NCBI GenBank assembly: GCA_903951445.1
Contig: CAJBBZ010000157.1
Span: 1-56,855, forward strand
Direction: 5' to 3'
From: an uncultured beta proteobacterium
GTDB taxonomy: Bacteria; Pseudomonadota; Gammaproteobacteria; Burkholderiales; Burkholderiaceae_C
Length of the DNA: 56,855 nt
Part shown: positions 1 to 56,855 of the stretch, in pieces
Numbering within the stretch: position 1 is the first letter of the stretch
Layout: every line of letters starts with the position of its first letter
The notes under the pieces: generated by a model
Told to the model about the DNA's origin: nothing
Database searches by the model: none
Seen by the model: the letters and a program-made list of their open reading frames with translations, nothing else
Translations under genes and position numbers: made by a program

Positions 1-1142
1 GCCCCGAAGACGTGCAAGGCTTCAAAAACTTAATGCAGGCTTCCGAGCGTTGCTTCCAGCTCGGCTTTCAAGAGCTGGGCTTGGTTCCCTTTGAAACCCT
101 GGGCGATGTGGTCAAAGCCATGCCCAACTTGGCGCGCATGCAGGCGTGGCGCTCTATTTATAGCTTGGTGGCCCAACACATCAAGCACCCCAAGCTACGC
201 ATCGTTATGAGCTTTCATCCACTGCTCATCGGTGGCAATCCGTATTCGGTCACCTGCGTGTATGCGCTCATCCATGCACTTGAGCGGCGCTGGGGCGTGC
301 ACTCGGCCATGGGCGGCACGGGCGCCATCGTGCGCGAGCTGGTCAATTTGCTGCAGGCGCGCAATGTGCCCATCCGCTACAACACACCGGTCACGCGTAT
401 CCGTGTAGAGGCAGGCCGCGCCCGTGGTGTAGAACTTGCCAATGGCGAATTTATCCCCGCAGACATCGTGGTCAGCAATGGCGATGCGGCCTGGACCTAC
501 CGGCACCTGGTGGAACCGCAGCACCGCAAACACTGGACGGATAAGCGCATTGCCAAAGGCAACTACTCGTCCGGCCTGTTTGTCTGGTACTTTGGCACCG
601 ACCGCCAGTACCACGATGTGCCGCACCACATGATGGTGCTGGGCCCGCGCTACAAAGGCTTGCTGCAAGACATTTTTAAAAACCACACGCTGTCCAAAGA
701 CTTCAGCCTGTATCTGTACCGGCCCACTGCCACCGACCCTTCGCTGGCCCCACCCGGATGCGATAGTTTTTATGCGCTATCCGTAGTGCCCAACCTGAGC
801 AGCGGCACCGACTGGGCCGCGGTGACCGAGCAATACCGCGATGCGATTGCCACCGCTTTGCAAGAGAGCGTGCTGCCTAATTTGAAGCAGCATGTGGTGT
901 CGTCCAAAGTCACTACGCCGCAAGATTTTCAAGACCGTTTGTGGTCCTACAAAGGCGCAGGCTTTGGCTTAGAGCCCATCCTGACGCAAAGCGCTTGGTT
1001 TCGGCCGCACAACCGGTCTGAAGACGTGCAAGGTTTGTTCATGGTCGGTGCCAGCAGCCAACCCGGTGCCGGTGTGCCCAGTGTGTTGATGTCCGCAAAA
1101 ATGCTTCAAGAGGTGGTGCCCGATGTCACAAGCTTTGCCTGA
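1..1142 (+). CDS. crtI: Phytoene desaturase CrtI, 3' part
   Basis: Carotenoid desaturase that introduces double bonds into phytoene at the membrane to give neurosporene or lycopene-type products. The window opens inside the gene, so the N-terminal FAD-binding motif is missing. About 380 residues remain. They contain GGTGAIVRELVNLLQ, a domain typical of phytoene desaturases, followed by the VSNGDAAWTY region, and end with the family's C-terminal signature GAGVPSVLMSAKM, where the FAD-binding fold closes. The stop overlaps the crtB start by 20 bases, so the two are translated as one crtIB unit. Number of desaturation steps (three or four) cannot be read from sequence by eye. Identity is very secure; the true start lies before base 1. 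Confidence 0.95.
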   Translation, partial: PEDVQGFKNLMQASERCFQLGFQELGLVPFETLGDVVKAMPNLARMQAWRSIYSLVAQHIKHPKLRIVMSFHPLLIGGNPYSVTCVYALIHALERRWGVHSAMGGTGAIVRELVNLLQARNVPIRYNTPVTRIRVEAGRARGVELANGEFIPADIVVSNGDAAWTYRHLVEPQHRKHWTDKRIAKGNYSSGLFVWYFGTDRQYHDVPHHMMVLGPRYKGLLQDIFKNHTLSKDFSLYLYRPTATDPSLAPPGCDSFYALSVVPNLSSGTDWAAVTEQYRDAIATALQESVLPNLKQHVVSSKVTTPQDFQDRLWSYKGAGFGLEPILTQSAWFRPHNRSEDVQGLFMVGASSQPGAGVPSVLMSAKMLQEVVPDVTSFA

Positions 1143-2196
1143 AAACCATCCCGTTGCTGTACCCAAGGCCTACGACCTAGAGGCTTGCCGCCAGCTGATG
1201 CGCGGCGGCTCTAAATCGTTTTTTGCGGCCTCCAAGCTGCTGCCCACACGCTTGCGGCCACCTGCTACTGCGCTGTATGCCTATTGCCGTTTGGCCGACG
1301 ACGCTATCGACTTGGGCCAGGACCCCAAGCTGGCCATGCAAGACCTGCAACAGCGCCTGGACGAAATTTACGAGGGCCGCCCCGGCACCATGGACGCTGA
1401 CCGTGCGCTGGCGCATGTGGTGCACCGCTACGGCATACCGCGCGGTTTGCTAGATGCCTTGCTCGATGGCTTTTTGTGGGACACCCAAGACCGACGTTAC
1501 GAAACCCTGGCCGACGTCGAGGCCTACGGCGCCCGCGTAGCCGGTACCGTGGGCGCCATGATGTCCATCATCATGGGCGCATCCACCGACACCGCTATTG
1601 CCCGTGCTTGCGAAATGGGCGTGGCCATGCAACTGACCAACATCGCCCGCGACGTGGGCGAGGACGCGCGCAATGGCCGCCTTTACCTGCCGCGCGCTTG
1701 GTTCCGCGAGATTGGTATGGACGCTGATGCCTGGATTGCTAATCCGGTGTTTGATGCGCGCATCGCCGGCTTTACCCAGCGCCTGCTGCTGCGCGCCGAT
1801 GTGCTGTACCGCCGTGGCGAATTCGGCCTGGCCGAGCTTCCATGGGACTGCCGTCCCGCCATCCAAGCGGCGCGCTTGGTGTATGCCGAAATCGGTAAAC
1901 AGTTAGAGCGCGAAGGCCTTAACTCCATAGACCGCCGCACCGTGGTTTCCACCAGCCGCAAGTTGGCGCTGATTGCCCGCGCTGCCTCGGTGGCGTTCAA
2001 AGCCCCGGCCATGCCGGCGGTGGCCATCAGCCCGGTGCCCGCGATTGCATTTTTGGTCGATGTGGTCAGTCGCGACCGCCGCCCCAGCCACGACAACAAA
2101 CCCTGGACCCTGCCCAAGCGCAGCTTTGATCAGCGCGTGGAATGGATGGTGGACTTGTTCGGGCGCCTGGAGCAACGCGAGCGGATCAATCGCTAA
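1123..2196 (+). CDS. crtB: Phytoene synthase CrtB
   Basis: Condenses two geranylgeranyl diphosphates to phytoene, the first committed carotenoid step, using the product of crtE found at 27.5 kb. The 357-residue protein shows both Asp-rich motifs of the squalene/phytoene synthase family: YCRLADDAID near residue 60 and the LTNIARDVGEDARNGRLYLP signature near residue 170. The length is slightly above the usual 310-350 because of a C-terminal extension. The ATG sits inside the end of crtI (20-base overlap), indicating translational coupling. The gene lies on the strand opposite to the main photosynthesis superoperon, about 12 kb from crtC. Confidence 0.96.
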   Translation: MSQALPENHPVAVPKAYDLEACRQLMRGGSKSFFAASKLLPTRLRPPATALYAYCRLADDAIDLGQDPKLAMQDLQQRLDEIYEGRPGTMDADRALAHVVHRYGIPRGLLDALLDGFLWDTQDRRYETLADVEAYGARVAGTVGAMMSIIMGASTDTAIARACEMGVAMQLTNIARDVGEDARNGRLYLPRAWFREIGMDADAWIANPVFDARIAGFTQRLLLRADVLYRRGEFGLAELPWDCRPAIQAARLVYAEIGKQLEREGLNSIDRRTVVSTSRKLALIARAASVAFKAPAMPAVAISPVPAIAFLVDVVSRDRRPSHDNKPWTLPKRSFDQRVEWMVDLFGRLEQRERINR

Positions 2197-2202
2197 AGCA
2201 CT

Positions 2203-2430
2203 GTGTCGCTCAAGCTCGTCGAGGTGCTGGTACTGGTATGCGCAGGGGCCTTGTTCGTGTGGTGGCAAATGCGTGATCTGCGAATAGCACGCGAACAAAC
2301 GCGCCGCCAAAAGGCAGATGCCGCCATTGCGAGCGCAGCGAAGCAATCCACACATGCAGGTGGTGCCAATCAAGATAGCGCGCCGGATGCAAGCAGTGCC
2401 CAAGTCGATGGATCGCCGCATGCACCCTGA
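2203..2430 (+). CDS. Small single-span membrane protein, unknown function
   Basis: A 75-residue ORF beginning with GTG six bases after the crtB stop. Residues 4-22 form a hydrophobic helix (LVEVLVLVCAGALFVWWQM) followed by a charged segment rich in Arg and Lys; the second half is low in complexity and is partly encoded by a dispersed 29-base repeat (2323-2351). It overlaps the next gene's probable start by about 20 bases. I do not recognise a family. Position directly behind crtB suggests cotranscription with crtIB. The C-terminal half may be an accident of repeat insertion that extended a shorter ORF. Confidence 0.45.
   Translation: MSLKLVEVLVLVCAGALFVWWQMRDLRIAREQTRRQKADAAIASAAKQSTHAGGANQDSAPDASSAQVDGSPHAP
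2323..2351 (+). repeat. Dispersed 29-base repeat, copy 1
   Basis: The sequence around ATTGCGAGCGCAGCGAAG matches the reverse complement of 43634-43662 at 27 of 29 positions. It lies inside the small ORF behind crtB, where it encodes IASAAKQST. The second copy encodes IASEAKQST inside a hydantoinase-like gene. The core contains short inverted repeats (GCGAGCG / AGCGAAGC), like REP-type elements that tolerate open reading in one frame. Confidence 0.7.
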
Positions 2431-2872
2431 GCTCAAAGTCATCCACTTGGTTTGCGCTGCATTGTTTTTGGGCAATGTCATCGTCAGCGGCGTGTGGGCG
2501 CTATTGGCCGAGCGCACGCGCAACCATGCCATCATCCAGTTCAGCAACACCATGGTGCTGATTACCGATGGCCTATTTACCCTGACCGGTGCAATCGGCG
2601 TGGTCTGGACCGGCCACGGCATGGCGGTGCATTTTGATGGCGGCGCGGGTCACCCCTGGATACAGTGGTCGTACGGGCTGCTAAGTTTTTCCGGGCTGAT
2701 ATGGCTGTTGGTGCTGGTGCCTATCCAGTTCAAACAACGCGCATTGCTGCGCGCCAGCGACACCGTGGGCGAAGACTACTGGCGCCTCTCGCGCATCTGG
2801 CAAATCGCCGGTGCGATAGCTACCGTGCTGCCGCTGCCGATTGTGTATTTCATGGTTAACAAATCGGTTTAA
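2408..2872 (+). CDS. DUF2269-type integral membrane protein
   Basis: A protein of about 154 residues with four hydrophobic segments: KVIHLVCAALFLGNVIVSGVW, an internal pair around LITDGLFTLTGAIGVVW and WSYGLLSFSGLIWLLVLVPI, and a C-terminal IAGAIATVLPLPIVYFMV. This layout with a conserved His near the first helix fits the DUF2269 family of predicted integral membrane proteins; the biochemical role is unknown. ATG 2408 or the ATG at 2420 (MHPELKV) could be the start; both begin in the end of the preceding small ORF. It occupies the position behind crtB where some purple bacteria carry tspO/crtK, but it does not show the Trp-rich TspO pattern. Confidence 0.72.
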   Translation: MDRRMHPELKVIHLVCAALFLGNVIVSGVWALLAERTRNHAIIQFSNTMVLITDGLFTLTGAIGVVWTGHGMAVHFDGGAGHPWIQWSYGLLSFSGLIWLLVLVPIQFKQRALLRASDTVGEDYWRLSRIWQIAGAIATVLPLPIVYFMVNKSV

Positions 2873-2986
2873 GCTGCGGGCTCCGCCAGGCGCTGCTAAT
2901 TTTTGTTTCGCGGCGTAGCGCATGACTTGCACGCTTGCGCCGCTGGTCTGTCTAGCGGCCTTCTGTCCATTTCATAAATTTTTCTT

Positions 2987-3895
2987 ATGCCATCTGCCAC
3001 TTCAACATTCAAAGGCCAGGTCGTCCTCATCACCGGCGCGGCATCGGGCATAGGCGCGGCCACGGCCCTCGAAGTGCTGGCCCAAGGCGGCGTACCCGTC
3101 TTGGTGGATTGCGACGCCGAGCCTCTTGCCACCATGGCCACGCGCTGCGGTGGCGATGTGTTGCACTTGGTGGCCGATGTAACCGACTTGCCCGCCATGG
3201 AGCGCGTGGCCGCGCAAACCTTGGCGCGCCATGGGCGCATCGATGTGGTGTTTGCCAATGCCGGTGTCGCCGCCTTCGGGCCGCTGGCGTTGGTGGAGCC
3301 GCAGGCCTGGAAGCGCTGTGTGGAGGTGAATGTGTTTGGCGTGTTCAACACCGTGCGCGCTGCGCTGCCTGCGGTGATGCAAGCGCGCGGCTATGTGCTG
3401 ATCAATGCCTCGGTATCCTCGTTTGCGCACCCGCCGGTGATGTCAGCCTATGCGGCCAGCAAATCAGCGGTGGAGGCCATGGGCAACTCCTGGCGCATCG
3501 AGCTGGCTTCGCATGGGGTAGATGTGGGCGTGGTGCATGCCGGCTGGGTCAGCACGCCGCTTGTCACCGAGGGCGCGCTGCACCCAGGCTTTGTGCGCCT
3601 GCGCGCCACCATGCCCGGCCCGCTCAATAGCGAAACATCGCCGCAAGACGCCGCCCGCGCTATCGTGCGCGGCATGCAAGCGCGCAAAGGCCGCATCTGG
3701 ATACCCGGCTGGCTGCGCATCCTCTACGCCCTGCGCGCACTGCTGCATCTGCCCTTCGCCGAACGCGAACTGCGCCGCGCCGCGCCAGAGATTGAGGCGA
3801 TTTATATAGAGGGTCTGGAAGCGGAAGGGGCGCTGGCTTCTTCGTTTGGGCCCAGGGAGAGGGAGAGGACCTTGGCGCGGGGGCGGGGGGAATAA
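2987..3895 (+). CDS. Short-chain dehydrogenase/reductase
   Basis: A 302-residue SDR oxidoreductase of unknown substrate. The NAD(P)-binding motif TGAASGIG is near residue 17, the NAG motif (ANAGVAAFG) near 90, and the catalytic Ser and YxxxK (SAYAASKSA) near 145-165. The C-terminal 60 residues are basic (RKGRIWIPGWLRILYALRALL) and could associate with the membrane, as in retinol-dehydrogenase-like and mycolate-reductase-like SDRs. No clear Shine-Dalgarno sequence precedes the ATG. Its position after the crtIB group may be coincidental; 114 bases separate it from the preceding gene. Confidence 0.9.
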   Translation: MPSATSTFKGQVVLITGAASGIGAATALEVLAQGGVPVLVDCDAEPLATMATRCGGDVLHLVADVTDLPAMERVAAQTLARHGRIDVVFANAGVAAFGPLALVEPQAWKRCVEVNVFGVFNTVRAALPAVMQARGYVLINASVSSFAHPPVMSAYAASKSAVEAMGNSWRIELASHGVDVGVVHAGWVSTPLVTEGALHPGFVRLRATMPGPLNSETSPQDAARAIVRGMQARKGRIWIPGWLRILYALRALLHLPFAERELRRAAPEIEAIYIEGLEAEGALASSFGPRERERTLARGRGE

Positions 3896-4015
3896 CGCCA
3901 GCTTTGGGTATTTATCCCCATGAATGCACTTCAGGATGTGCTCTCGATACTCACCACGGGGGTGTTTGATCGCCGCTGTTCAGGATTATTGGAGCCGCAA
4001 GGCTGGGTGTTGCGT

Positions 4016-4058
4016 TTGCATGCAATTTATTGACAAATGCAAACATAATGCAACATAC
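4016..4058 (+). promoter_or_regulatory. Probable promoter/operator of the AbiE pair
   Basis: A perfect 10-base palindrome TTGCATGCAA (4016-4025) is followed by two more ATGCAA copies (4037-4042 and 4048-4053). A TTGACA at 4030-4035 lies between them, with only a weak -10 (ACATAC, 17-base spacing). AbiEi proteins repress their own promoter through repeats of this kind, so autoregulation is likely. Confidence 0.45.
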
Positions 4059-4065
4059 TTACACC

Positions 4066-4683
4066 ATGAACCTTCGCTCCCAATCAACGCATGAGCATGC
4101 TGTCCTGGAACTTGCCAGGGCAAGACCGCTGTTGCGCGCCCGGGATCTTGCGCAGCAGCAGTTGCCAACCATTGTGTTGAGCCGACTGGTTGCAGCAGGC
4201 AAGCTCGATAGACTTGCACGAGGGATTTATGGACTGCCGGGGCGGGCCATTAGCGAGCACCGGTCGCTTGCGGAAGTGGCGCTGCGTGTGCCACTGGGAG
4301 TGGTTTGCCTCCTTTCGGCACTGCGCTTGCATGGCATCGGGACGCAGGCACCGTTTGAGGTCTGGCTTGCCATTGAGCACCGCGCGCATATTTCACGGCT
4401 TGACCAACCCAGAATTCGGCCTGTGCGCATGTCCGGGTTGGCATTCACCGATGGCATTGAGCACCTACCGATTGATGGCGTGAGCGTGCCGGTGTTTAAC
4501 GCCGCCAAAACTGTGGCCGATTGCTTCAAATACCGCAACAAAATCGGTCTGGACATTGCACTGGAAGCCCTGCGCGATGGATGGGCACAACGAAAATTTA
4601 CGATGGACGAGATTTGGCATTTCGCGGCGGTCGACCGGGTTGCCAACATCATGCGCCCCTACCTCGAGAGCGTGTCAACGTGA
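4066..4683 (+). CDS. abiEi: AbiEi-type antitoxin / transcriptional regulator
   Basis: Antitoxin of a type IV AbiE toxin-antitoxin system. The 205-residue protein has an N-terminal winged-helix region (ARDLAQQQLPTIVLSRLVAAGKLDRLARGIYGLP), the typical opening of AbiEi proteins, and a C-terminal antitoxin domain (SALRLHGIGTQAPFEVWLAI ... VPVFNAAKTVADCFKYRNKIGLDIALEAL). ATG 4066 was chosen over upstream in-frame starts because the predicted promoter and operator lie over those. The stop overlaps the toxin GTG by four bases. Known family members counteract the nucleotidyltransferase toxin without direct binding and repress the operon. Confidence 0.88.
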   Translation: MNLRSQSTHEHAVLELARARPLLRARDLAQQQLPTIVLSRLVAAGKLDRLARGIYGLPGRAISEHRSLAEVALRVPLGVVCLLSALRLHGIGTQAPFEVWLAIEHRAHISRLDQPRIRPVRMSGLAFTDGIEHLPIDGVSVPVFNAAKTVADCFKYRNKIGLDIALEALRDGWAQRKFTMDEIWHFAAVDRVANIMRPYLESVST

Positions 4684-5525
4684 ATCGCAATCTGGCGGCA
4701 TCGGTCCGTGCACGCCTGAAACAACACGCCGACGCAACGAAGCAAGACTTCAATTTGACGCTCACGCATTACGGACTGGAGCGTTTGCTATACCGACTGT
4801 CCGTTTCCGAGCACGCGTCAAATTTCCTGCTCAAGGGTGCCTTGCTGTTCACGCTTTGGTATGACCTTGCACACCGACCCACCCGCGACCTTGATCTTTT
4901 GGGCTTTGGCCCGGATGATGTGGATACAGCCGTTCGCATTTTTCAGGAAATTTGCCTCACCTCTGTAGAGGACGGGGTAGTGTTTGACCCCGATTCCGTC
5001 AGGGGGTCGAGCATCCGCAAAGAGGTAGGCTATGGAGGTGTGCGGATCGACATTCAGGCAACGTTGGATGGTGCGCGCATCGCACTGCAAGTTGATATCG
5101 GGTTCGGCGACGCGGTGACTCCGGCACCACAGGCGATCAGCTACCCGGTACTGCTGGAAGATTTTCCGGCACCACAACTGCGGGCCTATCCGAAATACAC
5201 GGTTGTCGCCGAAAAGTTCCATGCAGTGTGCTTGCTGGGGCTGGCCAACACACGAATGAAGGATTACTTCGATTTGTGGGTGCTATTGGGGGACACTACG
5301 CTTGACCCCCTCGAAGTCCGCCGCGCCATTGAAGCAACTTTAGAGCGCCGCAAAATGCCCATGCCGACCACGGTGCCCATCGGATTCACAGACACCTTTG
5401 CAGACGATGCAATCAAGCAAACTCAGTGGAAAGCATTTCTGAAAAAGAACCAGCTTGATCCAATTGTGCTGGCCGATGTGGTGCGCAAATTGCGCGGAAG
5501 GTTTCTTGACGTCGGAGTCATCTGA
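4680..5525 (+). CDS. abiEii: AbiEii-type nucleotidyltransferase toxin
   Basis: Toxin of the AbiE pair, a DNA polymerase beta-like nucleotidyltransferase; family members block growth by NTP transfer to tRNA or similar targets. The protein is 281 residues. It shows LLKGALLFTLWYD followed by RPTRDLDLLGFG, matching the GG/GS-x-DxD active-site arrangement, and a later KEVGYGGVRIDIQ and EKFHAVCLLG pattern (Lys of motif IV). The GTG start at 4680 shares GTGA with the antitoxin stop. All the key motifs are present and no interruption is visible, so the module appears intact. Confidence 0.87.
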   Translation: MNRNLAASVRARLKQHADATKQDFNLTLTHYGLERLLYRLSVSEHASNFLLKGALLFTLWYDLAHRPTRDLDLLGFGPDDVDTAVRIFQEICLTSVEDGVVFDPDSVRGSSIRKEVGYGGVRIDIQATLDGARIALQVDIGFGDAVTPAPQAISYPVLLEDFPAPQLRAYPKYTVVAEKFHAVCLLGLANTRMKDYFDLWVLLGDTTLDPLEVRRAIEATLERRKMPMPTTVPIGFTDTFADDAIKQTQWKAFLKKNQLDPIVLADVVRKLRGRFLDVGVI

Positions 5526-5929
5526 GCCCGCAGTGCAGTGAGCTGGGTGTTTGATACGGCAAAAAAAATGGGTGGTTTCCGGTGTTGATCCAGTTCGTGG
5601 ACAGGTTTTTCAATACGACCAATGGGCGTGTTTCTGGTACTTGGCTTTGTGTGGGTCTGATTTAGAAAGTCAGCGCTTGTCCGGACATGCCGATAAAACC
5701 CAATATTCTTCTGGTCGCGAAACACCTAGGAAAGGTCTGGACAAGTCTGCCTTCTGACCCGCCCAACGGTTAAATGCCGATGAAATAAAAAAGCTTTGCC
5801 ACCATACCGAAAGTGACTAATGTGCTGGCGATACGCTCGCATGCGCAGGCGGGGCAATGCGTTGGAAGGCGAAGACAGGCGCGCGCAGCTAGGTCAGCAC
5901 CTGGCCCGAACCAGCATCAGGGATATAAC
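5526..5929. other. About 400 bases without a recognisable gene
   Basis: The stretch between the AbiE toxin and the next toxin-antitoxin operon has only short ORFs in several frames and no family I recognise. Base composition is more AT-rich than the flanking core genes, in keeping with an accessory patch. No inverted ends of an insertion sequence were seen. Confidence 0.5.
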
Positions 5930-5944
5930 AATGACATTGTCATT
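5930..5944 (+). promoter_or_regulatory. Operator palindrome of the DUF1778/GNAT operon
   Basis: AATGACA-T-TGTCATT is a perfect 15-base palindrome 38 bases before the antitoxin ATG, embedded in AT-rich promoter-like sequence (TATGCT at 5949). DUF1778 antitoxins are ribbon-helix-helix repressors that bind palindromes upstream of their own operon. Confidence 0.55.
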
Positions 5945-5982
5945 ACATTATGCTAGTATCGGATTTTGTAGGGAAAAACTCT

Positions 5983-6264
5983 ATGCCAGCCACACTCGAA
6001 GTTAAACGCGAGACCCTCAACATCCGAATCAAGCCCGAGGAGCGCAACCTCATTGATCGCGCAGCCAAGACGCGCGGTAAGAACCGCACGGATTTCATTT
6101 TGGATGCGGCCAGGTTGGCTGCGGAAGATGCACTACTTGACCAGGTCATCATTTCGGTAAGTTCTGAGGCCTACTCGCAATTTTTGGCGCGGCTTGACAT
6201 GCCGCCAAAACCTAACCAGCGCCTGCGCAAAACGATGCAAACGCCGCCCCCATGGGAGCGTTGA
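5983..6264 (+). CDS. DUF1778-family antitoxin (TacA-like)
   Basis: A 93-residue ribbon-helix-helix antitoxin. The N-terminal segment KRETLNIRIKPEERNLIDRAAKTRGKNRTDFILDAA-type pattern (within residues 8-42) is the DUF1778 DNA-binding core, and the C-terminal tail would wrap the acetyltransferase toxin. The in-frame ATG at 5950 is possible but lies in the promoter region; ATG 5983 agrees with the family N-terminus MPATLEVKRETLNIR. The stop is three bases before the toxin ATG, so the pair is one operon. Confidence 0.9.
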   Translation: MPATLEVKRETLNIRIKPEERNLIDRAAKTRGKNRTDFILDAARLAAEDALLDQVIISVSSEAYSQFLARLDMPPKPNQRLRKTMQTPPPWER

Positions 6265-6756
<492 letters not shown>

Positions 6757-6904
6757 CCCACTCACGCGACAGGAACCTCCTTCAGTTAGCTTGATATCTT
6801 TGGAAATCATTCTTGAAATGTGGTTGTGCCTACCCATACCAGCCACTCGCGAATGACCGTAGATGGCCCGTAGCAGGAAACCGAAATGCTATAAATAGTA
6901 TGGA

Positions 6905-7053
6905 TTAGACGAGCCAGCTGGAGGTCGCCCCCTGCCAACCGTTGACAGCCTATTAGCTGTACGGCCGCGCAGCATGGCCTGCGCATGGTCACGCGCAACA
7001 CGCGGGATTTTGCTGCTCTGGGCTTGGATGTGATTAATCCTTGGAGTAATTAG
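6905..7053 (+). pseudogene. PIN-domain (VapC/FitB-type) toxin remnant, C-terminal part
   Basis: Two adjoining reading frames together give the end of a PIN ribonuclease. Bases 6905-6958 read LDEPAGGRPLPTVDSLLA and bases 6961-7053 read TAAQHGLRMVTRNTRDFAAL then GLDVINPWSN and a stop. The order PLPxxDSLLAATAxxHGLxxVTRN is typical of VapC toxins. The frames join if one base is missing at about 6959 (GCTGTACG for an expected GCTGCTACG). The N-terminal half with the first catalytic Asp is not found, and no antitoxin gene is present nearby. It is a decayed module. Confidence 0.7.
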
Positions 7054-7179
7054 TCGTACCCAGACAACGCTAAGTCCGCGCGTTTTCCAAAAACACGCTC
7101 ATTAGAAAGCACCGAATTTGTAGCGAAGGCGACACCCATCTAACCTTCGCCTTAGACCAAGCTTGCTAATCTTCGGTCC

Positions 7180-7584
7180 ATGAAGATTTCAGAGCTTGCC
7201 AAGCGAACCGGTGTCTCCACCCACGCCTTGCGCCACTACGAGCGCTTGGGGCTTTTGGAGCCGGTGCGCCATGCCAATGGCTATCGCGACTACACCGAAG
7301 CCATGCGGCGCGAAGTTGTCTTCATTGCCATGTCGCGCAAGATCGGCTTTTCCTTGGCTGCGATTGCCCAGCGGCTACCCGCCTACCGCGCCGGGCGGCT
7401 GCGCAACGCGGACATGGTGGAGGCTTTGGAGGTGCGTGTTGCAGAAATAGATAAAGAGCTGGCTGCACTCGCGGCCCTGCGTGCGCAAGTTATTTCTCAT
7501 ATGGAATGGCTGCAAAAACCACCGTTAAAAAATACGGCGGCAAGCGCCACTTCCAACCCATCACGCAAACGGAGTAAGAAATGA
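7180..7584 (+). CDS. MerR-family transcriptional regulator
   Basis: A 134-residue regulator with the MerR winged-helix at residues 1-70 (MKISELAKRTGVSTHALRHY, then the YRDYTEAMRREV wing) and a predicted coiled-coil dimerisation helix at residues 85-115 (EVRVAEIDKELAALAALRAQV). The basic tail ends RKRSKK. There is no cluster of metal-binding Cys, so it is not a mercury or zinc type; the effector is unknown. Its stop overlaps the ATG of the following thioesterase-like gene (ATGA), so that gene is likely in the same operon and perhaps the regulated target. Confidence 0.9.
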   Translation: MKISELAKRTGVSTHALRHYERLGLLEPVRHANGYRDYTEAMRREVVFIAMSRKIGFSLAAIAQRLPAYRAGRLRNADMVEALEVRVAEIDKELAALAALRAQVISHMEWLQKPPLKNTAASATSNPSRKRSKK

Positions 7585-8054
7585 GCACAGGTGCTACAGA
7601 CACGAACCCTAGTTTTAAAGCCTTGGAGCGCCTGGTGCTGTCCATGCCCATGGCGCGCACGCTGGGTTTACGCTTCAATCGCATCGCGCCGTCCGTGGTG
7701 GAGCTTGAAATTCCCGTCCAGGACGCCTTTACTTTTCGGCCTGGCCAGATGCAGGCGACGCCAGTATTTGCCATTGCGGACTTTGCGGCGGTGGCCGCTG
7801 CCGGTACCACGCTGAAACCCGGCTGGGTCAATGCCACTATCGATGCCACCCTCAAACTGATTGCCCCCGCCCAAGGTGTTGCGTTACGAGCCAGAGGGCG
7901 GGTGATTGACGCTGGCAAGCTTCTGACGATTTGCGCCGCCGATGTGTACGCCGTGGCCGAAGACGGAAGCGAGACGCTGTGTGCAACGCTCTTAGGCACC
8001 GCGCGCAATATCGATATGAATCCGAAGCCGCAGTCAATAAAAGAGCCGGGGTGA
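7581..8054 (+). CDS. Hotdog-fold thioesterase-like protein (PaaI/DUF4442 type)
   Basis: A 157-residue protein of the hotdog superfamily. The pattern MARTLGLRFNRIAPSVVELEIP, then a helix around QATPVFAIADFAAVAAAGTT, then strands ending in ARGRVIDAGKLLTICAADVYAV, follows the PaaI/DUF4442 arrangement of putative acyl-CoA thioesterases. The usual catalytic Asp/Glu in the central helix could be the Asp of FAIADFAA. Substrate is unknown. It is translationally coupled to the MerR regulator (four-base overlap). Confidence 0.8.
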   Translation: MSTGATDTNPSFKALERLVLSMPMARTLGLRFNRIAPSVVELEIPVQDAFTFRPGQMQATPVFAIADFAAVAAAGTTLKPGWVNATIDATLKLIAPAQGVALRARGRVIDAGKLLTICAADVYAVAEDGSETLCATLLGTARNIDMNPKPQSIKEPG

Positions 8055-8109
8055 GGCTGGGGCGGCTAAAAAGCCACCTAGCTAGAACGGGCTGCCATGG
8101 CGCTTCGAC

Positions 8110-8466
8110 TCAAGAACTCTTAGCTGGAGTCGCAGGCGATTTTTGATCTCGGATTGTTTGGTTGATCTTCGCCTTCAGTGGCGTCGGGCAACTTCTAAAA
8201 GATGAGCTGAAGTAAACCTGAAAAATTTTGCTGCGATCAGGGTCGCGGCATTGGTACTGGCAAACGAAATGGCCTTTTTCCCCCGCAACTTCGCTGGAGT
8301 CAAAATCACAGACTGTATCGATAATGCGGGTGGGTTTTTTGGTAGCGACCTTTTTATCCTGCGCATGGGCATCGCCCAAAAAAGTGATACAGAGCAGTGC
8401 GGTTAACCCACTGCGCTGAATAATTTTTAAATCGTTGATAGCCTGGCTAAGTAGCATCATTGACAT
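8110..8466 (-). CDS. Small secreted protein, unknown function
   Basis: About 118 residues. An N-terminal signal peptide is predicted (SGLTALLCITFLGDAHA before QDKK, Ala-x-Ala cleavage). The mature part holds four Cys (VCDFD, FVCQYQCRD, RSCPT), compatible with one or two disulfides in the periplasm. The longer ORF reaches back into the zinc-ribbon gene, so ATG 8466 (or 8460/8457) is the more likely start. I do not recognise a family. Confidence 0.6.
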   Translation of the reverse strand: MSMMLLSQAINDLKIIQRSGLTALLCITFLGDAHAQDKKVATKKPTRIIDTVCDFDSSEVAGEKGHFVCQYQCRDPDRSKIFQVYFSSSFRSCPTPLKAKINQTIRDQKSPATPAKSS

Positions 8467-8596
8467 ACCCCATGCTGAACTCTTTGGCGTGTTGATGGCA
8501 GCGAAAAATGCAAGCAAAAAGTAAAAAACATTTTTAAAACGGCGATCCACTTGGAGGAAATTGTGGATTTCCGCCTCAAGTAAACCCTTGCCCGCA

Positions 8597-8872
8597 TTAG
8601 TCAAATATGTCCTCTAACCAGGACTTCTTACGATGGCGCTGGTAACGCGAATCGTCTTTGTAATACGCCTCAGGGTAAGCTGGGCGCTGTGCATGCGCAG
8701 CCTCTCCTCGACCCGCAGCACTGCCAGCGTTTTCGGATTTGGATTTTTCAAGTAGCTTGTCCAATTCGCCTCGGTCCAGCCAAACGCCTCGGCAGTTGGG
8801 GCAATAGTCAATTTCAACGCCCTGCCTGTCAGCCATGACAAGAAGGGTGTCTACGCAGTTCGGACATTTCAT
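8597..8872 (-). CDS. Zinc-ribbon protein (zf-TFIIB family)
   Basis: A 91-residue protein starting MKCPNCVDTLLVMADRQGVE and continuing IDYCPNCRGVWLDRGELDKLL, the exact CPxC...CPxCxGxWLDxGEL layout of the bacterial zf-TFIIB domain. The two CxxC pairs bind one zinc ion. The rest is charged and ends in SWLEDIFD. Function is unknown for the family. The ATG shares ATGA with the stop of the upstream small ORF frame. Confidence 0.88.
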   Translation of the reverse strand: MKCPNCVDTLLVMADRQGVEIDYCPNCRGVWLDRGELDKLLEKSKSENAGSAAGRGEAAHAQRPAYPEAYYKDDSRYQRHRKKSWLEDIFD

Positions 8873-8917
8873 AGGGGTTCCTTATTTATACATTTGGCCT
8901 GGCGCGCAAGCAGAGTG

Positions 8918-9087
8918 TTAAAGATAGAAGGCGATACCGGTGGCTGCCAGGCTGAGCGCGCCTGTGGCAGCCAGCAAGCGTGCATCGCGCGGATTTTTGC
9001 TTTGAACTCTTGTGTTGCGCCATACAGGAATACGCCCACCAGAAAAAATCCGGCCCACACAAGAGCGGGTGCAACAAGCTCATTCAT
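8918..9087 (-). pseudogene. Small two-helix membrane protein with a probable 2-base frameshift
   Basis: The ORF from ATG 9087 begins MNELVAPALVWAGFFLVGVF, a clear membrane helix, then FKAKIRAM. After that the frame loses membrane character and runs to 8869 as an unlikely 72-residue protein. In another frame the sequence continues DARLLAATGALSLAATGIAF and YL stop (8918), a second clean helix. The two parts join as KIR-DARLL if one CG is removed from the CGCGCG run at 8986-8991. The start overlaps the end of the yccA-like gene by eight bases. It is either a real slip mutation or an assembly error; no family is recognised. Confidence 0.55.
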
Positions 9088-9787
9088 TCGAACCGCCTAT
9101 GCCAAACAGGCTAAGCAGGCTGGTGAACAGGTTGAACACTGACACAAAGAGTCCAACGGTTGCCATCACGTAGTTGGTTTCGCCACCGTTCACGATACGA
9201 CTGGTTTCAAACAAAATCAGACCGGCGGATAACAAAGCAACCATGCCTGACACGGCCAGTCCCAGCGCGGGAATGTCCAAGAGCATCGCAGCGATGCCTG
9301 CAAGCACTGCAATCACCATGCCACAGAAAAGAAAGCCACCGATAAAGCTGAAATCGCGCCGTGTCAGTAGCACATAGGCCGACAAACCGATGAAGGTGGT
9401 GCCAGTGGCTGCCAAAGCCATGGACACAGTTTGCGCGCCGCCGGGCAATGCCAGCGAATGGGTCAGCAAGGGGCCGAGGGTGTAGCCCATAAAACCGGTC
9501 AGTGCAAATACGGCTGGCAGCGCCCATGCGCTGTTTTGTAATTTATGGATCGCGAAAAGTAGTCCGAAATAGCCTACCAGTGTCAAGATCATGCCGGGCG
9601 CACGCCATTGGTAAGCAACTGATGCGCTTGCCACGGCAGCGCTAAAAAGCAATGTCATGGCCAGTAGGGCGTAGGTATTGCGCAATACGCGGCTTACTTG
9701 CGCCGAATCCGAAAGCGCGGGTGCATCGACGGCATAGGGATAGCCCGACACATTACGTGAAGAGAGCGCGGTGGTGTCAGAGTTCAT
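9080..9787 (-). CDS. Bax inhibitor-1/YccA family membrane protein
   Basis: A 235-residue integral membrane protein with seven predicted helices. After a soluble N-terminal 30 residues comes RVLRNTYALLAMTLLFSAAV, the conserved start of BI-1 proteins, and near the end FETSRIVNGGETNYVMATVG, the family signature with the paired Asp/Glu region that gates a calcium leak in BsYetJ-type homologues. In enterobacteria YccA inhibits FtsH on jammed translocons; the role here is inferred only from family. Length matches the family. Confidence 0.93.
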   Translation of the reverse strand: MNSDTTALSSRNVSGYPYAVDAPALSDSAQVSRVLRNTYALLAMTLLFSAAVASASVAYQWRAPGMILTLVGYFGLLFAIHKLQNSAWALPAVFALTGFMGYTLGPLLTHSLALPGGAQTVSMALAATGTTFIGLSAYVLLTRRDFSFIGGFLFCGMVIAVLAGIAAMLLDIPALGLAVSGMVALLSAGLILFETSRIVNGGETNYVMATVGLFVSVFNLFTSLLSLFGIGGSNE

Positions 9788-9959
9788 GGTGTTGCTTTCT
9801 CAGGTAAATAATCAATGTAAAAAAACAGGGAACGCAATGAAAACAAAACAAAGCGGTAGCGGGTGATGGCCTTTTGGCTTTTACGGGTAGAACGATAGGG
9901 TTTGTCTTTGTCTAATAAAAGCAGATAATTTCTTATTAATATTCCTGAAAATACAGAAA

Positions 9960-10850
9960 ATGCGTACATCCTTTAATTTCAAACATCTTTATTACTTCTG
10001 GGTGGTGGCCAAGGAAGGTGGCATGTCCCGCGCTGCCGACAAGTTGGACATGGCAGTTCAGACCGTCAGCGCGCAGGTGCGCGAGCTTGAGCGGTCTTTG
10101 GGCTGTGAATTGCTCAAGCCTGCCGGGCGCGGACTGGTGCTGACCGATGCCGGCGTTGCGGCGATGCAGCAGGCGGATCTGATTTTTCAGCTCGGTGAGG
10201 ACTTGCCAAGCCGTGTGCGCGATGCAGTCAGCACGCCTTCGGTGCGTTTGTGGCTAGGTATCAGCGATGGATTGCCCAAGCTCGTGGTGCATCGCCTGCT
10301 ACAGCCTGTGATGGCCGAGCCGCAACTGCGTTTGCTGTGTCATGAGGGGCAATTGAGCGACTTACTGGGCGATCTGGCACTGCACAAGCTAGACCTGGTG
10401 ATTTCAGATAAGCCTGCACCCTCCAATCCAAATCTCAAGCTTTATAGCCATGCGCTGGGTTTTTCAACCATCGCATGGTACGGAACCGCCGCGCTGTTGA
10501 AGACTTCAAAAAAGCCTTTCCCCGCTTGTCTGGCTGAACTGCCGGTTCTGTTGCCGACTACGCACACGGCAAGCCGCGACCGGCTGGATAAATGGTTTGA
10601 GGAGCAAGGTATCAAGCCGCGCATCGTGGGGGAGTTTGAAGACAGCGCCCTGCTGAAAACCTTTGGCTCCAGCGGCATGGGTGTATTTCCTAGCGCAGAG
10701 TGGGTGCATGACGATTTGTTATTGCATTACGCAGTAAATCGCCTCGGACCTTGCGAAGGTGTGATTGAACATTTCTACGCTATAGGTACAGAAAAAAAAG
10801 TGCAACACCCGCTGGTTCAGCGCATGCTGCAAGCTTCTTTAGAAACCTAG
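9960..10850 (+). CDS. LysR-type regulator, NhaR-like
   Basis: A 296-residue LTTR. The N-terminal helix-turn-helix spans residues 5-65 (NFKHLYYFWVVAKEGGMSRA then AVQTVSAQVRELERSLGCEL). The opening FNFKHLYYFWVVAKEGG resembles NhaR, the Na+-responsive activator of nhaA, more than the general LysR pattern. The effector domain follows (LWLGISDGLPKLVVHRLLQP). No nhaA is adjacent; the neighbour on the other strand, overlapping tail to tail, is terC. The target is therefore unknown. Confidence 0.9.
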   Translation: MRTSFNFKHLYYFWVVAKEGGMSRAADKLDMAVQTVSAQVRELERSLGCELLKPAGRGLVLTDAGVAAMQQADLIFQLGEDLPSRVRDAVSTPSVRLWLGISDGLPKLVVHRLLQPVMAEPQLRLLCHEGQLSDLLGDLALHKLDLVISDKPAPSNPNLKLYSHALGFSTIAWYGTAALLKTSKKPFPACLAELPVLLPTTHTASRDRLDKWFEEQGIKPRIVGEFEDSALLKTFGSSGMGVFPSAEWVHDDLLLHYAVNRLGPCEGVIEHFYAIGTEKKVQHPLVQRMLQASLET

Positions 10851-10851
10851 G

Positions 10852-11811
10852 CTAATCGAGCGCTTGCGGTTTGGCCGTCTTCATGCTCAAGAACATGGTG
10901 AAGCCAAGAATACCGACAACCACTGCCAGTGACACGCTAACGGGTATTTTGTAAATATCGATCAGACACATCTTCAAGCCAATGAATACCAAAATCACTG
11001 CCAGGCCATAGCTCAGTAAATGGAATTTATCCGCCACCGCCGCCAACAAGAAGTACATTGCCCGCAAACCCAAAATAGCCATGACGTTGCTAGTCAGCAC
11101 GATGAACGGGTCGCTGGTGATGGCAAAAATAGCCGGGATGGAATCGACCGCAAAAATGACATCGGTAATTGCAATCAGGCAGATCACCATGAAAAGCGGC
11201 GTAGCGATGCGCTGGCCGTTTTCGATGGTCATAAATTTTTCGCCATCGAAGTTTTTGCTAACCGGCAAGACCTTGCGCAGCAACTTGAGCGCCGGGTTGT
11301 TGTTTAGGTCAGGTTCTTTACCTGCTGCCCACCACATCTTGATACCGGTCAGTACCAAGAAGGCGCCGAAGACATACAAAATCCAATGAAACTCCGCCAG
11401 CAACCAACTGCCCGCCAAAATCATGACGGTACGCAACACGATGGCGCCGACGATACCGATCATCAGCACACGCTTTTGAAACGCACTGGGCACGGCAAAG
11501 TAGGTAAATATCATCAGGAATACGAAGATGTTGTCCACTGCCAAGGATTTTTCAATCAGATAACCGGTCAAAAATTCCAATGACTTGGCGTTGGCAAGCT
11601 CGACGGAGCCCGTGCTGTCCTTCACTGCCCACCAGAAAAGCCCATTGAACAAAAAGCTCATCACGATCCAAACCATGGACCAGTGGAGTGCTTCCTTGAA
11701 GCCAATATCTTGCGCACCCTGTTTTTTGAGCACGACAAAGTCGATGAAGAGCGACACCAGCACGATGACGCAGAAAGTGACCCAAAGCCACAGGGGAGCA
11801 ACAGTATCCAT
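10852..11811 (-). CDS. TerC-family integral membrane protein (Alx-like)
   Basis: A 319-residue membrane protein of the TerC family, linked to tellurite resistance and, for Alx/MeeF-type members, manganese export. Eight or nine hydrophobic helices are visible, with the conserved acidic membrane motifs VSLFIDFVVL, KSLAVDNIFVFLMIF (Asp in a helix) and ITDVIFAVDSIPAIFA, which are thought to bind metal. ATG 11811 is chosen because AAGGA lies six bases upstream; an ATG 30 bases earlier is less likely. The 350-base leader holds no convincing manganese riboswitch. Confidence 0.93.
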   Translation of the reverse strand: MDTVAPLWLWVTFCVIVLVSLFIDFVVLKKQGAQDIGFKEALHWSMVWIVMSFLFNGLFWWAVKDSTGSVELANAKSLEFLTGYLIEKSLAVDNIFVFLMIFTYFAVPSAFQKRVLMIGIVGAIVLRTVMILAGSWLLAEFHWILYVFGAFLVLTGIKMWWAAGKEPDLNNNPALKLLRKVLPVSKNFDGEKFMTIENGQRIATPLFMVICLIAITDVIFAVDSIPAIFAITSDPFIVLTSNVMAILGLRAMYFLLAAVADKFHLLSYGLAVILVFIGLKMCLIDIYKIPVSVSLAVVVGILGFTMFLSMKTAKPQALD

Positions 11812-12164
11812 GGAATCCTTAAGCCTTAAATGGTGACGCATCGCTCAGCATTCTTAATTGCTGAAACGGTCCCAGCACTGTTTCTGGCAGCGACTAAGGA
11901 CTTGGGTAATTTAGCGATTTTTCACTGAATAAAAAACAATAACACTTCGGATTAAATTGAAAGATAGAAAGTTTTTCCTTGCTAGGCGATCCGTTTTTAG
12001 TGGCGCCAACAGCTAGCCTTCCCCGGAAGGTATAAGGGCTTTACTAGGTACTGAGGTATTTGTTTTTTTTCCGGCTTTCTATCATCAGCCTCTCGCTGCC
12101 AAAACAGCTATTCATTCTGCCAAGCAAAAGCCTCGCGTGATAAGGTGGTGCTGGTTTCTATGCG
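11812..12164. other. Divergent intergenic region between terC and the DUF2062 gene
   Basis: About 350 bases, AT-rich (runs at 11931-11938 and 12062-12070), presumably containing promoters for both genes. A perfect stem CCTTCC-CC-GGAAGG sits at 12017-12030. No ORF of note, no FNR box and no recognised riboswitch was found. Confidence 0.5.
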
Positions 12165-12689
12165 ATGACACAAAACAAATCTTCCATTCGTGGCATGTGG
12201 GGCAAATGGTTGCCCGGCAAAGAATTTCTGGCCAAACATCCGTGGCTCCATCCGATTACGGACAAGCTACTTCATCCGCAGTTAAGGCGCATGCAACATG
12301 AGGCAGTAGCGCGTGGCGTTGCGGTCGGTCTGTTCTGGGCCTTTGCGACGCCTGTTGCCCAGGTGCTGATCGCTGCCGTGCATTGCGTCTGGTGGCGTGC
12401 CAACTTGCCCCTAGCTGCATTGATGACGATGGTGACAAATCCTTTAACCATTGGTTTTTGGCTATGGCTAGCCTACCGTCTGGGCTCGGTAGTGCTCGAT
12501 GAACCTGTCCAGGCTGGTATCACTTATTCGGCCTTGCCGGCCCAATGGCTGGCGGAATATGCATGGCCCGCTGCCGTGGGCATGGGCTTGTTTGCCATCG
12601 GTTTTTCCGTGGCGGGGTACGTAGGGATCAAGCTGGTCTGGCGTTTCAATACCAATATCAAGCGCTGGCGCCGAAGACTGGCAAGGTGA
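12165..12689 (+). CDS. DUF2062 family membrane protein
   Basis: A 174-residue protein with the DUF2062 pattern: a basic N-terminus, HPQLRRMQHEAVARGVAVGLF, then two or three helices with the conserved MVTNPLTIGFWLWLAYRLG (an NP motif between helices), a short loop and a final helix GMGLFAIGFSVAGYVGIKLVWR followed by a basic tail. It is an inner-membrane protein of unknown role; family members are common in beta- and gammaproteobacteria. Confidence 0.88.
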   Translation: MTQNKSSIRGMWGKWLPGKEFLAKHPWLHPITDKLLHPQLRRMQHEAVARGVAVGLFWAFATPVAQVLIAAVHCVWWRANLPLAALMTMVTNPLTIGFWLWLAYRLGSVVLDEPVQAGITYSALPAQWLAEYAWPAAVGMGLFAIGFSVAGYVGIKLVWRFNTNIKRWRRRLAR

Positions 12690-12709
12690 ATTATTGGTGC
12701 CGCATGGGC

Positions 12710-13921
12710 TCAGCCATCGCGCCCATCTAATCGGGTTTGTAACAGCCACGGGCCATAAGTGAGGGCGTAGAGGCCAAAGGCCGCTGCCCAAGTAGCCGCT
12801 GCGCAAAGTAGCGCCCAGGCGGTCTGCGATGGCATCGCCAGCGGCCACACCACGCGGCATAGCGCAGCCGCAATCAGCAGCGCGAACGCTGCTATTTCAA
12901 TACGCCCCGCTTGCACCGGGCGCCCGGTGTGACCGCGCGCGGTGCGCGTCATCATGCCTAGCACCAAGGTTGCAGTGGCGCCCACGGCCAGGCTGTGAAT
13001 TCCGGCAGACACGCCTACCCAGCCGAGTTCTGATAAAGCCAGCAGGCCAAGGCCAATGGCAAACCACAGGTAGGCAATTTGCAATACCCACACCATGGGA
13101 CGCTTGCGCGTGGCCCAGGGCGACCAGCGCCACTGACGTACCAGGTGCAAGCCCGCTGCAAGCGCTAAAACCAGCGCGTTAATGGGTGCAAAATCGGCGG
13201 GGGCAAACAGCCAAAGTGCCAAGCCTATGGTGGTATGGGCCAACACCGAGCGCTCCAGCCAAGGCAGAGCTTTGATGTGCACGCCAGGAAGCGCCGCCAT
13301 GGTGAAGGCGGGTATGACTCGTCCCGCCATCACGCACTCCAGCACGATGATCAATGCCAACATGGCATGCAAGGCCGACAGGGGCGACCATTCCACCCAA
13401 CCCAGCACGCTGCCATGGAAGGCCGCATTCGCAAAGGCCATCAAAAGCAGCAGGCCCGCTAGCGGCAGGTTGCGGTAGTTTCCTGCGCGCAGCAGCAAGC
13501 GCGCCAGCACCACGGACACCAGGGGCAACAGTGCCACATCCAGCACTGCGTACACCAGATAGGGCGCTCCCAGCGCTGCTACACGCGCTGATAGCCAAAG
13601 CCCGGCCAGAGCACCCAGTTGCGCACCCCTGGGTGTGGCCAAGCCGGTCCAGGCTTTGCCTGCGGTCATCAGAAAACCAATCACCACGGCACCCACAAAA
13701 CCGTAAAGCATTTCGTGCGCATGCCACAGCAATGGCGCCATGGCCGGTGTCCATACCAAGTAACCCAGCAGCGTCAACACCCATGCAGGTATAGCCAGTG
13801 TGGCAAACAAGGCAGCCCCCAGATAAAAAGGCCGAAAGCCCAAACGCAAAAACGCCCGACCAGACGCAGAGTGCGCGCTCGGTTCTTGAACGTTGAGTGG
13901 CTTGAGGGCTATAACTTTCAC
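12710..13921 (-). CDS. nnrS: NnrS family haem-copper membrane protein
   Basis: A 403-residue protein with about twelve membrane helices. Family hallmarks are RLGFRPFYLGAALFA near residue 30, WHAHEMLYGFVGAVVIGFLMTA near 65 (His pair), AGRVIPAFT near 200, and GIHSLAVGATATLVLGMMTRTARGHTGR near 315. NnrS binds haem and copper and relieves nitrosative stress during denitrification in other proteobacteria. GTG is the only start consistent with the family N-terminus. A perfect FNR/DNR-type box lies 177 bases upstream (14098-14111), which fits anaerobic or NO-dependent induction. Confidence 0.94.
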   Translation of the reverse strand: MKVIALKPLNVQEPSAHSASGRAFLRLGFRPFYLGAALFATLAIPAWVLTLLGYLVWTPAMAPLLWHAHEMLYGFVGAVVIGFLMTAGKAWTGLATPRGAQLGALAGLWLSARVAALGAPYLVYAVLDVALLPLVSVVLARLLLRAGNYRNLPLAGLLLLMAFANAAFHGSVLGWVEWSPLSALHAMLALIIVLECVMAGRVIPAFTMAALPGVHIKALPWLERSVLAHTTIGLALWLFAPADFAPINALVLALAAGLHLVRQWRWSPWATRKRPMVWVLQIAYLWFAIGLGLLALSELGWVGVSAGIHSLAVGATATLVLGMMTRTARGHTGRPVQAGRIEIAAFALLIAAALCRVVWPLAMPSQTAWALLCAAATWAAAFGLYALTYGPWLLQTRLDGRDG

Positions 13922-14097
13922 ATGGATATCGAGTGGGGAAACGAGGGTGCCTTAGCCGGCGTCAGCACGCACGGTGGGGTACGCAAAAGCGTCTACAGAA
14001 TACGCCTCAAGCCCAAAATATGGCTTCGATCAATGTAGCACCAACTAGCAAAAATAGATCAAATAAAGTCAAAGCAAGCCGCATCATTAGCGCCTCT

Positions 14098-14111
14098 TTG
14101 ATGTTGATCAA
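14098..14111 (-). promoter_or_regulatory. FNR/DNR-type box upstream of nnrS
   Basis: TTGAT-GTTG-ATCAA is a perfect match to the FNR/DNR consensus TTGAT-N4-ATCAA. It lies in the 258-base gap between crtC and nnrS, 177 bases before the nnrS start. Since crtC ends 69 bases away and points the same way, nnrS is the only gene it could serve as a promoter element. Confidence 0.65.
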
Positions 14112-14179
14112 GACCCGTGTTCGTGGCCTGCCCGCCTCAAGCCGAACCCATGCAAAGTTGCTGATGTAAGGCGTCTTGG

Positions 14180-15400
14180 TTAGCCCCGCCTAGGCATTCT
14201 CCAAGGCAGCATCATCCGCACCGGCAGCGACACTAAGCGCGGTACATCTAGCGATTCGTGAACGGCGGTTACGTCCTCACCCAGCAGGCGGGTGCGCAGC
14301 AGGGAGCGCACGTAAAACGGCGTGTCTTCCAGGGTGCTGACCAGTTGCGGGGTGCTGCCAGTTTCGCTGCTCATAGCGCGCGGTATGCGCCAGCCGGAGT
14401 GGGGCAGCGCGTGGCGTGGCGGGGCTTCGAAAGCAGTGGTCTCTCCGTTGCGGGCAAAGCGTTGCGCCACGACGCGGCCCGGGCCTTCGCGGGGGCGCAC
14501 GTCATAGACCACGGCGGTGTCGCCATTGGCCATTTCGGCGCGCGCCCAGTCCCAGTCGCGAAAGCCATTTTCTACCGGTTCGTCGCCTTCATTGGAGTCC
14601 ATGTAAGCGTGTCCGCTCCAGCGCGCGCTAGGCTTGTCCAACTCCACTTCCACGCGCGAGCAGGGCGCTATCGGGCCCCAGCGGTGGCGGCCCGCGTTGT
14701 CCAGCGCGGTGACAAAGCGGCACAGGCCTTCGGGCCGCACGGTGACACGGCCACGCACGCGCATAGGGATGGGCACGTTGATTTCGTCAAACTCGATGCG
14801 CAACGCCTGGCCGTCCCAGTGCAGGCTGCTCGGGCCTATGCGGTAGTGGTCTGCGCTGCGCTCGATGTGGCTGCGGCCCCGCTCCGTCATGGTCCAGCGT
14901 TTGCCGGCTTTGCCGTACAGCGCGACGTTGAGGGCGCAGTAGTTTTCAGCCTCGGCCACGCCGCCGCCCAGCTTGCGTGCCAGCGCGTAGTACGGCGAAA
15001 ACACGCTGCCCACAAAAGCGATGATGGAAAGGCCGTGCTGGCCGTCATCGCTTAGCGCGTCGACATACCACCAGAGATAAGCACCCGGCGCGACCGGCTG
15101 GTCGAAGCTTGGTGCGCCATCAGCGTGGCGGCCGCCAACCGGCCCGACATAGCCGCCATCGGCACGCCCGGCCCCGGATGCACGCTGCCCCCCGCCAGGT
15201 ACAGGCCCGGCACCGGACTGCGCGCCGAGTGCCGCGCAAATGCCGACATCCAGCCGTGGGTCGCCTGTCCATACAGCGCGCCCCCGCTGCCTGGGAACAG
15301 GCGGGCAAAGTCCTGTGGCAGCGTACGCACCCGTTGATGTGGCTGCCATTGCAGCTCCAGGCCACAGTGGCGCATCAAGGCCAGACTGTTCGATTCGCAT
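14180..15400 (-). CDS. crtC: Hydroxyneurosporene synthase CrtC (carotenoid 1,2-hydratase)
   Basis: Adds water to the C-1,2 double bond of acyclic carotenoids in the spheroidene pathway. The recognisable protein starts near base 15120: SFDQPVAPGAYLWWYVDALS, then DDGQHGLSIIAFVGSVFSPY, the conserved CrtC opening, followed by NYCALNVALYG and HAYMDSNEGDEP, about 310 residues in all. The frame stays open back to 15400, but that part overlaps crtD in another frame and is not CrtC-like. No ATG, GTG or TTG occurs in frame between ATG 15349 and the conserved start, so the true start is unresolved. The domain overlaps the last 70 bases of crtD. Last gene of crtADC. Confidence 0.9.
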   Translation of the reverse strand: MRIEQSGLDAPLWPGAAMAATSTGAYAATGLCPPVPRQRGRAVWTGDPRLDVGICAALGAQSGAGPVPGGGQRASGAGRADGGYVGPVGGRHADGAPSFDQPVAPGAYLWWYVDALSDDGQHGLSIIAFVGSVFSPYYALARKLGGGVAEAENYCALNVALYGKAGKRWTMTERGRSHIERSADHYRIGPSSLHWDGQALRIEFDEINVPIPMRVRGRVTVRPEGLCRFVTALDNAGRHRWGPIAPCSRVEVELDKPSARWSGHAYMDSNEGDEPVENGFRDWDWARAEMANGDTAVVYDVRPREGPGRVVAQRFARNGETTAFEAPPRHALPHSGWRIPRAMSSETGSTPQLVSTLEDTPFYVRSLLRTRLLGEDVTAVHESLDVPRLVSLPVRMMLPWRMPRRG

Positions 15401-16605
15401 GTATCTATCTCCCCTGCATCAAAACTGTGGGTGTCGCCGTCTGCTGGTGCATTGATCAAGCACAACAAGCGCTCCGGGCCGCTGTGTGCCAAGCCATTGT
15501 CTTGCCGGTCTTGCGCGCACACATACACCGTGCCTTGGCGCGGCAGTTGGCGGCGTTGAAAAATGTCCTCAAACTCGCTGCGGTAGTCATTGTCAAAAAA
15601 TACGTTGTGACGCACCAGCGGGAAGCCGCTGGCCGTGGCGTGCATCGCCATCGTAAACGCCGACAGCGAACGCGAAGTGGCTGGCACGGGCTTGAACGCG
15701 GGGCGCAGCGCCTCGCCCAAAAGGCCTTGGCCCAGCGCCGCTACATCGCCGTTGAACACCACATCGTCTGCCGGGATGACTTCGCCGCTGGCCAGTTGCA
15801 CGCCGCTGACGCTGCCTTTGCTTAATAGGATTTGCGTGCAAGCCTGACCGTAGCGCGAATGCACGCCGTGTTTTTCGCCCAGGCTAGCCAAGGCCTGCGC
15901 CACCGCAAACATACCGCCTTGCACCGACCAAACCCCGTCCAGCTCCACCTGCGCCACTAGCATTAACGTAGCGGGTGCGGACCAGGGCGAGGAGCCACAG
16001 TAGGTGGCGTAGCGGCCAAAGAGTTGCTGCAAGCGCGGATCATGAAAATGTCGCCCCAGGCTGCGCCATAGGCTGGCAAACGGGCCCAGCCCGGCCAGCG
16101 TGGTCATGCCGCCAATACCCAGGTCGTCCACCATGCTGAGCAGGTTCGGGCGTTCGCTGCGGATATACGGTTTTTCGAGCGCGTCATACAGCGCACGGGT
16201 TTCGCGGCAAAAGCCTAAAAAGCGTTTGGCTTCTTGCGGGCTGCTAAAGCGGGCGATGGCATCGGCGCTGGCCTGCGTATCGGCCAGCAAATCCAGGCGC
16301 TGCGCGCTGCCGCGCCAGGCATGGCGGGCCAGTACGCCGATGGGCTCTAAGGTCAGGATATCGCCCAGGGAAGTGCCCATCTCTGCCAGCATTTGCTCCA
16401 GCACCCAGCGCATGGTAAACACCGTAGGCCCGGCATCGACCCCTACGCCATCGACCAGGGTTTGGCGTATCTTGCCGCCCGGTGTGGCAGCGGCCTCCAC
16501 CAAGGTTACGTCCAAGCCCCGGTGCGTCAACACCAAAGCGCTGCACAAGCCGCCAATGCCCGCGCCCACCACCACCACGCGGCGGGTGCGCAAGGGGTCA
16601 GTCAT
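15052..16605 (-). CDS. crtD: Hydroxyneurosporene/methoxyneurosporene desaturase CrtD
   Basis: FAD-dependent C-3,4 desaturase of the spheroidene branch, acting on the hydroxylated carotenoid made by CrtC. The 517-residue protein starts with the dinucleotide-binding motif VVVVGAGIGGLCSALVL (residues 10-26), continues with the crtI/crtD-type GVGVDAGPTVFTMRWVLE, and ends in AGGSVHPGPGVPMAAMSGRL, the family C-terminal FAD motif. The start overlaps the crtA stop by eight bases and its 3' end overlaps the CrtC domain, so crtA-crtD-crtC is tightly coupled. Distinguished from crtI (at the window start) by context and by the VDAGPTVFTM motif. Confidence 0.94.
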   Translation of the reverse strand: MTDPLRTRRVVVVGAGIGGLCSALVLTHRGLDVTLVEAAATPGGKIRQTLVDGVGVDAGPTVFTMRWVLEQMLAEMGTSLGDILTLEPIGVLARHAWRGSAQRLDLLADTQASADAIARFSSPQEAKRFLGFCRETRALYDALEKPYIRSERPNLLSMVDDLGIGGMTTLAGLGPFASLWRSLGRHFHDPRLQQLFGRYATYCGSSPWSAPATLMLVAQVELDGVWSVQGGMFAVAQALASLGEKHGVHSRYGQACTQILLSKGSVSGVQLASGEVIPADDVVFNGDVAALGQGLLGEALRPAFKPVPATSRSLSAFTMAMHATASGFPLVRHNVFFDNDYRSEFEDIFQRRQLPRQGTVYVCAQDRQDNGLAHSGPERLLCLINAPADGDTHSFDAGEIDTCESNSLALMRHCGLELQWQPHQRVRTLPQDFARLFPGSGGALYGQATHGWMSAFARHSARSPVPGLYLAGGSVHPGPGVPMAAMSGRLAAATLMAHQASTSRSRRVLISGGMSTR

Positions 16606-17308
16606 AGTCGCGCTCTTTCCAGCGACCTTCTATGGAGATGGGAACAAAGCGGGCGAACATAGATTCTGAAAAATACTGATTTTGCGCCGCTGCTTTGATG
16701 GCTTCAAGGTGCGGACCGGTGCGCGCAAAGGCGTCCATGGCGGCCACACTGTCCCACACGGTAAAGGTAGCCTGGCGCAGAAAGGGCGCTTCGCCCAAAC
16801 CCACGGCCAGTTGCACGCCCTGCACGCCTTCGATGGCGTTTTGCGAGGGTGGCGCATGGTTCCAAAAAGCCGAGGCTTTGCGCAAGTGAATCGAGGCGCG
16901 TGTCAGCGCCGCGATAGGGCCTTGGGTGGGAGCACTGCAGGTCACATCCAGCGCCGTGCCATCCCAGCTGCCCCGGCAAGACCAGGTGCGCAATTGCAAA
17001 ACACAGAGTTCGCGGGAGCGTTCCCGGTAGCCCTGCATCAAGGTGGAGTGTGCTAAAAAATCGGCAGCGGCCAGCGCGGTATGGAACACGAGAAAAAGCC
17101 CCTGGCGCGAGCTGCTGGGCTTGAGGCTGAAGCCGCCCTCATAGCCACTGCCCAGCACCTTGGCGAAACGTACACCGTCAATTGCTAACCACGGGCTGGG
17201 GCCTTTGACAATGCGCGTCCAACCCCACACCAGTGATGCCGGCGCAATATCTGCCAGTACCAGCACGATGGTCTGGTCGCTGTCCTTGCTCGCGTTGGCG
17301 GCATCCAT
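16598..17308 (-). CDS. crtA: Spheroidene monooxygenase CrtA
   Basis: Oxygenase that introduces the keto group at C-2 of spheroidene to make spheroidenone in the presence of O2. The 236-residue protein shows the CrtA pattern WGWTRIVKGPSPWLAIDGVR, KVLGSGYEGGFSLKPSSSRQ, FTVWDSVAAMDAFARTGPH and the C-terminal FARFVPISIEG. The frame is open to a GTG at 17338, but this codon lies inside the terminator hairpin; ATG 17308 is more plausible. No clear Shine-Dalgarno sequence precedes either start, so expression may depend on readthrough from puf. First gene of crtADC. Confidence 0.93.
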   Translation of the reverse strand: MDAANASKDSDQTIVLVLADIAPASLVWGWTRIVKGPSPWLAIDGVRFAKVLGSGYEGGFSLKPSSSRQGLFLVFHTALAAADFLAHSTLMQGYRERSRELCVLQLRTWSCRGSWDGTALDVTCSAPTQGPIAALTRASIHLRKASAFWNHAPPSQNAIEGVQGVQLAVGLGEAPFLRQATFTVWDSVAAMDAFARTGPHLEAIKAAAQNQYFSESMFARFVPISIEGRWKERDYD

Positions 17309-17327
17309 GTCTGGGTGTCCAAATAAA

Positions 17328-17357
17328 AAGGCCTCCACCGCGATGTGTGGAGGCCTT
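17328..17357 (-). terminator. Rho-independent terminator between pufC and crtA
   Basis: An 11-base perfect stem (AAGGCCTCCAC / GTGGAGGCCTT, eight-base loop) followed on the minus strand by TTTTTATTT. It begins 14 bases after the pufC stop and its T-run lies just before the crtA start, so it should end most puf transcripts and set a low level of readthrough into crtADC. Confidence 0.85.
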
Positions 17358-17371
17358 GAGGTTTTCCGAGT

Positions 17372-18400
17372 TTAGGGCTTGGCCAGAGCCTGCAACTCGG
17401 GGTAGTCCTTCGCCATCGCCGCACCATACAGCGGCTTGAAGGCGCCCTGATGGCAGGTAGTGCAATTGACCTTGGCTACATCGCCCTTGGGTCCTAAACG
17501 GTGTTCAGGGAAAGACTTTGTCAGGGGCTCCATGTAGTCGTTGTTCAGATCACGCGCCATTCGGATACCGTGCCATGCGGTCACACGCTGCGGACGGGAT
17601 TCCTCCCAACCCTGGAAGTTGCGGGTGTTGTGGCAGTAGGTGCAGTTCACGCCCAGCGACTCTGACATATGGACCATCAGCGAGTAGGTGTGCTCGGTCT
17701 GTTTGGTGGACGTGCGATTAGCGTAATTTCCTAAGCCTGTCATGGCCTCAGTGCTATTGACACGGATGGGCGCTGCGTCTTTCAGATAAGGCGTAAAAGG
17801 ATCAAAAGGCAGCGAGGTCAATCCGACGGATCTGGAGGCTAGATTTTGCCCGGCCAGATCGCCCATGGCACTATTGGCGTACTTGCGGTCTTTGGGCGCA
17901 AACCAGACATTGGTCGGGATGTTGTTACCCCGATGGCAGGTGTAGCAAGTCACGCCGGTCTCGGCCACGTGCGATTTCCAGTCTTGATTGACGCGCTGCG
18001 TCATCTGGATCATGCGCCGCGCCACCACCTTGGTGTATTTGCCATCATCGGCGAAGTTCTCGGTGTTGTGGCAATAAGCACAACCGGCATCAGGAGCCAC
18101 CCATTGGGTAATAGAGGCCATATGTCGGTTGAATTGCGCCACACTCAGATCACCAAGCACTTGCACGTTTTGGTACACCTCTTTGGCCTTGGGGCCGTCC
18201 GCCGCTGCGGCATCGGCAGGAGCCGGTGCCTGATTCAGCGAAGCTTGCTTGAGCAAGGTGCGCGGGTTGTAAATCTGCTCCATACCGGTGCCCCGATACC
18301 CGGTTTGTACCGTCTCAATAGGCGGGCGTTCGCAACCGGTCAGTAGACCGAAGGCTAGCGGTGCAAGCAGGGACAGCGCGAGTTTCATGGTTCGTTTCAT
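17372..18400 (-). CDS. pufC: Photosynthetic reaction centre cytochrome c subunit PufC
   Basis: Tetrahaem cytochrome that re-reduces the photo-oxidised special pair from the periplasmic side. The 342-residue precursor has a lipoprotein signal ([13 protein letters not shown], lipobox Cys23), so it is anchored by a diacylglycerol. Four haem motifs are present: CAYCH (107-111), CYTCH (152-156), CTYCH (253-257) and CTTCH (313-317), with Met ligands in the preceding helices ([16 protein letters not shown]). ATG 18400 shares ATGA with the pufM stop; the longer upstream frame is a shadow of pufM. Last gene before the terminator. Confidence 0.97.
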
Positions 18401-19371
18401 GGTTTTGCTCCCAGGATGGCCGGATCGATTACCACCGGATTGCCCAGCGGGTAAGCGGGTACGACATGGTGTTTGACAGACCACAGATACCAGTTGTCCA
18501 CCACGGTTCCGGTCAGCAGGATGCCGACGCCGCCGACCAGTGGGCACAGTACAGCGAACCACCAGGCCCAGCGGTGAATGGATTCCATCGTGGCGTTAAA
18601 GCCCATGGTCCAGCGCCAGAACAGGGCGGCGCGTTCCGAGGCGGTACCGCGATCGACAATTTGCTCGATCTCGCGCTCACCACCGTAGCGGCTGACCGCC
18701 AAAATTGTGGCGCCGTGCATCGCAAACAAGAGCACCGAGCCGTACAGGAACACGATAGACAGCGCGTGGAAGGGGTTGTAGAACAAATTGCCGTAGCGCA
18801 GGGATAGGGCCGAGACCCAATCGAGGTGCGGGAATATGCCAAACGGTACCGCTTCAGACCAGCTACCCATCATGATGGGGCGGAAGAATCCGCACACCAG
18901 ATACAGCCATATCGCCGCTGCAAAAGCCCATGCCACGTGCGTGCCCAAACCCAGCTGCCGTGCGCGCCGGTAGGTGCGTGCCCACCATAGCAGGATGGAG
19001 ACGGTGAGCATAAAGCCGACGATCAACCACCAGCCGCCTTGGGCCAGCGGCGGAATGCCCAGACCATAGGCCGGCGCTGGCGGCTCCAGTGCCAGCCAGA
19101 ACAGTTGGCGCAGTAGCTGGATCGGATTCCAGTCCACCGAGGCCAGCATATTAAAGCCGATGATGTTGAAGGCCGCGATGCCGAAGATCAGCGAAGCGAC
19201 ACCCAGCGAGCCAAGATAGATCGGGCCGATTTGCGCGTTGCCGATGCGTCCGAGCAAGTGAAACAGAAATGGGGTGCCTAGGCGCTTGTCATCGCCGCGC
19301 GGCAGAGGCACGCCGTCGTGCAACGGTCCAACCGGTTGCACCGAGGTAAACAGATTTTGATATTGGGCCAT
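18397..19371 (-). CDS. pufM: Reaction centre M subunit PufM
   Basis: M chain of the type II reaction centre, carrying half of the bacteriochlorophyll, bacteriopheophytin and quinone cofactors. The 324-residue protein has five membrane helices and the expected motifs: [75 protein letters not shown] with the special-pair and iron His residues, and [20 protein letters not shown] for the iron and quinone-A site. Length matches the PufC-containing type. It starts 19 bases after the pufL stop. Confidence 0.98.
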
Positions 19372-19390
19372 GTCAGTATCCTCCGTGTGT

Positions 19391-20218
19391 TCAGGTACGC
19401 CAGATCGGCATGTTCAGCCACCAGCCCCACCATTCAGGCCAGGCGCCGGTCCAGAATGGTCCGCTGACCACGATGCAGACAATGCCGAACCAGACCCCGG
19501 CCAGTGCCAGGAACAAGCCCAGGCGGTGAATCCCCAAGGTGCCTACCGAGTAGCCGATAAAGTCGCGGAAGAAGGTGTCCTCATGCTCCGGCGTCTTGAC
19601 CACTTCGCCCTTGCCAGGGTTGGTGGCTGATAGCACCAAGCCGCCGTGCATCGACAGGGCCAGCACCGTTGCAAAGAACAGGCTTGCCGCAATCATGTGC
19701 CAGGGGTTGTAGTGAAAGTGCAGGTACTGGTAGGCCGTGTTGCTCACCCAGTCCAGATGGCTGTAAATGCCATAGGGGAAAGCGTGGCCCCAAGCGCCCA
19801 TCAGCACTGGCCGTATCACTTGCAAGCTAACGTAGGCCAAAATCGCCATACCGAAGGCGACGGGCACATGCAAGCCCATGCCTAGCTTGCGAGCGATCTC
19901 GACTTCGCGCAACGCCCAGGACACAAAGGCCCCGATGGCACATATGGTGATGATCTGCCACAGGCCGCCTTCCATCATCGGCGCAAAGCGCAGACCATAA
20001 GAGATATCCGGCGGGGCGATATTGATTTGCCAGAGATTCCAGGTCGGGCCCATGGCCGCGCCCCACAAAATCATCACGGTGCCTAGAGCGGCAAAGAAAA
20101 TCGTCGTTATTCCGAAGAATCCGACATAAAAAGGACCGACCCAAAAGTCAAACAGGTCGCCCCCGAAAAGCGTTCCACCGCGCACGCGGTATTTACGTTC
20201 AAAGCTAAGCATGGACAT
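19391..20218 (-). CDS. pufL: Reaction centre L subunit PufL
   Basis: L chain of the type II reaction centre. The 275-residue protein begins [20 protein letters not shown], continues [16 protein letters not shown], the strongly conserved family N-terminus, and holds [36 protein letters not shown], with the special-pair and accessory-chlorophyll His ligands, and the [20 protein letters not shown] quinone-B region with the iron His. Five membrane helices. It is separated from pufA by 128 bases holding a stem-loop, the usual site of differential mRNA decay in puf operons. Confidence 0.98.
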
Positions 20219-20286
20219 AGTTGCATCCTCCGACCTGTCTACGGTCTAACGGTTCCAGCGCGGTGAGGTCAATAGTTCGAAAAAGA

Positions 20287-20324
20287 CAGACGCAGGGTTC
20301 AAAAATATGAGCCACGTGCGCCTG
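20287..20324 (-). promoter_or_regulatory. Stem-loop between pufA and pufL
   Basis: CAGGCGCA pairs with TGCGTCTG (eight pairs, one G-U) across a 22-base loop on the minus strand, followed by a T-rich run (TCTTTTT). In other purple bacteria a hairpin at this place stabilises the upstream pufBA segment and causes an excess of LH1 over reaction centre; the same role is inferred here. The stem is modest. Confidence 0.45.
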
Positions 20325-20346
20325 CCGGAATAAAGACCAAAGGCCC

Positions 20347-20535
20347 TTACTTTTGCGGCAGAGCCGCGTTCTGAGCAGCCTTCGCGGCCTTGGCCGTATC
20401 GGGATGCCAGCTGTTGATGTTGTAACGATCGCCACTGATCTGTATCAGATGAATCGTTGTTGACACAAACGCGATCAACAGTCCTGTTAACACGACCGCC
20501 TTGCGGGGGTCTATTACACGCCACATGCGCCACAT
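20347..20535 (-). CDS. pufA: LH1 alpha polypeptide PufA
   Basis: Core antenna alpha chain, 62 residues. MWRMWRVIDPRKAVVLTGLL is the LH1-alpha N-terminus (Rhodobacter-type MxRxWxxxDPRR), followed by one membrane helix with the bacteriochlorophyll ligand His29 (STTIHLIQ). The C-terminal tail is about 20 residues, rich in Ala and Lys. AAAGGA lies nine bases before the ATG. It starts 15 bases after the stop of orf74, so in this operon alpha and beta are not adjacent. Confidence 0.97.
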   Translation of the reverse strand: MWRMWRVIDPRKAVVLTGLLIAFVSTTIHLIQISGDRYNINSWHPDTAKAAKAAQNAALPQK

Positions 20536-20550
20536 AGGAATTTCCTTTCG

Positions 20551-20775
20551 TTAACTCAATTGAGAAATTACGGTATAGACGGCAGATTTCACGCCGACCA
20601 GTGTGGTCGTCGATCCCTCCGCCCCGGGTAGCCAGGTGCGCCAATTCAATGCCAACAACTGTCCAACCACGGCGAGCGCCATGAACACACAAAACATCAA
20701 TACAAATATCATCCGGTAGCCATTGAGGTGGCTATCTGAAATAAATGTCGCATCCGTTTGGTTTACTTGGGCCAT
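20551..20775 (-). CDS. Orf74: single-span membrane protein between pufB and pufA, unknown
   Basis: A 74-residue protein with a strong Shine-Dalgarno sequence (GGAGGT, five bases before ATG), 23 bases after pufB and 15 before pufA. Residues 1-20 are polar (MAQVNQTDATFISDSHLNGY). Residues 22-44 form one helix without any His (MIFVLMFCVFMALAVVGQLL then ALN). NWRTWLPGAEG follows, resembling the WRPW end of LH1 beta, where Gln39 stands at the place of the chlorophyll-binding His of PufB (six residues before the Trp). The tail TLVGVKSAVYTVISQLS is amphipathic. It does not look like PufX, PufQ or the alpha chain. Placement and spacing argue for a structural or assembly partner of LH1; function is inference. 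Confidence 0.85.
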   Translation of the reverse strand: MAQVNQTDATFISDSHLNGYRMIFVLMFCVFMALAVVGQLLALNWRTWLPGAEGSTTTLVGVKSAVYTVISQLS

Positions 20776-20798
20776 ACATACCTCCATTTTTTGGTTCG

Positions 20799-20942
20799 TT
20801 AGAACCAGGGACGCCAGATCCACACCAAGCTGTGCGCGAAGAACGCGCCCACGGCCCACAAGATGTACCCTTGTACGTAGTACTGGTGGAACTCCTGGGC
20901 CTCGTCGTCTGTCAGCCCTGAGGGGTTAGCTGCATCAGTCAT
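20799..20942 (-). CDS. pufB: LH1 beta polypeptide PufB
   Basis: Core antenna beta chain of 47 residues, too short for most ORF callers. The sequence reads [47 protein letters not shown]. The GLTDxEAQEFH motif, the helix with ligand His37 and the C-terminal WIWRPWF are diagnostic of LH1 beta. AGAGG occurs upstream of the ATG. It is the first gene of the puf structural operon and is followed by orf74 rather than directly by pufA. Confidence 0.97.
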
Positions 20943-20979
20943 AGATAGTGCCTCTCACAAAATGCCTTTCGGCGACTCC

Positions 20980-20999
20980 CCGCACCCGGATGGGTGCGG
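20980..20999 (-). promoter_or_regulatory. Stem-loop in the pufB leader
   Basis: CCGCACCC-GGAT-GGGTGCGG is a perfect eight-base stem with a tetraloop, 38 bases upstream of the pufB ATG and 90 after the bchZ stop. No T-run follows, so it is more likely an mRNA 5'-stabilising or processing structure than a terminator. A second short stem (CCGG-CTTGT-CCGG) lies at about 21044-21056. Confidence 0.6.
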
Positions 21000-21089
21000 A
21001 ACGGACTGCAGCAGCAGGAATGCCACCGCAGTTGAACCCCCGGACAAGCCGGAGGATTGACCGATCAGACGAACACCAAAACACGGCTT

Positions 21090-22556
21090 TCACGCGTGTG
21101 CTCCAGCATTTGCCTGACCGAACAATTCAATAAACCTGGCTGCCTCCACCTGCGAGCGCCCGGTCTCGCGCGCATCGCGCTCGGCCTGGTCGCGCATGCG
21201 TTTGGCGGCAGAAATACGTACGAGCACGGGCTGCTGCTCCAGCAGCTCTTCCATCAGTCGCTGTGCCTCGGGCTCCCAGGGCAGCAGGGAGTCATCGATG
21301 GCGCGGCTCGGGCTCGCTTCAATCTTGTCTAGCTCCGTGCCCAGCGGCAGGATGTGAAATAGCGCGTCAAACAAGGCGTTGCAAAACTCTTGAATGATGT
21401 AAGTGGCGCCGGCATAGCCCATAAACGGCGTACCGGTATGGCGGCGGATGATGGGCAGCGGAAAACTAGCCGGAATAAAGCTGGTTTTCATCATGCCGCC
21501 ACCGCCGCATTCGGCCAGGTAAATCCGCTCGTTGTAGCTGCCGTACAGCACCAGCGGTGTTTTTTCGGTGACCAGTTTGCGCACCTCGGCGTTATCAGTT
21601 TTTGCTCCCGCCAGGCGGGATATTGCAAAGTTGCAAGGCAGGCCCATTTCGTCTTCGAGGAAATGGCGGATGCCGCGCGTATAGGTTTCGTTGGCTACCA
21701 CGCCAAAGTTGGCAGTGCCAAAAAAGTCTTGCGTCACCGAGCGCCACAAGTCCCAAATCGGCTTGATGGTGCTGTGCTTTTCACGCTCGATAAATGGCTC
21801 GGGGTCCAGGCCCAACAGCTCGCCTAATTTGCGTAAAAACTTGGTAGTGCTGTGTAGTCCGATCGGCGCTTGCAGATAGGGGCGCTCCAGTGCCTCGCAC
21901 AGCATGCGGCCAAATTCGCGGTACATGCAAATGTTGACATCGGCTTCTACCAGACGCGATACATCGGCCAGGTGGCTGCCCAGCGGGAACACCATATTGA
22001 CTTCAGCGCCTATGCCTTGCACCAGGCGGCGGATCTCAGCCAGGTCGCTCGGGCAATTAAAGGTGCCGTAGCTCGGCCCGATGATGTTCACGCGTGGACG
22101 CTCACCGACTTTGCGCTCACGCTTGGGTACTTCGCGCAAACCATATTGCTGCCACAGCCAGAACATGGCGCGGTTGGCGCATTGCCACTGGTCTTCGTCA
22201 ATCGTGCGTGGCAAAAAGCGCTGCAAATTCGTGCCTTCGGGCGTGACGCCGCCCCCAATCATTTCGGCGATAGAGCCGGTCACCACTACCGAGGGCAGGT
22301 CCGGGTCCAGGGCCGCATGGGCACGGCGCATGGAGCCTTCGGTGCCTTCGCGCCCAAGTTGCTCTTCGGCCAAGCCCGTCACCACGATGGGCAATTCATG
22401 CGGCGGCAGCGCATCGGTGTAATGCAACACCGAAGTCACGGGCAGGTTCTCACAACCCACCGGTCCGTCAATCACCACTTGCAAGCCTTTGATGGCGGTG
22501 AATACATACACCGCACCCCAGTAGCCACCTGCGCGGTCGTGGTCCAACACTAGCAT
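21090..22556 (-). CDS. bchZ: Chlorophyllide a reductase subunit Z, BchZ
   Basis: Catalytic-component subunit of the nitrogenase-like chlorophyllide reductase, which reduces ring B to give the bacteriochlorin. The 488-residue protein starts [20 protein letters not shown], followed by [21 protein letters not shown] with the Cys that helps to hold the Fe-S cluster with BchY, and later [19 protein letters not shown]. Length fits the family. It lies 76 bases after bchY and is followed by the puf leader; the usual bchCXYZ-puf readthrough is expected. Confidence 0.97.
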
Positions 22557-22632
22557 GGCAGGCCCTCCGAACGTACAGCGCGCGCTGCGCTATGCGCAGT
22601 GACGTCAAAGTGAAAACAGACGCACGGGCGAC

Positions 22633-24195
22633 TCATATCATGGCCTCCGCTTTACGTTTCTTAGCTTGCTTTTCCAGCAAGCGGCGTGTCTCGGCCTTGA
22701 ACTCAGGACGGTCTTGCGGTACGCCGTGGGCGCTTTCCCATACACCGGTGGCATGGCCGGTACCGGCATCGCCAAAAAAGGCCTTCATTTCGTCAAAGCG
22801 CGACTTGTTGCCAATGGCTGCGTTGATCACTTGCGCCAGCGAACCCGCGCCTGCCGGGCCCATCAGCGGGCGCGCAGAAATCAGGTTGGTGAAGTACAGG
22901 CCGGGGATGGACATTTCTTTAGCCATTTGCACTACGGGCGTAGTGCCAATCGCCAGGTCAGGCTTCCATTCGTGCATGGCCGCCAGGTCTTGTTCCAGCG
23001 AAGCGCGGTATTGCACGTGCACGCCGTGGGCTTCGAGCCACTGGCAATCAGGCTCGCTCCAGGCCGTGCGCGGGCAGGCGGTGCCTACATAGCGCAGGTC
23101 AGCACCACTTTCCACCAACAGGCGCGCTACCAGCAATTCCGAACCTTCGTAACCGCTGAGCGTAATGCGCCCTTTGATCGGCATGCGCGCCAAGCCGCCT
23201 TTGATGGCCGGCAACATGATGTTTTTCACCATGTCGATTTTTGCTTGCGGCACGTTGGCCGCATTGCCAATCGCTTGTAGCCAGGCTTCGGTGCCATCGT
23301 GGCCCACCGGTGCCGAACCGACGATGGGGCGGCCAGCGGCTTCAAACTCGCGGATGCTGGCGGTGTAAAACGGATGAATCGCCCCCACGACCGCGCAGTC
23401 CAGCGCGGCATACAGCTCGCGCCATTCGCGGGTGGGTACGACCGGGCCGGCAGCCAAGCCCATGGGCTCGAGCATGCGGCCAATGATCACCGGGTCAGCG
23501 GGGAACATTTCACCGATCAGGGTAACCGTGGGTTTGTCAGAGCGACCGGTACGCGGGGCTTGCACCGGGCCCGCCAGCACTTCTTCGCGGGCAAATTTCA
23601 GCATGGCACCGGCCAGCACGTCTTTGGCTTCGGCATGGGTGGGTACGCCAAAACCAGGCACGTCGATACCGATGATGCGCACGCCATTGATGTCTTTGGG
23701 CAGCAGTTGCAGCGGCACGCCGCTGGCTGTGGGCACGCACAAATTAATGATGACGATGGCGTCGTAATTGGCCGGGTCGGCTTCTTTGTAAACCGCTTCG
23801 CGAATGTCTTCAAACAGTTTGCCGGTGACCAGCGATTCGGAGTTAAAGGGCACGTAACCCACGCTGCGTTTGGCGCCGTAAAAATGGGAGGTAAAGGTCA
23901 GGCCATACACGCAGCAGGCCGAGCCAGACAGGATGGTCGCGGTACGCCGCATACGCAGACTCACACGCAGCGAACCAAAGGCTGGGCACATGCTTTGCGG
24001 CTGGTCGTGCGGACCGGCTTTGGGGTCTACGGGATAGTCTTTGGCGTATTGCGCCAGCACTTCGGATTTGCCGGAGGCCTTGGCTGCCGCCAGCATTTTT
24101 TCGCCGCCCGCGTGGCAGCCCATGCCGTCGCCTTCAATGGCAGTGCTCACGCCCGCTGGCGCTGTTGCATTGACGATTGGAATGGTTTTGCTCAT
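22633..24195 (-). CDS. bchY: Chlorophyllide a reductase subunit Y, BchY
   Basis: Partner of BchZ in the NifDK-like catalytic component of chlorophyllide a reductase. The 520-residue protein has the family Cys positions in QPQSMCPAFGSLRVSLRMRR and SGSACCVYGLTFTSHFYGAK, which bind the 4Fe-4S cluster, then NLCVPTASGVPLQLLP and IGIDVPGFGVPTHAEAKDVL. Slightly long at the N-terminus (GDGMGCHAGGEKML). It begins 20 bases after the bchX stop. Confidence 0.97.
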   Translation of the reverse strand: MSKTIPIVNATAPAGVSTAIEGDGMGCHAGGEKMLAAAKASGKSEVLAQYAKDYPVDPKAGPHDQPQSMCPAFGSLRVSLRMRRTATILSGSACCVYGLTFTSHFYGAKRSVGYVPFNSESLVTGKLFEDIREAVYKEADPANYDAIVIINLCVPTASGVPLQLLPKDINGVRIIGIDVPGFGVPTHAEAKDVLAGAMLKFAREEVLAGPVQAPRTGRSDKPTVTLIGEMFPADPVIIGRMLEPMGLAAGPVVPTREWRELYAALDCAVVGAIHPFYTASIREFEAAGRPIVGSAPVGHDGTEAWLQAIGNAANVPQAKIDMVKNIMLPAIKGGLARMPIKGRITLSGYEGSELLVARLLVESGADLRYVGTACPRTAWSEPDCQWLEAHGVHVQYRASLEQDLAAMHEWKPDLAIGTTPVVQMAKEMSIPGLYFTNLISARPLMGPAGAGSLAQVINAAIGNKSRFDEMKAFFGDAGTGHATGVWESAHGVPQDRPEFKAETRRLLEKQAKKRKAEAMI

Positions 24196-24215
24196 GACTC
24201 AGTGCTGCCTGGGTT

Positions 24216-25229
24216 TCAAACTTCGTCGTAGACCACTTCGAGGGTGGGTTTGGTGTTCTCGGTGCGTCCGCACATATCAAATTGCGTGGCGGGCTCAAGC
24301 ACCACATCACGGCCCACGGCCGAAGCTGCGAACAGCCCCAACAACTGGTCTTGGGTCAGTGGCTTAGGGCGCACCGGCTCCGAAGTACCCACGTTTTCTG
24401 CCAGTTCGGCAAACATCGGGCCCCAGACGGAGTCGGGTCGGCCGATGATTTCGTAGCTGGCGCTCTTTCTGCGGATGTCTTCATTGGCAGGAATAGTGGA
24501 CAACACCGGGATACCCACTTGCGTAGCGAACTGCGCAGCTTCGCCGGTGCCATCGTCGCGGTTGATAACCATGCCGGCCACGCCCACATTGCCGCCTAGC
24601 TTGCGGAAATATTCCACTGCGGAGCACACGTTGTTGGCCACATAGAGCGACTGCAAATCATTGCTAGCCACCACAATCACTTTTTGGCACATATCGCGGG
24701 CAATCGGCAGGCCGAAACCGCCGCACACCACGTCGCCCAAAAAATCGAGTAACACATAGTCAAAACCCCACTCGTGAAAGCCGAGCTTTTCCAAGAGCTC
24801 AAAGCCGTGGATGATGCCGCGTCCGCCGCAGCCGCGTCCGACTTCGGGGCCGCCCAGTTCCATGGCATACACGCCATCGCGCTTGAAGCACACATCGCCA
24901 ATTGCCACGGCTTCACCGGCCAGTTTTTTCTTGGATGAGGTTTCGATAATCGTGGGGCAGGCACGGCCGCCAAACAGCAAACTAGTGGTATCGCTTTTGG
25001 GGTCGCAACCGATGAGCAAAACCTTTTTGCCCTGCTGCGCCATCATGTAGCTGAGGTTTGCCAGCGTGAAGCTTTTGCCGATACCGCCTTTGCCATAGAT
25101 GGCAATGATCTGGGTCTCTTTGGTAACCTCTTTGGTGCTGACCGGCGTTGGCTCAATGGCAGCTTCGGCGCGCAAAATATCGCGCATGAAATTTACCGGG
25201 GCCACTGCAGGAATTGTGCTTGCGCTCAT
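24216..25229 (-). CDS. bchX: Chlorophyllide a reductase iron protein BchX
   Basis: ATPase that feeds electrons to BchYZ, homologous to NifH and BchL. The 337-residue protein has the P-loop IAIYGKGGIGKSFTLANLSY near residue 43, switch region CDPKSDTT, and the two cluster Cys in VGRGCGGRGIIHGFELLE and FLGDVVCGGFGLPIARDMC. ATG 25229 is preferred to the TTG five codons earlier: it shares ATGA with the bchC stop and has GGAG nine bases upstream. The ~40-residue N-terminal extension before the P-loop is typical for BchX. Confidence 0.97.
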   Translation of the reverse strand: MSASTIPAVAPVNFMRDILRAEAAIEPTPVSTKEVTKETQIIAIYGKGGIGKSFTLANLSYMMAQQGKKVLLIGCDPKSDTTSLLFGGRACPTIIETSSKKKLAGEAVAIGDVCFKRDGVYAMELGGPEVGRGCGGRGIIHGFELLEKLGFHEWGFDYVLLDFLGDVVCGGFGLPIARDMCQKVIVVASNDLQSLYVANNVCSAVEYFRKLGGNVGVAGMVINRDDGTGEAAQFATQVGIPVLSTIPANEDIRRKSASYEIIGRPDSVWGPMFAELAENVGTSEPVRPKPLTQDQLLGLFAASAVGRDVVLEPATQFDMCGRTENTKPTLEVVYDEV

Positions 25230-26164
25230 GCTATTTGTCTCCAATCAAGAACCATCTTCAAACAATCGGCATCGCCAAAGGCAGTGCGGTAGGCCGCATC
25301 GGCCTGGGTTGCTTCGTGTTGGTGGGTAATCAAACCGTCCAAAGACAAGCGGCCATCGCCTGCCATTGCGATAACTGCAGCGAGGTCTGGTGGCGACCAC
25401 TGCGCGGCCACACGGATGCGGGCTTCGCGCATAAAGGCTGGCGGAAAAACAAAAGACAGCGGCGCATCGTAAAAACCTGCCAGCACCACTTCGCCACCGG
25501 GGACCAGGCGGCTGATCAGGTCATCGAGCAAAGAGCCCACGCCACTGACATCGCAAATGCATTGGTAATTGCGCCGTGTGTCGGTGGACGGGTCAATCAC
25601 CTCGTAGCCCACTGCGCCGCCGCGCCGCGCCGGGTTGGTGTCCCAGACCACGGGCTTATGACCGGCGAGTACGGCCAGGCGCGCAATCATGCGGCCCAGC
25701 ACGCCGTGGCCGACGATCAAATCAGGTTGCCGGGTACCTGGCGCGCTGTGCGCGTGGTGCGCCGTGGCTGCCAATGCGAACAAGACGCCTTGCTCGCCCA
25801 AAGACTCTTCTATGGGCATGGCACGCGCAGAAGGCACCATCAGGCGCGAGGCTGAGCCGCCAAACAAATTGCGTGCGTCGGTAAAACACTGCGAGCCGGG
25901 CAAATAAACCCGGGTGCCCACGGCTACGGTGGCTTGGTCTCCAGCGGCCACTACGCGGCCCACGGTTTCATAGCCGGGTACCAGTGGATAGCCCATGCCG
26001 GGAAAGGCGGGCATGGTGCCTTCCCATAACAGGCGTTCGGTACCGGTGCTGATGCCGCTGTATTCCACCTTGACCAGCAAGTCTCCCGCGCCCATTTGAG
26101 GCAGCGTCAGACCGCTCAAAGCCAGGGCCTTGGGCTGTCGGAAAACAATCGCGTTAGCTTGCAT
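25226..26164 (-). CDS. bchC: 3-hydroxyethyl bacteriochlorophyllide a dehydrogenase BchC
   Basis: Medium-chain NAD-dependent dehydrogenase that oxidises the C-3 hydroxyethyl group to acetyl. The 312-residue protein contains VEYSGISTGTERLLWEGTMP and FPGMGYPLVPGYETVGRVVA, the BchC variant of the MDR substrate domain, and a nucleotide fold with DLIVGHGVLGRMIARLAVLA. The zinc-ligand set of classical alcohol dehydrogenases is reduced, as usual for BchC. The ATG has no Shine-Dalgarno sequence and is three bases downstream of a PpsR-type palindrome; an in-frame TAA 45 bases upstream excludes an earlier start. Confidence 0.96.
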   Translation of the reverse strand: MQANAIVFRQPKALALSGLTLPQMGAGDLLVKVEYSGISTGTERLLWEGTMPAFPGMGYPLVPGYETVGRVVAAGDQATVAVGTRVYLPGSQCFTDARNLFGGSASRLMVPSARAMPIEESLGEQGVLFALAATAHHAHSAPGTRQPDLIVGHGVLGRMIARLAVLAGHKPVVWDTNPARRGGAVGYEVIDPSTDTRRNYQCICDVSGVGSLLDDLISRLVPGGEVVLAGFYDAPLSFVFPPAFMREARIRVAAQWSPPDLAAVIAMAGDGRLSLDGLITHQHEATQADAAYRTAFGDADCLKMVLDWRQIA

Positions 26165-26167
26165 GGG

Positions 26168-26211
26168 TGTATCGTTACATTGACAAATATTAATGTCAAT
26201 TAATATTTACA
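26168..26211 (-). promoter_or_regulatory. Paired PpsR/CrtJ palindromes and promoter of bchC
   Basis: Two perfect TGT-N12-ACA motifs, 26168-26185 and 26194-26211, are separated by 8 bases, the arrangement known for CrtJ/PpsR at Rhodobacter bchC. The upstream one overlaps the crtF stop codon. A TTGACA (-35; 26199-26194 on the minus strand) is part of the upstream palindrome, and a weak -10 (AACGAT) 17 bases later lies in the other. Aerobic or light-dependent repression of bchCXYZ is inferred. Confidence 0.85.
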
Positions 26212-27422
26212 AAAGAAGTCGATTTTGAGGGTAAACCCTGACATTTACGGCCAATAAGGATCTGCGTTTGCAGGGGCATAGGGTTGGGCACGACCTCGAG
26301 GTGCGAAAAACCGGCCTCGGCCATCATGGCCATCAGCTCGCGCGGCGTGCGCAAGCGACCCGCGCCCATGGCCAATAGGTAGAAGTGGAAATAGGCATCG
26401 CCCTGGGGCGTCTCGCCCTGCTCTTGCGCCATGGGCTCGGAGAGCAGCAAGGTGCCGCCTGGTGGCAGCGCCTGGTAAATCGAGGCCAAGATAGTGCGCA
26501 CATCGGCGTCCGGGTGGTCATGGGCCACGCGGATCAGCGTCACCAGGTCCGCGCCCTGGGGCAGCGGGTCTTTCAGGAAACTGCCCGGATGCGCTTCGCT
26601 GCGCGACTCCAAGCCCTGGCGCGCGAAATTGGCACGGGCCAGCGCCGCCACTTCGGGCAGGTCAAACAACTTGACATGCAGATGCTTGGCATGCAGCGCC
26701 AGACGCGACATAAAAGTCCCCTGGCCGCCGCCCACGTCCAGCACGCAGCGGTGGTCGTCAAAACGGTAGCTGGCCAAAATCTCGTCCACCACAAAAGGCT
26801 GCGAGGCCGACATCAGGTTGGAATAGCGGGCGTATTTCTCGGCCTGCGCCTGCGCGGCCTGGGCCGCTTGCGCAGCTTGTGCGTCTTCGTCCAAGGTGTA
26901 GGGCCAGTACTGCGCCATGGCGCCGGCTTGTCCTGGGCCTTGCAGCATTGCCACCGGGTCTTGCATGTCCTGGTAGAGCACCGCGTGGTGTTCGATCATG
27001 GCGCGGATGCCCGCGTGGCCGGCCACCGGCGCACCCAGCGGGCCCAGGCCATAGCGGCCCTGGCTGCGCAGATTAAGCAAGCCCAGCGCCAGCGCCGATT
27101 GCAGCAAGCGCTGCAAACCAGCTGGCGGCAGATGGGTCCATTGGGCCAACTCGTCCAGGCTGCGTGGTTGCTCGGCCACGGCTTCCAAGATACGCAGGCG
27201 CACACAGGCCAGCAGCACTTGCGAATAGACAAAACCGGCCATCAGGTCAAACACCTGGCGCGCACGCCTACGGGTGACCCAGCGCGTCAGCGGGTTAGAA
27301 ACACTCCAGCGGTACAGGGCGTCACTGGTCATCCAGCGGTCCATCAGCGCGCCCAGGCGGTCCGCCCAGGGCGAGGTGCGCCCTTGGGTTTGCGGCAGCG
27401 AGGCCAGGTCCAATGTTTTCAT
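26196..27422 (-). CDS. crtF: Demethylspheroidene O-methyltransferase CrtF
   Basis: SAM-dependent methyltransferase that methylates the C-1 hydroxyl of acyclic carotenoids. The 408-residue protein has an N-terminal dimerisation and winged-helix part (FDLMAGFVYSQVLLACVRLR, EQPRSLDELAQWTHLPPAGL) and a C-terminal Rossmann domain with CVLDVGGGQGTFMSRLA near residue 225, then LIRVAHDHPDADVRTILASI and GGTLLLSEPMAQEQGETPQG. A short run of AAQAAQAAQAQA near residue 190 is a local repeat. The stop lies in the bchC operator. It begins 41 bases after crtE. Confidence 0.95.
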   Translation of the reverse strand: MKTLDLASLPQTQGRTSPWADRLGALMDRWMTSDALYRWSVSNPLTRWVTRRRARQVFDLMAGFVYSQVLLACVRLRILEAVAEQPRSLDELAQWTHLPPAGLQRLLQSALALGLLNLRSQGRYGLGPLGAPVAGHAGIRAMIEHHAVLYQDMQDPVAMLQGPGQAGAMAQYWPYTLDEDAQAAQAAQAAQAQAEKYARYSNLMSASQPFVVDEILASYRFDDHRCVLDVGGGQGTFMSRLALHAKHLHVKLFDLPEVAALARANFARQGLESRSEAHPGSFLKDPLPQGADLVTLIRVAHDHPDADVRTILASIYQALPPGGTLLLSEPMAQEQGETPQGDAYFHFYLLAMGAGRLRTPRELMAMMAEAGFSHLEVVPNPMPLQTQILIGRKCQGLPSKSTSFVNIN

Positions 27423-27463
27423 ACCGGGGTGTTCCTAAAAAACGGTGCGGCGGGCCGGGATGC

Positions 27464-28378
27464 TCAGGCGCCCACGGTGGGCGAGGTCTGCGTGCTTGGT
27501 GTGGCAGCCTGGCGGTAGGCATTGCAGGCGGCGCGCGGCACCAGGCGCTCAGACTCTTGCCACACCAGATCGCGCATGGCTTGCGCGGCGGGGCCTTCGG
27601 GAATCGAATCGGCGGCGGCTTGAATCAGGGACTCAAAGTGTTCGATCGCGCCGGACAAGCCCAAATTGGCAATCGCATTGGGCCGGGCGTGCTGCGCGTC
27701 TTGGCCCACGGGTTTGCCCAGCAAATCGGCCTGGCCCATCACGTCGCGGATGTCATCGGCTACTTGGTAGGCCTCGCCCAGGCAGTCGCCCAGGGCTTGC
27801 CATTGGCTCGGGTCGGCGCCGGCGCTCAGCGCCCCGGCGCAGGTAGCGGCTACAAACAATGCGCCAGTTTTTGCGCGCTGGTATTGCATCAGCGACACGC
27901 GGGACTCAGATTCCCAGGCCTGACCGGCCACGATGCCGCCGGGCATGCCCACGCCGCCAGCGATGATTTTTAACAGTCCTGGCAAGCGCGCTGGCGATTT
28001 GCCTGCGGCAGCAGCCAATGTCTGGAAGGCCAGCACGATAAGTGCATCGCCAGCCAGCACGGCCAAAGGTTGGCCAAACGCCCAATGCACCGAGGCGCGG
28101 CCACGCCGGGTGGGTGCGTCGTCAAAGCAGGGCAGGTCGTCATGCACCAGAGAGGCGCAGTGCAGCAATTCGATAGCGACAGCTGCGGCGTCGCTCAGCG
28201 CCGGATCGTCCTGACCACAGGCCTGGGCCACAGCCAGGCACAGCTGCGGGCGGATGCGCGCACCGCCGGGAAACACCGCGTGGCGCACGGCGGAAGCTAG
28301 CTTGGGCGGGCAGCTGGCGTCTTCTGCGGCAGCCAGTGCCATGGCCAAAGATTGCTCGATGCGGGTGATTGCCTTCAT
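27464..28378 (-). CDS. crtE: Geranylgeranyl diphosphate synthase CrtE
   Basis: Polyprenyl synthase that makes GGPP for phytoene and for the bacteriochlorophyll tail. The 304-residue protein has the first Asp-rich motif CASLVHDDLPCFDDAPTRRG near residue 85 and the second (AYQVADDIRDVMGQ) near residue 210, plus the GGARIRPQL substrate motif. AAGGAG lies 7 bases before the ATG. The upstream region carries a sigma-70-like promoter with PpsR and FNR motifs, making crtE the head of the crtEF-bchCXYZ-puf unit. Confidence 0.96.
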   Translation of the reverse strand: MKAITRIEQSLAMALAAAEDASCPPKLASAVRHAVFPGGARIRPQLCLAVAQACGQDDPALSDAAAVAIELLHCASLVHDDLPCFDDAPTRRGRASVHWAFGQPLAVLAGDALIVLAFQTLAAAAGKSPARLPGLLKIIAGGVGMPGGIVAGQAWESESRVSLMQYQRAKTGALFVAATCAGALSAGADPSQWQALGDCLGEAYQVADDIRDVMGQADLLGKPVGQDAQHARPNAIANLGLSGAIEHFESLIQAAADSIPEGPAAQAMRDLVWQESERLVPRAACNAYRQAATPSTQTSPTVGA

Positions 28379-28417
28379 TGCCTATCTCCTTGGGAGTTAC
28401 CAGGTCGGTTTTGCGAG

Positions 28418-28480
28418 TGACAACTTCACTTGTCACTTATTGATGTAAATCAATATAGACACTTATGACCCAAATGTCAA
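28418..28480 (-). promoter_or_regulatory. crtE promoter with FNR box and PpsR-type palindromes
   Basis: On the minus strand TTGACA (28475-28480), a 17-base spacer and TATATT (28452-28457) form a strong sigma-70 promoter. A perfect TGT-N12-ACA (28444-28461) covers the -10. A perfect FNR box TTGAT-N4-ATCAA (28440-28453) lies over the predicted start of transcription. A degenerate palindrome TGA-N12-TCA (28418-28435) follows after exactly 8 bases, repeating the 26-base phasing of the bchC pair. PpsR repression and an unusual FNR position are inferred. Confidence 0.85.
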
Positions 28481-28614
28481 CGTGGGTTTGCGCGGTTTTT
28501 TATTTTTTAGAGAGAAATATGCGCACGCCCTGGCAGCCAGGTTCGCGGGCTAGGTGTTGGTACGGGCAGGGGCCAGGCTTTGCGCGCTGGCAGGGGGAAA
28601 GCGCGGGTGTGCGC

Positions 28615-29520
28615 CTAGTCCATGGCGCGCAGAATGCACTGCGCCAGGGTGGCCGGTTGCTCTTCATGGGCCAGGTGGCCCAGGCCGGGAAGACGGCTTA
28701 CGAGCGGTTTAGGCTGTCGCATGAGTGACGCCGCAGCGCGCTCTGCGACCGAGGGTGGAACAATCAAATCTTGTTCCCCCGCGATAAGTGCCAAAGGGGT
28801 TTGCAGCGCCGGTAAACGCTTCCAAAAAGTATGCAAATCCCAGTGCGCCATCATGGCCAGCGCGCCTGCGCTGTGGGCGGGTTGGGCAATTAGCTTTTGG
28901 TAGAGCGCGCGGCCCTGCGCGTCCAGCGTGGAGCCGGTGCCGTCCAGCAGCCTTTGCAGCGCAGCAGGTTGGGCCGCTTGCCAGGAAAACAGTTCGGGCA
29001 CCAGGGGCGCTTTGGCCAGTAGCTTGGCCATGGGCGAAAACAACTGCCCGGCCAGGCCATCGAGCGGCAGCAGCGCGCCATTGAGCGAGACGATGCGCCG
29101 GGGCTGCACATGGCCGTCCAGCGACAGCATGCAGGCCACCGCCGCCCCTGCGGAGTGGCCCACGATGGTGTGGGGCACGATGTCCATCTGCGCTAGTAAT
29201 TCGGCCACCCCGGCGGCCATGCCTGGCAGGGAAAACAGCGTGGCGACCTGCGAAGGCGCGGGCGTGGCACTAAACGCATGGCCCGGAAAATCCAGCGCCA
29301 GCACGTTGTAGCGCGCGCCGAGCAGCGGAAAGACATCGCGCCAGGAATGGGTGGAGGCACCGGTGCCGTGCAGCAGCAGCACCGTAGGCGCCTGCGCGTC
29401 GGCGTGCGGCGCGTATTGCACATGCCAGCGTAAGCGCGGGGTTTGCACAAAGCGCGAGTACTGGCGCAGTGGCCAATTGGCGCCATCACGTTCCCAGTCT
29501 AGGCCTTGGCGGGGGGGCAT
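28615..29520 (-). CDS. bchO: Alpha/beta hydrolase BchO
   Basis: Predicted alpha/beta-fold hydrolase found next to the Mg-chelatase genes in purple bacteria; its exact reaction in bacteriochlorophyll synthesis is not settled. About 301 residues. The oxyanion motif VLLLHGTGASTHSWRDVFPL, nucleophile elbow IVGHSAGAAVACMLS (Ser in GHSAG) and late His in RLPGLGHLAHEEQPATLA support the fold and a complete catalytic set. ATG 29520 is preferred to a TTG 12 bases earlier. It follows bchD by 13 bases. An intergenic gap of 236 bases with the crtE promoter comes next. Confidence 0.93.
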   Translation of the reverse strand: MPPRQGLDWERDGANWPLRQYSRFVQTPRLRWHVQYAPHADAQAPTVLLLHGTGASTHSWRDVFPLLGARYNVLALDFPGHAFSATPAPSQVATLFSLPGMAAGVAELLAQMDIVPHTIVGHSAGAAVACMLSLDGHVQPRRIVSLNGALLPLDGLAGQLFSPMAKLLAKAPLVPELFSWQAAQPAALQRLLDGTGSTLDAQGRALYQKLIAQPAHSAGALAMMAHWDLHTFWKRLPALQTPLALIAGEQDLIVPPSVAERAAASLMRQPKPLVSRLPGLGHLAHEEQPATLAQCILRAMD

Positions 29521-29533
29521 GGCGCTGGCCAAT

Positions 29534-31438
29534 TTAGTTGCGCCCGGCGACCGCGCGCACCGCTTGGTTAAGCGATTGCGCGCCGCCGTAGGGCAGGGCC
29601 AGGTACTGCGCGCCCATGGCAGCGGCCAGTTGTTCGGCGCTGCTTTGGGGCTGGGGCGAGGTGTCCACCAGCAGCGCGCTCACCCCGGTGGCGCGCAACT
29701 GCGCTGCGGCTGCCAGCGCGTCGCTGGTGGCAGGGCCACGGCCGGGACTGCCGTCGCGGGCGATATTGGCTTTGCCATCGGTCAGCAGCACCACGATAGG
29801 CGTCTCGCCTTTGCGTTTAATTTGCCCGGCCAGCGCGGCGGCCGCATCGATGGCCGAGGCCAGCGGCGTGCCGCCACCGCCGGGCAGGCCCGCCAGGCTG
29901 CGCTTGGCGCGCGCTAGCGAGCGGGTTGGCGGCAACAAGACTTCGGCCACTTTGCCCCGAAAGGCCAGCACCGCCACGCTGTCGCGCCGCACATAGCAAT
30001 CGGCCAGCAGCAGCTCCACCGCGCCCTTGGCTTCAGCCAGCCGGTTTAATGCGGACGAGCCCGAAGCATCGACCACAAACACCGTGGTGGTCTGCCCCAA
30101 TTGGCGAAAGCGGGTGACATGAAAATCTTCCTTGCGCACCACGATGCGCGGCGCTGTGGCCGGTGGGGGTGCCGAGGGCGATAAAGGTGACGAGTTTGGT
30201 GCACGCCCCGATGCGGATGAGTATGGGGGCGGACGCGCAGGGCCAGGTGCCGATGTCGATGCCAGCGCATTACGACGCAATTTTTGCCAGGGCGCGGCGG
30301 CGCGCAAAGTCTCCAGTACATTGATGCGCTGACCGGCGCGCGGCTCGCCTTTGCGCGCACCCACCGGACGGCCCCGCAAAGCGTTTTTTTGCTCGGCACC
30401 GGCGCTGCCCGAGGTGGGCGATTTAGCCCGCTGCAATGCGCCTATTTTGAGGCTGGCGAGCAAACCGGCGGGGATGGCCGCTTGCGCGGCTTCCAGCACG
30501 CGTTCGGCCAGTTCTTGCGGGTCCGGGGGCTGGCTGTCCGCCTCGTCGTTTTCCTCGTTCTTGGCGTCGTCTTGCGGGTCTTGGGGTGGCTCGGGCGGCG
30601 GTTCGGGCGCTGGGTTTTCGGCTGGCTCGGGTGGGCTTGCTTGCTCTTGCGGTGGCTCAGGTTCTTGCTGCTCGGGCGCGGGGGGAAGTCGGGTAGCGCG
30701 CGGCGCCAGCACCAGGCGTGCGGCCACGGCAATATGTTCTTCTTCCACCGTGTCGCTCCCGGCCAGCGCGGCCGCTGCGCGGGCAGCGCGCGCAGCAAAC
30801 AGGCTGGCGCGCAGCGAATCAATACCCAGCGCCATGGCCGCCGCGCACAAGGCTTGCACCGACTCGGGCGCCATCTGCACCCGCCCCACACGCTGGCGTG
30901 CAGTGAGCACTTCGTCGGCAGTCCACCGCGGGCTTTCTTCGTCCTCTGCTTGGCCGTCGATACGCATGTGAAAGGCCAGGCGCTCGGCCAGGCTGGCCGG
31001 TAGTTGTTCGTCTTCGTCGGCACCTTCATCCAGCGCCACCAGGCCTAAGCGCGCGGGCAACACGCTGTCCAAGCCGTCGCGTTGCAGCAGCACCTGGCCG
31101 CTGTCGAGTACGCTGCCAAAGCGCGCTGCCGCGCCCGCCGTCATGCGCTCGGCCATCGCCAGCACCAGCACGCCGCTGTGTGCCTGCGCCAGCAAGCCTT
31201 GCAGCGCCACCGGACGGCCCGCTTGCAGCGTGGCGCCCAGGTCCAGGCCGCCTAACAATGCGGTATCGCCGATGTTCAAAGGCACGCGCCGCATGGGACT
31301 TGCCGCGGGCAATAGGGTGCGCAGCAGCGCCAGCCAATCGTCACGCGCAGCGCAAGCCGGGGCGCGCAAAGCCACTCCGCCCAGGCCCGCCGGGTCCATG
31401 GCAAACAGGGCGGCTATCGTGGCGGCGTCGCCTTGCAT
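29534..31438 (-). CDS. bchD: Magnesium chelatase subunit BchD
   Basis: AAA-type subunit that with BchI and BchH inserts Mg into protoporphyrin IX. The 634-residue protein has a degenerate N-terminal ATPase-like domain without a Walker A Lys, an acidic Pro/Glu-rich linker near residues 255-310 (PEPPQEQASPPEPAENPAPE), and a C-terminal von Willebrand A domain with the MIDAS motif VFVVDASGSSALNRL and GGGGTPLASAIDAAAALA. This order is the normal BchD design. It starts nine bases after the bchI stop. Confidence 0.97.
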   Translation of the reverse strand: MQGDAATIAALFAMDPAGLGGVALRAPACAARDDWLALLRTLLPAASPMRRVPLNIGDTALLGGLDLGATLQAGRPVALQGLLAQAHSGVLVLAMAERMTAGAAARFGSVLDSGQVLLQRDGLDSVLPARLGLVALDEGADEDEQLPASLAERLAFHMRIDGQAEDEESPRWTADEVLTARQRVGRVQMAPESVQALCAAAMALGIDSLRASLFAARAARAAAALAGSDTVEEEHIAVAARLVLAPRATRLPPAPEQQEPEPPQEQASPPEPAENPAPEPPPEPPQDPQDDAKNEENDEADSQPPDPQELAERVLEAAQAAIPAGLLASLKIGALQRAKSPTSGSAGAEQKNALRGRPVGARKGEPRAGQRINVLETLRAAAPWQKLRRNALASTSAPGPARPPPYSSASGRAPNSSPLSPSAPPPATAPRIVVRKEDFHVTRFRQLGQTTTVFVVDASGSSALNRLAEAKGAVELLLADCYVRRDSVAVLAFRGKVAEVLLPPTRSLARAKRSLAGLPGGGGTPLASAIDAAAALAGQIKRKGETPIVVLLTDGKANIARDGSPGRGPATSDALAAAAQLRATGVSALLVDTSPQPQSSAEQLAAAMGAQYLALPYGGAQSLNQAVRAVAGRN

Positions 31439-31447
31439 GCTTGGGGC

Positions 31448-32476
31448 TTATTTTTGGGGCGCAGCGGCCAGCTCGGCCAGCGCCCGCTCCACGCGGGTAG
31501 AAGAGCCCGCGTCGTCCAGCGGATTGCGCCGCAAGCGGTGGCGCAAAGCAGGAGGCGCCACGCGCTGCAAATGCGCTTGCGTGACCGACTTGTCGCCCTG
31601 CCAGGCGGCCAGGGCGCGGGCGGCGCGCACCAGCGTCAGGTCGCCGCGCAAACCATCTGTGCCCAGGGCCATGCACAGCTGCGCGGCAAAGGTGCGGGCG
31701 CTATCGGGTATCTGCACCTCGCTCAGGCGCTTGCGCCCGGCGACAATGCCTTTGCGCACTTTGTCGTCTTCTTTTTTCCATTGTTCGGTAAAGGCTTGCG
31801 GGTCTTGCTCAAAGGCATCGCGCCGCTTTACCACCTCCACCCGCTCGTCCAAAGTACCGGGCGTTTTCACTTCCACCGACAGGCCAAAGCGGTCTAGCAA
31901 CTGGGGCCGCAATTCGCCTTCTTCCGGGTTGCCGCTGCCGATTAGCACAAAGCGCGCCGGGTGGCGCACGCTCAGGCCTTCGCGCTCGACCACGTTCTCG
32001 CCAGACGCAGCCACGTCGATCAGCAAGTCCACCAAATGGTCTTCCAGCAAATTGACTTCGTCGATGTACAAATAGCCCCGGTTGGCGCGCGCCAGCAGGC
32101 CGGGTTCAAAAGCCTTCACACCCTGCGACAAAGCGCGCTCCAGGTCCAGCGCGCCCACGACGCGGTCTTCTGTGGCGCCCAGCGGCAGATCCACTACAGG
32201 CACGCCCACCAGCTGGCTGGCGTGGCCTTTGCCTTTGGCGGCGGTCAGGCAATCGGGGCAGCGGGCAGCGTCCGGGTCGCAGCCGTAGCGGCAGCCGGTA
32301 ACGGCGCGCATTTTGGGCAGCAAGGCAGCCAAAGCCCGCACAGCGGTGGATTTGCCGGTGCCCCGGTCACCAAAGACCAGTACGCCGCCAATCGTGGGAT
32401 CGATGGCGGTGAGCACGATGGACAGCTTCATATCGTCCTGGCCGACGATGGCGGAAAAAGGAAAGGTCAAAGCCAT
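31448..32476 (-). CDS. bchI: Magnesium chelatase ATPase subunit BchI
   Basis: AAA+ motor of Mg-chelatase. The 342-residue protein has Walker A GGVLVFGDRGTGKSTAVRAL near residue 35, Walker B YLYIDEVNLLEDHLVDLLID near residue 135, sensor GSGNPEEGELRPQLLDRFGL with the arginine finger, and the BchI/ChlI insertion CRYGCDPDAARCPDC with Cys pairs. First gene of bchIDO. No PpsR motif was found in the 115 bases upstream, which are bounded by a truncated PIN gene on the other strand. Confidence 0.97.
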   Translation of the reverse strand: MALTFPFSAIVGQDDMKLSIVLTAIDPTIGGVLVFGDRGTGKSTAVRALAALLPKMRAVTGCRYGCDPDAARCPDCLTAAKGKGHASQLVGVPVVDLPLGATEDRVVGALDLERALSQGVKAFEPGLLARANRGYLYIDEVNLLEDHLVDLLIDVAASGENVVEREGLSVRHPARFVLIGSGNPEEGELRPQLLDRFGLSVEVKTPGTLDERVEVVKRRDAFEQDPQAFTEQWKKEDDKVRKGIVAGRKRLSEVQIPDSARTFAAQLCMALGTDGLRGDLTLVRAARALAAWQGDKSVTQAHLQRVAPPALRHRLRRNPLDDAGSSTRVERALAELAAAPQK

Positions 32477-32589
32477 GGATGTGTTGCCTGAGAAGATTCG
32501 CTAACGCACTGCGCAAGGTCGGCCGCGCTGCGCGCAGGGGCGCAAACCACGTTTGCCGCAAAACAGCCGGGACACAGGTGCAACATGCC

Positions 32590-32895
32590 TACATCCTAAC
32601 CAATCGACGCGCATCGGCGCTCGCTGGGCTGTCGGGCAGCGACATCGACGCGATTTTGAATGGGCTGGCGGGACATATCGAGCCAGTGATGACGCATTAC
32701 CAATGGAGACCGCAGTTGCGCGACCCTGCCGATGAAATGGTGCTGGAAGCCGCCGCCAATGCGCAGGCGCAAGCCATCGTCACTTACAACTTGCGGGACT
32801 TCGGCCCCGCAAAGCTTTTTGGTGTCCCGGTACTCAACCCGGAACAGACTTTTCAACACTTTCGCCTCAAGGCCACAAGGAGTACCCAACCATGA
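32590..32895 (+). pseudogene. PIN-domain toxin, N-terminal part missing
   Basis: The C-terminal two thirds of a PIN ribonuclease: YILTNRRASALAGLSGSDID, then WRPQLRDPADEMVLEAAANA, QAQAIVTYNLRDFGPAKLFG and VPVLNPEQTF. The second and third acidic sites (DPADE, NLRDF) are present, but the initial strand with the first catalytic Asp (DTNV-type) is absent. The frame is open upstream to 32479, yet that part has no PIN features and runs into the bchI leader. The stop overlaps the antitoxin ATG by four bases. Probably inactive. Confidence 0.75.
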
Positions 32896-33134
32896 GCAGT
32901 TACGCCCTGCGCCTGCCCGAATCGCTAAAACTCGCCGCTAAAAGGATTGCCGCCGCCGATGACACCACCATGAACCAGTTTTTTGTGGTGGCCATTGCAG
33001 AAAAAATCAGCGCGATGGAGACCGCCAAATTTTTTGAGCAGCGCGCTGCCTCGGGCAAGGCGGACGCGGCCCAAGCGGCCTGGGACAAGGTGGGTTCTGA
33101 TGCGGCCATGTCCGACGACACATGGAGCCAGTGA
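32892..33134 (+). CDS. Ribbon-helix-helix antitoxin partner of the PIN gene
   Basis: An 80-residue protein beginning MSSYALRLPESLKLAAKRIA and AADDTTMNQFFVVAIAEKIS, the strand-helix-helix pattern of HicB/Arc-type RHH DNA-binding antitoxins that accompany PIN toxins. The acidic C-terminal tail (QAAWDKVGSDAAMSDDTWSQ) would bind the toxin. It overlaps the truncated toxin by ATGA and is complete, so it is probably an orphan antitoxin whose toxin is broken. No promoter of its own is evident. Confidence 0.82.
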   Translation: MSSYALRLPESLKLAAKRIAAADDTTMNQFFVVAIAEKISAMETAKFFEQRAASGKADAAQAAWDKVGSDAAMSDDTWSQ

Positions 33135-33210
33135 TGGCGTAAAAAAACGCCGCGAAGCCCCTAAGGGCAGGGCGCGGCCCGCTAGTGCATTGGTCGCAAA
33201 TTCAAGGGCT

Positions 33211-34233
33211 TTAGGCCGGCTCTAGGTGCTCTGGTATCGCTTGCACCGCCGCAGCCGCAATATCCAAAGCGCGCAGGCGCAGCGCGGGCTCATAGACATC
33301 ACAAACCAGCATCAGCTCGTCAGCCTCGGTGCTCTCGGCCAGGGCATGCAAGCCCTCACGCACCGTGTCCGGGCCGCCGACCACCGCCGCGCCTAAAAAG
33401 TCGGCAATCGCGGTGCGCTCTTGCGGCAGGCATTGGGCGATGAAATTGGCCTCTGGCGGCTGCAAGCGGCGGCGCTCGCCGCGGAAAATGCCCAGTACGC
33501 GCTGGTACACGCTGCTGGCCAAGTACTGCGCTTCCTCGTCACTGGGCGCGGCCAGTAGCGGTACGCCGATGGCCACATAGGGCGCCGCCAGGTGTTCGGA
33601 GGGTTGAAAAAGGCGGCGGTAAATATCTAGCGCTTGGTGCAACAGGCGCGGCGCAAAATGCGAAGCAAAGGCATAAGGCAGGCCCCGCTGCGCTGCCAGT
33701 TGCGCTGAATACAGGCTGGAGCCCAGCAGCCAGATTGGCACTTGCGTACCCGCGCCGGGCATGGCCACCAAGCGTTGGCCGGGCTGCGCGGGCCCTAGCA
33801 GGCGCTGCAACTCGGCCACATCGCGCGGAAAGTCGTCTTCGGTTTCCACCCGGTCACGGCGCAGGGCGCGCATAGTCAGCGGGTCGGTGCCCGGCGCGCG
33901 GCCCAGGCCTAAGTCGATGCGGCCGGGGTACAACTCGGCCAGCGTGCCAAAAGCCTCGGCCACGACCAAGGGTGCATGGTTGGGCAACATGATGCCGCCC
34001 GAGCCGACGCGGATGCGCGACGTGGCCCCGGCCAAGTGGCCCACCAGCACGGCGGTGGCCGAGCTGGCGATGCCGGTCATGTTGTGGTGCTCAGCCACCC
34101 AGTACCGGCTAAAGCCCAGACGCTCGGCGTGTTGCACGGTTTGGCGGGCGACATCCAGCGCCTGGCCCACGCTGGCGCCTTCGCGCACGGCGACCAAATC
34201 CAGCATGGAGAGTTTGAATGAAGGGGTTGGCAT
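33211..34233 (-). CDS. Luciferase-like flavin monooxygenase (MsnO8 family)
   Basis: A 340-residue LLM-class oxidoreductase using reduced flavin or F420. Family landmarks are [39 protein letters not shown] (the HH motif), [20 protein letters not shown] and [20 protein letters not shown], the typical MsnO8 pattern. The substrate is unknown. The gene is monocistronic, with convergent ORFs on the left and a divergent DUF1003 gene on the right. Confidence 0.93.
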
Positions 34234-34397
34234 GGTGGCTTCTTGGTGAGGGCGGTGCGGCGGTCAGCGGGAAAGGTGCACTGCGCACCTCAGTCCGATT
34301 ATGCGCATGCAGCCCGGTCAATGCCAATGCCAAGGACAAAAGCGGGCGCATGGAGCGGCGCACAATTGGCCTGTCCATTTGTTCTCTGAGTACCCGC

Positions 34398-34955
34398 ATG
34401 CATCCGACCACCTCCACGCCCACACCTGCCGCCCCGTCCCCCGTGGACCAGGCTGAACTCTTATTGCTACGCGCCCACCGCCGGGCGCACCGGCGCAGCC
34501 GCGCCAAAGTGGCGCCCTTGGTGCTGACCGACGCCGTGCCGCAAGAGGCGCTGCCGCTCACGCGCGGCCAACGCATGGCCGATGCGGTGGCCTCCACCAT
34601 AGGCTCCTGGCGCTTTATCCTGATCCAAAGCACGGCGATTGTTTTTTGGATCGGCGGCAACGTTTGGTTTGGCGCCAATTCCTGGGATCCGTATCCCTTC
34701 ATCTTGCTCAATTTGCTCTTGTCTTTCCAAGCCGCCTATACCGCGCCGGCCATCATGATGAGCCAGAACCGCCAGTCCGAGCTAGACCGCCGCCACGCGC
34801 AAAACGACTATGAGATCAATGTCAAAGCCGAGCTGGAAATCGAGCTGCTGCACGAAAAAATAGACATCCTCAAAGAGCGCGAATTGCTGGCCCTGACCGA
34901 GGCGGTGCGCCACTTGTCACAACAACTCGAAGCGCTGTCGCAAAAAGTGCATTAA
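34398..34955 (+). CDS. DUF1003 family membrane protein
   Basis: About 185 residues. A polar Pro/Thr-rich N-terminus is followed by TRGQRMADAVASTIGSWRFI, two membrane helices (FILIQSTAIVFWIGGNVW and PFILLNLLLSFQAAYTAPAI) and MMSQNRQSELDRRHAQNDYE, then a C-terminal coiled coil (IELLHEKIDILKERELLALT). This is the full DUF1003 pattern; the function is unknown. ATG 34398 is chosen because the longer frame reaches into the divergent neighbour and lacks family similarity. Confidence 0.9.
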   Translation: MHPTTSTPTPAAPSPVDQAELLLLRAHRRAHRRSRAKVAPLVLTDAVPQEALPLTRGQRMADAVASTIGSWRFILIQSTAIVFWIGGNVWFGANSWDPYPFILLNLLLSFQAAYTAPAIMMSQNRQSELDRRHAQNDYEINVKAELEIELLHEKIDILKERELLALTEAVRHLSQQLEALSQKVH

Positions 34956-34990
34956 GGCCTGCCACTTAGCCCCTCAGTAAGATCGCCGCT

Positions 34991-35698
34991 ATGCACGATA
35001 CCGCTTTAGTTTTATTCTCCGGCGGGCAGGACTCCACCACCTGCCTGGCCTACGCCTTGTCTAAATATGCGCGCGTAGAAACCGTGGCTTTTGATTACGG
35101 TCAGCGGCACCGGGTGGAGCTCGATGCGCGCTTGCAGGTCATCAAAGCCTTGCGCGCGCAGTTTCCCCACTGGTCAGCACGGCTGGGTGAAGACCATTTG
35201 CTCGATGCCGGTGTGCTCGGGGCGGTAAGCGAAACGGCCCTCACCCGCGATACCGAAATCGCCATGCAGGCCAACGGGCTGCCCAATACTTTTGTGCCAG
35301 GGCGCAATGTATTGTTCCTGACCTTGGCCGCTGCACTGGCCTACCGGCGCGGTTTGCAAGTGCTGGTGACCGGTGTGTGTGAAACCGATTTTTCAGGCTA
35401 CCCGGACTGCCGCGACGACACCATGAAAGCCATGCAAGTGGCCTTGTCCTTGGGCATGGACACACGCTTTCTCATCGAAACGCCTTTGATGTGGATTGAT
35501 AAAGCGGCCACTTGGCAAATGGCGCAGCAACTAGGCGGCCAGGCCTTGGTCGATGTGGTGGTGGAGCACAGCCACACTTGCTACCTAGGAGACCGCAGCC
35601 AGCGCCACGACTGGGGCTACGGCTGCGGCCAATGCCCGGCCTGCGAGTTACGCGCCAAGGGCTTTGCCGCCTTTCGCGCAGCCGGTGTAAAAAACTAG
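34991..35698 (+). CDS. queC: 7-cyano-7-deazaguanine synthase QueC
   Basis: ATP-dependent enzyme that turns 7-carboxy-7-deazaguanine into preQ0 in the queuosine tRNA modification pathway. The 235-residue protein has the PP-loop [19 protein letters not shown] near residue 8, [40 protein letters not shown], and the zinc-binding tail [29 protein letters not shown] with four Cys. No other queuosine gene is adjacent. Its stop overlaps the convergent nucleotidase by three bases. Confidence 0.97.
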
Positions 35699-36597
35699 TT
35701 ACGTACGCCGCTGGCCACATGCCCAGCCGGCACATGGCGGGCGGCCGATTCGATATGTCCGGTCTGGTCGTCAAAGAAAAAATCGGGCTCAAATTCACGC
35801 AGAAAAGCGCCCTTGTCCAGGCCGCCTAAAAACATGGCCTCGTCCACCTCGATATTCCAGTCCATGAGCGTGCGGATAGCGCGTTCATGGGCCGGGGCGC
35901 TGCGCGCGGTGACCAGTGCAGTGCGTATGCGCATGGCGGGGCGGGCCGCTTGCTGCAACTGTTGCAAGGCCGCCAGCAAGGGCTTGAAAGGCCCGTCTGG
36001 CAGGGGCTGCGCGGCTTTGTCTTGCTCGTGTTGCTGAAAGGCATCGAGGCCGTGTGACTGGTATACGAGCTCGGCTTCGTCACTAAACAAGACCGCGTCG
36101 CCGTCAAACGCAATCCGCACTTCATGCGGATGCGCCGCGCTGGCGTGTGCCGATTGCGGGTACACCTGTGCGGCGGGCACACCTGCGCCTAAGGCCGCGC
36201 GCACATCGCTCAAATGCGTGCTTAAAAACAAATTGGCTTTGAGCGGCTGCAAGTAGCGCCAAGGCGATTCGCCCCGCGTGAAAGTGCAGCGGATGATGGG
36301 TAGCTGGTAATGCGCGGCGGATTTCATGACGCGCAGGCCGCTGACCGGGTCATTGCGCGACAAGATAACCACCTCCACCCGCTTGTTGGCGTCGCTGCCC
36401 TCATCGTTAAAAGCCAGCAGTTTTTTGACTAAGGAAAACGCCACACCTGGCGTAGCCGGTGTGTCCAGGCGTTGGCGTTGCAAGTGCATATAGGCGCGGT
36501 CGTCGCCTTGTTCAAACACCTGATTTTCTTCTTCAAAGTCAAACAGCGCGCGCGACGAAATCGCCACCACCAATTTGCCGTCCATGGTTGCCGCCAT
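35695..36597 (-). CDS. Cytosolic 5'-nucleotidase (cN-I / IMP-GMP type)
   Basis: About 300 residues, starting [20 protein letters not shown]. The segments [79 protein letters not shown] (Asp-rich site) and [24 protein letters not shown] follow the 5_nucleotid family related to cN-I. It would hydrolyse nucleoside monophosphates. The gene starts eight bases after ilvA on the same strand, so the two are cotranscribed. ATG 36597 is preferred to a start 57 bases earlier inside ilvA. Confidence 0.88.
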
Positions 36598-36604
36598 GCT
36601 GGCC

Positions 36605-38155
<1,551 letters not shown>

Positions 38156-38238
38156 GCGGTTTCAAGAGTGCAGCGCGGATGATAATCCTCGCCTTCGCCG
38201 CAAGCGGCTTTTACGCGTGATGCTTTAGGAGACTTGGT

Positions 38239-38688
38239 ATGGAATGCACCGTCAGTTGGACCGGTAACAGCGGCACCCGCTCCGGCATGGGCTTTGTGGC
38301 CGAAACCGGCAGCGGCCACGTGTTGATGATGGACGGCGCGCCTGACGCGGCCAAACCCGAAAACGGCGGCCAAAACCTGGCGCCTAGGCCCATGGAAACT
38401 GTTTTGGCCGGCACTGGCGGCTGCAGCGCCTACGACGTGGTGCTCATCTTGAAGCGCGGCCGCCACGCGGTGCAGGGCTGTAGCGTCAAGCTCACGTCCG
38501 AGCGCGCCGACACCGACCCCAAGGTGTTTACCAAAATCCATATGCATTTCACCGTCACCGGCAGCAACATCCCCGCCAGCGCGGTAGAACGGGCGATTGC
38601 CATGAGCCACGAGAAATACTGCTCGGCCAGCATCATGCTGGGCAAAACGGCGGAAATGACGACTAGTTTTGAGGTAACCGAGGCTTAA
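38239..38688 (+). CDS. OsmC/Ohr family protein (YhfA-like)
   Basis: A 149-residue OsmC-family protein. The two conserved redox Cys occur in VLAGTGGCSAYDVVLILKR and AMSHEKYCSASIMLGKTAEM. The long first strands (ETGSGHVLMMDGAPDAAKPE) resemble the YhfA branch rather than peroxidase-type Ohr or OsmC, so hydroperoxide reduction is likely but unproven. AGGAG lies upstream of the ATG. The gene is divergent from ilvA. Confidence 0.9.
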   Translation: MECTVSWTGNSGTRSGMGFVAETGSGHVLMMDGAPDAAKPENGGQNLAPRPMETVLAGTGGCSAYDVVLILKRGRHAVQGCSVKLTSERADTDPKVFTKIHMHFTVTGSNIPASAVERAIAMSHEKYCSASIMLGKTAEMTTSFEVTEA

Positions 38689-38753
38689 GCCACGGGCCTG
38701 TAAAAGTCGCCGAGAGTGCGGACGACTGCTCAGGCAGCGTTTAGACGGCTAAA

Positions 38754-38787
38754 ATGCATGAAACTTCAATGAAAATTCATGATGCAT
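38754..38787 (+). promoter_or_regulatory. Inverted repeat at the start of the AbiEi-like gene
   Basis: ATGCATGAA (38754-38762) is mirrored by TTCATGATGCAT (38776-38787), with a further ATGAAA between. The repeat covers the first start codons, so it may be the autoregulatory operator, and the true start may then be the GTG at 38794. The ATGCA(T/A) unit also occurs at the AbiE operator at 4 kb. Confidence 0.4.
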
Positions 38788-39393
38788 CCACTTGTGGCCG
38801 ATTCAACTACCGCACCGCGCGGCGCGCTGGCCCGGCTTTCGGCGCAGGTCGAGGCAGGCAAGGTGTACCGGCGCGAGGACTTGGCGCGTTTGAGTACGGC
38901 GGTGGATCGGCATTTACGTGAACTGGTCGATGCTGGCGCGTTGCTCAAGCTAGCCCAAGGCTTGTATTACGCACCAAGGCAATCGCCCTTTGGCCCGCTA
39001 CCCCCTGCCGACGATCAGCTCGTGGAGGGCTTTCTGCGGGACAAAGAATTCCTCGTTTTTTCGCCTTCTGCCTACAACGCAGTAGGTTTAGGTACCACCC
39101 AGCTCTACAACCGCACGCTGGTTTACAACCACAAGCGCCACGGAGTTTTCCAGCTCGGCAAGCGTCAGTTTGACTTTCGCGTGAAGCCTCGTTTTCCCAG
39201 CAGGTTGACCGTCGAATTTCTGTATGTTGACTTGCTCAACAATTTGGACGAATTGGCAGAAGACCGTCAAGCAGTCCTGATTCAGGCGCGACGCAAATTG
39301 AATCAATTAGATCCGGCGGGCCTGGAGCAGGCGTTACGTCGCTACGGCAATGTGGCAACGCGCAAGCGCCTTCGGGAGTGGGCTGGTGCTTGA
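38779..39393 (+). CDS. AbiEi-like antitoxin (DUF6088-type), orphaned
   Basis: A 204-residue protein with an N-terminal helix-turn-helix (LARLSAQVEAGKVYRREDLA, HLRELVDAGALLKLAQGLYY) and a C-terminal part (FLVFSPSAYNAVGLGTTQLY, VYNHKRHGVFQLGKRQFDFR) typical of AbiEi-like antitoxins whose genes precede nucleotidyltransferase toxins. The stop overlaps the beginning of such a toxin (GTGCTTGA), but the toxin is cut after 28 codons. The antitoxin frame is intact. ATG 38779, ATG 38782 and GTG 38794 are all possible starts. Confidence 0.78.
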   Translation: MMHPLVADSTTAPRGALARLSAQVEAGKVYRREDLARLSTAVDRHLRELVDAGALLKLAQGLYYAPRQSPFGPLPPADDQLVEGFLRDKEFLVFSPSAYNAVGLGTTQLYNRTLVYNHKRHGVFQLGKRQFDFRVKPRFPSRLTVEFLYVDLLNNLDELAEDRQAVLIQARRKLNQLDPAGLEQALRRYGNVATRKRLREWAGA

Positions 39394-39472
39394 GTTTTTA
39401 CATCAGCGGCCCGATTTCGACCAACTTCTTTTGGCAATTGCCGATGCGCGGGGCCTTGACCCCATGTCTTAA
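39386..39472 (+). pseudogene. Truncated AbiEii-type nucleotidyltransferase toxin, 5' end only
   Basis: From GTG 39386 the frame reads MLEFLHQRPDFDQLLLAIAD then ARGLDPMS and stops. The opening xLEFLHxxxDFxxLLxxxAxxRGLDP is the start of AbiEii-type toxins coupled to DUF6088 antitoxins; after GLDP the family normally continues into an EKDYW motif, which is absent. The last bases coincide with the end of the convergent hepT gene, so the break lies exactly where the HEPN-MNT module begins. Confidence 0.72.
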
Positions 39473-39825
39473 AGGTCTTTGATGGCGAGAGCGACTTGCT
39501 CCCTGAGATAGGGTAAGTCTTTTTCAATGGTTTTCCACACCACACCCAAGTCAACTTTGTAATAGCCATGCGCCAACACGTTGCGCATGTCATAGGCAAA
39601 TGCAAAGGGCAGCTCTTGATGCGTCGAGATGAAATCCGGAGCTACACGCTCAACGTTTTTACTTGCCTCGCCGATGATTTCGAAATTACGGACCACCGCA
39701 TCCTGAACCATCTCGTTGGATAGGAACGATGGTTCGTCTAAATCTTGGCAATATTTATTTATCCGGTCGATCGCTTCAACGATATGGCCCAAGTAGTCTA
39801 GCAATCGCAGAGGATGGCGACTCAT
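39469..39825 (-). CDS. hepT: HepT-like HEPN-domain toxin (DUF86)
   Basis: A 118-residue HEPN ribonuclease of a type VII HepT-MntA toxin-antitoxin pair. The family RNase motif R-x4-6-H is seen in MRNVLAHGYYKVDLGVVW (RNVLAHGY), and the upstream helices contain DYLGHIVEAIDRINKYCQDL and FEIIGEASKNVERVAPDF, the usual DUF86 pattern. Its ATG shares ATGA with the mntA stop. All expected motifs are present. Confidence 0.93.
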   Translation of the reverse strand: MSRHPLRLLDYLGHIVEAIDRINKYCQDLDEPSFLSNEMVQDAVVRNFEIIGEASKNVERVAPDFISTHQELPFAFAYDMRNVLAHGYYKVDLGVVWKTIEKDLPYLREQVALAIKDL

Positions 39826-40112
39826 ATGGTGAGTGCCTCAGCGATCACAATATCGCGGAATTTATCTGGTAGCGCGCCTGGCGTTAACACGTCTACTGAC
39901 ACTCCCAGAAGCTTGCGTAATTTGTACCGTATTGCGCCCAAGTCAAAGAGTGTTGTGTCAGCGGTCGTATCGACCAGAATGTCCAGGTCGCTTTCATCCG
40001 TGTCTGAGCCGTTTGCTACAGATCCGAACACACGGGCATTGGTTGCTCTGTGTGCCAGCACTATTTGCCTGATTTCTTGCCTGTGAGCTGCGAGGGCTTG
40101 GGATGGTTTCAT
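39822..40112 (-). CDS. mntA: MntA-like minimal nucleotidyltransferase antitoxin
   Basis: Antitoxin that in studied relatives AMPylates HepT near its RNase site. The 96-residue protein MKPSQALAAHRQEIRQIVLA holds the minimal nucleotidyltransferase motif ARVFGSVANGSDTDESDLDILVD (GSVxxG, SDLD). A longer upstream ORF start (40184) reaches into sequence without family features. It is the first gene of the mntA-hepT operon and points towards the truncated abiEii gene. Confidence 0.93.
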   Translation of the reverse strand: MKPSQALAAHRQEIRQIVLAHRATNARVFGSVANGSDTDESDLDILVDTTADTTLFDLGAIRYKLRKLLGVSVDVLTPGALPDKFRDIVIAEALTI

Positions 40113-40281
40113 GACTAAATTATGTTGCGTATTTGGGTAAGGAGCAATCGGGCACTGTGCATTGTTGCCTGGCGATTTCTGCACCTGCCTTTGCGCATCG
40201 CTGAGCTATTTACACAAAGTCCCCGCATTGCACCGAGCGTCTGCGCCCAATGCTTCACACATCGCAAACCTACTGCGCGCC

Positions 40282-40911
40282 TTAGACCCGGTGCGCCACC
40301 GTGGTCATGACTTTGGCCGCGGCGCGCATCATGTCGCCTACAAAACTGGGCAATTGCGCCGCCCCGGCGCTACTGGCCTGGCGGGCGTGGCCTATTTCGT
40401 CATCGCGCATTTGGGCGACGATAGCGCGTGATGCATGGTCATTAGCGGGTAATTGCTGCAAATGGCTGTCTAAATGCGCGCCCACTTGGTTCTCCGTTTC
40501 CACCACAAAGCCCAGGCTCACCGCATCACCCAGGCGCCCGGCCAAAAGGCCCAGACCAAAAGCCCCGGCGTACCACAGCGGGTTGAGCAGCGAGGGGCGG
40601 GCGCCCAATTCGTCCAGGCGCTGCGCCGTCCAGGCCAGGTGGTCAGTCTCTTCCTGACACGCCTTTTGGTAATGCGCGCGCAAACCCGCGTTAGGTGTGG
40701 CCAGCGCCTGCGCGGTGTACAGCGCCTGCGCGCAGACCTCGCCCACATGGTTTACCCGCATCAGGCTGGCGGACAGGTTTTTTTCCTCCTGGGTCAGCTC
40801 GGTGGCCTGGTCCGCCACCGTGGGGCAGGCTTTGGAGGCGTGGGGCTGGGCAAACAGGGTGCGCAAGGCCGTGTCGAAGGCAATGAGTACTTGGTCGGTG
40901 GTGGTGGTCAT
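40282..40911 (-). CDS. coq7: 3-demethoxyubiquinol 3-hydroxylase Coq7
   Basis: Diiron monooxygenase of ubiquinone biosynthesis. The 209-residue protein shows the ferritin-like four-helix bundle with E-x6-Y and ExxH motifs: LMRVNHVGEVCAQALYTAQA (Glu iron ligand), CQEETDHLAWTAQRLDELGA (EETDH) and QMRDDEIGHARQASSAGAAQ (DDEIGH). These match Coq7/UbiF-type proteins of betaproteobacteria. Single gene; it is needed for the quinone used by both respiration and the photosynthetic reaction centre. Confidence 0.95.
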   Translation of the reverse strand: MTTTTDQVLIAFDTALRTLFAQPHASKACPTVADQATELTQEEKNLSASLMRVNHVGEVCAQALYTAQALATPNAGLRAHYQKACQEETDHLAWTAQRLDELGARPSLLNPLWYAGAFGLGLLAGRLGDAVSLGFVVETENQVGAHLDSHLQQLPANDHASRAIVAQMRDDEIGHARQASSAGAAQLPSFVGDMMRAAAKVMTTVAHRV

Positions 40912-41049
40912 ATAGAGAGAGCATAGCCGTTAGTGGCGTCTAGACCGAGGCTTATTGCCTGGAGCCCCCGCGTCCCCCAGGCACTTGGGATCGAGGGCAA
41001 AAGGGTCGGTCCGACGCCCTGAAACTTGAATTTTCGTGGGTAAAAAACG

Positions 41050-41077
41050 ACAAATTCATGAAAAATGATAAATTTGT
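41050..41077 (+). promoter_or_regulatory. Inverted repeat in the porin upstream region
   Basis: ACAAATT (41050-41056) and AATTTGT (41071-41077) form a 7-base inverted repeat in the 288-base gap before the porin gene. The region downstream is AT-rich and must hold the porin promoter, but no convincing -35/-10 pair was found. The repeat could be a regulator site; this is inference. Confidence 0.35.
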
Positions 41078-41199
41078 GACAGTAGATCGTTGTAAAAGAC
41101 CAACGCCATGGTGAAATCTCTCCAGCTTCCGAATAGGAGCCGGATGCCGTTACGGAGAGTTCGATAACGGTGTTTTTTTAACAACTATGGAGTTTTTTC

Positions 41200-42120
41200 A
41201 TGAAAAAGACAATGATTGCGTTGGCTGCTATTGCTGCCGTGGGTGCAGCTTCTGCACAAGTTTCTATCACCGGTGGTGTGGATTTCAATATTGGTAAGCA
41301 CGATTTCGCCGGCGCCAATAAGGGCATCGTTTCTACTGATGCTTACATCGACATCAGCGTCGCTGAAGACTTGGGCGGCGGCATGAAGGCTTCTTCCTTC
41401 ATGGAGATCAATGTGGACGGTGGTTTCCAAACGGGCGCCTACTCTGGCGACAAGAGCTTCACGCTCAGCAGCCCGATGGGTGCTTTGACACTGACCAATA
41501 CCCGCACTGGCGGTACCATCGGCGCCGTGTTGATGGCTCCCGTGGTTACCTATACCGACCACTGGTCGGCAGCTACCGCTTCTATCGTGAGCCGTAGCCC
41601 GATTGACGCTTTGGTCGTGACCGTGCCAGTGGCACCAGGTCTGTCGGCTTCATACAAATACCTGGAAGTTAAAGATCCAGGTGTTGTCAGCCCAGCTGTG
41701 ACGGTGAACGTGTTGTCTGGCAAATACACCACTGGCCCCATCTCCGTGGCAGGTGATTACGCGATGTACAGCGGTGCCGCCTATGCTGGCGATGTGCGTA
41801 CTACCAAGCTGACCCTGAATGCCATCTATGACGCTGGCGTTGCCAAAGTGGGCCTGGGTTATGACGGTGCATCTGCCGGTACAGCAAACAGCGCATCCAC
41901 TGGATTGGCTACGGGCGTAATGGTCGCAGGTATCTCCGTGCCCCTGGGCAATATCACTGCCGGCCTGAACTATGCCAAGCGTGATACCAATTCCTTCGTG
42001 GAAGCGGGTGCCACCTATTCCTTGTCTAAGAAGACCTTTGTGACCGCAAGCTATGGTAGCTTCGATATCGGTGGAACTTCTTCCGACGTCTACGCCGTTC
42101 GCCTTGGCCAATCGTTCTAA
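41200..42120 (+). CDS. Gram-negative porin
   Basis: Outer-membrane beta-barrel porin of the general diffusion type common in Burkholderiales. The 306-residue precursor has a signal peptide MKKTMIALAAIAAVGAASA cleaved before QVSITG, then alternating strands, e.g. GGMKASSFMEINVDGGF and ITAGLNYAKRDTNSF, and ends in YAVRLGQSF with the terminal Phe needed for BAM assembly. It is shorter than the usual 340-380 residues. GGAG is nine bases before the ATG. Low hydrophobic bias and many Ala, Gly and Ser codons suggest high expression, supported by a strong terminator behind. Confidence 0.93.
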   Translation: MKKTMIALAAIAAVGAASAQVSITGGVDFNIGKHDFAGANKGIVSTDAYIDISVAEDLGGGMKASSFMEINVDGGFQTGAYSGDKSFTLSSPMGALTLTNTRTGGTIGAVLMAPVVTYTDHWSAATASIVSRSPIDALVVTVPVAPGLSASYKYLEVKDPGVVSPAVTVNVLSGKYTTGPISVAGDYAMYSGAAYAGDVRTTKLTLNAIYDAGVAKVGLGYDGASAGTANSASTGLATGVMVAGISVPLGNITAGLNYAKRDTNSFVEAGATYSLSKKTFVTASYGSFDIGGTSSDVYAVRLGQSF

Positions 42121-42165
42121 TTCCCGGCTGGCTTAAAGCCAGCTTGAGAGTTTGAATGACCAAAG

Positions 42166-42197
42166 CCCCCTCTGTGGCGACGCAGCGGGGGTTTTTT
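42166..42197 (+). terminator. Rho-independent terminator of the porin gene
   Basis: CCCCC-T-CTG pairs with CAG-C-GGGGG across an eight-base loop, followed by TTTTTTG. It is 45 bases after the porin stop. A second short stem (GCTGGC-TTAAA-GCCAGC) lies just before, at about 42127. Confidence 0.85.
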
Positions 42198-42259
42198 GTT
42201 TTTAGCGTTGGAAATTGCTTTGCGGCATGGCGGCACGCGGCCTAAAGCTACCGGTAGGA

Positions 42260-42982
42260 TCAGGCTAAGTCATCCGGCACAAAGGCCTGCATATGAAAAC
42301 GCGCTTGGGCAGGCGCATAGCGCAAATGCGGAGCCACCGGGCAGGCATTGCGCGCTAGGCAGCCGCCGGTCATGCAAACTTGATTAGCGTCCTGCCGCAC
42401 ATGCGCGCGGCACGCGTGCACGTCAAAGCCTTGGCCGTCATAGGCTTGCACCGGGCAGGCTTGCAAACAGGGCTGCTCTATACAACTTAGGCACGGATTT
42501 TCTTCTTGCAAGGCATCGCCAGTGTTTTCAGCTAATGCCACGCGATCCTGCGTATCCACCGTCGAAAAGATTAGGGCAAAGCGGTAGGCGTGCCACAGCC
42601 CATGCTGCGGGTGCATGCGCAGCATCAAAGGGCTGGGGAACAGGGGCTCGCAGCGGCTGGCCCATTGCTGAAACGGGTGGTAATGCGGCTGGGCGGGCGG
42701 GCCGTCAAAAGGGTAGAGCGCCGCGCCGCCAAATTGCTGCGCCAGCGCGTCGCCTAGGTGGCGGCTCCAGCGGTCTAGGGGATGGGGCAGGCCGTCATGG
42801 GCAAATGATGAGGCTTGAAAGGCGTTCCACATGGAGCCGCCCATATTGCCTGCCAGCCACAGGACAGCGGCGGGGCGGCCATTGGGCAGGGCGATGGCTT
42901 CCTCAGGGCTCGGACAAAAGCCACCCCGCAATTGCAAGCCGTGTACTTGCAAAGCGGCGCTTAAGGCGGGGCCTAAAGACAT
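42260..42982 (-). CDS. 4Fe-4S ferredoxin-like protein of unknown role
   Basis: A protein of about 240 residues whose C-terminal part carries PCLSCIEQPCLQACPVQAYD, a CxxCxxxxCxxxCP cluster motif, followed by more Cys in HACRAHVRQDANQVCMTGGC and ARNACPVAP. The N-terminal 150 residues (RPAAVLWLAGNMGGSMWNAF, HPLDRWSRHLGDALAQQFGG, FPSPLMLRMHPQHGLWHAYR) look like a soluble domain similar to the front part of QueG-like or corrinoid-reductase-like proteins. It starts 35 bases after the hydantoinase-like gene and ends the sox operon, so electron supply to that operon is a possible role (inference). Confidence 0.65.
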   Translation of the reverse strand: MSLGPALSAALQVHGLQLRGGFCPSPEEAIALPNGRPAAVLWLAGNMGGSMWNAFQASSFAHDGLPHPLDRWSRHLGDALAQQFGGAALYPFDGPPAQPHYHPFQQWASRCEPLFPSPLMLRMHPQHGLWHAYRFALIFSTVDTQDRVALAENTGDALQEENPCLSCIEQPCLQACPVQAYDGQGFDVHACRAHVRQDANQVCMTGGCLARNACPVAPHLRYAPAQARFHMQAFVPDDLA

Positions 42983-43017
42983 GGTTCGTATCGGCGCCAG
43001 CGTGCGAAGCGTGGGGC

Positions 43018-45327
43018 TTAGGTCGGCACCACTTTGCGCAGCGGGCGGCCCCAAGCGGTAGCGGTAACGGTGGCTTCGAAAAACACATTGCCGTCAATGT
43101 CGTTATTGACCTGGTTGTCCTCCTGGCTAAACACCACTTGCGGATCCAGCGCGCCAGCGGCCAGCGCGCGGGCATGGGCCTCTTTAGCGGCTAGCGCGCG
43201 TGCTTGCGCAATCGCCGCGTCCAGGCCTCGGAAATCTTGCGGGCCGTCGGGCGTGAATACCTTGAAGGTGCCGCGCACCGGCTGGGTGACGGTGATGTGC
43301 ACGCGCTGCGCCACCTGGCCCAGCACCGCGCCCACTGCATTGGCCACCTCGGCATGCGGCGGTACTACCAGGCGCACGCCCAGGCCAAGCGCCACGGCCG
43401 GGTAGTAGCTGGCCGCTGGTGCGCCTACGCCCACCAAGGGCATGTCAGGCGCAAATTGCAGGGCGAATACGGGGTGCGCCAGTTGGTCGGCGCTGCGCTG
43501 CGGTACTGCAAGGGTTTGCCAGGGGATGTCATTCAAATTGGTCGGGGTGGCGCTTTCGCTTGGATTGCCACCGCCTTCGCTTGCCTCAAGCTTGTGGGCT
43601 GGCAATTCAGAAGCACTTGCTTCCATAGTTGCGGTGGATTGCTTCGCTTCGCTCGCAATGACGGGCTTGGGGTTTGGCAAGTGCTGCCCCAGGCCCGCTG
43701 CCGGTAGCGGCGCGTTGACCGCCCCTGCCGCACCCGCACTCGAACCAGAAGCAGAAGCAGGAGCAGGAGCAGGAGCGCCGTGCCGGGCTAAGGCCATGGC
43801 CGTTAGCAGCGCAGCTACTTTGCCCGCGCTGTTTTCATTCATTTGCCCGGCGTCGTTCAGGCCGGCTTCAATCAGTTTGTTGCAAATCGTTTCGGTTACC
43901 TTGGCAACCACGTCGCGCGCGGGCGCGTGGGCATCGCCCAACGGCCATTTGCCCAGGCCGTACAAGTGGCGCATTTGCCGCGCCCAAATACGCGCCGCGC
44001 ACAGGGCGGCTTCCTGGCTCCAGTGCGTGGACATGCCCAGCACATGGGCGGCGTCGCTGGGCGTGAAGCCGGTGTAAATCGCCAGGCCTTTGCGTTCCAG
44101 GCGGGCAATCGCGCGGGCTAGGTCGCGGTCGTCCATATTGGCTGCTTCTAAATCCACTGGCCCCTTGCACAGGCGCTCCCAGGCGCGCAGTTCGGAATCG
44201 TTCAGGCGGCTCAGGTGCGCGCTGTCGGCGGACAAGGCCTGGGCAAAACGCATTTGGCTGGCGTGCGGGCTTTCGCTTTGCTGGCGTTGCAACACAGCCA
44301 AATATTTCGGGTGCTGGTGCACCAACAGGCTCAAGGGCAGCACGCGGCGCGGGCCTATCGTTAGGCCTTCGCCGCCTAGCAAGCGCACTTCGCTATCGCC
44401 ACCCAGTCCGATGGCATAGACCTTGACCGCCTCGATCATGGGCCGCCAGTTACCCACCATGGCGCCGTCAAAACTCAGGGCCGGTAGGCCGCCGCGGACC
44501 ACAGCAATGTCGGTAGTGGTGCCGCCCATATCGGCGACGATGGCATCTTGCAGGCCGCTTAAAGCGCAAGCGCCCAGCACACTAGCCGCCGGGCCGGACA
44601 AGACGGTGCTTACCGGCCGTTGCAATGCGCTCTGAACATTGATCAGCGAACCATCGCCTTTGACCAACATCAGCGGTGCATCGATGTGGCGCGCGGCCAA
44701 GGTACGTTGCACCGAGTCGATCAAGGTTTTGACGTGCGAAATCATGCGCGCATTGAGGGCAGCCGTGAGTGCTCGGCGCGGCGCGCCCAGGCTGGAGGCC
44801 AGCTCATGGCCGCAGGTCACCGGCGTGTCGCAGTGTGCTTGCACCCAGGCGCGCACTTGGTTTTCATGCGCTGGGTTGCGCACCGCAAAAGTGGCCGAAA
44901 TCGCAAACGCAGATACGCGCCCCGCGTGCTTGGCAATCGCGGCGCGGCAGGCGGCTTCGTCCAGCGCACACAAGGGCAAGCCCGCGGCATCATGCCCACC
45001 TACCAGGCTTTCTATCGCATCAATGCCTAGCAAATCCGCCAGCCCGCTGGTTTTGATTTGCTGCGCGTCATAGCCCACCAGCAGCGCGCAGACCGGCGCG
45101 CCCTTGCCTTCGACCACCGAATTGGTGGTCAGCGTGGTGGACAGTGAAACCAAGTCCACCCGCGCCAGTAAGTCTTGCGGCAGCCCGTCCAAAGACGCGG
45201 CAATGCCTTGCGCCAAATCGAAGCGGGTCGTTAGGCTTTTGGATGCAGCCACCACCTCGCGCGCCGCGTTAAGCAGCACCGCGTCGGTAAACGTGCCGCC
45301 GGTATCAATCCCTAGCGCAAAATTCAT
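43018..45327 (-). CDS. Hydantoinase A/oxoprolinase-family ATPase
   Basis: A 769-residue HyuA-like ASKHA-fold protein. It opens with MNFALGIDTGGTFTDAVLLN (phosphate-1 motif) and has VSLSTTLTTNSVVEGKGAPV, the second phosphate motif AIVADMGGTTTDIAVVRGGL, and SVLSGPAASVLGACALSGLQ. Family members hydrolyse hydantoins or 5-oxoproline with ATP, usually with a HyuB partner, absent here. Residues 514-609 are a low-complexity insert that includes a dispersed repeat (43634-43662). The start shares ATGA with the soxG stop. The link with sarcosine oxidase suggests a role in N-methylhydantoin or other methylamine metabolism; this is inference. Confidence 0.88.
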   Translation of the reverse strand: MNFALGIDTGGTFTDAVLLNAAREVVAASKSLTTRFDLAQGIAASLDGLPQDLLARVDLVSLSTTLTTNSVVEGKGAPVCALLVGYDAQQIKTSGLADLLGIDAIESLVGGHDAAGLPLCALDEAACRAAIAKHAGRVSAFAISATFAVRNPAHENQVRAWVQAHCDTPVTCGHELASSLGAPRRALTAALNARMISHVKTLIDSVQRTLAARHIDAPLMLVKGDGSLINVQSALQRPVSTVLSGPAASVLGACALSGLQDAIVADMGGTTTDIAVVRGGLPALSFDGAMVGNWRPMIEAVKVYAIGLGGDSEVRLLGGEGLTIGPRRVLPLSLLVHQHPKYLAVLQRQQSESPHASQMRFAQALSADSAHLSRLNDSELRAWERLCKGPVDLEAANMDDRDLARAIARLERKGLAIYTGFTPSDAAHVLGMSTHWSQEAALCAARIWARQMRHLYGLGKWPLGDAHAPARDVVAKVTETICNKLIEAGLNDAGQMNENSAGKVAALLTAMALARHGAPAPAPASASGSSAGAAGAVNAPLPAAGLGQHLPNPKPVIASEAKQSTATMEASASELPAHKLEASEGGGNPSESATPTNLNDIPWQTLAVPQRSADQLAHPVFALQFAPDMPLVGVGAPAASYYPAVALGLGVRLVVPPHAEVANAVGAVLGQVAQRVHITVTQPVRGTFKVFTPDGPQDFRGLDAAIAQARALAAKEAHARALAAGALDPQVVFSQEDNQVNNDIDGNVFFEATVTATAWGRPLRKVVPT
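43634..43662 (-). repeat. Dispersed 29-base repeat, copy 2
   Basis: Reverse complement of the copy at 2323-2351 with two differences in 29 positions. In the hydantoinase-like gene it is read as IASEAKQST within an otherwise low-complexity linker, showing that the element inserted in frame without breaking the gene. Confidence 0.7.
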
Positions 45328-45908
45328 GCGCCAGCGGCTGCGCAGAGCCAGCGAAACAGGTAGTCGGCAAAACTGCGGCGCACTATCACTTCGTAGTGGC
45401 TGCCGGCTTGCTTGCACACGATGGTGGCGTTAGCGCGCGAGATATGGCTTTGCGCCATCTGCCCGGTGGCAAATACGCTGGCATGAAAATCAAGCGGGCA
45501 ACCGCGCGAGAGCAATTCCGCAGCGCCCGGCCCTTGCACGCGCAAAACGGTATTGCCATGGCCCACGCTTACAACAGCAAAATGCTGTCCGGCCAAGGCC
45601 AGGCGTAGCGCGGTTTCCAGCGCATCACCTTGGCCGATAGGGCATTGCAATAACCATTCATCCGGCCCAAGCCAGAGTAGTTGGCGATCTGTGCCCAAAC
45701 TCGCGGTATTGGCTACCAAGGGCAGTGCCAAACCGGTCACCGATTGCACCGCGCTGCCAAACGCGGCATCTGCCGGGTTACCGCGCAGATTGAGCATGTC
45801 CATCAAGGGCGCTTCGCCCAGCGTGACGGCTTGGCCATCGACCATCAAAGACGTATCGCCCGCGCCTAACAAGGGCGCTAAAGGGCTTTGCAAAACAGCA
45901 TCAGACAT
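45324..45908 (-). CDS. soxG: Sarcosine oxidase gamma subunit SoxG
   Basis: Small structural subunit of heterotetrameric sarcosine oxidase. The 194-residue protein follows the SoxG pattern: MSDAVLQSPLAPLLG, VTLGEAPLMDMLNLRGNPAD, LLWLGPDEWLLQCPIGQGDA, HGNTVLRVQGPGAAELLSRG and SHYEVIVRRSFADYLFRWLC. ATG 45908 is chosen because it matches the family N-terminus; the frame upstream is a shadow of soxA. The gene overlaps soxA by eight bases and the next gene by four (ATGA), so all are coupled. Confidence 0.93.
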   Translation of the reverse strand: MSDAVLQSPLAPLLGAGDTSLMVDGQAVTLGEAPLMDMLNLRGNPADAAFGSAVQSVTGLALPLVANTASLGTDRQLLWLGPDEWLLQCPIGQGDALETALRLALAGQHFAVVSVGHGNTVLRVQGPGAAELLSRGCPLDFHASVFATGQMAQSHISRANATIVCKQAGSHYEVIVRRSFADYLFRWLCAAAGA

Positions 45909-48903
45909 GGTGGCGTTTTCCTTCTGGATCGTAAAACACGGTGCTGCCCACGGTGGCGCGTACGGTGCGGCCATCGACCAGGGGGAGTTGCACTTGCTGA
46001 CCATGGCGCTGGTGGCCATTGCGCACCAAGGCCATGGCAATCGAGCGCTTGAGCGTGGGGCTGTAGTAGCTGGACGTCACATGGCCCAGCATCGGCACTG
46101 GCGTTACCGCGCTTGCACCCACTTCGGTGATTTGCGCGCCTTCGGGCAACACGGTGGCCGGGTCTTCGGTGAGCAAGCCCACCAGTTCTTTGCGGTTGGG
46201 GCCAGCCGTGTGGCTGCGCGAGAGTGAACGGCGGCCCAAAAAGTCTTTGGTTTTGGAGACCATGCCGCCCATGCCCAGGTCGTGCGGCGTCACCGAGCCA
46301 TCGGTGTCCTGGCCCACAATGATGTAGCCTTTTTCGCCACGCAGAACGTGCATGGTTTCGGTGCCGTAGGGCGTGATGTTGAACTCCGCGCCCGCTGCCA
46401 TGAGCGCGGCCCACACCGAAGCACCATAGTGCGAAGGTACGTTCACCTCAAACGACAACTCACCCGAAAAGCTGATGCGCATAATGCGCGCCGCCACGCC
46501 CGCTACCGTGCCCTCGCGGTAGCTCATGAAGGGGAAAGCGGCCAGAGACAAGTCCACGTCTTGGCAGACTTTTTCCAGCACCGCACGTGCCTTGGGGCCG
46601 ACCAGGCCGAAGGTGCTCCAGTGGTCGGTCACGCTGGTCATGTAGACCTGCATATCGGGCCATTCGGTTTGCACCCAGCGCTCCATCCAGCCCAGCACGC
46701 GCGCTGCGCCGCCGGTGGTGGTGGTCATCACAAAATGGTTTTCCGCCAGGCGCACGGTCACGCCGTCGTCATAGACCATACCGTTTTCGTCCAACATCAG
46801 GCCGTAGCGCGCTTTGCCCACTTCCAGCTTGAGCCAGGGGTTGGTGTACATCCAGTTGAGCAGCTTGGCAGCGTCCGGGCCTTGGATGTCAATCTTGCCT
46901 AGCGTGGACGCATCCATGATGCCCACGCCTTCGCGCACCGCCGTCACTTCGCGATGTACCGCTTGGTGCATGTCTTCATTACCTTTGGGGAAGTACCAGG
47001 GCCGCTTCCACTGACCCACGTCTTCAAACAAAGCACCGGCGGCGATATGCAACTGGTGCGGGCTGGTGTGGCGCGCCGGGTCGAACAAATCGCCCCGGTC
47101 CACACCGGCCAAGGTGCCGAAGCTGATGGGCACGTAATTAGGCCGGAAAGTGGTGGTGCCGACTTGCCCGATGGGCTTGCCCAATGCGCGCGCGGCCAGC
47201 GCCATGCCATTGATATTGCCTAACTTACCCTGGTCGGTGCCAAAGCCCATAGCGGTGTAGCGCTTGATGTGCTCAATCGACTCAAAGCCTTCGCGCACGG
47301 CCAGTTCGATATCCGCAGCGCCTACGTCGTTTTGGTAATCGACAAAGGCTTTGCTGCGGCGCGATACCGGCTCGCCGGTCTCGGCAATCCAAAAAGGCGC
47401 TATCGCCTCAGCCGCTGCCTCGCTCACCTGGTAGCTGCTGGCCTGCGCTGCAAAACCTGCGCTCTGTGCGGCGTGGGCACCGGCTTGGCTAGCCGCTTGC
47501 AGGGTGTGCGCCAAACCAAATTGCGCAGCGCCTGCGCCCACGATTTGCTGGTCGGCAATGGCCGCACCGGGCGTGAAGCAGCACAAGGCATCGTTCCACA
47601 CGGCTTTGCCACCCGAGTGCGAATACAAATGGATAGCCGGGTTCCAGCCACCGGCCATACCCAGGGTGTCGCAGGCCAGCACGCGGCGCGCGCCGCTGGC
47701 CTTGTCGCCGTTCATGGCGGCTAGCTCAATGCTGCTAACGCGCACGCTGCCATGCGCTTGCACTGGCACATGGTTGCGCAGCACGGTCACGCCCGCGTTT
47801 TGCGCTTGCTCGGCCAAGCCGCCCGCCGGTAGCGCACCTGCGCGGGTATCGACCACGCTCACTTGCGCCCCGGCTTTGCGCAGCACCATGGCGTCGGCAT
47901 AGGCGCTGTCGTTGTTGGTGAGCAGCACGATGTTTTTGCCGGCCAGCACGCCATACAAGGTGGCGTAATCGGCCAGCGCCGAGGACAGCATCACACCGGG
48001 CAAATCGTTGTTGCCAAACACCATAGGCCGCTCATGCGCGCCGGTGGCCAGCACTACTTGTTTGGCGCGCACGCGCCATAGGCGCTCGCGAAAGCCTTGG
48101 CGCTGGGCCAAAGGCAGGTGGTCGCTCAGCGCTTCGCGCACGGTGAGGAAGTTGTAGTCGTGGTAACCAAACACCACGCCGCGGCGGATGATGCGCACAT
48201 CGGGCATGGCTTGCAGCTCGGCCACCGCAGCGCGCACCCAGTCGCTGGCCGATTGGCCGTCGATGTTGCCGGTGCAGCGGTGCGCCGCGCCACCGAGCTC
48301 AGCTTGCAATTCCGCCACGATCACCCGCGCGCCACTGCGCCCTGCGGCCAGCGCGGCTGCCAGACCGGCGATACCGCCGCCAGCGACAAACACATCGCAA
48401 TGGGCGTTTTGATGTACGTAGCGCGCCGTATCTTCCACTTCGGGCGCAGCACCCAGGCCACCGGCCTTGCGGATAAAGCGCTCGTAAAACATCCAGGCCT
48501 TGGCCGGCCACATAAACGTCTTGTAATAAAAACCGGCGGGAAACAAAGGCGTGCCCCAGCGGTTGGGGCTGAGCAGGCGCGAGAGCAAACTCGGCCAGCC
48601 GTTCACGCTTTCGGCATACAAACCTTCGTACAACTCCACCTCGGGCATCTTGGCGTTAGGAATGGTGTGGGCGCCACGCTCCATTTGCACTAATGCAGAC
48701 GGCTCTTCAATGCCCGAAGTAAGGAGGCCACGCGGACGGTGGTATTTCCAGGACCGTGAAAACAAACTCTCGCCCGCTGCCAGCAGCGCCGAGGCCAAGG
48801 TGTCGCCGGCATAGCCGCTAAAGCTGCGGCCATTGAAAGTAAAGCGCACCGGAGCGCTGCGGTCGATGCGGCTGCCGTGGCCGTTAATGCGTTGCCCGCT
48901 CAT
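45901..48903 (-). CDS. soxA: Sarcosine oxidase alpha subunit SoxA
   Basis: Large subunit of heterotetrameric sarcosine oxidase, binding NAD and folate and receiving the methylene group. The 1000-residue protein begins with VRFTFNGRSFSGYAGDTLAS (2Fe-2S-like domain of the family), then CDVFVAGGGIAGLAAALAAG (dinucleotide site near residue 165), a second site after VLATGAHERPMVFGNNDLPG, and a C-terminal aminomethyltransferase/GcvT-like domain (WKRPWYFPKGNEDMHQAVHR, VPSHYGASVWAALMAAG) from about residue 600. It shares ATGA with soxD. Reaction: sarcosine + O2 + THF to glycine, H2O2 and 5,10-methylene-THF. Confidence 0.96.
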   Translation of the reverse strand: MSGQRINGHGSRIDRSAPVRFTFNGRSFSGYAGDTLASALLAAGESLFSRSWKYHRPRGLLTSGIEEPSALVQMERGAHTIPNAKMPEVELYEGLYAESVNGWPSLLSRLLSPNRWGTPLFPAGFYYKTFMWPAKAWMFYERFIRKAGGLGAAPEVEDTARYVHQNAHCDVFVAGGGIAGLAAALAAGRSGARVIVAELQAELGGAAHRCTGNIDGQSASDWVRAAVAELQAMPDVRIIRRGVVFGYHDYNFLTVREALSDHLPLAQRQGFRERLWRVRAKQVVLATGAHERPMVFGNNDLPGVMLSSALADYATLYGVLAGKNIVLLTNNDSAYADAMVLRKAGAQVSVVDTRAGALPAGGLAEQAQNAGVTVLRNHVPVQAHGSVRVSSIELAAMNGDKASGARRVLACDTLGMAGGWNPAIHLYSHSGGKAVWNDALCCFTPGAAIADQQIVGAGAAQFGLAHTLQAASQAGAHAAQSAGFAAQASSYQVSEAAAEAIAPFWIAETGEPVSRRSKAFVDYQNDVGAADIELAVREGFESIEHIKRYTAMGFGTDQGKLGNINGMALAARALGKPIGQVGTTTFRPNYVPISFGTLAGVDRGDLFDPARHTSPHQLHIAAGALFEDVGQWKRPWYFPKGNEDMHQAVHREVTAVREGVGIMDASTLGKIDIQGPDAAKLLNWMYTNPWLKLEVGKARYGLMLDENGMVYDDGVTVRLAENHFVMTTTTGGAARVLGWMERWVQTEWPDMQVYMTSVTDHWSTFGLVGPKARAVLEKVCQDVDLSLAAFPFMSYREGTVAGVAARIMRISFSGELSFEVNVPSHYGASVWAALMAAGAEFNITPYGTETMHVLRGEKGYIIVGQDTDGSVTPHDLGMGGMVSKTKDFLGRRSLSRSHTAGPNRKELVGLLTEDPATVLPEGAQITEVGASAVTPVPMLGHVTSSYYSPTLKRSIAMALVRNGHQRHGQQVQLPLVDGRTVRATVGSTVFYDPEGKRHHV

Positions 48904-49196
48904 GCTGCTGCTCCTGCGTTGGGCGCGGCGTCGGGGTTCTCGCCGGGTTTGTAAAACTTGCTGAACTGGTAGCTCACGGTGTGGCGTTCGGCATTGAACC
49001 AGCGGCGGCAACCCGCGGAGTGCAACCATTGTTCGCGGTGCAGCCCTTTGGGGTTTTTGCGCATGAACAAGTAGTCGCCCCATTGTTCATCCGTGAGGGC
49101 ATCGGTATCGAGGGGCCGCGCAATATGCGCTTCGCCGCCGCAGCTAAATTCACTTTCGGCGCGGGGGCCGCACCAGGGGCAGGTAATTTTTAGCAT
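48900..49196 (-). CDS. soxD: Sarcosine oxidase delta subunit SoxD
   Basis: A 98-residue zinc-binding subunit. The family pattern is complete: MLKITCPWCGPRAESEFSCG (two Cys pairs that bind Zn with later residues), DEQWGDYLFMRKNPKGLHRE, QWLHSAGCRRWFNAERHTVS. Its stop overlaps the soxA start (ATGA). In most bacteria soxD directly follows soxB; here about 690 bases of repeat-rich sequence separate the two. Confidence 0.95.
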   Translation of the reverse strand: MLKITCPWCGPRAESEFSCGGEAHIARPLDTDALTDEQWGDYLFMRKNPKGLHREQWLHSAGCRRWFNAERHTVSYQFSKFYKPGENPDAAPNAGAAA

Positions 49197-49229
49197 TTCA
49201 GTTTTTAGTCAATTGGTTTTTTTAAGTCA

Positions 49230-49279
49230 GGTTTCGGCCTGTTGGCCGACTTACTTTTCTTTGCTTCGCCAAAGAAAAG
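49230..49279 (+). repeat. Hairpin repeat unit, copy 1
   Basis: Starts GGTTTCGGCCTGTTGGCCGA. It contains a small stem CGGCC-TGTT-GGCCG (49235-49248) and a larger stem CTTTTCTTTG-CTTCGC-CAAAGAAAAG (49254-49279). Copy 2 begins at 49312 with the same first 20 bases. Confidence 0.85.
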
Positions 49280-49311
49280 ATAAGCAAAAGAAAGGCAAGG
49301 CTTGGAATACC

Positions 49312-49365
49312 GGTTTCGGCCTGTTGGCCGAGTTACTTTCTTTTGCTTCGCCAAAAGAAAGTAAC
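49312..49365 (+). repeat. Hairpin repeat unit, copy 2
   Basis: Begins with the same GGTTTCGGCCTGTTGGCCGA as copy 1. Its main stem is a perfect 14-base inverted repeat, GTTACTTTCTTTTG and CAAAAGAAAGTAAC, around the same CTTCGC loop (49332-49365). Loop and flank are kept while the arm sequence differs from copy 1 with compensation, as expected for a folded RNA or DNA element. Confidence 0.85.
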
Positions 49366-49887
49366 CAAAGAAAAGGCGAGCCAAAGGCCGTGCCCCTTCG
49401 GGGTGCCTTGCGCTACTCGCGCCGCCCGGGGTCGTGCGCAAACTCGCTACGCTCAAACAAGCGCCCGCCCTGATCCGGTCGCCGCTGCGTTGCTCAGCAC
49501 GGCCAATGGCCTGGGGGGTCCGCGTGTGCTCGTTCGCTGCGCTCACCTTGCACACGCTTGTTAGCGCGCTGCGCGCGCGGGCGCAGCCGCGCCCGCTGGC
49601 GCTCGCGCGTGCTGTCCCGCTCTCGCATCCGCGCCAAGCCCCCATCCATTGACTACGACTGCGAAGTTCACCAATCTGCGCAAACAAACCCGCACCGCAA
49701 CGCCCCGCACCAATACCCGCATCCGGCCCAAAGAAACCAAATTGGCTGTTCAAGCTCCCCTTCACCCCCCGAGGGGGTGAAGGGGCGGGGGGGAAGCGGG
49801 GGACAAGACAGCAGGGGACAAAAAAGCTTTTCTTTTCCCCATTCTTCACATCAGAAACACGATAAAAACCCATTTTTAAATTCCGCG

Positions 49888-51138
49888 TTAATGCGCCACA
49901 CCCGCCGCACCATGCTCATCAATCAAGTGCCCGGTGTTAAACCGATTCAACTCAAACGCCGCATTGAGCGCATGCGGCCGATCCTGCGCCATGGTGTGGG
50001 CCATCACCCAGCCCGAGCCGGGCGTGGCTTTGAAGCCGCCAGTACCCCAGCCGCAGTTGAAGTACAGGCCTTTGATATGCGTCTTGGAAATGATGGGGCA
50101 GGCGTCGGGCGCCACATCCACAATGCCGCCCCACTGCCGGTTCATGCGCACGCGCCTGAAGATGGGAAAGAGTTCGCAAATCGCTTGCAGCGTGTGCTCG
50201 ATGATGGGGAAACTGCCGCGCTGGCCGTAGCCCACATACGAGTCGATGCCTGCGCCGATGACCAGATCGCCTTTGTCGGACTGGCTGGCGTAGGCGTGGA
50301 TGGCATTAGACATCACCACCGTATGCAATATCGGTTTCATGGGTTCGGAGACCAATGCCTGTAGCGGGTGGCTTTCCAGGGGTAGGCGGATGCCAGCCAT
50401 GCTGGCGATGACGCTGCTGTGGCCAGCAGCCACGACGCCGATTTTTTTGCTCTTGATCACGCCGCGTGTGGTCTCAATGCCCACCACCTGGTCGCCTTCA
50501 CGCTGCACGCCGATCACTTCGCAGTTTTGGATGATGTCCACGCCCAGGCGATCGGCAGCGCGGGCAAAGCCCCAGGCGATGGCATCGTGGCGGGCCACGC
50601 CGCCGCGCGGCTGAAAGGATGCGCCCATGACCGGGTAGCGCAGGCTGGCGCTGGTGTTCATGATGGGCACCATGGCCTTGATTTGCTCTGGCGTCAGCAC
50701 CACGCCATCCACACCGTTCAAGCGGTTGGCGTTGACGCGGCGCTCGATATCACGCATGTCTTGCAGCGAGTGGCCCACGTTCATCACGCCGCGCTGGCTG
50801 AACATGGTGTTGTAGTTCAGGTCTTGTGACAAGCCTTCCCATAGTTGCAAGGCTTTTTCATACAAGTGCGTGGCGTCGTCCCACAAATAGTTGGAACGCA
50901 CGATGGTGGTGTTGCGCGCGGTGTTGCCGCCGCCTAGCCAGCCGCGCTCCACCACCGCAATATTGCGCATGCCGTGTTCTTTGGCCAGGTAGTAGGCCGT
51001 GGCTAAGCCGTGGCCGCCGCCGCCGACGATGATGGCGTCATAGCTGGATTTGGGCTCGGGGCTACGCCATTGTTTTTGCCAGTTCTCGTGGTAAGACATG
51101 GCATTGCGCGCCAGCGCAAAAATAGAAAAGTGGCTCAC
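49888..51138 (-). CDS. soxB: Sarcosine oxidase beta subunit SoxB
   Basis: Catalytic FAD subunit where sarcosine is oxidised. The 416-residue protein starts with GTG as [20 protein letters not shown], which agrees with the conserved SoxB N-terminus from residue 1, then [20 protein letters not shown] (FAD site near 33), [20 protein letters not shown] (flavin-linked segment) and [40 protein letters not shown] at the end. It starts ten bases after the small secreted-protein gene and is followed by the repeat block. Confidence 0.96.
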
Positions 51139-51148
51139 GTGGGTACTT

Positions 51149-51556
51149 TCATTGCGGCGTTAGGGAAGGATTCAAAGGGCCGGAGGCCGGGGCTTGCGGT
51201 ACAGCGTTGGCACTAGGGTCTGCGCAGGCCATGGTGCATTGCAGGTAGTTGCTGTCGCACTGCTGTTTTTGCTCCATGGCCAGATTTTTTTCATGGCGGT
51301 ATTTGTCCTGGCGCTGCTGCAGCCAGGCGCCCGAGTCGGTGTTGTTTTCATCGCGGTTGCGCCATAGCGTGATGTTTTTATCCAAAAACATGCGCGCGCT
51401 TTCCAGCCACATGGGCCTTGCAATATCTTTGACGCATTGGGTTTTTTCGGTATTGCACAGATGCCGGCACATGCCGATTTGCTGCGCCATGGCAGCGCTG
51501 CCCGCGCACAGTAGCCACAGCACTACCAGCCGTACAACCCGTTTTTGAAGCAACAC
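51149..51556 (-). CDS. Small secreted Cys-containing protein, unknown function
   Basis: A 135-residue protein with a signal peptide ([18 protein letters not shown] before QQIGM) and a mature part with regularly spaced Cys: [13 protein letters not shown] and [14 protein letters not shown], a CxxxC...C / C...CxxxC pair that suggests two helices tied by disulfides. The tail is Pro-rich ([15 protein letters not shown]). No family recognised. It lies between sdaA and soxB with gaps of about ten bases, so it is part of the same transcript. Confidence 0.75.
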
Positions 51557-51565
51557 AAAGCCCTT

Positions 51566-52969
51566 TTAGCATTCGATGACATTGACAGCCAGCCCACCCC
51601 GGCTCGTCTCTTTGTATTTTGTCATCATGTCGCGTCCGGTATCGCGCATGGTTTTAATCACCTGGTCGAGCGACACAAAGTGCGTGCCGTTGCCGCGCAT
51701 CGCCATGCGCGCGGCGTTCAAGGCTTTGACCGAACCCATGGCATTGCGCTCGATGCACGGAATCTGCACCCGCCCGCCCACCGGGTCGCAGGTCAGGCCC
51801 AAGTTGTGTTCCATGCCGATCTCAGCAGCGTTTTCTACCTGGGCCGGTGTGCCGCCCATCACCGCGGCCAGTCCGGCTGCCGCCATGGAGCAGGCCACGC
51901 CGACCTCGCCCTGGCAGCCCACTTCGGCCCCGCTGATGGAAGCGTTTTCTTTGTACAAGATGCCAATCGCCCCGGCGGTGAGCAAAAAGTCGCGAATGCC
52001 TTGCTGGTTGGCGCCCGAAATAAAGCGCTCGTAATAGTGCATCACCGCTGGGACAATGCCCGCCGCACCATTGGTGGGCGCCGTCACCACGCGGCCTCCG
52101 GCGGCGTTTTCCTCGTTCACTGCCATGGCATAGACGTTGACAAAGTCCAATATGGTTAATTGGTCGCGCAGCGCCTCTTCGGGGCGGCTGCTCAGGCTGC
52201 GGTGCAATTCGGCAGCGCGGCGCTTGACCATCAAATTGCCGGGCAGGTGGCCATCGGTGCGTATGCCGCGCGCCACACAGGCCTTCATAGCATCCCAAAT
52301 CGCATCCAAACCGGCGTCTAGTTCGGCATCGGTGCGCCAGGCGTGTTCGTTGGCGCGCATCACCTGCGCAATCGACATGCCGGTGCTTGCGGTGATCGCC
52401 AGCAATGCGTCGCCGCTCAGGAATGGATGGGCCAGCACCGTGCGGTCGGCCACGATGCGCGGCGCTTGTTGGGTGGCGGCGTGTTCGGCATCGGCATCTT
52501 CTTGGGACACCACAAAGCCACCGCCCACCGAGAAATAACGGCGCTCTTGCAACAGACCGCCTTGTGCATCCATCGCCATGAACTTCACGCCATTGGGGTG
52601 GAAGGACAGGGTTTCGCGGCGCAAAAACAGCACATCGGTTTTTTCGGCGAAAGCGATGGGATGGCTGCCTTGCAAATGAACGATTTTTTCTTTGCGGATT
52701 TTTTTGAGCCGCGCATCAATCGTGTCCGGGTCTATGCTGTCGGGCATCAGGCCTTCCAGGCCCAGCATCACGGCGGTATCGGTGCCGTGGCCTTTGCCGG
52801 TAGCGCCCAGCGAGCCGTAGAGCCGCACTTCCACCCGTGCTGTAGCCGCCAGCATGCCGTCCTGCGCCAGCGCCTTGGCGAACATGGCGGCGGCCTTCAT
52901 CGGGCCTACGGTGTGCGAGGACGATGGGCCGATTCCGATTTTGAACAGGTCAAAAACGCTTAAAGACAT
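51566..52969 (-). CDS. sdaA: L-serine ammonia-lyase, iron-sulfur type
   Basis: Converts serine to pyruvate and ammonia using a 4Fe-4S cluster. The 467-residue single-chain protein begins [20 protein letters not shown] and [10 protein letters not shown] (substrate SSSHT motif), and near the C-terminus holds [20 protein letters not shown] and [12 protein letters not shown], with Cys ligands, besides [20 protein letters not shown]. As the first gene of the unit that includes soxBDAG, it would take serine made from the glycine and methylene-THF released by sarcosine oxidase into central metabolism. Confidence 0.96.
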
Positions 52970-53174
52970 GGAGGTAACCCTATAAAGTCGGTAACAAGGA
53001 TTGTGAAGCGGGCCAGACGGTGCGTATTGTTCGCCATACGACGCGCCACGATGCCTGCACGACAGTGCCTCTGGCGTTTAGATGCAAGTAGGTGTCGCAG
53101 TATGACTTGGGCTAGGCTTGGGCTCTGGGGATACTCATTCTTGCCCCGAGCTTTGTACCGATTGGAGATTTGCC

Positions 53175-54761
53175 ATGGACGATAGTGTGACCCTGACCGC
53201 CGCCGATAGCGCGCCGCGCACCCGCCGTAGCGCAGGAGGCCGCGAGGTCAAGCGCGCTTTGCGCTCGGCCCGTGCGGTACAGGCCGCGCCTTTTATCACG
53301 CGCAACATCCCTTACTACGAAGTGCTGGACGAAGAGGGCTTGGCCATCATCGAGCGCAATGCCAATACGATTTTGGAAGAAGTAGGCATCGATTTTCGCG
53401 ACGACGCTGAAGCCCTAGACATTTGGCGCAAAGCCGGTGCTGAAGTCACGGGCGAGCGCGTGCGCTTTCCCGGCGGTATGTGCCGCGCAATCGTGCAAGC
53501 CAGCGCGCCGCGCCAATTTACCCAGTACGCGCGCAACCCGGCGCACAACGTGGTCATCGGCGGCAAAAACACGGTGTTTGCGCCTTCCTACGGTTCGCCC
53601 TTCGTGCGCGACCTCGACAAGGGCCGCCGCTACGCCACCTTGCACGACTTTGAAAACTTTGTGAAGCTGGCCTATATGGCCAACTCCATCCACCACAGCG
53701 GCGGCACGATTTGCGAGCCGGTGGACTTGCCGATGAACAAGCGCCATTTCGACATGGTGTATGCGCACATGAAGTACAGCGACAAGCCCTTTATGGGCTC
53801 GGTCACCAAGCCTGAGCGCGCCCAAGACACGGTAGAAATGGCCGCGCGTTTGTTTGGCGACAACTTTATCGACCCGGCTACCGGCAAAAACCGCACCGTC
53901 TGCATCAGCCTGATCAACGCCAACTCGCCCATGACCTTTGACGAGACCATGTTGGGCGCGGCCAAGGTCTATGCGCGGGCCAACCAGGCCACCATCATCA
54001 CGCCCTTCATTTTGGCCGGCGCCATGTCGCCCGTTACCGTGGCCGGCACGTGCGCGCAAACTTTGGCCGAAGCGCTGGCCGGCATGGCGTTTGTGCAACT
54101 GGTCAGCCCCGGCGCGCCGGTGGTGCTGGGTAGTTTCGCGTCCTCGGTGTCCATGCAGTCGGGCGCGCCCACCTTCGGCACGCCCGAACCGGCGCTGGTG
54201 CTGTACGTCATGGCCGCGCTGGCACGCCGTCTGGGCGTGCCCTTTCGCTCTGGGGGCGGTTTGTGTGGCTCCAAGATTGCGGATGCGCAAGCGGCCTCCG
54301 AGTCCGCCAACACGATGATCCCTACCTGCCTTGCTGGCGTCAACTTTGTGTTGCACACCGCCGGTTGGTTGGAGGGCGGTTTGTCCATGGGCTATGAAAA
54401 ATTCATCATGGACTGCGACCAGGCCGGGATGATGCACACCTTAATGGCCGGCGTGGACATGAGCGAAAACGGCCAAGCTATGGACGCTATCCGTGAAGTC
54501 GGCCCCGGCAAACACTTTTTAGGCTGCGCGCATACCCAGGCCAATTTCGAAACCGCGTTTTACCGCTCGCCGATAACCGATAACAACAGCTTCGAGCAAT
54601 GGGAGGCCGAAGGCGGCGTGGACTTGTCTGTGCGCGCTAATTCGCTGTGGAAGAAAAACCTGGCCGAGTACGAAGCACCGGCCCTGGACCCGGCTGCCGA
54701 CGAGGCGGTTATGGATTACGTCAATAGGCGCAAGGCTTCGTTCCCGGACTCCAACATCTGA
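53175..54761 (+). CDS. MttB-family (non-pyrrolysine) methyltransferase
   Basis: A 528-residue member of the trimethylamine methyltransferase (MttB) superfamily. Recognisable segments are YYEVLDEEGLAIIERNANTI, LEEVGIDFRDDAEALDIWRK, VFAPSYGSPFVRDLDKGRRY, HHSGGTICEPVDLPMNKRHF, SGAPTFGTPEPALVLYVMAA and GGLCGSKIADAQAASESANT. There is no in-frame amber codon, so it belongs to the pyrrolysine-free group whose known members demethylate glycine betaine, proline betaine or similar quaternary amines onto a corrinoid protein. No corrinoid protein gene is in the window. ATG 53175 follows TTGGAGAT. It is divergent from sdaA and has its own terminator. Confidence 0.92.
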   Translation: MDDSVTLTAADSAPRTRRSAGGREVKRALRSARAVQAAPFITRNIPYYEVLDEEGLAIIERNANTILEEVGIDFRDDAEALDIWRKAGAEVTGERVRFPGGMCRAIVQASAPRQFTQYARNPAHNVVIGGKNTVFAPSYGSPFVRDLDKGRRYATLHDFENFVKLAYMANSIHHSGGTICEPVDLPMNKRHFDMVYAHMKYSDKPFMGSVTKPERAQDTVEMAARLFGDNFIDPATGKNRTVCISLINANSPMTFDETMLGAAKVYARANQATIITPFILAGAMSPVTVAGTCAQTLAEALAGMAFVQLVSPGAPVVLGSFASSVSMQSGAPTFGTPEPALVLYVMAALARRLGVPFRSGGGLCGSKIADAQAASESANTMIPTCLAGVNFVLHTAGWLEGGLSMGYEKFIMDCDQAGMMHTLMAGVDMSENGQAMDAIREVGPGKHFLGCAHTQANFETAFYRSPITDNNSFEQWEAEGGVDLSVRANSLWKKNLAEYEAPALDPAADEAVMDYVNRRKASFPDSNI

Positions 54762-54799
54762 TAGCGCAGTGTCCTCGCCTTATCCACGAGGCACCATGA

Positions 54800-54825
54800 A
54801 AAAGGCTCGCATTTGCGAGCCTTTT
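54800..54825 (+). terminator. Bidirectional terminator between the mttB-like and ABC genes
   Basis: A perfect 12-base stem (AAAAGGCTCGCA / TGCGAGCCTTTT, two-base centre) with flanking A and T tracts, between convergent genes ending at 54761 and 54846. It can end transcription on both strands. Confidence 0.9.
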
Positions 54826-54845
54826 CTGTGTGCATGCGTCTTTAT

Positions 54846-56462
54846 TTAAGCCGCTGCCTTCTGCCGCGTCGCCAGCACCTCGTCCAGCCAATCGACGCGC
54901 ATTTCTGGTACGGCGGTGATCAGCTTTTGGGTGTAAGGGTGTTCGGGGTTTTCGAAGATTTTGTCGGTGGTGTCAAAGGCCACAAACTGGCCTTGCAGCA
55001 TCACCGCAGTGCGGTGGGCGATGCGGTGCACCACGTCCAGGTCGTGGGTAATGAGGATGTAGGACAAGCCCAGCTCGCGCTGCAATTTGCGCAAGAGCGT
55101 CAAGATTTCTTCGGCCACCAGCGGGTCTAGCGCCGAGGTGGGCTCGTCCAAGATGATGAGGTCGGGCTTGGCCGCCAGCGCGCGGGCGATACAGACACGC
55201 TGCTTTTGTCCGCCGGACAATTGGCCAGGGCGGCGCTCCAGGTAGTCGTGCGGTAACTCCACCAGGGTCATCAGCTCTTGCGCACGTGCATTGACTTCGG
55301 CGCGTCCGGCGTCGAAGTAAAACTCTACCGGACGACCGATGATTTCGCGCAGCGTCTGGCGCGGGTTAATCGCCACATCGGGGATTTGGTACACCAATTG
55401 AATCGTGCGTTTGAGCTCTTTGCTGCGCTCTTTGAGCGTGGCAGGCAGTGCCTTGTCTTGAAACAAAATCTGCCCGCTGCGCGGTGGCAACAGGCCGGTG
55501 ATGATGCGCGCCAGCGTGGATTTACCCGAGCCCGATTCGCCGACCACTGCAACGGTTTCGCCGCGCTGCACATCCAGCGACACGCCGCGCACCACATGGA
55601 AATCGCCGTAATAGGCGTGGCAGTCTTGTACTTTCAAAACCGTCTCAGCTTGCACCGTGGCGCTCACAGCGCGCTCGCTGGCAGCTGCGCCGCGCACCGC
55701 CACCAAGCGGGCGGTGTAGTCCTGGCGCGCCTCGTGCAGGATTTGCTGCGTCAGGCCTTCTTCTACCTCTTTGCCGTGGCGCAGCACCTTGATGCGGTCG
55801 GCCACCTGGGCCACCACCGCCAAGTCGTGCGTGATGTACAAAGCCGCCGTGCCGTACTGGCGAATCAGCGATTTGAGCAGGATCAGCACTTCAATTTGCG
55901 TGGTCACATCCAGCGCGGTGGTGGGCTCGTCGAGCACCAGCACGTCAGGCCTGCAGGACATAGCCATGGCCGCCATCGCGCGCTGCAACTGCCCGCCCGA
56001 GACCTGGTGCGGGTAGCGGCTGCCGAAGTTTTGTGGGTCTGGCAGGTCCAGGGCCACAAACAATTCGCGCGCCCAGGCTTCGGCTTGTGGGCGGGTCATC
56101 AGTTTGTGCAAAACCGGCGCCTCGCAAACCTGGTCCATCAGGCTGTGGGCCGGGTTGAAGGCAGCGGCTGCCGATTGGGCGATATAAGCAATGCGTTTGC
56201 CGCGCACCTGGCGCCGGCCTTCGGCGTCCAGCGCCCGGATGTTGACGCCATCCAGCACCACCTCGCCACCGGCGATATGCAAACCGGCGCGGGCATAGCA
56301 CATGCTGGACAGGCCGATGGTGGATTTACCAGCACCGCTTTCGCCAATCAGCCCCAGCACCTCGCCGCGCTGCAATTGCAGATCGACGTTGTCCACAATG
56401 ACATTGCCCCCGACGCTCAGCAGCCGCAAGCCGCTGATACTCAAAATAGTGGAATCATCCAT
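54846..56462 (-). CDS. Fused dipeptide/oligopeptide-type ABC transporter ATPase
   Basis: A 538-residue protein with two complete ABC domains, equivalent to DppD and DppF in one chain. Domain 1: Walker A LGLIGESGAGKSTIGLSS near residue 40, signature VSGGQLQRAMA, Walker B VLVLDEPTTALD. Domain 2: VAVVGESGSGKSTLARIITG near residue 310, signature LSGGQKQRVCIARA, Walker B LIILDEPTSALD, and the C-terminal RIAHRTAVMLQGQFVAF extension of the oligopeptide family. It powers import of peptides or small solutes; substrate unknown. The permease gene ends 15 bases upstream. The placement beside methylamine genes hints at such a solute, which is inference. Confidence 0.95.
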   Translation of the reverse strand: MDDSTILSISGLRLLSVGGNVIVDNVDLQLQRGEVLGLIGESGAGKSTIGLSSMCYARAGLHIAGGEVVLDGVNIRALDAEGRRQVRGKRIAYIAQSAAAAFNPAHSLMDQVCEAPVLHKLMTRPQAEAWARELFVALDLPDPQNFGSRYPHQVSGGQLQRAMAAMAMSCRPDVLVLDEPTTALDVTTQIEVLILLKSLIRQYGTAALYITHDLAVVAQVADRIKVLRHGKEVEEGLTQQILHEARQDYTARLVAVRGAAASERAVSATVQAETVLKVQDCHAYYGDFHVVRGVSLDVQRGETVAVVGESGSGKSTLARIITGLLPPRSGQILFQDKALPATLKERSKELKRTIQLVYQIPDVAINPRQTLREIIGRPVEFYFDAGRAEVNARAQELMTLVELPHDYLERRPGQLSGGQKQRVCIARALAAKPDLIILDEPTSALDPLVAEEILTLLRKLQRELGLSYILITHDLDVVHRIAHRTAVMLQGQFVAFDTTDKIFENPEHPYTQKLITAVPEMRVDWLDEVLATRQKAAA

Positions 56463-56477
56463 ACCCTGCGGTCTTTC

Positions 56478-56855
56478 TTAGAGTTCAGCCTGCGCGCCCG
56501 AGGGCCGTGCGTCAATCGAGAGCATCCAGTCCACCACCAGGTTGACCGACACCGTCAGCAGCGCAATCGCGGTGGCGGGGTAGATGGGCGCCATCATGCC
56601 GAAGTTGATCGCGGCGGCGTTTTCGCGCACCATGCCGCCCAGATCCGCATAAGGCGGTTGGATGCCCAGGCCCAAAAAGGACAGGCCGGCGATAAACAGA
56701 AAGTTAAAGCAAAACCGCAGGCCAAATTCGGAGACCAGTGGCGCCCAGGCATTGGGCAGAATTTCGCGGGTAATCACCCACCAAAGGCCTTCGCCTCGCA
56801 AGCGCGCTGCCTCCACATATTCCATCACCGTCAGGTTCATGCCCAGAGCGCGCGC
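56478..56855 (-). CDS. ABC transporter permease (DppC type), 3' part
   Basis: About 125 C-terminal residues; the gene begins beyond the window. The EAA loop that docks with the ATPase is visible (EYVEAARLRGEGLWWVITRE then ILPNAWAPL), followed by helices FCFNFLFIAGLSFLGLGIQP and YPATAIALLTVSVNLVVDWM, and DARPSGAQAEL at the end. LGLGIQPPYADLGGMVRENA is the typical DppC/OppC motif. It is cotranscribed with the fused ATPase downstream. Confidence 0.93.
   Translation of the reverse strand, partial: ARALGMNLTVMEYVEAARLRGEGLWWVITREILPNAWAPLVSEFGLRFCFNFLFIAGLSFLGLGIQPPYADLGGMVRENAAAINFGMMAPIYPATAIALLTVSVNLVVDWMLSIDARPSGAQAEL

Follow-up and report, generated by a model that had tools for sequence, protein, structure and literature searches.

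The small gene between pufB and pufA in the window (the whole stretch of 56,855 nucleotides from an uncultured beta proteobacterium analysed here) is, on the evidence of its sequence, a full-length paralogue of the long-tailed beta subunit of light-harvesting complex 1 (LH1 beta, PufB). This identity is the new part of our analysis; the gene itself is already known as ORF2 or ORF74, without a function. A previous sequence-only reading described the product as an unexplained membrane protein, a description that we do not retain because descent from LH1 beta can be demonstrated for the protein and the gene is known under these names. We tentatively propose that ORF74, as we call it hereafter, is a duplicated LH1 beta that lost its usual ligand, belongs to the same line as a group of genes upstream of pufB and PufQ, and acts as a PufQ-like small membrane factor, a reading that we regard as somewhat short of probable. 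Despite the well-studied operon, and with the report in Rubrivivax traced to 1994, most sampled phototrophs of the order Burkholderiales carry a small puf gene without known function.

The gene between pufB and pufA

On the minus strand of the window, the genes follow each other in the order bchZ, pufB, ORF74, pufA, pufL, pufM and pufC. The open reading frame list and the translation place ORF74 at 20551-20775 (minus strand, as for all features below), with an ATG start and 74 amino acids followed by a stop codon. Its ATG lies 23 nt after the pufB stop codon and its own stop codon 15 nt before the ATG of pufA. The Shine-Dalgarno sequence TGGAGGT (20780-20786) contains GGAGG at 20785-20781, 5 nt 5' of the start codon, and GGAGG or its variants also precede ORF74 in many homologues. 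The neighbouring pufB (20799-20942) encodes a short-tailed LH1 beta with His37 and scored 71 bits with NF040862 (cut-off 61), and pufA (20347-20535) encodes LH1 alpha, scoring 26 bits with PF00556 (cut-off 23) and 33.6 bits with NF040861, just below the cut-off of 35. The pufL gene lies at 19391-20218, and pufM (18397-19371) scored 536 bits with TIGR01115 at 18460-19371. We take the frame at 17372-18562, which contains CxxCH motifs and is listed from a GTG with the true start probably internal, to be pufC, and the frame at 21090-22556 to be bchZ. The latter is separated from the pufB start by 147 nt, which leaves no room for a non-overlapping upstream gene of 222 nt.

The C-terminus of PufA, NAALPQK, fits the [A/S]-[P/A]-[L/M/I]-P motif that excerpts of PMC9640540 tie to binding of the cytochrome subunit, and pufC is present downstream. 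The genome assembly (294 contigs) shows no LH2 genes, because PF00556 finds just pufB and pufA in it; ORF74 itself is absent from these matches (E up to 0.001). In Rhodobacter, the ratio of LH1 to reaction centre (RC) transcripts is set by a feature downstream of pufBA (excerpts of PMC5725709); a hairpin in the pufA-pufL gap of the window (20219-20346) was not significant (z -1.0 against shuffles), and Rfam gave no matches within 17000-22800.

That ORF74 is a real gene, as the sequence-only reading had held, is borne out by its coordinates, Shine-Dalgarno sequence, short gaps and selection alike. The pooled pN/pS of 0.245 among 20 close homologues indicates purifying selection, and residues 45-54 have no amino-acid changes among them. 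Homologues in related puf operons, on which that reading had made its case depend, were looked for and found: in an order-level Burkholderiales sample, 47 puf regions could be read and ORF74 follows pufB in 39 of them, including G112, where the contig ends before pufA. A chance open reading frame was ruled out because of this selection, the invariant residues and the conservation of the gene across the puf regions. Five of the 47 regions lack ORF74 and have one long-tailed, His-bearing PufB (G089, G226, G240, G314 and G344), and three lack it and have a short PufB (G129, G249 and G280); the pufM-containing genomes G207 and G361, with contig ends, and G420, with a fragment, were left out of the 47.

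In the same sample of 399 genomes, the ORF74 profile matched 47 and pufM matched 49. Among 101 relatives, 21 had a match to ORF74, one of them (L016) being an ordinary long-tailed PufB, and when named genomes were scanned, 286 of the 310 candidates were confirmed and 80 kept, including those from Limnohabitans, Piscinibacter and Rubrivivax gelatinosus DSM 1709. The profile matched 7 of 274 genomes in the class sample and 20 of 398 in the phylum sample. Beyond the order, the readable matched loci were PufB or upstream proteins, and none was ORF74; at L144 and L197, there was no recognisable gene at the profile match.

Excerpts of PMC12817894 describe, for Rubrivivax gelatinosus, an ORF1 that precedes pufB and an ORF2 that precedes pufA, citing Nagashima 1994 and giving no function there; ORF2 was compared with PufA2 and rejected as its source. 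In Roseateles depolymerans, ORF74 (RD2015_RS05155) lies between pufB and pufA and, as excerpts of PMC10037100 report for this organism, is co-transcribed with pufBA on the major 1-kb puf transcript. It was among the top three most changed loci under carbon starvation and went down to 2.34% in an SP70 deletion mutant. A word search of the available text of an RC-LH1 review (PMC10214105) gave no mention of Rubrivivax, Roseateles or Rhodoferax, and no beta-like or PufQ-like reading of ORF2/ORF74 was found in the part of the literature within reach of our search, outside which lie most subscription papers and Nagashima 1994.

Relationship to LH1 beta

The ORF74 product consists of a single hydrophobic helix, followed by WRTWLPGAEG (residues 45-54, 20614-20643) and a C-terminal tail (20554-20613). 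Gln39 (codon CAG, 20659-20661) stands six residues ahead of the Trp in WRTWLPG, at the place of the ligand His37 of PufB; the one membrane helix and the replacement of the ligand His by Gln, both pointed out earlier, are thus seen in the translation and in the alignment with PufB. The homology to LH1 beta, hitherto a suggested likeness, is well supported. HH comparison with long-tailed LH1 beta gave probabilities of 99.5-99.8% over 73 columns with 33% identity, indicating common ancestry along the whole chain. PF00556 scores ORF74 at 15 bits, under the Pfam gathering cut-off of 23, which PufB and PufA pass. An alpha-type identity was rejected (HH probability of 3.8% with PufA), as was a relation to PufX (PF11511), with no Pfam match, an HH probability of 3.6% and a place other than downstream of pufM, in agreement with the earlier statement that PufX does not match.

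The tail after WRTWLPG, which had also been recognised from the sequence, is common to ORF74 and long-tailed LH1 beta in the alignment and in the 73 HH columns, and part of it is a helix (residues 56-73) in a predicted model of low confidence (mean pLDDT 65, about 50-55 in the tail part). Foldseek found no matches of this model in the PDB. The loci matched outside the order mostly have a long-tailed beta chain with His, as found with an ORF74 search profile that favours tails; ORF74 therefore keeps the tail which is absent from the adjoining short PufB.

The ligand place in 111 distinct ORF74 sequences is occupied by Gln (93), Thr (8), Ser (6), His (2), Leu (1) or Gly (1), so that 109 lack the His that ligates bacteriochlorophyll of the B870 type. 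Like the homology and the conservation of the gene, this loss is shown. None of the 111 retains the Pro of WRPW, 106 have the second Trp of WRxW, and 92 are exactly 74 amino acids long. The EAxxF[HN] motif of PufB occurs in none, and the cytoplasmic-side His place of PufB holds His in eight. The members L018, L019, L020, L021 and L076 are also without the second Trp of WRxW, having Val, Ile or Leu. Two metagenome-assembled genomes (MAGs) of Curvibacter encode an ORF74-type protein with His at the ligand place and a normal pufB upstream (L057 and L059, both at 5001-5201); this His may be a reversion or a retained ligand.

The best PDB matches of ORF74 are solved long-tailed beta chains. The best E values were 6e-11 for ORF74, 9e-12 for PufB and 6.8e-9 for PufA, and since these matches are only moderate, the core of a close relative seems unsolved. 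All significant matches of ORF74 are multi-copy LH1 or LH2 beta chains, except chain 4 of 8k5o. This is a one-copy chain of 105 amino acids with an LHC domain, matched by the ORF74 profile with an E value of 0.0033 and by PufB with 1.5e-10. One PufQ sequence searched against the PDB matched no chain at E up to 1.

An upstream gene family and PufQ

In Rhodobacter, PufQ directs porphyrin into the formation of bacteriochlorophyll. According to excerpts of PMC5725709, deletion of pufQ leaves 6% of the bacteriochlorophyll, PufQ and ferrochelatase retrieve each other, with ferrochelatase activity unchanged by PufQ in the assay, and some purple bacteria have no PufQ. The sequence-only reading had excluded PufQ as a match for ORF74. 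For direct comparison this holds, as no PF05398 match is listed for ORF74 up to an E value of 10 and the gathering cut-off is not reached; PF05398 also gave no match in the genome of the window at E up to 0.001 and, in 11 genomes that carry a long PufB or an upstream gene, none over the cut-off. The statement is nonetheless incomplete, because an intermediate upstream family ties ORF74 and PufQ to each other.

A related gene lies directly upstream of pufB in some Proteobacteria and, within Burkholderiales, in the genus to which G129, G249 and G280 belong and which has the upstream gene and no ORF74. In the 10 PufQ loci examined, pufQ occupies this same position. In the alignment, the upstream proteins have Arg (L201, L141, L203 and L194), Tyr (L142) or His (L145) at the ligand place, and those of L160-L162 seem, by eye, to have Arg. 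The upstream beta-like proteins at L140 (1030-1344) and at L145 (1384-1698, genome G483) keep the ligand His next to a normal long PufB.

A hidden Markov model built from six upstream proteins, including that of L142, found long PufB (best E 3e-16), ORF74 (best E 7e-14) and the L160-L162 genes (2.5e-10 to 5.5e-8). It also found PufQ in nine of the 10 PufQ loci, with E values of 6.5e-4 to 0.05 and the first unrelated match at 0.077; the PufQ of L174 was missed at E up to 1. A nine-row upstream profile gave HH probabilities of 98.2-98.6% with ORF74, about 98% with long PufB and 93-95% with PufQ, and the controls gave less than 2% (reversed), 13% (PufX) and 3% (PufA). If L142, a row selected in part by eye, is left out, the upstream/PufQ probability drops to 74-82%. 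The real upstream/PufQ score was reached by none of 150 helix-preserving column shuffles, with or without L142. Compared directly, ORF74 and PufQ gave 33-70% over the helix only, a score reached by one of 150 shuffles, and PufQ and PufB gave 0.6-4.9%.

A tree rooted on two LH2 beta rows, which has only 75 columns and long branches, separates ORF74, the upstream proteins and PufQ together from the light-harvesting beta chains (93/96). Within this tree, the upstream proteins and PufQ group together (98/95), and the value for ORF74 alone is 75/85. An alternative in which LH2 beta joins the upstream proteins and PufQ could not be rejected (p-AU 0.13), and in the first tree, without LH2 beta, ORF74 required two changes. 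We counted 130 distinct pufB loci for which 400 nt or more of upstream sequence was available. ORF74 is present in 95 of them and an upstream gene or PufQ in 19; no locus combines the two, and 16 are without either. This mutual exclusivity is suggestive at most because the loci came from ORF74- and PufQ-driven searches and represent few lineages. Across 113 loci with ORF74, counted without removal of duplicates and with six more unresolved, the gap between bchZ and pufB measures 105-207 nt, and therefore has no room for a non-overlapping 222-nt gene in those loci. Profiles and tree together support a shared descent of ORF74 and PufQ, and we regard the link between the two as moderately supported.

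Possible roles and comparison with known systems

In the reading that we favour, an LH1 beta gene would have duplicated and the ORF74 copy would have lost the usual bacteriochlorophyll ligand, its product turning into a small, puf-encoded membrane factor. ORF74 would then belong to one line of ligand-less beta copies with the genes upstream of pufB and PufQ, as profiles and tree suggest without proving it. The protein would be made together with LH1 and may link the synthesis of LH1 to the supply of bacteriochlorophyll or to the assembly of alpha with beta, acting via its beta-like helix and not as a permanent pigmented member of the ring. We infer this PufQ-like role from the kinship described above; the weak direct signal between ORF74 and PufQ and the differing topologies expected of PufQ and beta chains speak against it. 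The C-terminus of a beta chain is periplasmic. That of PufQ is predicted to be cytoplasmic (excerpts of PMC5725709). In addition, the ferrochelatase of the window's genome resembles the type that the same excerpts ascribe to PufQ-less bacteria (two sequences compared, with uncertain starts and numbering), which speaks mildly against a PufQ-like ORF74.

A broader evolutionary proposal, possible but less likely than not, is that one ancient duplication of beta gave rise to a ligand-less line including both Rhodobacter PufQ and betaproteobacterial ORF74. PufQ, the haem/bacteriochlorophyll switch protein, would therefore be a retired antenna subunit, and ORF74 would be the PufQ counterpart thought to be missing there. 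If ORF74 has a PufQ-type function, it would offer an explanation of how purple bacteria that lack PufQ match their pigment supply to the making of antennae, and would explain the origin of PufQ.

We consider it rather unlikely that ORF74 is instead a pigment-free structural subunit of RC-LH1, which would sit in or against the ring at a beta-like place, interrupt or seal it and set quinone exchange or ring size, gamma- or PufX-like in effect. This idea goes back to the sequence-only reading, which also suggested that such a subunit could dock the PufC-containing centre. The beta-like character over the whole length, the position on the LH1 transcript in Roseateles (excerpts of PMC10037100) and the invariance of WRTWLPGAEG among the close homologues would suit such a subunit, as would the one-copy 8k5o chain found by the ORF74 profile and the small extra helices in other cores, for example, the gamma-like peptides of Rhodopila (excerpts of PMC9640540). 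However, apart from the 8k5o chain, the significant PDB matches are multi-copy beta chains, the gene is missing in 8 of the 47 readable puf regions, the tree places it nearest, among ligand-less kin, to the upstream proteins and PufQ, and the PufQ sequence searched matches no solved chain. As a ring subunit, ORF74 would be a part of betaproteobacterial RC-LH1 unrecognised in the solved cores searched.

In plant antennae, Gln is a known ligand of chlorophyll, and Gln39 might ligate bacteriochlorophyll through its side-chain oxygen, making ORF74 a second, low-affinity beta that forms a spectrally different minority pair with PufA. The predominance of Gln at the ligand place, the retained second Trp, the two Curvibacter versions with His and the eight sequences with the cytoplasmic-side His agree with this explanation, but Thr, Ser, Leu or Gly at the ligand place in 16 of the 111 sequences and the complete absence of both the WRPW Pro and EAxxF[HN] make it improbable. 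It is scarcely credible that ORF74 is a spacer in translation or in the mRNA that adjusts the ratio of beta to alpha while its peptide is irrelevant, as the placement between pufB and pufA might suggest, since amino-acid sequence and length are strongly constrained. The fraction of C-ending codons, 0.59 in ORF74 versus 0.81 in pufB, 0.71 in pufA and 0.75 in pufL (98 loci, pufL in 81), would be in line with a spacer, but this measure failed its control, with 0.87 in pufQ versus 0.56 in pufB (5 of 10 PufQ loci). Because of the failed control, for which 1 of 10 PufQ loci was usable at first and then 5 of 10, together with 8 of 9 upstream loci, codon usage was dropped as an indicator of copy number.

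Among known systems, ORF2 of Rubrivivax gelatinosus has the same place as the window gene and was read here in strain DSM 1709 (L098; the paper used IL144), and ORF74 of Roseateles depolymerans is likened by its place and the length in its name; we know of no difference between these and the window gene. PufX, the gamma-like peptides, protein-W and PufY/PufZ are proteins of the core that, like ORF74, are small and have a single helix. No sequence relation to ORF74 was found for PufX, and the others were compared through PDB searches only. PufQ (PF05398), with 72-75 amino acids versus about 74 in ORF74, likewise has a single helix, no bacteriochlorophyll ligand and a gene adjoining pufB, and is linked through the upstream family. 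Its gene lies upstream of pufB, whereas ORF74 lies between pufB and pufA, and its C-terminal sequence differs, with no direct profile match. The long-tailed LH1 beta chains (PufB, PF00556; for example, 7xxf_B, 8z81_B and 9m8m_B) resemble ORF74 over the full length, with one helix, WRxW[LF]PG after the helix and the same C-terminal tail. In contrast to them, ORF74 is without the His ligand and EAxxF[HN], has Thr or Ser for the Pro of WRPW, stays below the Pfam threshold and is the neighbour of a normal pufB.
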